A stretch of 25,207 nucleotides of DNA from a virus. The notes under the pieces are model-generated. The model saw only the letters and a list, made by a program, of their open reading frames with translations. It was not told where the DNA came from and did no database searches. Each line of letters begins with the position of its first letter. The first letter of the stretch is position 1. The position numbers were made by a program, and so were the translations under genes. Of this stretch, positions 1 through 25,207 are shown one piece after another. The stretch lies in IMG/VR virus record IMGVR_UViG_3300035701_000267, positions 1 to 25,207 of that record; one strand, 5' to 3'.

Positions 1-33
1 TATTAAAGGAATTAAAATTTTTTTAGCTGACCC

Positions 34-62
34 TTGACAAATAACAAATAATATGTTATACT
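34..62 (+). promoter_or_regulatory. sigma70-type promoter with extended -10
   Basis: A perfect TTGACA lies at 34-39 and TATACT at 57-62, with the optimal 17-bp spacer. A TGT directly before the -10 (54-56) makes it an extended -10. Transcription should start near position 69, giving a leader of about 30 nt before the ATG at 100, with an AGGAGG ribosome site at 90-95. It is the strongest promoter in the window and probably drives the whole early block. The TGnTATACT core recurs at 5972 and 9522. Confidence 0.85.
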
Positions 63-99
63 TATTTAGAAAGTTTAAAAGGCAATATAGGAGGATAAA

Positions 100-330
100 A
101 TGATAAAACAGCAATGCGAAAACAACGAAATAATACAAATTAAAACAGGAATTTTTAAAACTGTTGAATGTAAAAATAAGGCAGATTACAAAGTTACTTT
201 AACAGAAGATTTTGATAATGAGGTTTATTTTTGGTGCGCGGATTGTGTTTCAATTTCAACAAACGCAAAAATGATAGAAAAAAAGTGTAAACTTAACAAT
301 ATAAAAGGAGGAAAAAGAAATGGCGCATAA
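100..330 (+). CDS. small Cys-containing phage protein, unknown function
   Basis: A 76-residue protein of unrecognised family. The ATG is preceded by a strong AGGAGG site and is the first gene after the consensus promoter. Cysteines occur at the N-terminus, at VEC and in a WCADC pair near residue 48, so a small zinc-binding site is possible but not demonstrable. The C-terminus is basic and rich in Lys, Gly and Asn. The last 11 bases overlap the start of the DUF932 gene, whose ribosome site lies inside this gene, so the two are probably translationally coupled. Confidence 0.75.
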   Translation: MIKQQCENNEIIQIKTGIFKTVECKNKADYKVTLTEDFDNEVYFWCADCVSISTNAKMIEKKCKLNNIKGGKRNGA

Positions 331-1276
331 TATTTATGAAGGTAGAGCAATGATAGTTAGGAGCGCATGGCACAATGAAGGAGTGCGCGTCGATGCGGTA
401 CAATCATCCGCAGAAGCTATTAAATTGGCAAGGTTAGATTATCAGATAGAAAAACATCCCGTATATGTCGAATTTGGTGGACAAAAAATATCTTCTGAAT
501 TTTTAGCAACAGTCAACACAGCAAACAAGAAAGTGTTGGGCATAGTTAAAGATAGATACCAAATTATTCAAAATACAGATGCCTTTAAATTTTTTGATGA
601 AGTTGTTAAAACTGGTGATGCGATTTATGAGAGTGTAGGAGCGTTAGGTGATGGCGAGCGCATTTGGATTTTGGCAAAATTACCTACAAATTTACTTATA
701 TTTAAAGATATAGATATAGTTGAAAATTATCTACTCTTAACTAATACACATGACGGCAAGAGCAGTTTGACAATGTATTATACGCCGATTAGAGTTGTTT
801 GTCAAAATACTTTAAATCAGAGTGTTGGAAATAAGGTAGGTGAATCCGTCAATATAAGACATATAGGAGATATAAAAGGCAAAGTGGATGAAGCTAAAAG
901 GATTTTGGGCTTGGGTTTGGATTTTGCGAAAGAATTTGAACGTAAAGCAAAAGAATTAGTCAACATTAAGTTTACAAATGACCGCGCAGAAAGATATTTT
1001 GACAAGGTGCTAAGAATTACAGACGTAGAGGAATCGTCAACAAGAGTGTTAAATGTAAAGGAAAGTATAAAAGGATTATATAAACATGGTAAGGGTACAG
1101 AGATAGAAGGTATACAAGATACCGCCTGGACAGCATACAACGCAGTTACAGAGTACGCAGACCATTACAAAACAGTTAAGAATAACCGCAGGTTGGAGAG
1201 TATTGTTTTTGGAAGCGGAGCAGACCTAAAGCATAGAGCATGGGCAGAAGTTTTAACAGAGGCAGAGGTTAAATAA
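320..1276 (+). CDS. DUF932 phage/plasmid-like protein (TIGR03299 type)
   Basis: A 318-residue protein with the typical layout of the DUF932/TIGR03299 family: an N-terminal stretch through KHPVYVEF, a middle part with the motif LGIVKDRYQIIQNTDAF around residues 74-90, a central YTPIRVVCQNTLNQ (about 155-168) and a C-terminal DTAWTAYNAVTEYADH. The family is widespread in phages and plasmids; its biochemical role is not established. The start at 320 is set by a GGAGG about 10 bases upstream. The C-terminal coding sequence contains a 14-base word (1112-1125) that recurs exactly in the repeat array of the gene at 2680. Confidence 0.9.
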   Translation: MAHNIYEGRAMIVRSAWHNEGVRVDAVQSSAEAIKLARLDYQIEKHPVYVEFGGQKISSEFLATVNTANKKVLGIVKDRYQIIQNTDAFKFFDEVVKTGDAIYESVGALGDGERIWILAKLPTNLLIFKDIDIVENYLLLTNTHDGKSSLTMYYTPIRVVCQNTLNQSVGNKVGESVNIRHIGDIKGKVDEAKRILGLGLDFAKEFERKAKELVNIKFTNDRAERYFDKVLRITDVEESSTRVLNVKESIKGLYKHGKGTEIEGIQDTAWTAYNAVTEYADHYKTVKNNRRLESIVFGSGADLKHRAWAEVLTEAEVK

Positions 1277-1286
1277 GGAGGATTAG

Positions 1287-1442
1287 ATGTTTGTTATTTT
1301 TGAGAGTAACGGAGGGGTTGAAATTGGGTTAACGTGTAAAGACGACGAAAGTGGAGAATCAATAAAATTTAATACAAAATCAGACGCAGAAAATTATGCT
1401 AAAGAAAATTGTGCTTTTGATTATCAAATAGTAAAATTATAA
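1287..1442 (+). CDS. small phage protein, unknown
   Basis: A 51-residue ORF starting MFVIFESNGG and ending YQIVKL. It is supported by an AAGGAGGATT site immediately upstream and by fitting exactly between its neighbours, its TAA sharing one base with the next ATG. It is acidic in the middle (KDDESGES) and ends in a helix SDAENYAKENC. The pattern of a short beta hairpin followed by an A-E-x-Y-A helix is common among small phage proteins, but I recognise no family. Confidence 0.7.
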   Translation: MFVIFESNGGVEIGLTCKDDESGESIKFNTKSDAENYAKENCAFDYQIVKL

Positions 1443-1723
1443 TGACTACTTCTATTAAAGAAATAAAATCGGAGATACGCAGATTACGTAAGCTTAAATT
1501 AGCTTGTCGCGCAGGGAGCGCAGAAAGAATTGCGCTTCATCGTCAAATTAAAGAATTAAAACAGACTAAGCAGACCAAACAAGAAGAAAATACAGAAAAA
1601 GAGCAATTGATTGTAGAAATTTTAAAACTTAGACCAGATTATTTAAAAAGATTAGAGATAGATTATTCAAAATTTTCAACAGAAGAATTAACCGCGCATT
1701 TAGCAAGATTAAAAAGGAGATAA
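1442..1723 (+). CDS. basic coiled-coil small protein, unknown
   Basis: A 93-residue, Lys/Arg-rich and almost wholly helical protein. Heptad-like spacing of Leu and Ile in the first 45 residues suggests a coiled coil. The segment KQTKQTKQ suggests slippage-prone repeat expansion. The C-terminal 35 residues (LRPDYLKRLEIDY onward) look like a second short helical domain. Its start overlaps the stop of the preceding gene by one base (TAATG), so it probably depends on coupled translation. No function assigned. Confidence 0.7.
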   Translation: MTTSIKEIKSEIRRLRKLKLACRAGSAERIALHRQIKELKQTKQTKQEENTEKEQLIVEILKLRPDYLKRLEIDYSKFSTEELTAHLARLKRR

Positions 1724-1725
1724 AA

Positions 1726-1900
1726 ATAGAATTAAGAGAAGATGAAAAAATTGTTATAGGAAATAAGATAGCAGAATTTTTAATGTTAAAAAAAAGATAA
1801 AGTTTTTGGAGATAGTCCGACAAGATATAAAACAACATGGGGTAACAAGACCGCATTGGGAATATATGGCACAGTTAAGAGATTAATTGATGAGGTATAA
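1726..1900 (+). pseudogene. small phage gene broken by a frameshift at an A8 run and lacking an ATG
   Basis: A good AAGGAG site is followed at normal spacing by ATA (1726), not ATG, and then an open frame reading ELREDEKIVIGNKIAEFLM. This ends at TAA 1798-1800 just after a run of eight A (1788-1795). Removing one A joins it to a frame that stays open to 1900 and contains YKTTWGNKTALGIYGTVKRL, a motif I recognise from small phage proteins in which a TxxG(N/T)KT element precedes a helix. The two halves together give a sensible protein of about 58 residues. It could be a decaying gene, a sequencing indel in the homopolymer, or a product rescued by slippage on A8; the ATA start favours decay or an error. 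Confidence 0.55.
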
Positions 1901-2068
1901 ATGTTTCATGTTGGAATTGTAACGAAAACAGGCAATATTATAGGCAAAGAGTTTTTAACTCGCGCCGAAGCTGATGATTACATTTTAAAAATAGACGAGC
2001 AAGAAGGTGTTAGACGTGCCGACATTTTAAATAAAGATACAGGAGAAAGAGAACGGATAAAATTATGA
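1901..2068 (+). CDS. small phage protein, unknown
   Basis: A 55-residue protein. After a short N-terminal strand pair (FHVGIVTKTGNII) comes a helix with TRAEADDYILKIDEQEG, then a strand, then KDTGERERI. This beta-beta-alpha-beta pattern with an 'EADDYI' helix and a final 'xTGExE' turn is common in small phage-encoded proteins of unknown function. ATG directly follows the TAA of the broken gene upstream. Its stop overlaps the next start as ATGA. Confidence 0.7.
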   Translation: MFHVGIVTKTGNIIGKEFLTRAEADDYILKIDEQEGVRRADILNKDTGERERIKL

Positions 2069-2139
2069 AACCAGACACAGATACTTTAATATATTTGTTT
2101 TGTTTAGTATTTATTATATTGTTTACACTATTAAAATAG
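2065..2139 (+). CDS. 24-residue single-pass membrane peptide
   Basis: A tiny ORF whose product is a short polar head (MKPDTDT) followed by about 16 hydrophobic residues and a terminal Lys. That is one transmembrane helix and nothing more. It overlaps the upstream stop by ATGA, which supports translation. Phage membrane micropeptides act in lysis timing, superinfection exclusion or inhibition of host membrane enzymes, but nothing here points to one role. It could also be a spurious ORF in AT-rich sequence. Confidence 0.45.
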   Translation: MKPDTDTLIYLFCLVFIILFTLLK

Positions 2140-2145
2140 AACACC

Positions 2146-2310
2146 ATGACTAACAGAGAAAAAGATGTATTGAGGCAATTGTCAAAAAGCGGATTGCTAT
2201 TTTCCGAGATTAGACAAATTGTAGACTGTTCGGATGCGACAATTCTTTTATATATTAAGATTTTTAAGCCAAGTAATATTAAAAAAGTGAGAAATAGGAG
2301 GCAAAAATGA
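2146..2310 (+). CDS. small helix-turn-helix DNA-binding protein
   Basis: A 54-residue protein beginning MTNREKDVLRQL. The segment from about residue 5 to 42 reads as three helices with SEIRQIVDCSDATILLYI as the likely helix-turn-helix (recognition helix after the CSD turn), as in sigma region 4 or MerR/homeodomain-like minimal HTH proteins. The C-terminus is strongly basic (KKVRNRRQK). There is no effector domain. The stop overlaps the next ATG (ATGA), and an AGGAGG inside this gene serves the next one. A phage transcription regulator is likely; the target is unknown. Confidence 0.65.
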   Translation: MTNREKDVLRQLSKSGLLFSEIRQIVDCSDATILLYIKIFKPSNIKKVRNRRQK

Positions 2311-2687
2311 CCCATTATACCGCAGTTTGTAATAACTGTAATAAAATGGTACCAATTGACACTAACAATTTTAAAGGTGATATATATAATTTAATTTTAC
2401 ATTGTGAAAGATGCGGAGCAGATATGGAGATTATATCAGAAAACTCCGATGTAACAGGAGATAATTTTCCTATACTTGGCAACAGTACCAATTTAGACAG
2501 AGATAATATACAAAGAATTGGAGCATGGAATTTACTTGAATTGGATGAACATTTTGAATTTATTGGTAAAAAGATGATATGTAAAACAAAATTTACAGAG
2601 TTATTAGTTGATTTTAAAATTGATTTATGGAATTTAACAAACAAAGAATTATATAGCAAATTAACTAAAGGAGGATTAAATGTGTGA
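2307..2687 (+). CDS. zinc-ribbon protein, unknown function
   Basis: A 126-residue protein with an N-terminal zinc ribbon: CxxC at about residues 8-11 (CNNC) and CxxC at 33-36 (CERC), with a strand pair between. The remaining 90 residues are acidic and Asn-rich, with a helix-forming end (LVDFKIDLWNLTNKEL). No family recognised. The ribosome site AGGAGG lies in the preceding gene, and the 3' end overlaps the next gene by 8 bases. Confidence 0.75.
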   Translation: MTHYTAVCNNCNKMVPIDTNNFKGDIYNLILHCERCGADMEIISENSDVTGDNFPILGNSTNLDRDNIQRIGAWNLLELDEHFEFIGKKMICKTKFTELLVDFKIDLWNLTNKELYSKLTKGGLNV

Positions 2688-3192
2688 TTTTGTTTCTTGG
2701 AAAGAATACGAAGGTAAAGCTTACTTCCTTACTAATTCAGACCTGGAAACGAAGGAAGGACGAAAACTCTTAAAACCTGGAGTAAAAGATGACCTATGTG
2801 GACATGGAGCTATTGAAAATTATTATTCTGAATTAAAGGGTAAAGGACAAAATAAAGAATGTACAGATTTTAGTACACCTTTAAATTTTCCTAAAGAGAT
2901 AGTGGAAGCTCTAAAAAAAGGACGACTAAGTAATATAGGTATTGCTTTAGATATTTTAAATGAGGCAGGAGTTAAACAATATAAAAAGATACAAGATACC
3001 GCATGGGAGCAATACGAAAAGATAAAAGCTACCGCATTAGACGTATTAGAGTATGCGATTTTTATTAGAAAAATATGGGAGCAATACGAAAAGATAAAAG
3101 CTACCGCATGGGAGCAATATAAAAAGATACAAGATACCGCATTTGCTACAATAGTAAGACAAAAGAAATATAGAAAAATAGAATGGCAATAA
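2680..3192 (+). CDS. phage protein with WEQY(E/K)KI repeat array
   Basis: A 170-residue protein. Residues 1-95 form a unique domain (MCDFVSWKEYEGKAYFLT, then GHGAIENYY); residues about 97-155 are an 11-residue tandem repeat of the type WEQY(E/K)KI(K/Q)(A/D)TA; a basic tail follows. Proteins with this opening and such repeats occur in phage and metagenomic sequence; their function is not known to me. Between two repeats sits a 13-residue segment, LDVLEYAIFIRKI, almost identical to residues 30-42 of the next gene's product. The ATG has a strong AAGGAGG site. Repeat number probably varies between relatives. Confidence 0.8.
   Translation: MCDFVSWKEYEGKAYFLTNSDLETKEGRKLLKPGVKDDLCGHGAIENYYSELKGKGQNKECTDFSTPLNFPKEIVEALKKGRLSNIGIALDILNEAGVKQYKKIQDTAWEQYEKIKATALDVLEYAIFIRKIWEQYEKIKATAWEQYKKIQDTAFATIVRQKKYRKIEWQ
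2974..3140 (+). repeat. 33-bp in-frame tandem repeat with a 39-bp insert
   Basis: Full 33-bp units lie at 3003-3035, 3075-3107 and 3108-3140, with a partial degenerate unit before 3003. The first two full units are identical; the third differs at a few positions. The array is interrupted exactly between codons at 3036-3074 by 39 bp (13 codons) resembling 3292-3330 in the following gene. Every unit ends in ACCGC, and the whole array stays in frame. Confidence 0.9.
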
Positions 3193-3205
3193 AAAGGAGT
3201 TAGTC

Positions 3206-3436
3206 ATGCGTAAAACAGGGAATTTGTTTTTATTGGCAGAACAACAGTTGATTAAAGAAATAAAAAGAGGCGAGATACCATGTTATACAGATTTAGATGT
3301 ATTGGAGTACGCGATTTTTATTAGAAAAGTATTAGATAAAAATCCAGGTATAAAGTTGCCTCTTTCCGATAGAGAAAAAAGAAAATATAGGCAACAAATA
3401 AATAGAAAGTATTATTTAAAAAGGAGGCAAAAATGA
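3206..3436 (+). CDS. small basic protein, unknown
   Basis: A 76-residue, Lys/Arg-rich protein. A predicted helix (FLLAEQQLIKEIKRG) is followed by TDLDVLEYAIFIRKVL and a very basic C-terminal helix (DREKRKYRQQ, ending KRRQK) suited to nucleic-acid binding. The LDVLEYAIFIRK segment is duplicated inside the repeat array of the preceding gene. The start follows an AAAGGAG site, and the stop overlaps the next ATG by ATGA. No family recognised. Confidence 0.75.
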   Translation: MRKTGNLFLLAEQQLIKEIKRGEIPCYTDLDVLEYAIFIRKVLDKNPGIKLPLSDREKRKYRQQINRKYYLKRRQK

Positions 3437-3639
3437 TTGAAGTAACCAATGATGTTATTGTTTCTTCTTCTATGGAACGACATTTTAAAGTTGCTATTAA
3501 TGGTAAAGAGGTTTATGTTAGTAAGTGGCATAAACAAGATGAATTTGATACAGAAGGAGATATTGAAATTTTTAAAGGAGCAGAATTATTGACCGAAGAT
3601 GAACAGGAAGAAGTAATAAGTTTTGTAGAAAATTTATAA
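3433..3639 (+). CDS. small phage protein, unknown
   Basis: A 68-residue acidic protein: strands in the first 35 residues (VIVSSSMERHFKVAINGKEVYVSKW) and an acidic C-terminal helix (LLTEDEQEEVISFVENL). The alternation looks like a compact beta sheet with one helix. No family recognised. It is coupled to the upstream gene by a 4-base overlap, with AGGAGG at 3421-3427 as the ribosome site. Confidence 0.7.
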   Translation: MIEVTNDVIVSSSMERHFKVAINGKEVYVSKWHKQDEFDTEGDIEIFKGAELLTEDEQEEVISFVENL

Positions 3640-3651
3640 AAGGAGAAATAA

Positions 3652-3831
3652 ATGAACAATATTTTAGATAAAATCAGAAAAGAAAGATTAATAAGAATAG
3701 AAAATAATCTAAGAACTTTAGGTTGCGAAAAATGTTCTGTTTGTAATATATTTATGGATAAAGAATATTTAAATAAAAATAATGTTTGCGGAGTATGTTT
3801 ACTACCAGAAAAAGGAGGATTACATGTTTAA
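3652..3831 (+). CDS. small Cys4 zinc-finger protein, unknown
   Basis: A 59-residue protein starting MNNILDKIRKERL. A basic N-terminal helix precedes CEKCSVC and, about 20 residues later, CGVC. Two close Cys pairs at this spacing are a typical treble-clef or zinc-ribbon site. It has an AAGGAG ribosome site and overlaps the next start by 8 bases; the next gene's AAAGGAGG lies within its final codons. Function unknown. Confidence 0.7.
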   Translation: MNNILDKIRKERLIRIENNLRTLGCEKCSVCNIFMDKEYLNKNNVCGVCLLPEKGGLHV

Positions 3832-3955
3832 GTTAGTCCAAAAAGAAATGCGCTTGCCAAAAGAACATATCTTATTTGTATTAAAGTTGGCAGAAAACAG
3901 AATTAAAGAACTTGAACAGGAAAACCGAGATTTGAAATTAACAAAGGAGGAATAA
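3824..3955 (+). CDS. small coiled-coil protein, unknown
   Basis: A 43-residue ORF starting MFKLVQKEMRLPK and ending in a helix of KELEQENRDLKLTKEE type, clearly capable of forming a short coiled coil. It is supported by the AAAGGAGG site in the preceding gene and by an exact fit to its neighbour: its TAA is followed immediately by the next ATG. Function unknown. Confidence 0.6.
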   Translation: MFKLVQKEMRLPKEHILFVLKLAENRIKELEQENRDLKLTKEE

Positions 3956-4114
3956 ATGAATAGAACTTTGAGGAGATATGAGTTTCCTATTGTACTATGT
4001 GGTTACGGAACAACACCAGACGAAGTTTGGGAGGACGCATTAGAGGGATTTTTTCAAGACCCAGGAACATATGACGAAGCAATAAAGTTAGAACAAGAAA
4101 AAGATTTAAACTAA
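3956..4114 (+). CDS. small phage protein, unknown
   Basis: A 52-residue acidic protein with YEFPIVLCGYGTTPDEVWEDA followed by an acidic helix. The pattern 'FPIxLxGxGxTPxEAWxDA' is one I recognise from short phage proteins of unknown function. It is preceded by AAAGGAGG overlapping the end of the previous gene. It is the last of the tiny-gene run before the collagen-like gene. Confidence 0.65.
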   Translation: MNRTLRRYEFPIVLCGYGTTPDEVWEDALEGFFQDPGTYDEAIKLEQEKDLN

Positions 4115-4135
4115 TAAACGAAAGGGGGTGAGTAA

Positions 4136-4867
4136 GTGAATAAAAAGTTGATATGGATAGTGATTGTTAGTTTGGTGTTAAGTGCCAATGTTTACGCAGG
4201 TGGAGTAACAGATAACAACGCAGGGCAACAGGGGCAGGTGTTAGTGTCCACAGGTGAAAACAACGGCGCAAATAGCATAGGTACATGGACAGACCCAACC
4301 GACATAGATGGTTTAAAGGGCGATAAGGGCGACCCAGGAGAGCCAGGAGCGCAAGGGGAACAGGGAATCCAGGGTATACAGGGTATATCAGGGGAGAATG
4401 GAAAAAATGGCGACCAGGGAGAACAGGGCTTGCCAGGTATAAATGGAGTTGATGGCAAGGACGGACAGCAAGGAGATACGGGCGACCCTGGATTAAATGG
4501 CGCGGATGGTAAAGATGGTATTAATGGTTTAAATGGACAAGATGGTGTGCCTGGGGTTAAAGGAGATAAGGGAGATATAGGGACACAAGGAGAAAAAGGT
4601 AACAAGGGAGATAAGGGAGAACGCGGATTACAGGGAGTCCAGGGAAAGGGATTAAAAGACCAATATAAAGTTGGGGTAGAGGCAGTTATTGCTGAAACAG
4701 CAAGAACATCGTGGAGGATGTATTATAATAGGGATGTTAACAACAATACCAATGAGTTTGGAGTGCGCGTTGTTGTTTACATCGGCAAGAGTTATTCACA
4801 GAAACAGATGGAAAAGTTACAGACACAGTTAAAGCAGTTGGCAGATAAGGTAGAAGGGCGTATATAA
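4136..4867 (+). CDS. secreted collagen-like (G-X-Y repeat) protein
   Basis: A 243-residue protein beginning at GTG behind AAAGGGGGTG. Residues 1-21 form a clear signal peptide (KK, hydrophobic core, then VYA before cleavage). Residues about 62-172 are uninterrupted G-X-Y triplets rich in KGD, GEQGIQG and DGKDG, as in bacterial and phage collagen-like stalks. The C-terminal 70 residues form a folded domain with strands (YKVGVEAVI, FGVRVVVYIG) and a terminal coiled coil (KQMEKLQTQLKQL), a likely trimerisation or anchoring unit. Phage collagen-like proteins are usually tail or capsid fibres; the signal peptide instead suggests export by the infected or lysogenic cell. The GC content is locally higher because of Gly codons. 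Confidence 0.85.
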   Translation: MNKKLIWIVIVSLVLSANVYAGGVTDNNAGQQGQVLVSTGENNGANSIGTWTDPTDIDGLKGDKGDPGEPGAQGEQGIQGIQGISGENGKNGDQGEQGLPGINGVDGKDGQQGDTGDPGLNGADGKDGINGLNGQDGVPGVKGDKGDIGTQGEKGNKGDKGERGLQGVQGKGLKDQYKVGVEAVIAETARTSWRMYYNRDVNNNTNEFGVRVVVYIGKSYSQKQMEKLQTQLKQLADKVEGRI

Positions 4868-4876
4868 CCGACCAAA

Positions 4877-4904
4877 GGGAGGGCAGGAGCAATCCTGCTC
4901 TCCC
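4877..4904 (+). terminator. 12-bp stem with GCAA tetraloop, possible terminator or mRNA end
   Basis: Arms 4877-4888 and 4893-4904 pair over 12 positions with one G-U wobble and a GCAA (GNRA) loop. It follows the collagen-like gene's stop by 9 bases. No T-run follows, so intrinsic termination would be weak; a processing or mRNA-stabilising hairpin is equally possible. Confidence 0.5.
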
Positions 4905-4922
4905 TATTGTGAGAAAAAGCTA

Positions 4923-5036
4923 ATGACGAATAAATATATTTACAAAGTGTTTAAATGTGGAATTTTAAGAATTGTGTTTTGTATTTTTAAACACAAGTGG
5001 ACATTGCGCGTAGAATTGTCTTACGGATGGGATTAA
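4923..5036 (+). CDS. 37-residue hypothetical peptide
   Basis: A small ORF starting MTNKYIYKVF and ending LRVELSYGWD, rich in aromatic and hydrophobic residues with Cys at two positions. It has no strong ribosome site (only AAAAGC upstream), so translation is uncertain, but it exactly fills the space between the hairpin and the gene at 5040. The C-terminal pattern of alternating strand residues ending in an aromatic loosely recalls the small proteins at 10793 and 14169. Confidence 0.4.
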   Translation: MTNKYIYKVFKCGILRIVFCIFKHKWTLRVELSYGWD

Positions 5037-5039
5037 CCA

Positions 5040-5273
5040 ATGAATAATCTTTTATCTTATATAGATAATTTAATTGTGAATTACTATAATAAAAATAAAG
5101 ACTATCCTAAACACTTGATTATGAATAAAGAAACAAAAAAGAAATTTATAGAACAATATCGAACAGATTTAAATTTAGATTTTGTGGATTGTATTATCGT
5201 AGACAAAGAAGATAATTACAAAGGAGTACCAATTAAGGTAGATGAAAAAGAAACATTGGTGAGGGCAGAATGA
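5040..5273 (+). CDS. small phage protein, unknown
   Basis: A 77-residue protein: an N-terminal helix (LLSYIDNLIVNYYNKN), then strands with LIMNKETKKKF, CIIVDKED and a terminal YKGVPIKVD. The 'xYKGxPI' ending after a strand is familiar from small phage proteins of unknown function. There is no obvious ribosome site right before the ATG. The end overlaps the next start by ATGA. Confidence 0.65.
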   Translation: MNNLLSYIDNLIVNYYNKNKDYPKHLIMNKETKKKFIEQYRTDLNLDFVDCIIVDKEDNYKGVPIKVDEKETLVRAE

Positions 5274-5560
5274 TTATAAAATTTTATTGTAAGAATCATT
5301 GTTTGGATTTTGAAAAAACCTCCGAGGAATTGTGTCAAGAAAAAGTAATAACTCATTGTCCTTATTGTGGTTTGAAGTTACAAATTTCAAATATGGATGA
5401 GGTTGTAGCGAAAGATATTGAACAACAGATAGAACGATATGTTTCTAAGTGCTTGCGAGAGTTTGGGTTAGAAGGAACAATCGAAGCAATAGAGCATTTA
5501 CAAAATCAAACAATTAAAAATCTATATCAAGATGAATTACGGCGAAGAAAAATTATATGA
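5270..5560 (+). CDS. zinc-ribbon protein with C-terminal helical domain
   Basis: A 96-residue protein. The N-terminal half holds Cys at 7, 11, 22, 30 and 33, ending in HCPYCG, a zinc-ribbon knuckle. The C-terminal half is helical (VAKDIEQQIERYVSKC, then TIEAIEHLQNQ). This layout of an FYCxxH start, a CPYCG knuckle and a helical tail is familiar from small phage proteins of unknown function. It is coupled to both neighbours through ATGA overlaps. Confidence 0.75.
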   Translation: MIIKFYCKNHCLDFEKTSEELCQEKVITHCPYCGLKLQISNMDEVVAKDIEQQIERYVSKCLREFGLEGTIEAIEHLQNQTIKNLYQDELRRRKII

Positions 5561-5961
5561 AATATTTTACTGATTATGATATTTCTTGGGATTATGAATT
5601 GGATGAGCAGACTTCTCCACAGATAAAAACACAAGTAATGGCTTTATTTGTGGCAGACAGAAAACAGATTGAAAAAAAATATCCATTTGTTAAATGGGCA
5701 ATTTTAATTCCTATTGTTTTATCCGAGGAAGGATTAGGAGTTTATTGTATGGACACAAAACAATGGATTGGTATTGACATTGAGAATCATATAAAAGCTA
5801 TAAAAGAATATTCTATGGATTTTTCTTTAGCAATTAGAATGACCGTTGTACATGAATTGGCGCACCTTATTCAAAATTATTATAATAAACCACCAAACGA
5901 AGATGAGGCAGAAGATTTTGCCAGGGATTTTATAGATTTTGGACAAATAAATAAAATTTAG
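5557..5961 (+). CDS. ImmA/IrrE-like zinc metalloprotease domain protein
   Basis: A 134-residue protein with a zincin signature: VVHELAHLIQ gives H99, E100 and H103 (HExxH), and 12 residues on comes E115 in an ExxAxxFA pattern (E115, A118, F121, A122), as in the M78 (ImmA/IrrE) family. Members of that family cleave phage repressors (ImmA) or the regulator DdrO (IrrE). There is no signal peptide, so a cytoplasmic site is likely. It stands alone, without an HTH repressor partner next to it. An SprT-like or other minimal zincin is the alternative. It ends a transcriptional block: an extended -10 promoter follows its stop. Confidence 0.65.
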   Translation: MKYFTDYDISWDYELDEQTSPQIKTQVMALFVADRKQIEKKYPFVKWAILIPIVLSEEGLGVYCMDTKQWIGIDIENHIKAIKEYSMDFSLAIRMTVVHELAHLIQNYYNKPPNEDEAEDFARDFIDFGQINKI

Positions 5962-5971
5962 TCTTAACATA

Positions 5972-5980
5972 TGATATACT
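5972..5980 (+). promoter_or_regulatory. extended -10 promoter TGATATACT
   Basis: TGA at 5972-5974 directly precedes TATACT at 5975-5980. No good -35 is present at 17 bp (TAAAAT). Transcription would start near 5987, at the AAGGAG ribosome site (5987-5992), giving a leader of only about 11 nt before the ATG at 5998. It lies in a 36-base gap between genes and shares its core with the promoters at 34-62 and 9522-9530. Confidence 0.6.
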
Positions 5981-5997
5981 ATAATTAAGGAGATAAA

Positions 5998-6204
5998 ATG
6001 AAAAAGAAAAAACTATGTTGGTTAAGAGTTGATTTACAGGGTTATAGTACTACTTTATGGAGGCATAAAAAAGAATCTTTAAATGTTTGGTTATCTATAA
6101 GTAAAACATATCTTTATAGGTGGTTAGATGATAACGAAGGATTTCAGATTAAATATAAAAACAAATGGTATTTCGCATATAGTACAGATTTTGATTTTGT
6201 ATAA
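5998..6204 (+). CDS. small basic aromatic protein, unknown
   Basis: A 68-residue protein starting MKKKKLCWLRVDLQGY, very rich in Lys, Trp and Tyr, with alternating strand-like segments and the central motif SLNVWLSISKTYLYRWLDD. The 'SISKTYLYRWLDD' segment could be a minimal HTH-like helix, but this is weak. It is the first gene after the extended -10 promoter and has a good AAGGAG site. Family not recognised. Confidence 0.65.
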   Translation: MKKKKLCWLRVDLQGYSTTLWRHKKESLNVWLSISKTYLYRWLDDNEGFQIKYKNKWYFAYSTDFDFV

Positions 6205-6222
6205 TAAGCCCCAGGAGAACAA

Positions 6223-7239
6223 ATGGTTGATTGGCTTGATATTTTAGGCATATCTACTTTATTAGGATTTAAAGATAAAGAGCAAAATGTAGAGGATTAT
6301 CTTGAATTAATTAAAAAAGACAGAGAAAAATATCATTTAGACCAGATAATTCCCGTCAAATTTGATTACACTCCATCAACTCTTGCTGAGTATATTGGGC
6401 AAGAGAACGCAAAATACCGAATAAATACCTATGTAAAAAAAATTAAGCAGGTAAAACCTGTTCATTTAATTATTTCTGGTACAAGAGGGCATGGTAAATC
6501 TACTTTGGTTTATATTATAGCTAAAATGCTTGGGGTAGAAATAGACACTTATGTTGGAGGCAGTTTTACTATTGAAAATTTAAACGATTTTTTACAACGT
6601 AATTCTGATGATAGAGTATTTAGAGTTTTGTTTATAGATGAAATTCATGGACTTAGTAGGGAAGTAAGCGAGTATATGTTGCCTCTATTACAAAGTTTTA
6701 TTCTTCCAGATGGAAACCAGAGAGTAAAACCATTTGTTTTAATGGGGGCGACTACTAATTTAGAAATTCTACAAAGGAATTCGCAACCATTTGTAGACCG
6801 ATGTGATTTAATTGAGCTTGAACACTATACAGCAGACGATATTAAACAGATGTTAAAGCAATATAATGATAAACTTTATCGCGCAAATGTGAGCAATGAA
6901 GTGTATGATTTATTGGCAAACAATACAAGATTTAATCCAAGAACAAGTTTAAGCATGTTTGATGATTTAATTATAGAAGAAGATATTTATAAAATTTTAA
7001 AAGGTAGACAAATTTTAAAAGACGGATTAACTACAAAAGATGTAATAGTATTGAAACATTTAAAAGAAATAGAAAAACCCGTAGGAATTGAAGTTTTAGC
7101 AGTAATAACACAGCAGACAAGGGAATCTTATAAAGACCTTCAAGAACCCTATCTTTTACAGATGGGGTATATTAGTAGAACCGCGAGAGGGCGTATCGTA
7201 ACCGAAAAAGGAAAAAATATTATTCGAGGATTAGAATAA
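6223..7239 (+). CDS. RuvB-like AAA+ ATPase (Holliday junction branch-migration helicase)
   Basis: A 338-residue protein close to the length of bacterial RuvB. Visible motifs: YIGQENAK near residues 57-64, Walker A GTRGHGKST (86-94), Walker B VLFIDE (135-140), sensor 1 GATTN (175-179), a possible arginine finger in VDRC (R193), sensor 2 NPRT (R240), and a C-terminal winged helix (about 285-332) with EPYLLQMGYISRTARGR, the RuvB C-terminal signature. RuvB is a hexameric motor that drives branch migration with RuvA. No RuvA or RuvC is nearby, but a PD-(D/E)XK resolvase-like gene lies at 22236. The N-terminal 45 residues are an extension of unknown role. The divergence suggests a phage-specific motor. 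Confidence 0.88.
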   Translation: MVDWLDILGISTLLGFKDKEQNVEDYLELIKKDREKYHLDQIIPVKFDYTPSTLAEYIGQENAKYRINTYVKKIKQVKPVHLIISGTRGHGKSTLVYIIAKMLGVEIDTYVGGSFTIENLNDFLQRNSDDRVFRVLFIDEIHGLSREVSEYMLPLLQSFILPDGNQRVKPFVLMGATTNLEILQRNSQPFVDRCDLIELEHYTADDIKQMLKQYNDKLYRANVSNEVYDLLANNTRFNPRTSLSMFDDLIIEEDIYKILKGRQILKDGLTTKDVIVLKHLKEIEKPVGIEVLAVITQQTRESYKDLQEPYLLQMGYISRTARGRIVTEKGKNIIRGLE

Positions 7240-7244
7240 AAATT

Positions 7245-7430
7245 ATGAATCGTAAAATTTTAGCAGAATTTAAAGATTTGAATAATTTTATGGGAACGAT
7301 GGAGGGATTGTTTAATTTATTAGATTGTTTGATTTTATATTATGGAAAAGAAAATCCTGTTTATTTAATGGAAATGTTAATGGAATTAAACGAATATATG
7401 AATGGCATTGTAAATCCGCCCGAATTATGA
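7245..7430 (+). CDS. small acidic helical protein, unknown
   Basis: A 61-residue protein, all helical and Met/Leu-rich: NRKILAEFKDLNNFM, then MEGLFNLLDCLIL, then MEMLMELNEYM. It could be a small helical-hairpin adaptor. It sits between the RuvB-like and recombinase genes and overlaps the latter by ATGA (7427-7430), which supports it as a real gene and sets the recombinase start. No family recognised. Confidence 0.65.
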   Translation: MNRKILAEFKDLNNFMGTMEGLFNLLDCLILYYGKENPVYLMEMLMELNEYMNGIVNPPEL

Positions 7431-8236
7431 GAGAAAAATTAGAACAATATAAACAATATTTAATTAATATACATAGGTCTTTAGTATATTATAATTTTTT
7501 AAATCCTTTTTTTAAATATTTAGAAAAGGAACAATTGGAATTTTCTACTTTAACAAAAGACCAATTGGCATATTATTTTAAATATACTAAATATTCTCCC
7601 AATGCCATTAATAACTTAATAAAGGCATGTCGAAATTTTTGTCAATATGCTAATATAGACAATCACCCATGTTTTGAAATTCCCTTAGTAAAAGTAGTGC
7701 GTAAGATAATAGAATATATGACATTAGAAGATATTGAAAAGTCTATCAAATATGTGGCAACATACAGTAAAAGATTTAATTCGGATAAAGTGGCTTGTTT
7801 ATTGTATTTCATGTTTTATACAGGAGTGAGAAAAAGTGAAATTGTAAATTTAAAACGAGCCAAATTTGATTTAGAAAATTGTACAGTTTTAATATACGAA
7901 GAAAAAACTAAACAAGAAAAAATTATTCCCTATCCATTTTCTATAAATGATAAACTCAAGGCATATTTTAAATCAGAACCAGAAGAATTAAATGCGTTTA
8001 ATATTAAATCTAAACAAATAGATTATTTATTTCACAATGTGATAAGTAAGTATCTTGGAAAAAAAGTTAAACCTCATTTAACCAGACATGGCTGTGCCAG
8101 GTATTTACAGGAGCAAGGTATACCACCTACGGTTGTACAAAAAATTCTTGGACACCAGAATTTAGCTACCACCCTTATTTATATGACACCAGACCAAAGA
8201 ATGATAGAAGAAAGTTATAGAAAGAAAATAAAATGA
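7427..8236 (+). CDS. tyrosine recombinase / integrase
   Basis: A 269-residue protein using the ATG at 7427; the same frame is open further upstream, but the ATGA overlap with the preceding gene favours 7427. Residues 1-90 form a SAM-like core-binding domain (YYNFLNPFFKYLEKEQLEF). The catalytic domain shows R135 (TGVRKSEI), a Lys on the beta-hairpin (K160 or K162 in EEKTKQEK), H217 and R220 (HLTRHG), H243 (LGHQNLATT) and nucleophile Y252. The catalytic set is complete, so it should be active. Its compact size resembles XerC/XerD more than large phage integrases. It may integrate the phage or resolve multimers; no attP-like site is evident nearby. Confidence 0.9.
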   Translation: MREKLEQYKQYLINIHRSLVYYNFLNPFFKYLEKEQLEFSTLTKDQLAYYFKYTKYSPNAINNLIKACRNFCQYANIDNHPCFEIPLVKVVRKIIEYMTLEDIEKSIKYVATYSKRFNSDKVACLLYFMFYTGVRKSEIVNLKRAKFDLENCTVLIYEEKTKQEKIIPYPFSINDKLKAYFKSEPEELNAFNIKSKQIDYLFHNVISKYLGKKVKPHLTRHGCARYLQEQGIPPTVVQKILGHQNLATTLIYMTPDQRMIEESYRKKIK

Positions 8237-8499
8237 AAAATTTAGTATGGACATGTTCTCTTGATGATTACATTGAAATTATGGAACAAACAATTATTTT
8301 GGGTAAAGAACATGGTAAGTCAGAGGGAGATAATTTGATACCAGAATTTTTTGAAATAGCAAAAAAATTGGGTAAAGCTCCTAAATGTTTAGGCGCAACA
8401 GAAATGGATAAGGATTTGTTGATGGGTAATATACGAGAAGATTTAAAAATTAAAATTTTAGACTTAACTAAAAAAGAAGATACAAATGAACCGTATTGA
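8233..8499 (+). CDS. hypothetical protein
   Basis: An 88-residue acidic protein: an N-terminal WTCSLDDYIEIMEQTIILGKE helix region, a middle helix EFFEIAKKLGK and an acidic, Lys-rich tail. No family recognised. It overlaps both neighbours (ATGA at 8233; 14 bases with the sigma-like gene), placing it in one translational unit with the recombinase and sigma factor. Confidence 0.7.
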   Translation: MKNLVWTCSLDDYIEIMEQTIILGKEHGKSEGDNLIPEFFEIAKKLGKAPKCLGATEMDKDLLMGNIREDLKIKILDLTKKEDTNEPY

Positions 8500-9142
8500 G
8501 CAGTTAGTTAAAGAATATAAACAAGAAAAAACGCAAAGTAAACTTAATCAAATTGTTACTATCTTAAAACCTGTTGTATTTAAAAAAGCCAAATATATAC
8601 ATGAAAAGAAATTTTACCCTTTGTCATTATATCATAAATGTATAGAATGTAGAAAATGTATAGAAAAAATTGATTGTGAAAATTGTGAAAGATGTAGATG
8701 CGTAAAAGGTACTTTTAATTTAAAAAGAAAAGGACTATGCGATTTAGCAGATGTTGAAAATGATTTATGGTTAGAAATATTGCGAGTTATTGAAAATTAC
8801 GATATTACCAAAAATTTTGAAACTTATTTATATGCTACTTTGTGGGATTGGATTCCTTCTTTTATTAATAAAAATTATATTAAAGAATTATTAAATATTT
8901 CTTTAGAGAATTCGTCAGAGGAAACAGAAAATATAGCGTCTAAACAAATATTTCAACCGACTGAAATCATTGAGGTTGCTGAAAAAGTGCTTAGTCCAAA
9001 AGAAAAAGAATTATTTTATATCTTATTGAAAGACAACAAATTAACAGAATTAGAGATTTCTAAAAAATTAAATATAGACCAATCCGTTGTATCTCGTAGA
9101 CTTACAGCATTGAGGAAAAAATTAAAAAAAGAGATAGCATAA
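8486..9142 (+). CDS. divergent sigma70-family factor with Cys-cluster insertion
   Basis: A 218-residue protein. Residues 84-130 look like sigma region 2 (DLADVENDLWLEILRVIENYD, then FETYLYATLWDWIPSFI). Residues 169-214 look like region 4 (LSPKEKELFYILL, then an HTH in LTELEISKKLNIDQSVVSRRL). Between the first helix (13-40) and region 2 lies an insertion (about 50-86) with eight cysteines at 52, 55, 58, 64, 67, 70, 72 and 85, spaced CX2CX2CX5CX2CX2CXC, suitable for zinc or an Fe-S cluster. A phage sigma factor would redirect host RNA polymerase to middle or late promoters. A sigma-like regulator that no longer binds RNA polymerase is possible. Confidence 0.72.
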   Translation: MNRIEQLVKEYKQEKTQSKLNQIVTILKPVVFKKAKYIHEKKFYPLSLYHKCIECRKCIEKIDCENCERCRCVKGTFNLKRKGLCDLADVENDLWLEILRVIENYDITKNFETYLYATLWDWIPSFINKNYIKELLNISLENSSEETENIASKQIFQPTEIIEVAEKVLSPKEKELFYILLKDNKLTELEISKKLNIDQSVVSRRLTALRKKLKKEIA

Positions 9143-9197
9143 TTTATGTACTTTGGCATATACTTATTAGTGAGAACACTGAAAGGACTAAGAGCTA

Positions 9198-9500
9198 ATG
9201 ACTAAGAGCGAGCCAATAAGGATAACCGAGATTGATTTCTTTCCTATTAAGCCTAAACAGGGCGTAGTCTGTTTTGTCTCCTTTACCTATCGTAATGAGC
9301 TTAGAATATGTGATTGTGCTATAGTAACTCGTCCTAAAGGCGGGTATCGCCTTTCCTATCCTCTAAGAAAGCTTCCAAACGGCAAGAGTATTCAAGCAAC
9401 ATATCCTATTAATACAATTACAGGTACACAAATAGAAACCACAGTGCTTAAAGCGTACTGTGATTTTTTATCGAAATTTGGAATTAAAGAGAAAATATAA
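9198..9500 (+). CDS. SpoVG-family nucleic-acid-binding protein
   Basis: A 100-residue protein resembling SpoVG along its whole length: strands IRITEIDFFPIK, then VVCFVSFTYRNELRICDCAIV, the loop GGYRLSYPLRKLPNGK matching the SpoVG 'xFVxMPxRKxxDGxxR' element, then ATYPINTITGTQIETTVLKAY matching 'AHPIxxxxRxxIxxxVLxxY'. SpoVG homologues bind DNA and RNA and act as global regulators in several bacteria. Codon choice (CGT, CCT and CTT frequent) differs from the AGA/TTA-rich neighbours, suggesting separate acquisition. AAAGGA lies 10 bases before the ATG. An extended -10 promoter follows the gene. Confidence 0.75.
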   Translation: MTKSEPIRITEIDFFPIKPKQGVVCFVSFTYRNELRICDCAIVTRPKGGYRLSYPLRKLPNGKSIQATYPINTITGTQIETTVLKAYCDFLSKFGIKEKI

Positions 9501-9521
9501 ACGATAAACAGTCTCGCAATG

Positions 9522-9530
9522 TGTTATACT
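9522..9530 (+). promoter_or_regulatory. extended -10 promoter TGTTATACT
   Basis: TGT at 9522-9524 precedes TATACT at 9525-9530, identical over 9 bases to positions 54-62. No matching TTGACA stands 17 bp upstream. A start near 9537 would leave a 12-nt leader containing GAGGG before the ATG at 9549. It is one of three intergenic occurrences of this motif. Confidence 0.6.
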
Positions 9531-9548
9531 ATATTTGAGGGATAAGAA

Positions 9549-9701
9549 ATGAAATACGCTAAGTGGCAAAAAAGATTATTTAGATTGCGTAGAATAAAAG
9601 AGAGAATAAAAGAAACTTTAACGAGATTTACTGTAGAAAAAGAACGCCAGATTGAAAATTTAGATAAAAAAATATTTAAATTAATTATGACTCACAAATA
9701 A
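9549..9701 (+). CDS. small very basic helical protein, unknown
   Basis: A 50-residue protein starting MKYAKWQKRLFRLRR. About 19 Lys/Arg residues lie in continuous predicted helix, with heptad-like Leu, Ile and Phe, suggesting a basic coiled coil that binds nucleic acid or RNA polymerase. It is the first gene after the extended -10 element at 9522, with GAGGG as ribosome site. No family recognised. Confidence 0.65.
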   Translation: MKYAKWQKRLFRLRRIKERIKETLTRFTVEKERQIENLDKKIFKLIMTHK

Positions 9702-9713
9702 AAAGGATAAACA

Positions 9714-10796
9714 ATGCAAGCTCATTGGACAGAAAAAGAAGATAAACTGTTAAGAGAAAATTTAGGACAGATGACCTATAGAGAATTGGCACAACTTTTA
9801 CATAGGTCATATTCATCAGTGGGTAAGCGGATTGAGAGGTTAGGATTGACCAATTCTATTCCTAAAGAAGAAAAAGTACAACCAATTAAGCATAAAGATA
9901 TTGGTAAGTTTTTGGTGGAACAGATACGAGAAGAAATGACAGATGTGAAGCCCATTAAATCCGCTACACAAAGCAAAACAGACCGTAAAGGAGATACGCT
10001 GGTTATTCATCTTACCGACCTTCATGCTGGTAAGATAGTTAAGAATCAAGAAGGTATTGTTGTTTATAATGAAGAAGTTTTTAAACACAGAGTAGAAAGA
10101 CTTTGTGAACAGACTCTAAAATTACTGGATAATAATATTAAGAAGGGAGTTCCTATTACCGACGTTGTTATTCTTAGCACAGGAGATTTGGCTAACGGAG
10201 AAGGTATTTATGCTACACAGGCATATGAACAAGAGTTAGCCCCTCCGCGTCAAGTTATGTTGTGCGTAGATGTTATTTCTCGTCTTATTAAGTCTTTGTT
10301 AGACCGCAATTTATCTGTAAGTTTTTTTGGAGTGCGGGGGAATCATGGACGTACAGCTAAAGACACAGATGTGGCATCTAATTGGGATTTGATGTGCTAC
10401 ATGATTCTTGACTTTTGGGCTAAGATGATTTTAAAAAATCCAAAACTAACAATTAAATATACAGAAACAGAGCATCTTGTTTTGGATATTAGAGGACATG
10501 GCTATTTGATTAGACATATCGCACCAGAACAGGTTGATAGCCCTGCTGGCAGAGTTAAAATAAATGAATGGGCAAGAATCCACAAAGTTGAAAGCGTGGT
10601 CTATGGGCATTATCATCACGCAGGTATTGTGGATTGTGATAATGTGCGCGTTTTTCGCGGTGGTTCAATCGTAGGTGGAGATTCTTTGAGTGAATCAATG
10701 GCAAAGCACTCAGAGCCATTGCAGCTTGTTTGGGGAGTCAATGAAGCAAGAGTATCTACTTTTATTTATTTGGTAGATTTGGGAGATAAAAAATGA
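9714..10796 (+). CDS. metallophosphoesterase with N-terminal helix-turn-helix
   Basis: A 360-residue two-domain protein. Residues 1-46 are a Myb/GcrA-like HTH (HWTEKEDKLLREN, then LAQLLHRSYSSVGKRIERLGL). Residues 95-355 form a calcineurin-like phosphoesterase with the classic metal-binding motifs: D102 and H104 (DLHAG), GD 157-158, GNH 209-211 (VRGNHGR) and GHYHH 298-302. These resemble Mre11/SbcD-type nucleases and phage phosphoesterases. A DNA-directed nuclease or end-processing enzyme is the likely role, with the HTH targeting DNA. It starts behind AAAAGGA and ends in an ATGA overlap with the next gene. No SbcC/Rad50 partner is in the window. Confidence 0.85.
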   Translation: MQAHWTEKEDKLLRENLGQMTYRELAQLLHRSYSSVGKRIERLGLTNSIPKEEKVQPIKHKDIGKFLVEQIREEMTDVKPIKSATQSKTDRKGDTLVIHLTDLHAGKIVKNQEGIVVYNEEVFKHRVERLCEQTLKLLDNNIKKGVPITDVVILSTGDLANGEGIYATQAYEQELAPPRQVMLCVDVISRLIKSLLDRNLSVSFFGVRGNHGRTAKDTDVASNWDLMCYMILDFWAKMILKNPKLTIKYTETEHLVLDIRGHGYLIRHIAPEQVDSPAGRVKINEWARIHKVESVVYGHYHHAGIVDCDNVRVFRGGSIVGGDSLSESMAKHSEPLQLVWGVNEARVSTFIYLVDLGDKK

Positions 10797-10969
10797 ACTT
10801 TCGATTTTACAATCATTGGACATGTATAGATAGAGAATATCAGCATTTTACTTTATTTGCCATAGACCACACAGATATGTTATGTGATGATGGAATTGAA
10901 AATACGAGTACATGGGTTAAAAATATTGTGATAACAATTTTAAATTTTGAATTTAGTTTTTCTTGGTAG
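10793..10969 (+). CDS. small aromatic-rich protein, paralogue of the gene at 14169
   Basis: A 58-residue protein starting MNFRFYNHWTC. It shares a layout with the product of 14169: an N-terminal (F/L)YN(H/N)W, a middle LFxI(D/E), and a C-terminal I-x-NFE(F/I)SF strand. Sheet-forming aromatic residues dominate. It begins with an ATGA overlap at the end of the phosphoesterase gene and ends in TAG, just before a long inverted-repeat region. Function unknown. Confidence 0.65.
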   Translation: MNFRFYNHWTCIDREYQHFTLFAIDHTDMLCDDGIENTSTWVKNIVITILNFEFSFSW

Positions 10970-10976
10970 TTTTTTC

Positions 10977-11080
10977 GGGGCAAGGAATTCTGTTCTTTAT
11001 ACCAAAGAGAAGTTACTGTTAAAGTTAGAGTTACATCAATAAAGAACTCTCTTTGCCCCCTAAATTTAAAAAGGAGAGTT
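10977..11080 (+). promoter_or_regulatory. leader with competing stems; possible translational switch
   Basis: A 112-base gap dense in complementary segments. 10977-10983 pairs with 11053-11059 (7 bp) and 10992-11000 pairs with 11039-11047 (9 bp). 11003-11010 can pair with 11048-11055 (8 bp). 11045-11054 can also pair with 11070-11080 (10 bp, one bulged G), which would bury the AAGGAG ribosome site of the gene at 11082. These options compete for the 11039-11059 strand. The big loop holds four tandem GTTANN hexamers (11012-11035). A protein- or ligand-controlled leader is inferred; a DNA-level site such as an origin is possible. Confidence 0.45.
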
Positions 11081-11081
11081 A

Positions 11082-11318
11082 GTGCCAAATATAATACCAA
11101 ACAATAGTCAAATAGAAGGATATAAAGAATATTATAACGCATATCCAGAGTGTCCAGCAGAGCATAAAGATTATTTTGGAAAAACTTTAAGATGTAAATA
11201 TTCGCTTCATGGAACAGATGTTTCTATCCCATGTGTAAATGATTCGGATTTTGAGTTTTGTAAAATTTATAGAGGTACAATTATTGAAATTCAAAGAATT
11301 TTAAATAAGGAGCAATAA
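11082..11318 (+). CDS. small Cys-containing protein, unknown
   Basis: A 78-residue protein using GTG at 11082, with AAGGAG 6 bases upstream. Five cysteines are spread out (PECPAEH, RCKYS, IPCVND, EFCKIY) without tight CxxC pairs. The tail is helical (GTIIEIQRILNKEQ). It is the first gene after the structured leader and so the one whose ribosome site would be hidden. Family not recognised. One base separates its stop from the membrane protein gene. Confidence 0.7.
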   Translation: MPNIIPNNSQIEGYKEYYNAYPECPAEHKDYFGKTLRCKYSLHGTDVSIPCVNDSDFEFCKIYRGTIIEIQRILNKEQ

Positions 11319-11319
11319 C

Positions 11320-12054
11320 ATGAAAGACATTCTGTTAATTCTAAGTGGTTTAGTTGGAGGCGTTTTGTTTACACTAATTAAAAATAAAGTTGTTAATATG
11401 ACTAAAGCTAGGATAATTCAGTCTACAAATCCAACAGACAGTACTTGTGAACCACCTACTCTAACAGAATGTTTTAGTTCAACAAAAGCCGTTAATGGAT
11501 TGCTGAATGTTAAAAGTAGTGTATTATGGATGAAAGATATAGCTTCTATTTTTAATCTTAGAAAATTAATTATTGTTGGTGTTATTGTTGGAGTTATTTT
11601 TGGTTATGGTTATTTTAAGGGAATTCAAAATAAGCCCGTTCATTTTGATTTACGCGGGAAAGAAGCTACAATACAGTTAAATGAACATTATTTAAAAATT
11701 GAGACTGATGGAACAGCAAAAGTGATTGATAAAGAAGGAAAGATTTTAAAAACCATTAAAGTAAAAGACATTCCAGAGTTAGAAAAAGCTCTCAGACCTT
11801 ACGGATTTATTTTTGAACCTGTATTAGTACTTGGAGCAGGAGTTTCTCAAACAGATAAAGCAATAGAGGGCGGGGTAGGAGCAAGATGGTTTAAGTGGTA
11901 TAAATGGGTTGCTGATGCGTGTTTAACCAATAAAGGGGTTTATCCGATAGGAGTAAGCTATAAGTTGACAGATAACAGCGCGATTGGATTAAGTGGAGGG
12001 ATTGGTTGGGAGGGCGACCAACGCGTGTTGTTTAAATATACAGTCAAATTTTAA
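11320..12054 (+). CDS. membrane protein with C-terminal beta-rich domain
   Basis: A 244-residue protein with two hydrophobic segments (about residues 4-20 and 83-98), an Asn/Thr/Ser-rich linker between them, then a short domain (HFDLRGKEATIQL onward). The C-terminal half (167-244) has alternating Gly-rich strands (VLVLGAGVS, GVGARWFKWYKW, GVSYKLTDNSAIGLSGGIGW, VLFKYTVKF) and ends in Phe, as outer-membrane beta-hairpins do. A two-membrane lysis or envelope protein is possible, as is a tail-associated one, but neither can be shown. The start follows AAGGAG at good spacing. Confidence 0.6.
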   Translation: MKDILLILSGLVGGVLFTLIKNKVVNMTKARIIQSTNPTDSTCEPPTLTECFSSTKAVNGLLNVKSSVLWMKDIASIFNLRKLIIVGVIVGVIFGYGYFKGIQNKPVHFDLRGKEATIQLNEHYLKIETDGTAKVIDKEGKILKTIKVKDIPELEKALRPYGFIFEPVLVLGAGVSQTDKAIEGGVGARWFKWYKWVADACLTNKGVYPIGVSYKLTDNSAIGLSGGIGWEGDQRVLFKYTVKF

Positions 12055-12062
12055 GGAGAAAA

Positions 12063-12446
12063 ATGAGATTAATTACACTCCACACATCATTATTTCGTTA
12101 TATAATATCTGAATTTCCAAAACAAAAAACAGTTAAAGATAAATCTACATTTATTAAAAAAACAATTAAATCCTATGTGGGAGCGATTAAAGCTGAATGG
12201 CAACAGTTTTTAAAGCTATTTAATAAAGAATATCTCAAACAAAAAGCAGAATATGAAAAACATCAGCAAATACAAAAAGATTTACAAAGAGCTTTAAAAC
12301 TCTTAGAATATTTAGATGTTAAGATGGAAAAAATGGGATATAACAGAACAACTAAGCGTCAATTTTGGAGAGATTTTTCTAAGAACGGCAAGTTACGAAA
12401 AGAATTATTTGAAGAACTGATTAAAGAAGTTAATATGTGGAGATAA
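12063..12446 (+). CDS. basic helical protein, unknown
   Basis: A 127-residue, Lys-rich protein, largely helical, with a coiled-coil centre (EYEKHQQIQKDLQRALKLLEYLDV) and a C-terminal helix pair. No motif identifies it. It has an AAGGAG site and precedes the DUF6899-like gene by one base. Confidence 0.65.
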   Translation: MRLITLHTSLFRYIISEFPKQKTVKDKSTFIKKTIKSYVGAIKAEWQQFLKLFNKEYLKQKAEYEKHQQIQKDLQRALKLLEYLDVKMEKMGYNRTTKRQFWRDFSKNGKLRKELFEELIKEVNMWR

Positions 12447-12447
12447 T

Positions 12448-12804
12448 ATGCCCTACATCAACGCTACCGATGGGCGCAGAAATGCGTTAAGGCAAGGAGA
12501 TTTGGCTAATACCGCAGGAGAATTAAATTATCAATTATTTTATTTTGTTAAGCATTATTTTGATAAAGGAGACGCGACTACTTCAGAATTAACAGCAAAA
12601 ACATTGGTAGATGAGTTTTTAGGAGAGAAACCAAATTATCAACGGTTTAATGACATGACAGGCGCATTGGTTAGATGTTATAGAGAAATTAAACGTAGAC
12701 TTAATATACGAGCAGATTTCTTGATTGATTTGTTAGATAGTTATGATGAACAAATAGATATCTATGAAGATATTAAGATTAAAGAAAATGGAGATGTAGA
12801 ATGA
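12448..12804 (+). CDS. DUF6899-like phage protein
   Basis: A 118-residue protein with the pattern I associate with DUF6899 phage proteins: an N-terminal MPYI, AGELNYQLFYFVKHYF, then a conserved NYQRFNDMTGALVRCYREIKRRL and a C-terminal YEDIKIKENGDVE. The domain is common in phages and has no established function. Here a 20-residue segment (KGDATTSELTAKTLVDEFLG) and a stretch before YED seem to be extra. The 4-base ATGA overlap couples it to the next gene. The DUF number is from memory. Confidence 0.7.
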   Translation: MPYINATDGRRNALRQGDLANTAGELNYQLFYFVKHYFDKGDATTSELTAKTLVDEFLGEKPNYQRFNDMTGALVRCYREIKRRLNIRADFLIDLLDSYDEQIDIYEDIKIKENGDVE

Positions 12805-13034
12805 TTGGTCAAAAAGTTTATTGTATAAACTGTAAATATCATTTAGATGTTAGAGGGCATGTTGGGTACGGTTATCAACCATGTATTCCACATATTTGTA
12901 AAGTAAGAAGTAAAGTTGAAAAAGATGCTATTGGAGTAGAAAGATTTAGAATTATGATGGACTGTGAGCAATGGAATATAGATAATGATTGTAGATTTTA
13001 TAAACGGATTTGGTATAAATTTTGGGTGAAGTAA
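12801..13034 (+). CDS. small Cys-rich protein, unknown
   Basis: A 77-residue protein with CINCKYH at the N-terminus and further cysteines in QPCIPHIC, MDCEQ and DCRFY. The 'YCxxCKY' opening followed by scattered Cys and a His is typical of small phage zinc-binding proteins. The C-terminal end is aromatic and basic (YKRIWYKFWVK). It overlaps its neighbours at both ends (ATGA, then TAATG). Confidence 0.7.
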   Translation: MIGQKVYCINCKYHLDVRGHVGYGYQPCIPHICKVRSKVEKDAIGVERFRIMMDCEQWNIDNDCRFYKRIWYKFWVK

Positions 13035-13189
13035 TGAATAACATAGTAGTTTGTGCAAAATGTAAATTATGTGTACCTCGCCACCACACAAGACCAGTGA
13101 AGGTACTTATTAATGGTCAACCAAAGCTAGTTTTGATTTGTGCCAGGCATATTGAGGAGCAAGAACGTGAAAAGACTTCTGCTAATTAG
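13034..13189 (+). CDS. small Cys-cluster protein, unknown
   Basis: A 51-residue protein: MNNIVVCAKCKLC, then HHTRPVKVLINGQPKLVLIC and a helical tail. CxxCxxC plus HH and a later Cys with His (CARH) could form a zinc site of the HNH/treble-clef kind, but it is too short for a nuclease. Its TAG at 13187 overlaps the start region of the next gene by 23 bases in another frame. Confidence 0.6.
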   Translation: MNNIVVCAKCKLCVPRHHTRPVKVLINGQPKLVLICARHIEEQEREKTSAN

Positions 13190-13451
13190 TTTATTGTTTT
13201 TATGTTTGCTTGGCTGGACAAGAGCAGACTACTATTCTTTTCTTCATAAAAGAGTAGAAATCATAACAATAGACCAAATCAGTTATATTGGAGTTGTGGA
13301 CGATATTAGAGATGATTTTGTGTGTTTTCAACGTAACGCATTTGGAACATGTACAGAATATTATGAATTTATTAGTTTATTTTTAAATCAGGGTAAACAA
13401 ACAAAATTGATTCGCGCAGAGGCAATTGTTTCAATTAAGGAAATACAATGA
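13167..13451 (+). CDS. exported or membrane-anchored small beta-barrel-like protein
   Basis: A 94-residue protein from GTG at 13167, chosen because GAGGAG precedes it by 7 bases and it gives a clean signal sequence (KRLLLISLLFLCLLGWTRA). The frame is open to a GTG at 13140, which would blur that signal. The mature part alternates strands: RVEIITIDQISYIGVVDDIRDD, FVCFQR, then a terminal AIVSIKEI. The order resembles an Sm-like fold (variable loop with GVVDDI, final strand IVSIKEI), but this is only a pattern match. Function unknown. Confidence 0.6.
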   Translation: MKRLLLISLLFLCLLGWTRADYYSFLHKRVEIITIDQISYIGVVDDIRDDFVCFQRNAFGTCTEYYEFISLFLNQGKQTKLIRAEAIVSIKEIQ

Positions 13452-13663
13452 AACTTCAAACAAAAAAGCAAATAGTTAATCATTTGATTAAGGATTTAAA
13501 TAAAAATTATAAAAAAATAATCAGTATTGCTCATTTTGCTCCAGAATATAAAGTGGTTACAATTAATAGAGAAGAAACTATTTCTGTATTAGAATATCCA
13601 GCAAAAATTGTTATAGAATTGCGTTCAAATTCTTGGAAAAAAGAAAGACACAATGCCTCATAA
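13448..13663 (+). CDS. small basic protein, unknown
   Basis: A 71-residue protein: helix KKQIVNHLIKDLNKNYKK, then strands (YKVVTINREETISVLEYP, AKIVIELRS) and a basic end. A simple alpha-beta-beta layout; no family recognised. It overlaps the upstream stop by ATGA and the downstream gene by 11 bases. Confidence 0.65.
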   Translation: MKLQTKKQIVNHLIKDLNKNYKKIISIAHFAPEYKVVTINREETISVLEYPAKIVIELRSNSWKKERHNAS

Positions 13664-13928
13664 AAGAATAAGTTGTACAATATCGGAAGTATGTCAAAAG
13701 TATGGTATTGATTATAAACCAGGAGATAGAGTTATATATAATGATGCTAAACGCCTGGGGCAAATATTTTGTGAATTAAAAATTATCGCAGGAGATTTAG
13801 TTGCGATAGCAGAACGACATGATGCGGATGGGTTAAAAGACATTATTAATCAAGAAGCATTGAATCTTGAAGTGATAGACCATGAAATCTGTCAGTTAGC
13901 ATCTAAATTATCAAAAGAAAATGAATAA
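13653..13928 (+). CDS. hypothetical helical protein
   Basis: A 91-residue protein: CTISEVCQKYGIDYKPGDRV near the N-terminus, then long helices (AKRLGQIFCELKIIAGDLVAIAERHD and a C-terminal amphipathic helix). It overlaps both neighbours. No catalytic motif or family recognised. Confidence 0.65.
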   Translation: MPHKRISCTISEVCQKYGIDYKPGDRVIYNDAKRLGQIFCELKIIAGDLVAIAERHDADGLKDIINQEALNLEVIDHEICQLASKLSKENE

Positions 13929-14172
13929 ATATATTTTAGTTTTTATTGTTGGAGTGATTGAAACTGCTTTATATACAGGGTTTCTTTTAGCATTAGCTAA
14001 AAAACAGAAATTTCTTGCTCCCACACTTATGACTGTTTATATGTTTATTTATCTTGATCTTATTGCAACGTGTATTAAGAACGCAGATACATATGCTCTT
14101 TTGGCTGTTTATGCTATAAGTTGTGGATTGGGAGTTTTGCTTAGAATGAAAATTGAGGAAAGATTGAAATGA
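13921..14172 (+). CDS. small DUF5698-like membrane protein
   Basis: An 83-residue integral membrane protein with three hydrophobic segments: about 4-26 (starting ILVFIVGVIETALYTG), 32-52 (LAPTLMTVYMFIYLDLIA) and 57-76 (LLAVYAISCGLGVLL). The order 'IETALYTG', polar turn, 'Y/F-rich helix' with Asn-Ala, then 'Y-A-x-x-xGxGVLLxMKIEERL' matches DUF5698, the membrane part of DUF2179-type proteins; the cytoplasmic DUF2179 domain is missing. Role in the phage unknown. Confidence 0.6.
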   Translation: MNKYILVFIVGVIETALYTGFLLALAKKQKFLAPTLMTVYMFIYLDLIATCIKNADTYALLAVYAISCGLGVLLRMKIEERLK

Positions 14173-14333
14173 AAATTAAACTTTATAATAATTGGAGATT
14201 TTTATTTCATGGAGGATTTTGGTTTGTTTTATTTAGCATAGAATATGATGCAGTAGAAGATTATGAACCTAAATATTGGTTTTTAAGTATTCATATCTGT
14301 AATTTTGAAATTTCATTTGTAGGTAAAAAATGA
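14169..14333 (+). CDS. small aromatic-rich protein, paralogue of the gene at 10793
   Basis: A 54-residue protein starting MKIKLYNNWRFL. It shares the LYNNW opening, the central LFSIEYD and the ending ICNFEISF with the product of 10793. Its C-terminal half (EDYEPKYWFLSIHICNFE) is very regular in strand pattern. It overlaps the membrane protein gene by ATGA and ends in another ATGA. Function unknown. Confidence 0.65.
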   Translation: MKIKLYNNWRFLFHGGFWFVLFSIEYDAVEDYEPKYWFLSIHICNFEISFVGKK

Positions 14334-14512
14334 AAATTACAATAAACTTAAAAGATATAAATTATTGTAATGGTTGTCCATGTATAGGATGGACAGATTG
14401 CTGAAGTGATGTTTGGTGTCAAGTGGAAGGTGGCATGGAAAGTTTTTGGTTGAGTCATCAAGATAATAAAATATTACGACCACAGCAATGTATTGATAAA
14501 TATGGAAAATAA
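14330..14512 (+). pseudogene. Cys-rich phage gene interrupted by an in-frame TGA
   Basis: Starting at ATG 14330 (ATGA overlap), the frame reads 24 codons including CNGCPCIGWTDC, then TGA at 14402-14404. It continues open for 35 more codons to TAA 14510, ending LRPQQCIDKYGK. Both halves fit one protein type: a CxGCPC cluster, more Cys, then RPQ(K/Q)CID near the C-terminus, a layout I recognise in small phage proteins. The intact second half and its exact junction with the next ATG (14513) argue that the break is recent or is read through. Options are a nonsense mutation, suppression or, less likely, selenocysteine. I found no convincing SECIS-like hairpin. Confidence 0.6.
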
Positions 14513-15259
14513 ATGAAAATTTATCGTTCATATCAGCGATTGGTAAACGAGATAATCAATCTAAAAATTCCTTTTAGGATAGAGATTGTGGGATATATTT
14601 CTTATGAAAAAACAACTTATCCTATGTTAGCAATTAGGCATATAGTAAAAACGGCTACAAAAAATGTTGTCATTTTGGCAGGGCAACATGGAGATGAGTT
14701 TTTTGGCGTTCATATTTTATTAAAATGGCTACAACAATTTGATACAAAACTATTTAATAATTTTAACATTACAATTTTTCCTGTAATAAATCCTTGGGGT
14801 TATCAATACGGAGAACGAGGAAATGCTTTAGACCAAGACACCAATGATGAAGCAAATTTTAAGAAAGATTCCGAAGTAAAAGAGTTGGCAATATTGTTTG
14901 ATAACATGCCCCTAACAACAGACATGGTAATTGATATTCATGGAGATGTTGACAAACAGAAAGCCTATGCGTATGAAAGAAAGTTAGATACACTTCCGTC
15001 ATTAGCTGAGATTTCTTTATTTGAGGCAAAAAAGATTTTACCATTTGAAACAAGTAAAACAATCTATAAGCTCAAAGTAAATAAAGGCGTAATTAAGACC
15101 CCCGCTTGTGATGAAGGTATTGAGACCGCTATGGAAAAAATGGGTACAGAATACACTATTACAATAGAACTTCCAGGCAAACATAACAGTCAAAAACGTA
15201 CAGAGGGTGGAATTGCTATTTTAAACAGTATTTTAAAAAACTATAAGGATTTAAAATGA
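14513..15259 (+). CDS. M14-type zinc carboxypeptidase / AstE-AspA-like protein
   Basis: A 248-residue protein with the M14 metal and substrate signature: GQHGDEFFG gives H59 and E62, INPWGYQYGERGN (92-104) with DQDTN matches the 'NPxGxxxxxRxxxxDxN' substrate element, IDIHGD gives H143, and TIELPG gives E219 as the likely catalytic Glu. Substrates of this fold include C-terminal amino acids of peptides, peptidoglycan stems (gamma-D-Glu-DAP) and acyl-amino acids. With no signal peptide it would act in the cytoplasm or be released by other means; a cell-wall peptidase used in lysis is plausible. It ends in an ATGA overlap. Confidence 0.8.
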   Translation: MKIYRSYQRLVNEIINLKIPFRIEIVGYISYEKTTYPMLAIRHIVKTATKNVVILAGQHGDEFFGVHILLKWLQQFDTKLFNNFNITIFPVINPWGYQYGERGNALDQDTNDEANFKKDSEVKELAILFDNMPLTTDMVIDIHGDVDKQKAYAYERKLDTLPSLAEISLFEAKKILPFETSKTIYKLKVNKGVIKTPACDEGIETAMEKMGTEYTITIELPGKHNSQKRTEGGIAILNSILKNYKDLK

Positions 15260-15456
15260 AAATTTTTGATAGGGTTAATGCAGAAGAAATTAATTTGTAT
15301 GATTTAGCTCTTAAAATGGCTAAAGAAGGAAGTCCAATCATATATTGTGATATAGAATGTATTTTAAAAGACAAAGATACAGGAGTAGTTTATATTTTAG
15401 ATGAATGTGGCAATTGGGATTATGTTGATACAGAACGATATGAGGTAACAGAATGA
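15256..15456 (+). CDS. small phage protein, unknown
   Basis: A 66-residue acidic protein: an N-terminal helix (EEINLYDLALKMAKEGS), then strands (IIYCDIECIL, GVVYILDECGNW) and VDTERYEV. The beta hairpin 'DxxTGVVYILDE' is common in small phage proteins. No family. It overlaps both neighbours by ATGA. Confidence 0.65.
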   Translation: MKIFDRVNAEEINLYDLALKMAKEGSPIIYCDIECILKDKDTGVVYILDECGNWDYVDTERYEVTE

Positions 15457-15644
15457 AAATAGGAGATATGGTTTTAGTTGTGCATCCTATTCACCCCTAC
15501 GTTGGTGAGATTACCGACATTATTTATAGACAAGATATGGCTTCACCAATTGCGGTTGCTATTGCTGTTTGGGTAAAAGACGAATATTCTAAAACATTAG
15601 TAGACATAGAAAATATAATTACGGAGCCACCATTCGATGAGTAG
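15453..15644 (+). CDS. small SH3-like beta protein
   Basis: A 63-residue protein: MKIGDMVLVVHPIHPYVGEITDI, then AVAIAVWVKDE, and a final strand. The start 'xGDxVxVVHP...xGxIxDI' resembles the first hairpin of KOW/SH3-like barrels that bind nucleic acids or proteins. It overlaps both neighbours by a few bases. Function unknown. Confidence 0.6.
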   Translation: MKIGDMVLVVHPIHPYVGEITDIIYRQDMASPIAVAIAVWVKDEYSKTLVDIENIITEPPFDE

Positions 15645-15852
15645 ACAAGTAGAAGTTTGTAAACTTTGTTCTGGTCAAACACATTTTACAGTGGTGTGCG
15701 ACCAATGTGGTCAAAGACTTGGAAATGAACAAACCAATTTTATTAATAATATTCCAATTCTATTGCATATAGAAGATACGTTATATGATTTTTGTAGTTT
15801 AAATTGTTTAAATCAATTTATAACCGAAGAATTAAAACAGGAGAGTCAATGA
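15637..15852 (+). CDS. zinc-binding protein with three Cys pairs
   Basis: A 71-residue protein with CKLC, CDQC and, after an acidic linker, FCSLNC. The first two knuckles make one zinc ribbon; the last pair with FCS(x)NCL resembles the end of TRASH or MYM-type fingers. A mostly helical tail follows. It overlaps the protease gene start by ATGA. Confidence 0.7.
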   Translation: MSRQVEVCKLCSGQTHFTVVCDQCGQRLGNEQTNFINNIPILLHIEDTLYDFCSLNCLNQFITEELKQESQ

Positions 15853-16733
15853 CCGTCAAGGGATTTTTTAGAATTGTAAAGGAAATTATCACCGCAGCCA
15901 CAATTATTTTATTGTTAATTATTTCTGCTAATTTAACTATTGGTTTAGTTGGATTGCGTCAAAATACAGCAACAAGATTTGCTAAAGTACAAGAGGCATT
16001 TACTAAACAAGACACTTTTAATGTTAAAGTATCTTATGTTTTAAATGCGCTTTCAAAAGAGACAGAACAAACAAATTCTCTTTTAGAAATTTTAGATATG
16101 AGTTTAGATACACGAATTAAGCAAATCAGCACAGATATTATTAAAGAAGATAAATTGGGTGCGCGTATTATGGAAAAGAAACTTCAATTAATTAGTGTTC
16201 AGATTGTTAATTTAACAGTTGGATGCAGTGGTAGTGGAGCCACCGTTAAAATTAACGATAATTACTATATTCTTACGGCTGCTCATTTAGTGGATAAGGA
16301 AACCGACAGTATTTATTTATATGAAAACAAACAACAAATATGTGAATTAGAAATAGTTAAAAGAGATACCAATAATGATTTAATGTTACTACAACCAAAA
16401 AATCCAGAAGTAGTGCCAAAGGTTTATACAGAATTAGCAGCCACAGAACCTACTACATCTACTAATGTAACTATTGTTGGCAATCCAGCTTCTTTTGAAG
16501 ATGTAGTCAGCTACGGTAAAGTAATAGACTATGTAAATCAGTACATGGTAATTACAGATAACATTTGGTTTGGCAACTCAGGCGGTGGAGTATATGATAG
16601 CGAAGGTAGAGTTGTGGGTATTGTTTCATTTTTAAGTTGGGAAGAAAATGGTTTTGAAAATCCAAAGTATGTATTTTATGGCATTGTTAGACTCAATATT
16701 ATTAAGGGCTTTTTAGCCGACTTAAATGAGTGA
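15849..16733 (+). CDS. membrane-anchored trypsin-like (S1/HtrA-type) serine protease
   Basis: A 294-residue protein from ATG 15849; the frame is open further upstream, but the ATGA overlap favours this start. Residues 12-36 form one transmembrane helix. Residues about 38-115 are helical and coiled-coil-like. Residues 116-290 are a chymotrypsin-fold protease with all three catalytic residues in context: H146 (ILTAAHLV), D177 (TNNDLMLLQ) and S244 (FGNSGGGVYD). The GNSGGxV serine motif and lack of disulfide Cys pairs resemble the HtrA/DegP family; no PDZ domain follows. Depending on topology it would act outside the membrane, on envelope proteins. Such proteases are uncommon in phages. Confidence 0.85.
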   Translation: MTVKGFFRIVKEIITAATIILLLIISANLTIGLVGLRQNTATRFAKVQEAFTKQDTFNVKVSYVLNALSKETEQTNSLLEILDMSLDTRIKQISTDIIKEDKLGARIMEKKLQLISVQIVNLTVGCSGSGATVKINDNYYILTAAHLVDKETDSIYLYENKQQICELEIVKRDTNNDLMLLQPKNPEVVPKVYTELAATEPTTSTNVTIVGNPASFEDVVSYGKVIDYVNQYMVITDNIWFGNSGGGVYDSEGRVVGIVSFLSWEENGFENPKYVFYGIVRLNIIKGFLADLNE

Positions 16734-17328
16734 TAAATTAAAATATACTTCATATTTAGCAGGATATATTGAAGCCAGTGCAGGAACCTGTGCACAGTGG
16801 CGCAATGAGGTTAAAGACCGCCTCAAAGATATAAAAATAACATTCTACGACCCTGTTGAAAGAGAAGCACAAAAAACAGGTAAAAAAAGTGGAGAACATG
16901 TTAATTATATAAAAGGATTAAAACAAGGCGGGCATTGGGATAAATTCAGAGAAGAAATGACTAAAATTTGGTTTGGAGGAATTAAACCCGAAGGACATAT
17001 ACCAGATGTGTTTACTTATCTTAGAACCCTAAAATTGATAGATGGCAATGAATCGAGAGATTTAGATTTTTGGGCAGATTACGAGGCAACTGTTAGAGCA
17101 GATTTTATTATTGCAAACATGCCAAATGCGGTAAAGACCATTGGGACAATTGGAGAAATATTTTTAGCATACATGTATAGAATTCCAATATATTTAGTTA
17201 TTGATATAGCAAAAACAGATTGTAATTCTACATTAATTTATTGGGTGTTGGAAAGCGGGGGAGAAATCTTTTATTCAATTAAAGAATGTTGTGATTATAT
17301 AAAAAATAAATATGAGGAGAAAAAATGA
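16726..17328 (+). CDS. nucleoside 2-deoxyribosyltransferase-like protein
   Basis: A 200-residue protein with the family layout: YLAGYIEAS (10-18) for 'YLAGPI', a WR at 25-26, FYDPVE (40-45), then a central insertion, DYEATVRADFIIANM (118-132) for 'D...I..aDxiIaN' and TIGTIGEIFLAYMYRIPIYLVID (138-160) for 'GTxxElgxAyxxxxPiylv', where E144 is the likely nucleophile. Such enzymes move deoxyribose between bases or hydrolyse nucleotides; in phages they accompany nucleotide-pool or base-modification genes. The following dATP/dGTP diphosphohydrolase-like gene supports this. The long insertion at 50-115 is unusual. Confidence 0.75.
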   Translation: MSDKLKYTSYLAGYIEASAGTCAQWRNEVKDRLKDIKITFYDPVEREAQKTGKKSGEHVNYIKGLKQGGHWDKFREEMTKIWFGGIKPEGHIPDVFTYLRTLKLIDGNESRDLDFWADYEATVRADFIIANMPNAVKTIGTIGEIFLAYMYRIPIYLVIDIAKTDCNSTLIYWVLESGGEIFYSIKECCDYIKNKYEEKK

Positions 17329-17708
17329 GAAATTTTGATACGGGAGCGACCAGAGATAGCGATTCGCATAAAAATGATTATGAAGGATTCTTGTCTCCGA
17401 CAGTAATTGAGAGATACGGAGATTATATGACTAAACATCGGATTCAAGCCGATGGAAAACTTAGAGATTCAGATAATTGGCAAAAAGGAATTCCTAAAGA
17501 TGCTTATATAAAATCTCTATGGAGACATTTTTTAGATGTATGGTATCTTCACAGAGGTTATAAAAGATTTGATAAACAACGGCAGGAAGAAATTACAATA
17601 GATGAAGCTTTATGTGCGATTTTGTTTAATGTGATGGGATATTTGTATGAAATTCTTAAAGAAAAAAAGATAGAAGAAAGACCTTTTATTATCAAAGGAG
17701 ATGAATAA
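17325..17708 (+). CDS. dATP/dGTP diphosphohydrolase N-terminal domain protein (DUF5664 type)
   Basis: A 127-residue protein that I recognise as the family annotated dATP/dGTP diphosphohydrolase, N-terminal: FDTGATRDSD near the start, then GFLSPTVIERYGDYMTKHR, SDNWQKGIP, SLWRHFLDVWYLHRGY and EALCAILFNVMGYLYEIL. The MazZ enzyme of 2-aminoadenine phages belongs to this all-alpha NTP-pyrophosphohydrolase group, but members are widespread in phages without that modification, and no PurZ is in the window. It should hydrolyse purine dNTPs. It overlaps the deoxyribosyltransferase-like gene by ATGA, pointing to a shared pathway. Confidence 0.78.
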   Translation: MRNFDTGATRDSDSHKNDYEGFLSPTVIERYGDYMTKHRIQADGKLRDSDNWQKGIPKDAYIKSLWRHFLDVWYLHRGYKRFDKQRQEEITIDEALCAILFNVMGYLYEILKEKKIEERPFIIKGDE

Positions 17709-18149
17709 ATGCAAGTCTTTGACCGTTATTTTGAAAATGAAGCCAACTTAGATAAGATTTTTGTTGACTATAAAGACATTATTGATGGACTGAATGAATA
17801 CAGGGCACAGTTTTTAGGAAATGTTATTACAACAGAAGAGGATTTGAAAGTTGCTCTTTCATTTTACACAGGAGCAATACAGACTTTGCAACCGCTTTAT
17901 CAGATAGCCCAAGCATATAAAGAATCTCAAGAAGATGCAAAAGCTTTGCAATTAAGAAATCAAGCTGCAGAATCTAATGAAAAAATCACAGACGCGACGA
18001 TTAAGACGAAAGCTCACTATGAAGTACGCAACTTTATAAAAGTAAGAAATCTCTTGGAGGCTTACACAATAAGTTGTGAAAAGGGCATTTCTTGCTGTCA
18101 GACACTGCTTAAATATGTACGCAAAGAAGAAGGAAGAACGGAAAATTAA
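17709..18149 (+). CDS. helical phage protein, unknown
   Basis: A 146-residue protein, almost all helix: FENEANLDKIFVDYKDII, EDLKVALSFYTGAIQTLQPLY, then a conserved-looking middle KIKTKAH-like segment (KTKAHYEVRNFIKVRNLLEAY) and CEKGISCCQTLLKYV. Phage helical proteins of this size beside nucleases and SSB may be recombination or replication accessory factors, but no known family is recognised. It begins one base after the upstream stop. Confidence 0.65.
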   Translation: MQVFDRYFENEANLDKIFVDYKDIIDGLNEYRAQFLGNVITTEEDLKVALSFYTGAIQTLQPLYQIAQAYKESQEDAKALQLRNQAAESNEKITDATIKTKAHYEVRNFIKVRNLLEAYTISCEKGISCCQTLLKYVRKEEGRTEN

Positions 18150-18265
18150 TGAGATTTTATAGATTAGCAGGAAGATGGTATCAAAATTCTATTTATCAGG
18201 AATGGCAAGAATATAATCCTTTTAGATGGGAGATTAGATTTTTTTGTTGGGGTATAATTATATGA
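18149..18265 (+). CDS. 38-residue aromatic-rich peptide
   Basis: A small ORF starting MRFYRLAGRWYQ and ending FFCWGIII. It overlaps the upstream stop by one base (TAATG) and the nuclease start by ATGA, an arrangement typical of real genes in this window. Its FYR...W opening and terminal WEIRFF strand loosely resemble the 10793/14169 pair. No function assigned. Confidence 0.5.
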   Translation: MRFYRLAGRWYQNSIYQEWQEYNPFRWEIRFFCWGIII

Positions 18266-18993
18266 AAAAACTTGTTGTAATTGATAGCGGAAATATAATG
18301 TTTAAATCTATTTTTGCTTTCAGAACAAATTCACAAGTTCCTGCAGTTTATACTTATTTTAGGATGATAATTAGTTATTTAAAAAAATTGGGAGTTACAA
18401 TTGACGATGAAGTTATTATTGCTCAAGATTTTGGAAGTTGGAGAAAAGCAATTGACCCTCTCTATAAAGCACAGCGTCGAGAATTTAGAGAAAGTAAAGA
18501 AGATTCTTCTTTTTGGGATGAGATGTTTAAAGAGTTTAATGATTTTATTCCTAAGTTAGAAATATGTTTACCCTGGAAATTTATTAAGATTTATAAATGT
18601 GAATCGGACGATGTGGCTTCTGTAGCAGTACGTTATATAGACGCAGAAGAAAAAATTTTGGTATCATCAGATGAAGATTGGCAGATGCTTTGTTCCATCC
18701 CAAATGTTAAAGTATTTTCTCCTTATACTAAAAAGTTTAAATTAATTAAGAATCCAGAAAAAATTCTGCTTAAAAAAATTCAAGGAGATAAATCAGACAA
18801 TCTATTAGAAGCTCCAAAAAACGAAGTTGAATTTGAAAAAAGAAAACTTATTGTAGATTTGTTGAATCTTCCGCCATATATAGAAATACCTATTAAAGAA
18901 GCGTTATTTAATACAGTTCCAAGAAACCTCTATCTAAATAAAATTCCATTCCATTCATGTAGGTCAGAAATTCAAAAACTGTATAATCTATGA
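18262..18993 (+). CDS. FEN-like 5'-3' exonuclease / flap endonuclease
   Basis: A 243-residue protein from ATG 18262, chosen over an upstream TTG because of the ATGA overlap. It has the 5'-nuclease acidic constellation: D8 (VIDSGN), D56 with W60 and R61 (AQDFGSWRK), K69 near R73, E114, D116 and D117 (CESDDVAS), D137 and D139 (SSDEDWQML), and D176 and D179 (GDKSDN). It resembles T4 RNase H and the 5' nuclease domain of Pol I. The family removes RNA primers and flaps at the replication fork. The segment after GDKSDN lacks a clear helix-hairpin-helix Gly motif, so its DNA grip may be altered. Confidence 0.85.
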   Translation: MKKLVVIDSGNIMFKSIFAFRTNSQVPAVYTYFRMIISYLKKLGVTIDDEVIIAQDFGSWRKAIDPLYKAQRREFRESKEDSSFWDEMFKEFNDFIPKLEICLPWKFIKIYKCESDDVASVAVRYIDAEEKILVSSDEDWQMLCSIPNVKVFSPYTKKFKLIKNPEKILLKKIQGDKSDNLLEAPKNEVEFEKRKLIVDLLNLPPYIEIPIKEALFNTVPRNLYLNKIPFHSCRSEIQKLYNL

Positions 18994-19154
18994 AAAAAGC
19001 TAAATGCTATTGTTATGTGTGTGGAACACCTGTTATAAAATGGTATTATTTAGTAACAATGAAATCACCAACAGACAGAGTATTCATATGTTGTACTGAA
19101 TGTATAAACCAAGTGGATGAAAGCACCCTGATTATACCTATAACGAGGGATTAA
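18990..19154 (+). CDS. small zinc-finger protein, unknown
   Basis: A 54-residue protein starting MKKAKCYCYVCG and with CCTEC about 25 residues later, giving a Cys4 zinc ribbon. The tail is acidic, then ends in PITRD. It overlaps the nuclease stop by ATGA and is followed four bases later by another zinc-ribbon gene. Confidence 0.65.
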   Translation: MKKAKCYCYVCGTPVIKWYYLVTMKSPTDRVFICCTECINQVDESTLIIPITRD

Positions 19155-19158
19155 TAAA

Positions 19159-19344
19159 ATGATAGAAATAATTAAAAAAACAATTTCTTATCCTTGTTAT
19201 GTTTGTAAAGCAGATGGTAAGAAATGTACTCATAAAGGTTGTAAAGTATGTGATGGTAAAGGTAACTTTAACGAAACTATTTATTATTTCATTTATGAAA
19301 AAAATGGAAAGAAGTATTGTGTCGATAGCGATAACATCGGATGA
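19159..19344 (+). CDS. small DnaJ-type zinc-finger protein
   Basis: A 61-residue protein with CYVCKADGKKC, GCKVCDGKG, then strands. The pattern CxxCxxxGxxC...CxxCxGxG resembles one DnaJ cysteine-rich repeat, here as a stand-alone module. A later KKYCVDSD may contribute another Cys. It could recognise unfolded protein or simply be a structural zinc domain. ATGA overlap with the next gene. Confidence 0.65.
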   Translation: MIEIIKKTISYPCYVCKADGKKCTHKGCKVCDGKGNFNETIYYFIYEKNGKKYCVDSDNIG

Positions 19345-19529
19345 ATATGATTTGTGAATTGTGTAAGAAAAATGAAGCTACAAACATAACATCTAAACTT
19401 GCTATTTGTGATGTGTGTTTAGTAGAAATTCAATTATCATTTTCCTATCATGTAGGTGGTAGAGAGTGTACAAAAGAAGAACATGACAGAGCAATACATA
19501 GACAATCGAATGATTATTTAAACGAATAA
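19341..19529 (+). CDS. small zinc-finger protein, unknown
   Basis: A 62-residue protein with CELCKKNEAT, then AICDVC and a C-terminal His/Cys-containing part (GGRECTKEEHDRAIH). The opening 'CxxCxxxxA' plus 'LAICDVC' is the usual shape of small phage and bacterial zinc ribbons. Two ATGs two codons apart are possible starts; 19341 is set by the ATGA overlap. Confidence 0.65.
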   Translation: MNMICELCKKNEATNITSKLAICDVCLVEIQLSFSYHVGGRECTKEEHDRAIHRQSNDYLNE

Positions 19530-19542
19530 AAGGAGGAAGCAA

Positions 19543-20076
19543 ATGTCAGAATTAACTGTAACAGTGGCTTGTAAAAAGGGAGATAATAAAGCCTTCAAAG
19601 CAGTTGAAGGTGGAGTGTGGTATAATGTAAAAGACCCTGTTATTCCTTTTCTTGAAAAGGTTAATAAGGGTGATGTTATTACAATTACCACAGAAAAGAA
19701 AGGTGCATCACAGTATGTTACAAAAATTACAAAAAGTGCTGTTACTGCACCAGAGCCTACTCAAGAACCTGCTGTAGAAGAGACTTCTGATGCTCCTAAG
19801 TGTACAGTGTGTGGAAAAGCATTGAAGAATCCTAAGTACCCTACATGTTATACATGCAAGGGTAAAGTTCCAACGGGAGCAACAGTAAAGAAGTCATATG
19901 ATTCTCCTGAAAAAACTGCACAGATTCAACGCGGAAATGCCCTAAATGCAAGTGCTGCAGTGGCTTCTGGACAGCAGTTTGTAAATACAGAAACAGGTTT
20001 ACCAGATTTAGAAACAGCGCAGCAATTTACATTGTTATTGGCTGACGCATTTTTAGAATGGCTTAGAGCTGAATAA
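19543..20076 (+). CDS. likely ssDNA-binding protein with zinc knuckle
   Basis: A 177-residue protein behind the strong site AAAGGAGGAAGCAAATG. Residues 1-62 look like a small OB fold (NKAFKAVEGGVWYNVKD, then KGDVITITTEKKGASQYVTKI). A Pro/Glu linker follows (66-85), then a Cys4 knuckle C87, C90, C102 and C105 (CTVCGKAL, CYTCKGKV), then a helical C-terminal region (QIQRGNALNASAAV, LLLADAFLEWLRAE). It sits between the FEN-like nuclease and the prim-pol. Codons are richer in GC than its neighbours, fitting high expression. An ssDNA-binding or annealing role is inferred. Confidence 0.6.
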   Translation: MSELTVTVACKKGDNKAFKAVEGGVWYNVKDPVIPFLEKVNKGDVITITTEKKGASQYVTKITKSAVTAPEPTQEPAVEETSDAPKCTVCGKALKNPKYPTCYTCKGKVPTGATVKKSYDSPEKTAQIQRGNALNASAAVASGQQFVNTETGLPDLETAQQFTLLLADAFLEWLRAE

Positions 20077-20189
20077 TTTCTGCTCACCGAAAAACGACTG
20101 TGTGGCGAAGAGCCAGGTTAGATATGTAGTGCACTTATTAGCGGAGCAGGTTGTAGGAACCCTGCCACAATCGAACAAATTGAGGAACT
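20077..20189 (+). ncRNA. candidate structured RNA or leader before the prim-pol gene
   Basis: A 113-base gene-free stretch that is markedly GC-richer than its surroundings. Complementary segments: 20081-20084 with 20145-20148 and, past a 2-nt bulge, 20087-20089 with 20142-20144; 20101-20105 with 20165-20169; 20095-20097 with 20171-20173; 20147-20152 with 20158-20164 (one bulged base). The first two stems cross, suggesting a pseudoknot. An AGTGCACT palindrome lies at about 20127-20134. It ends just before TTGAGGA and the ATG at 20190. No known RNA family was matched. Confidence 0.4.
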
Positions 20190-22052
20190 ATGCAAAACAT
20201 TGTAGACCATCTATTTGAGTATTTAACTAAAAAAATTTCAGAGTTTTCTAAAACAAAAAAATTTGGTCAACATTTATTTACTTGTCCAAAAATAGCAAGT
20301 CATAAAATAAAAACTAAAACTCCAACAGCAACTTTTTTACCAAATTCAGAAAAGATTACATGTTTGATTTGTGGTTTTAAAGGCACAATCTATGATAGTG
20401 TCAGAACTTTAGAACCAGATAAATTACATTGGTCAGATGCAGAAATTACAGATTACCTTATTGGAGATTTGTCTTTGAATTTATATTCAGAACTTGATTA
20501 TTATGTTAAGTATGGATGGGCAATTATTCCTCTTCTAAAGAATGACAGAGTACCATTTGAACCTAATTGGACAGAAAGCGAATATAAAGATAAGATACGT
20601 TGGATTAAATGGTTAAATAATGGATTAAATATAGGAGTGAATTGTAATAAAAGTAATTTAACAGTAATAGATGTAGATTTTAAAGTTAAACCTACAGAAG
20701 AGTTACTAAATTGGCAGCAGTTGCTTCAGGCTACAGGAACATTGAAACAAATCACCCCTCATGGAGAACATTACGTTTTCCTACAGGAAGCAGAAATAGG
20801 AAATTGGGTTAATTTAGGAGGTATTCATTTAGATACTCGCAGTATCGGTGGACAAATTGCTATTGCTCCATCAAAAAGAGACGATAAAGAATATAAATGG
20901 GAAAATCTAGGAACTGAGATTAAAAAACTTCCTGAAGATTTAAAAAAACAGCTTATAATATTAAAGCAAGTAGAAAAATCAAAAAGTTCAGATATAGATT
21001 CAGAAAACAGTATTCAAAATATTGAAGGAAAAAAACCACTTTTAAAAAATGATAACTTTGAAGGAAGTTGCAATAACAATTTTGTACAGTTTGGAGGAGT
21101 TTTAACAAAAATAGGAATACCCACAGATAAAAGAAACACAATTTTATATTGGCTTAATAGAAATTGGCTTGAAAACCCAATGGATTCTAAGGCAGTGCAA
21201 TCCATGTTAAAATCTTTAGATGGATATGAGTTAAATACCGAAGAAAGCCATGAGAAATCTATTTATGAGTATTTAAAGTTGGTACAGTCCGATATTTCTG
21301 CTAAAGATATCATGGATTCTTTACAATTACCACGAAGTATTGTAGATAAATATTTGTCTCAGTTTGTTAAGGAAGGCAAAGCTATTAGAATGGGCAGAGG
21401 TAGATATCAATATAAAGAAAAAATTGATTGGGAAGATTCTGTAGTAGACACAGTAAACGAATATGATTATAAAATGCCTCTCTTTAATGATATAGCAATA
21501 TTTCAAGATGCAGATTGTTTGATTTTAGGTGGCAAAACAAATGAAGGAAAAACAACTATAGCTTTAAATATGTTAAAACTAATGATTAATCAAGGAGTAA
21601 AACCTTATTATGTCTATAATGAGGCAGGGTCGAGATTTCAAAAAACTGCTAAGTTGTTAGGTATAGAGGGAGGTTTTTATCATTGTCAACATTCTAATCC
21701 TTTAGCCGTAGAATTAGAACGAAATGCGTTTTCTATTATAGATTGGTTATGCTTAGAAAATAAAGCGGAAACTGATACGATTCTAAAACATTTGAATGAT
21801 GAATTACAACGTAAGCGCGGTATTTTGGTTATTTTTACACAATTAAAAAAAGATTACGAATGGTTTGCTCCTAATTTAATAGACCATTTTCCTACATTTG
21901 CTGCAAGATACATTCAGGACAACGAAATTCATACAGAGGGGCATTGGCAATGCGATAAAATAAAAGAACCAAGAGGTAATTATACATCCTATTTATTACA
22001 TTGTGAGTACAATAGAGATACCAGGGTTTTTAAGCCTAAAAGTCTAATATAA
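20190..22052 (+). CDS. bifunctional primase-polymerase / helicase fusion
   Basis: A 620-residue multidomain protein. Residues 28-66 hold a zinc site (C32, possibly H38, C58, C61), in the position of a CHC2-like finger. Residues 105-255 resemble an archaeo-eukaryotic prim-pol domain: WAIIPLLKNDRVPFEPNW, GVNCNKSNLTVIDVD (D161, D163), TPHGEHYVF (H191) and GGQIAIAPS. Residues 290-345 look like a PriCT linker (ILYWLNRNWLENPM). Residues 355-410 are a winged helix. Residues 440-620 are a RecA/DnaB-like ATPase with Walker A GGKTNEGKTT (447-456), IIDWL (516-520) as Walker B and LVIFTQLKKD as sensor region. It should prime and unwind DNA at the phage fork. Confidence 0.82.
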   Translation: MQNIVDHLFEYLTKKISEFSKTKKFGQHLFTCPKIASHKIKTKTPTATFLPNSEKITCLICGFKGTIYDSVRTLEPDKLHWSDAEITDYLIGDLSLNLYSELDYYVKYGWAIIPLLKNDRVPFEPNWTESEYKDKIRWIKWLNNGLNIGVNCNKSNLTVIDVDFKVKPTEELLNWQQLLQATGTLKQITPHGEHYVFLQEAEIGNWVNLGGIHLDTRSIGGQIAIAPSKRDDKEYKWENLGTEIKKLPEDLKKQLIILKQVEKSKSSDIDSENSIQNIEGKKPLLKNDNFEGSCNNNFVQFGGVLTKIGIPTDKRNTILYWLNRNWLENPMDSKAVQSMLKSLDGYELNTEESHEKSIYEYLKLVQSDISAKDIMDSLQLPRSIVDKYLSQFVKEGKAIRMGRGRYQYKEKIDWEDSVVDTVNEYDYKMPLFNDIAIFQDADCLILGGKTNEGKTTIALNMLKLMINQGVKPYYVYNEAGSRFQKTAKLLGIEGGFYHCQHSNPLAVELERNAFSIIDWLCLENKAETDTILKHLNDELQRKRGILVIFTQLKKDYEWFAPNLIDHFPTFAARYIQDNEIHTEGHWQCDKIKEPRGNYTSYLLHCEYNRDTRVFKPKSLI

Positions 22053-22243
22053 TGCCAAATCTTTGCGACAAATGTAAATGGGCAAACTGGCATGAGCGTA
22101 ATGATTATGAAAACGCAGAATGTCAATCACAATACAGAACCAATGTGGTAGATAGGGCTAATTATGTAGTAGAGTGCAGTGCATATGAACACATCAGTTT
22201 TTTAAAACGCATTTGGTTAAATTACAAACAAATATATGGATAA
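22052..22243 (+). CDS. small Cys/His-rich protein, unknown
   Basis: A 63-residue protein starting MPNLCDKCKWANWH, with further Cys in AECQSQ and ECSAYE. The combination CxxCKWxxWH, then NAEC, then ECxxY looks like a compact zinc or Fe-S site seen in many small phage proteins. The end is basic and aromatic. It overlaps both neighbours. Confidence 0.65.
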   Translation: MPNLCDKCKWANWHERNDYENAECQSQYRTNVVDRANYVVECSAYEHISFLKRIWLNYKQIYG

Positions 22244-22580
22244 AAAGTCTGTAGGAAATAAGTTAGAAGAATTAGTTGTTTCTTTTATTCGTCCAATAGA
22301 ACCACAGGCAAGAAGAACAAAAAACTCTGGTGGGTCTGTGGAGCTTGAAGATATTTTATCAACAAACTTTATGGTACAGTGTAAAGTAGACAATACGCAC
22401 GAAAACATTATTATTAACAAAAAAGATTGGGATAAGATGATTAATGCTTTGCCTATTAACACCAAGCGCACACCTATTTTTGTTAATCAACAAAAAGACG
22501 GGTTGGTTACAGTAACTATGTTAATCGGTGATTATTTTGAAACAGTGTATAAAGCTTTTAAAGGAACTGGAGAAGTTTAA
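22236..22580 (+). CDS. PD-(D/E)XK nuclease, Holliday junction resolvase-like
   Basis: A 114-residue protein with the compact resolvase layout: an N-terminal helix with Glu (VGNKLEELVVSFI), then RRTKNSGGSVELEDI, then FMVQCKVDN. The set E11 or E12, D39 (ELEDI) and the QCK strand (Q48, C49, K50) matches the (D/E)-(D)-(Q/E)xK arrangement of PD-(D/E)XK enzymes, with the SGG loop seen in Hjc-type and VRR-Nuc-like nucleases. Together with the RuvB-like ATPase it could process recombination intermediates before packaging. It overlaps the preceding gene by 8 bases. Confidence 0.6.
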   Translation: MDKKSVGNKLEELVVSFIRPIEPQARRTKNSGGSVELEDILSTNFMVQCKVDNTHENIIINKKDWDKMINALPINTKRTPIFVNQQKDGLVTVTMLIGDYFETVYKAFKGTGEV

Positions 22581-22774
22581 TGAAGATGCCAACCGTTTTA
22601 AAAGTTCCATTGGAAGTCATAATTAATGGTGAATTTAAATGGTATAAAACAATAGAACTTGGGAAGATTACAAATTCTTATTTCAGTAAAGGACAATTGT
22701 TTGTAAATGTAACAATAGATTCTAAAAAGAAAAAATTATTTCAAAAATTAGTTAAAATATTAAAGGAGTTCTAA
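22580..22774 (+). CDS. small basic beta protein, unknown
   Basis: A 64-residue protein: strands VLKVPLEVIINGEFKWYKTIELG, then GQLFVNVTID and a basic helix SKKKKLFQKLVKIL. No family recognised. It is linked to both neighbours by TAATG overlaps, so its translation must be coupled with the resolvase-like gene. Confidence 0.6.
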   Translation: MKMPTVLKVPLEVIINGEFKWYKTIELGKITNSYFSKGQLFVNVTIDSKKKKLFQKLVKILKEF

Positions 22775-22983
22775 TGGAAATCTGTTCAAGTGAGCATGAC
22801 GAAATTTGTTATGAATCGCATTTTTGTCCTGTATGTGCTATAAAAGAAGATACAGCCAACGAAATTAATGCGCTTGACGATGAAATTTCTTCTCTCAGAG
22901 CAGATATAGATAGTTTAATGAAAGAAAATGATGAATTACTTCAAAGAATAACACAATTAGAATCGGAGTTATCCAATGGCTAA
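22774..22983 (+). CDS. Cys-pair coiled-coil protein, unknown
   Basis: A 69-residue protein. The N-terminal third has C4, C12 and an FCPVC knuckle, with His at 8 and 16; the rest is a long coiled coil (IDSLMKENDELLQRITQLESEL). It may be a dimeric zinc-headed adaptor. It overlaps the RecA-like gene by 8 bases, and AAAGGAG precedes its ATG. Confidence 0.65.
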   Translation: MEICSSEHDEICYESHFCPVCAIKEDTANEINALDDEISSLRADIDSLMKENDELLQRITQLESELSNG

Positions 22984-23986
22984 ACGGGGGCGACCAAGAA
23001 AGCTATCTTCAGAATCCCAAAAGAAAGTAGAACAGGGCTTGCAAGAAGCTAAAGAAGGTAAAATCATAACCCCTTCTACAGAAGAATTAAAAGAAATGCT
23101 TACTCCTGAACAAACAGAGCGCAATAATAAACTCCGTTCTGTATTGCGAGACTTAAATAAATCGGGTAAAGCAGTTATTAAGTTTGCGAATGAAATAGAA
23201 GATAGAGGGAGGATTTCTTTTGGTTACAAATGTTTAGACAATCTTACAGGTGGTGGACTTGTACGAGGAACATACACGACTGTGTGGGGGTCAAAAGGTG
23301 TAGGAAAATCCACAATTTCTTATAAGACCATTGCAGAAGCCCAAAAAAAAGGATTTATAGCTGCATATATTGATATGGAGCGTTCCTATTCTGCTGAATG
23401 GGCTAAGAAGTTTGGTGTAAATACAGAAACCCTGATTTATGTAGCCACTAAACAAGCAGAAGAAACTTTAGATGTTATTATTAAACTTTGTAAAGAAAAA
23501 GTATGCGACCTTATTGTTTTAGACAGTTTACATGGTATGTCTCCTCATCAAGAACAGTATGAGGGCAAAGCAGATAAAGAACGCAGCGTAGAAGATGATT
23601 CGATGGCATTATTGGCTAGGAAGTTAAGTCAATTTTTTAGAATGGCAACTCCTCATGTTGCAGATGCAAAATGTGCTATTTTATTAATAGGGCAAAGCAG
23701 AATGGATTTAGGCTCATTTATTAAATGTGAAGTATTAAGTGGTGGACATGCACTTGCTCATAATAGTAGACTTATTCTACGCCTCCGCAGAGGTCAGAAA
23801 GCCGATGGAGAATTTGAAAAGGTAGACACAGGAGATGTAGATGAAAAAGGAAAACCAGTTTATGATAAAGTTCAGACAGGATTCTCTCTCGTAGTCCATG
23901 TTGAGAAATCACAAATAGAAGGATGTACAGAGAATTCAGAAATTATGACGGTTTTTAATTATAAAGAAGGAATTAGAGACGAATAA
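22976..23986 (+). CDS. RecA-like recombinase with N-terminal AT-hook-like motif
   Basis: A 336-residue protein. Residues 3-9 (KRGRPRK) form an AT-hook-like GRP core, followed by a charged helical stretch to about 60. The RecA core runs from about 75 to 275: GYKCLDNLTGGGLVRGTYTT, Walker A GSKGVGKST (105-113), YIDMER with E135, Walker B LIVLDSLHGM (179-188), LLIGQSRMD (237-244) and SGGHALAHNSRLILRLRR (255-272). The final part (HVEKSQIEG onward) matches the end of RecA/UvsX-type cores. It should form filaments on ssDNA and promote strand exchange. It is closer in style to phage and archaeal RecA-like proteins than to host RecA, with no long C-terminal domain. Confidence 0.85.
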   Translation: MAKRGRPRKLSSESQKKVEQGLQEAKEGKIITPSTEELKEMLTPEQTERNNKLRSVLRDLNKSGKAVIKFANEIEDRGRISFGYKCLDNLTGGGLVRGTYTTVWGSKGVGKSTISYKTIAEAQKKGFIAAYIDMERSYSAEWAKKFGVNTETLIYVATKQAEETLDVIIKLCKEKVCDLIVLDSLHGMSPHQEQYEGKADKERSVEDDSMALLARKLSQFFRMATPHVADAKCAILLIGQSRMDLGSFIKCEVLSGGHALAHNSRLILRLRRGQKADGEFEKVDTGDVDEKGKPVYDKVQTGFSLVVHVEKSQIEGCTENSEIMTVFNYKEGIRDE

Positions 23987-23997
23987 AGGAAAATAGA

Positions 23998-24429
23998 ATG
24001 ACATTTAAAGATTTAATTTTTAAATTTAGTTCAGAAACAATTATTAACAGGTTGGTGGAACTTTATCCTGACCAACACAAAGAGAGTTATCTTGAAGCGA
24101 TTTCAGAATTAAAAACTTTGAAATCAATAAAAACTATCATGCAAATTTCCGTTAAAGAATACGGAGATGTTGAAGATAAAAAAGACTATGTGGATGTTTG
24201 TGGAATAAATAAAGAAGCTAATAATTGGGCTTTAGATTTTATGGATTGGAGAGAAGTTCTTTCAATGAAAATAACGCAAGATTCTATTAATAATTTTTCG
24301 TTATTAGATATTGTTTGCCATTGTTTGTGGGAGATAACTTTTAATGGATATTCTAATACAGAAATACAAGCACAATTTAAGGAATTAAAAGACTTGATAG
24401 ATGAAATTAAAAAGGAAGAAAAGAAGTAA
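23998..24429 (+). CDS. DUF6557-like phage protein
   Basis: A 143-residue acidic protein. The segment DYVDVCGINKEANNWALDFMDWREVLSMKI followed by LLDIVCHCLWEITFNGYS matches the pattern I recall for DUF6557: an xDVxG strand, 'WALxF.xWxEWLxM.I' and 'AHCLxEMTFxGxS'. The N-terminal helix (LVELYPDQHKESYLEA) also fits. Function unknown. It starts after AAAGGAAAATAG and is separated from the RecA-like gene by 11 bases. The DUF number is from memory. Confidence 0.6.
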   Translation: MTFKDLIFKFSSETIINRLVELYPDQHKESYLEAISELKTLKSIKTIMQISVKEYGDVEDKKDYVDVCGINKEANNWALDFMDWREVLSMKITQDSINNFSLLDIVCHCLWEITFNGYSNTEIQAQFKELKDLIDEIKKEEKK

Positions 24430-24443
24430 AAAGGAGTTTTATA

Positions 24444-25160
24444 ATGGATAAACGTAAAGTTCTGATTAAACGATTGAAAAGTTTAAAACAAAATCAAGGT
24501 TTATCCGAAGCTGAAATTGAACAAATAGCCGATGAACATTTGGCAGATAAAGAATTGAAAGATATTTGGTGCGGTTTAAGTGATACCGAGATTGAGATTG
24601 CTATAGAGATGTATAAAGAATATCTCAAACAAAACTCATTTGAATCACTTGCTGAAAGAAGTACTCTTGTTGCATTAATTTATAAAGAAATTTTAAAACG
24701 ACAGATTCAGGAATTTATTAAAAAAGAACGAGAGGAAAAGAACGCAATTCCGACCCATATGACAGAGAAATTGATGGAATTGGATGCTCAAATTTTAAGT
24801 GATAAAGAAAAACTAGGCATGTTAAAAATCAAGGCATCCGATTCTTTAGCGCAGACATGGGCAGAGTTAAAAGAAAAAGTTCAAAAGTATTATGACACTC
24901 ATGGCGGAGAAATTTATTATAAATGTCCATATTGTCAACAATTGAGTAGACAAATTCTTAAAATAGATGGGTATGAAATTGAAAAAGCTCCAATGTTCAA
25001 AGGAACGACGGTTTATAATGAACCCCTGTTAAAGCTTTATCATGCTAAAAAACTCTCCGTACAAGAAGTTGCAGATATTTTGGGAGTTCATCCAAAATAC
25101 GTTACAACTGTCTACGAACAAATTTTCTTAAAAGACCACAAAGATGATAGCCAAAATTAA
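24444..25160 (+). CDS. HTH protein, probable terminase small subunit
   Basis: A 238-residue protein with a strong AAAAGGAG site. The N-terminal 100 residues are helical (SEAEIEQIADEHLADKEL). A central coiled region (KEKLGMLKIKASDSL) follows, then a CPYC knuckle (161-164) and a C-terminal HTH (SVQEVADILGVHPKYVTTVYE, about 205-225). DNA-recognising small terminases pair helical segments with an HTH, and this gene directly precedes and overlaps a new gene at the window edge that may encode the large subunit. The HTH is C-terminal, which is less usual, so another packaging or regulatory role remains possible. Confidence 0.5.
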   Translation: MDKRKVLIKRLKSLKQNQGLSEAEIEQIADEHLADKELKDIWCGLSDTEIEIAIEMYKEYLKQNSFESLAERSTLVALIYKEILKRQIQEFIKKEREEKNAIPTHMTEKLMELDAQILSDKEKLGMLKIKASDSLAQTWAELKEKVQKYYDTHGGEIYYKCPYCQQLSRQILKIDGYEIEKAPMFKGTTVYNEPLLKLYHAKKLSVQEVADILGVHPKYVTTVYEQIFLKDHKDDSQN

Positions 25161-25207
25161 ACCAGAAGAATTATTGTTTTTTCAGACAATGATTCATCCA
25201 GTTAGTT
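25144..25207 (+). CDS. start of next gene (5' part only), possibly terminase large subunit
   Basis: The frame from ATG 25144 reads 21 complete codons (MIAKIKPEELLFFQTMIHPV and onward) and runs off the window. It overlaps the preceding gene by 17 bases. The position after an HTH protein and the phrase 'FFQTMIHP' are compatible with the N-terminus of a large terminase, but too little is visible to decide. Confidence 0.4.
   Translation, partial: MIAKIKPEELLFFQTMIHPVS

Follow-up and report, generated by a model that had tools for sequence, protein, structure and literature searches.

A putative metal-binding eight-cysteine module inside region 2 of an ECF-like phage sigma factor

In sigma70-family factors, the start of helix 2.2 serves in core binding and an F-x-T-Y segment in promoter melting. 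Within region 2, helices 2.1 and 2.2 are joined by a turn that is usually very short and adjoins the core-binding surface. Two ECF sigma factors of Myxococcus xanthus, CorE and CorE2 (ECF238 and former ECF44), depend on metal and have a demonstrated metal response; each has a cysteine-rich domain at its C-terminus and a CXC motif in the segment that links sigma2 to sigma4 (PMC8999054). CXXC zinc domains bind two Zn ions through Cys 1, 2, 3, and 8 and Cys 4, 5, 6, and 7, respectively (PMC4642587). Here, we describe a sigma factor gene on a 25,207-base IMG/VR virus record (the window, by which we mean this whole stretch of DNA) whose product carries eight cysteines between helices 2.1 and 2.2.

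The window sigma resembles ECF and other sigma70 factors (TIGR02937; SigW and SigE type) in having regions 2 and 4 joined by a short linker, no region 1.1 or 3, and the core-binding and melting motifs. It differs from them, as do the other cysteine-bearing sigmas, by about 35–50 additional residues with eight cysteines between helices 2.1 and 2.2. As in CorE and CorE2, the sigma factor has a cysteine-rich site of its own, at which metal binding is putative in the window sigma; unlike in those factors, all cysteines are inside sigma2 (residues 52–85), with none in the linker or at the C-terminus. With its cysteines at the wrong position, the window protein is not a CorE-type factor. The preliminary description regarded a metal-binding sigma factor in a phage as a new design. 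Metal-dependent sigma factors were already known (CorE and CorE2; PMC8999054), and what is new here is the position of the cysteines and the phage setting.

Profile, fold, and alignment comparisons agree that the predicted product is a two-domain (ECF-like) sigma70-family factor with regions 2 and 4. Specifically, it scores 44.8 bits (E = 1e-11) against TIGR02937, the NCBIfam model of the sigma70-ECF superfamily, which is above the curated cut-off of 42.9 bits, and it matches phrog_1740 ('RNA polymerase sigma factor') at 7.4e-8. Pfam finds region 2 and then region 4 in the right order and without regions 1.1 and 3, both matches being under their gathering scores. The five cysteine-free relatives that were scanned score 48.9–53.9 bits against TIGR02937, over the cut-off, and P0002 (41.9 bits) and G022 (40.3 bits) fall slightly under it. 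AF2 models built from three and five sequences have modest confidence (mean pLDDT 61 and 64, respectively). ECF sigma factors lead the Foldseek matches of the five-sequence model (best SigW, E = 2.3e-3, probability 1.00), and the matches of the three-sequence model are mostly sigma factors. In a phmmer alignment, the window sigma from residue 87 onward pairs with SigW from residue 45 onward, and D89-V-E-N-D is a recognizable sequence equivalent of the core-binding DLIQEG / DxxQE signature. Its first Asp is kept in all homologs, and the aromatic residues F111 and Y114 of the melting segment are invariant in the aligned homologs (9/9). It is extremely unlikely that the product is a helix-turn-helix (HTH) regulator derived from a sigma factor and is no working sigma factor itself: several HTH families equal or outscore Sigma70_r4 in Pfam, where the sigma scores also fall short of the gathering cut-off, but the TIGR02937 score, the correct order of the two regions, the lead of ECF sigma factors in Foldseek, and the core-binding and melting motifs, which the alignment shows to be largely retained through the homologs, all speak against such a product.

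The open reading frame (ORF), its coordinates, and its cysteine spacing are exactly as the preliminary description gave them, and its assignment of the protein to the sigma70 family, with regions 2 and 4, agrees with TIGR02937, phrog_1740, and Foldseek. It also placed the cysteine block between the first helix and region 2, and this placement is slightly off. TIGR02937 aligns to cysteine-free sigmas such as those of G010 and G021 from model position 3 onward and covers the helix that precedes the loop; therefore, that helix (residues 17–41 in the window sigma) is region 2.1, and the block lies inside region 2, between regions 2.1 and 2.2 (Table 1). The Pfam region-2 model resumes at about its position 17–22, just past the module, and region 2.2 begins directly past the cysteine block, at residue 87–89. 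The cysteines are C52, C55, C58, C64, C67, C70, C72, and C85, the last being four residues before D89 of the core-binding motif, and the protein has no others. The segment that follows the module, FNL-(9)-DVE, aligns without gaps to cysteine-free relatives (e.g. FKLVDLKSIELCDIE). In composition, the module has many K and R, few G and P, and no Cys-Pro. Profile searches place the block outside any catalogued sigma domain, as had been proposed. Searches of solved structures with the module returned only chance matches, none of them significant, and in both AF2 runs, with three and with five sequences, the module has a pLDDT of 35–47, with no fold predicted and none usable as evidence.

Table 1. 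Features of the sigma factor gene and its surroundings; positions are those of the window.
Feature	Residues	Positions	Strand	Basis or remark
Host sigmaA-type promoter TTGACA-N17-TATACT (TG-extended), predicted		34..62	+	Pattern scan; head of gene cluster
88-aa ORF, conserved upstream neighbor		8233..8499	+	Overlaps sigma start by 14 bases; syntenic in G001, G002, G004
Sigma70-family (ECF-like, regions 2 and 4) RNA polymerase sigma factor gene, predicted	218 aa	8486..9142	+	TIGR02937, phrog_1740, Foldseek
Region 2.1 helix	17–41	8534..8608	+	AF2 pLDDT about 80; TIGR02937 in cysteine-free homologs; alignment
Insertion in 2.1–2.2 turn	about 41–76	8606..8713	+	11-homolog alignment; short cysteine-free loop in related phages
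Eight-cysteine block CX2CX2CX5CX2CX2CXC-X12-C	52–85	8639..8740	+	Translation; invariant in five phages
Region 2.2 helix	87–104	8744..8797	+	Starts D89-V-E-N-D; Pfam Sigma70_r2 aligns from here; phmmer
Region 2.3–2.4 (F111-x-T-Y ... W-x-W-x-P-S-F), promoter-melting / -10 segment		8816..8863	+	Alignment
Region 4 helix-turn-helix	161–217	8966..9136	+	Sigma70_r4 168–215; AF2 helices pLDDT above 80
100-aa ORF, conserved downstream neighbor		9198..9500	+	Syntenic in G001, G002, G004

Relatives were reached through a RecA-like gene of the window, which led to several related phages, through the neighboring exonuclease, and through cysteine-codon patterns, one of which added a further phage; profile searches of the records so obtained then yielded the sigma homologs. 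Protein-pattern scans of IMG/VR and GTDB genomes with the window sigma found no relative, nor did a tblastn search with it in INPHARED phages. A looser cysteine-codon pattern matched 104 contigs, but true homologs were limited to the sigma genes of three phages. A tighter pattern, run on the whole viral collection, returned exactly four other cysteine-bearing phages (G001, G002, G004, and G022); thus, within this collection, the module as that pattern defines it is confined to this phage group. Two pairs of relatives are near-copies (G001/G002 and G016/G021).

None of the eight cysteines varies among the window and these four phages, whose sigma bodies are only 31–41 per cent identical to that of the window; among themselves, the cysteine-bearing sigma bodies are 31–44 per cent identical, the near-copies G001 and G002 aside. 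Between C3 and C4, the five proteins have a loop of 5 to about 18 residues; this variable length, combined with the invariant cysteines, is what two sets of metal ligands separated by an unconstrained loop would be expected to show. Four residues near the cysteines (G75, F77, N78, and L79) are also held, with strong drift elsewhere in the protein. Chance clustering of the cysteines is ruled out by random placement, in which eight cysteines fell within ≤34 of 218 residues in 4 of 200,000 trials, and by a count of the doubled CX2CX2C pattern, which occurs only in the five cysteine-bearing sigmas among 854 ORFs of six related genomes. Between G001 and G002, the sigma gene has a dN of 0.012 and a dS of 0.090, indicating purifying selection; this bias toward synonymous changes, together with the conservation, rules out an artifact of a wrong reading frame. 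The invariance of eight cysteines at such low identity of the sigma bodies strongly suggests, at the level of sequence, a metal or cluster site, in line with the zinc or Fe-S site proposed in the preliminary description.

Homologs lacking all the cysteines, which the preliminary description had named as evidence against its proposal, do exist: six relatives (G006, G010, G016, G019, G021, and G024) have the same sigma with a short loop in place of the module, and G029 and G030 each encode a more remote sigma-like protein that is also without it. The module is therefore accessory and inessential to the sigma. The cysteine-bearing sigma body of G022 is nearest to that of the cysteine-free G024 (48 per cent identical). 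The window and the other four cysteine-bearing phages share a locus of clamp loader, Xer-like recombinase, sigma, and exonuclease, and in G024, the sigma gene is situated between the same recombinase and exonuclease. A search for sigma region 2 in G001, G002, and G004 found this gene alone in each phage. In a tree of sigma bodies, the cysteine-bearing forms are on one side of a weakly supported branch (81/90), and on the trees of the RecA-like and exonuclease proteins, three changes are needed to account for the distribution of the module. Two histories would account for this pattern: transfer of the sigma gene among these mosaic phages, or more than one gain or loss of the module. Because the cysteines are conserved in divergent sigmas and cysteine-free relatives retain the same sigma, the module is, by sequence comparison, a real, selected, and optional cassette.

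Several other genes of the window and its relatives drew our attention. ORFs with zinc-finger and HNH-like sequence, which are probably homing endonucleases as judged by inspection, interrupt the sigma locus in relatives (L034 945–1514; L185 1235–1840 and 4140–4703) and are absent there in the window. A large protein of the structural cluster (G001 48577–50451; G004 91119–92900) has a CX2CX2CXC motif (CKNCGICICGK) in a segment that is variable among relatives. The primase/helicase-like protein has 620 aa in the window (20190–22052) versus 1012 aa in G001 (106081–109119), and the longer protein may hold an intein or another insert. Proteins with short degenerate repeats are encoded at 2680–3192 of the window and at 4879–5430 of L185 (IKATAWEQYEK; ADLDKANADWDKAN), and a protein with collagen-like Gly-X-Y repeats is encoded at 4136–4867 of the window and also in G001 and G002.

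The cysteine arrangement recalls CXXC domains (PF02008; MLL and MBD1), in which CX2CX2CX4/5CX2CX2C is likewise followed by two more cysteines. However, the window sigma has CXC and X12-C in place of CXXRC, the C3–C4 gap is variable rather than fixed at 4–5 residues, and the setting is a phage rather than a eukaryote. The first half of the CXXC motif (X5) is found in the window sigma only, the C3–C4 spacing being longer in the other four, and the Pfam zf-CXXC match at residues 50–73 is not significant (13 bits versus a cut-off of 26.5; E = 0.11). Membership in the CXXC family is thus rejected on the profile and on the second half of the motif. We treat the resemblance as a lead only; should the two share a ligand plan, it probably arose by convergence. 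Compared as profiles, the phage sigma factors of phrog_1740, phrog_351, and phrog_1190 have detectable homology to the window sigma over regions 2.2 to 4, but the match starts only past the module. Open-access searches of the literature on zinc-binding or cysteine-inserted sigma factors, which are weak evidence of absence, found no cysteine module inside region 2. A phage sigma70 of G023 (160 kb; L179 1297–2181) has an N-terminal cysteine-rich segment before region 2 (CAKSKCVKYPRCKKFCTVC) and is possibly a second, independent cysteine-bearing phage sigma.

Near-identical elements of the form TTGACA-N16/17-TGnTATACT occur at the head of the window, in G004 (4700, 5789, 8234, 9190, and 11079), and in G001 (28383 and 31422). 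From their sequence, they are probably early promoters read by the main sigma of the host. Their position at the window head and their repetition in G004 fit a program in which the host drives early expression and the phage sigma then takes over. A word-pair enrichment analysis for promoters of the phage sigma found no motif common to the phages, except the host-type TTGACA...TATACT in G004, and an EM motif search of the late strand of G001 did no better than shuffles. A repeated element (AGATAAAAGATA / AGATAAAAGATAWTATAYWAT) is located 20–25 bases before two late genes in G001 (37510 and 38957) and G002 (40113 and 41560); it is restricted to these two phages and absent from the others.

With moderate confidence, we hypothesize that the module is a structural two-metal unit before helix 2.2 that adds a contact to core polymerase or DNA, in a phage sigma that directs the host core. 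The sigma would be made early, from host sigmaA-type promoters, and would bind the host core RNA polymerase and direct it to phage promoters. The module would bind two structural metal ions, with Zn2+ held by four cysteines each as the favored case, probably through C52/C55/C58 with C85 and C64/C67/C70 with C72. Two four-cysteine sites are the simplest reading, because two triads and two single cysteines make eight ligands, with the variable loop between the triads. So folded, the module would be a rigid knob immediately N-terminal to helix 2.2, which binds core, and because the knob would adjoin that helix, a contact with the beta' clamp or with promoter DNA is probable, one that would suit a particular host polymerase. 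We infer metal binding, the two zinc ions, the ligand pairing, and the contact role from sequence, and Zn2+ binding in particular from the conserved cysteines. Counting against zinc, the two CX2CX2C triads are also suited to [4Fe-4S] clusters.

The same ambiguity would serve a redox or metal switch, in which a [4Fe-4S] cluster or a labile metal alters the start of helix 2.2 and so toggles core binding: the triads and the two further cysteines could ligate either Fe-S or Zn, C85 lies near the core-binding motif, and a cysteine-rich extension makes CorE and CorE2 metal-dependent (PMC8999054). We nevertheless consider a switch rather unlikely, since related sigmas do without the module (including one that a related phage encodes at this very locus), its composition is rich in K and R with little G or P and no Cys-Pro, and a sensor has no obvious use for a phage sigma that acts during infection. 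Redox- or metal-sensitive transcription had been raised in the preliminary description, and nothing points to sensing. It is quite improbable that a metal or Fe-S cluster inside region 2 gates the core-binding face and lets the phage tie the timing of its gene expression to metal or redox conditions in the infected cell.

Two other roles would involve neither sensing nor a contact with core or DNA. Lineage-confined optional cassettes often bind partners, and the small conserved neighbors on both sides of the sigma gene (Table 1) could be taken to favor a docking site for an anti-sigma or co-activator encoded by phage or host. Such a site is unlikely, as G024, with its module-free sigma, likewise encodes a relative of the upstream neighbor, and no partner tracking the module was found. 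Alternatively, metal-bound cysteines may merely stabilize an enlarged loop, with no contact or regulatory role, which would agree with the retention of module-free homologs and hence with a module dispensable for basic sigma function; this is very unlikely, given that the eight cysteines and their four conserved neighboring residues are held against the drift of the rest of the protein.

An optional, strictly conserved metal-type module at the 2.1–2.2 turn would be a new way to build onto a sigma factor. The related phages that have the same sigma minus the module provide a natural control, and with such paired natural sigmas, what the module adds, be it in core choice, promoter choice, or regulation, is directly testable.
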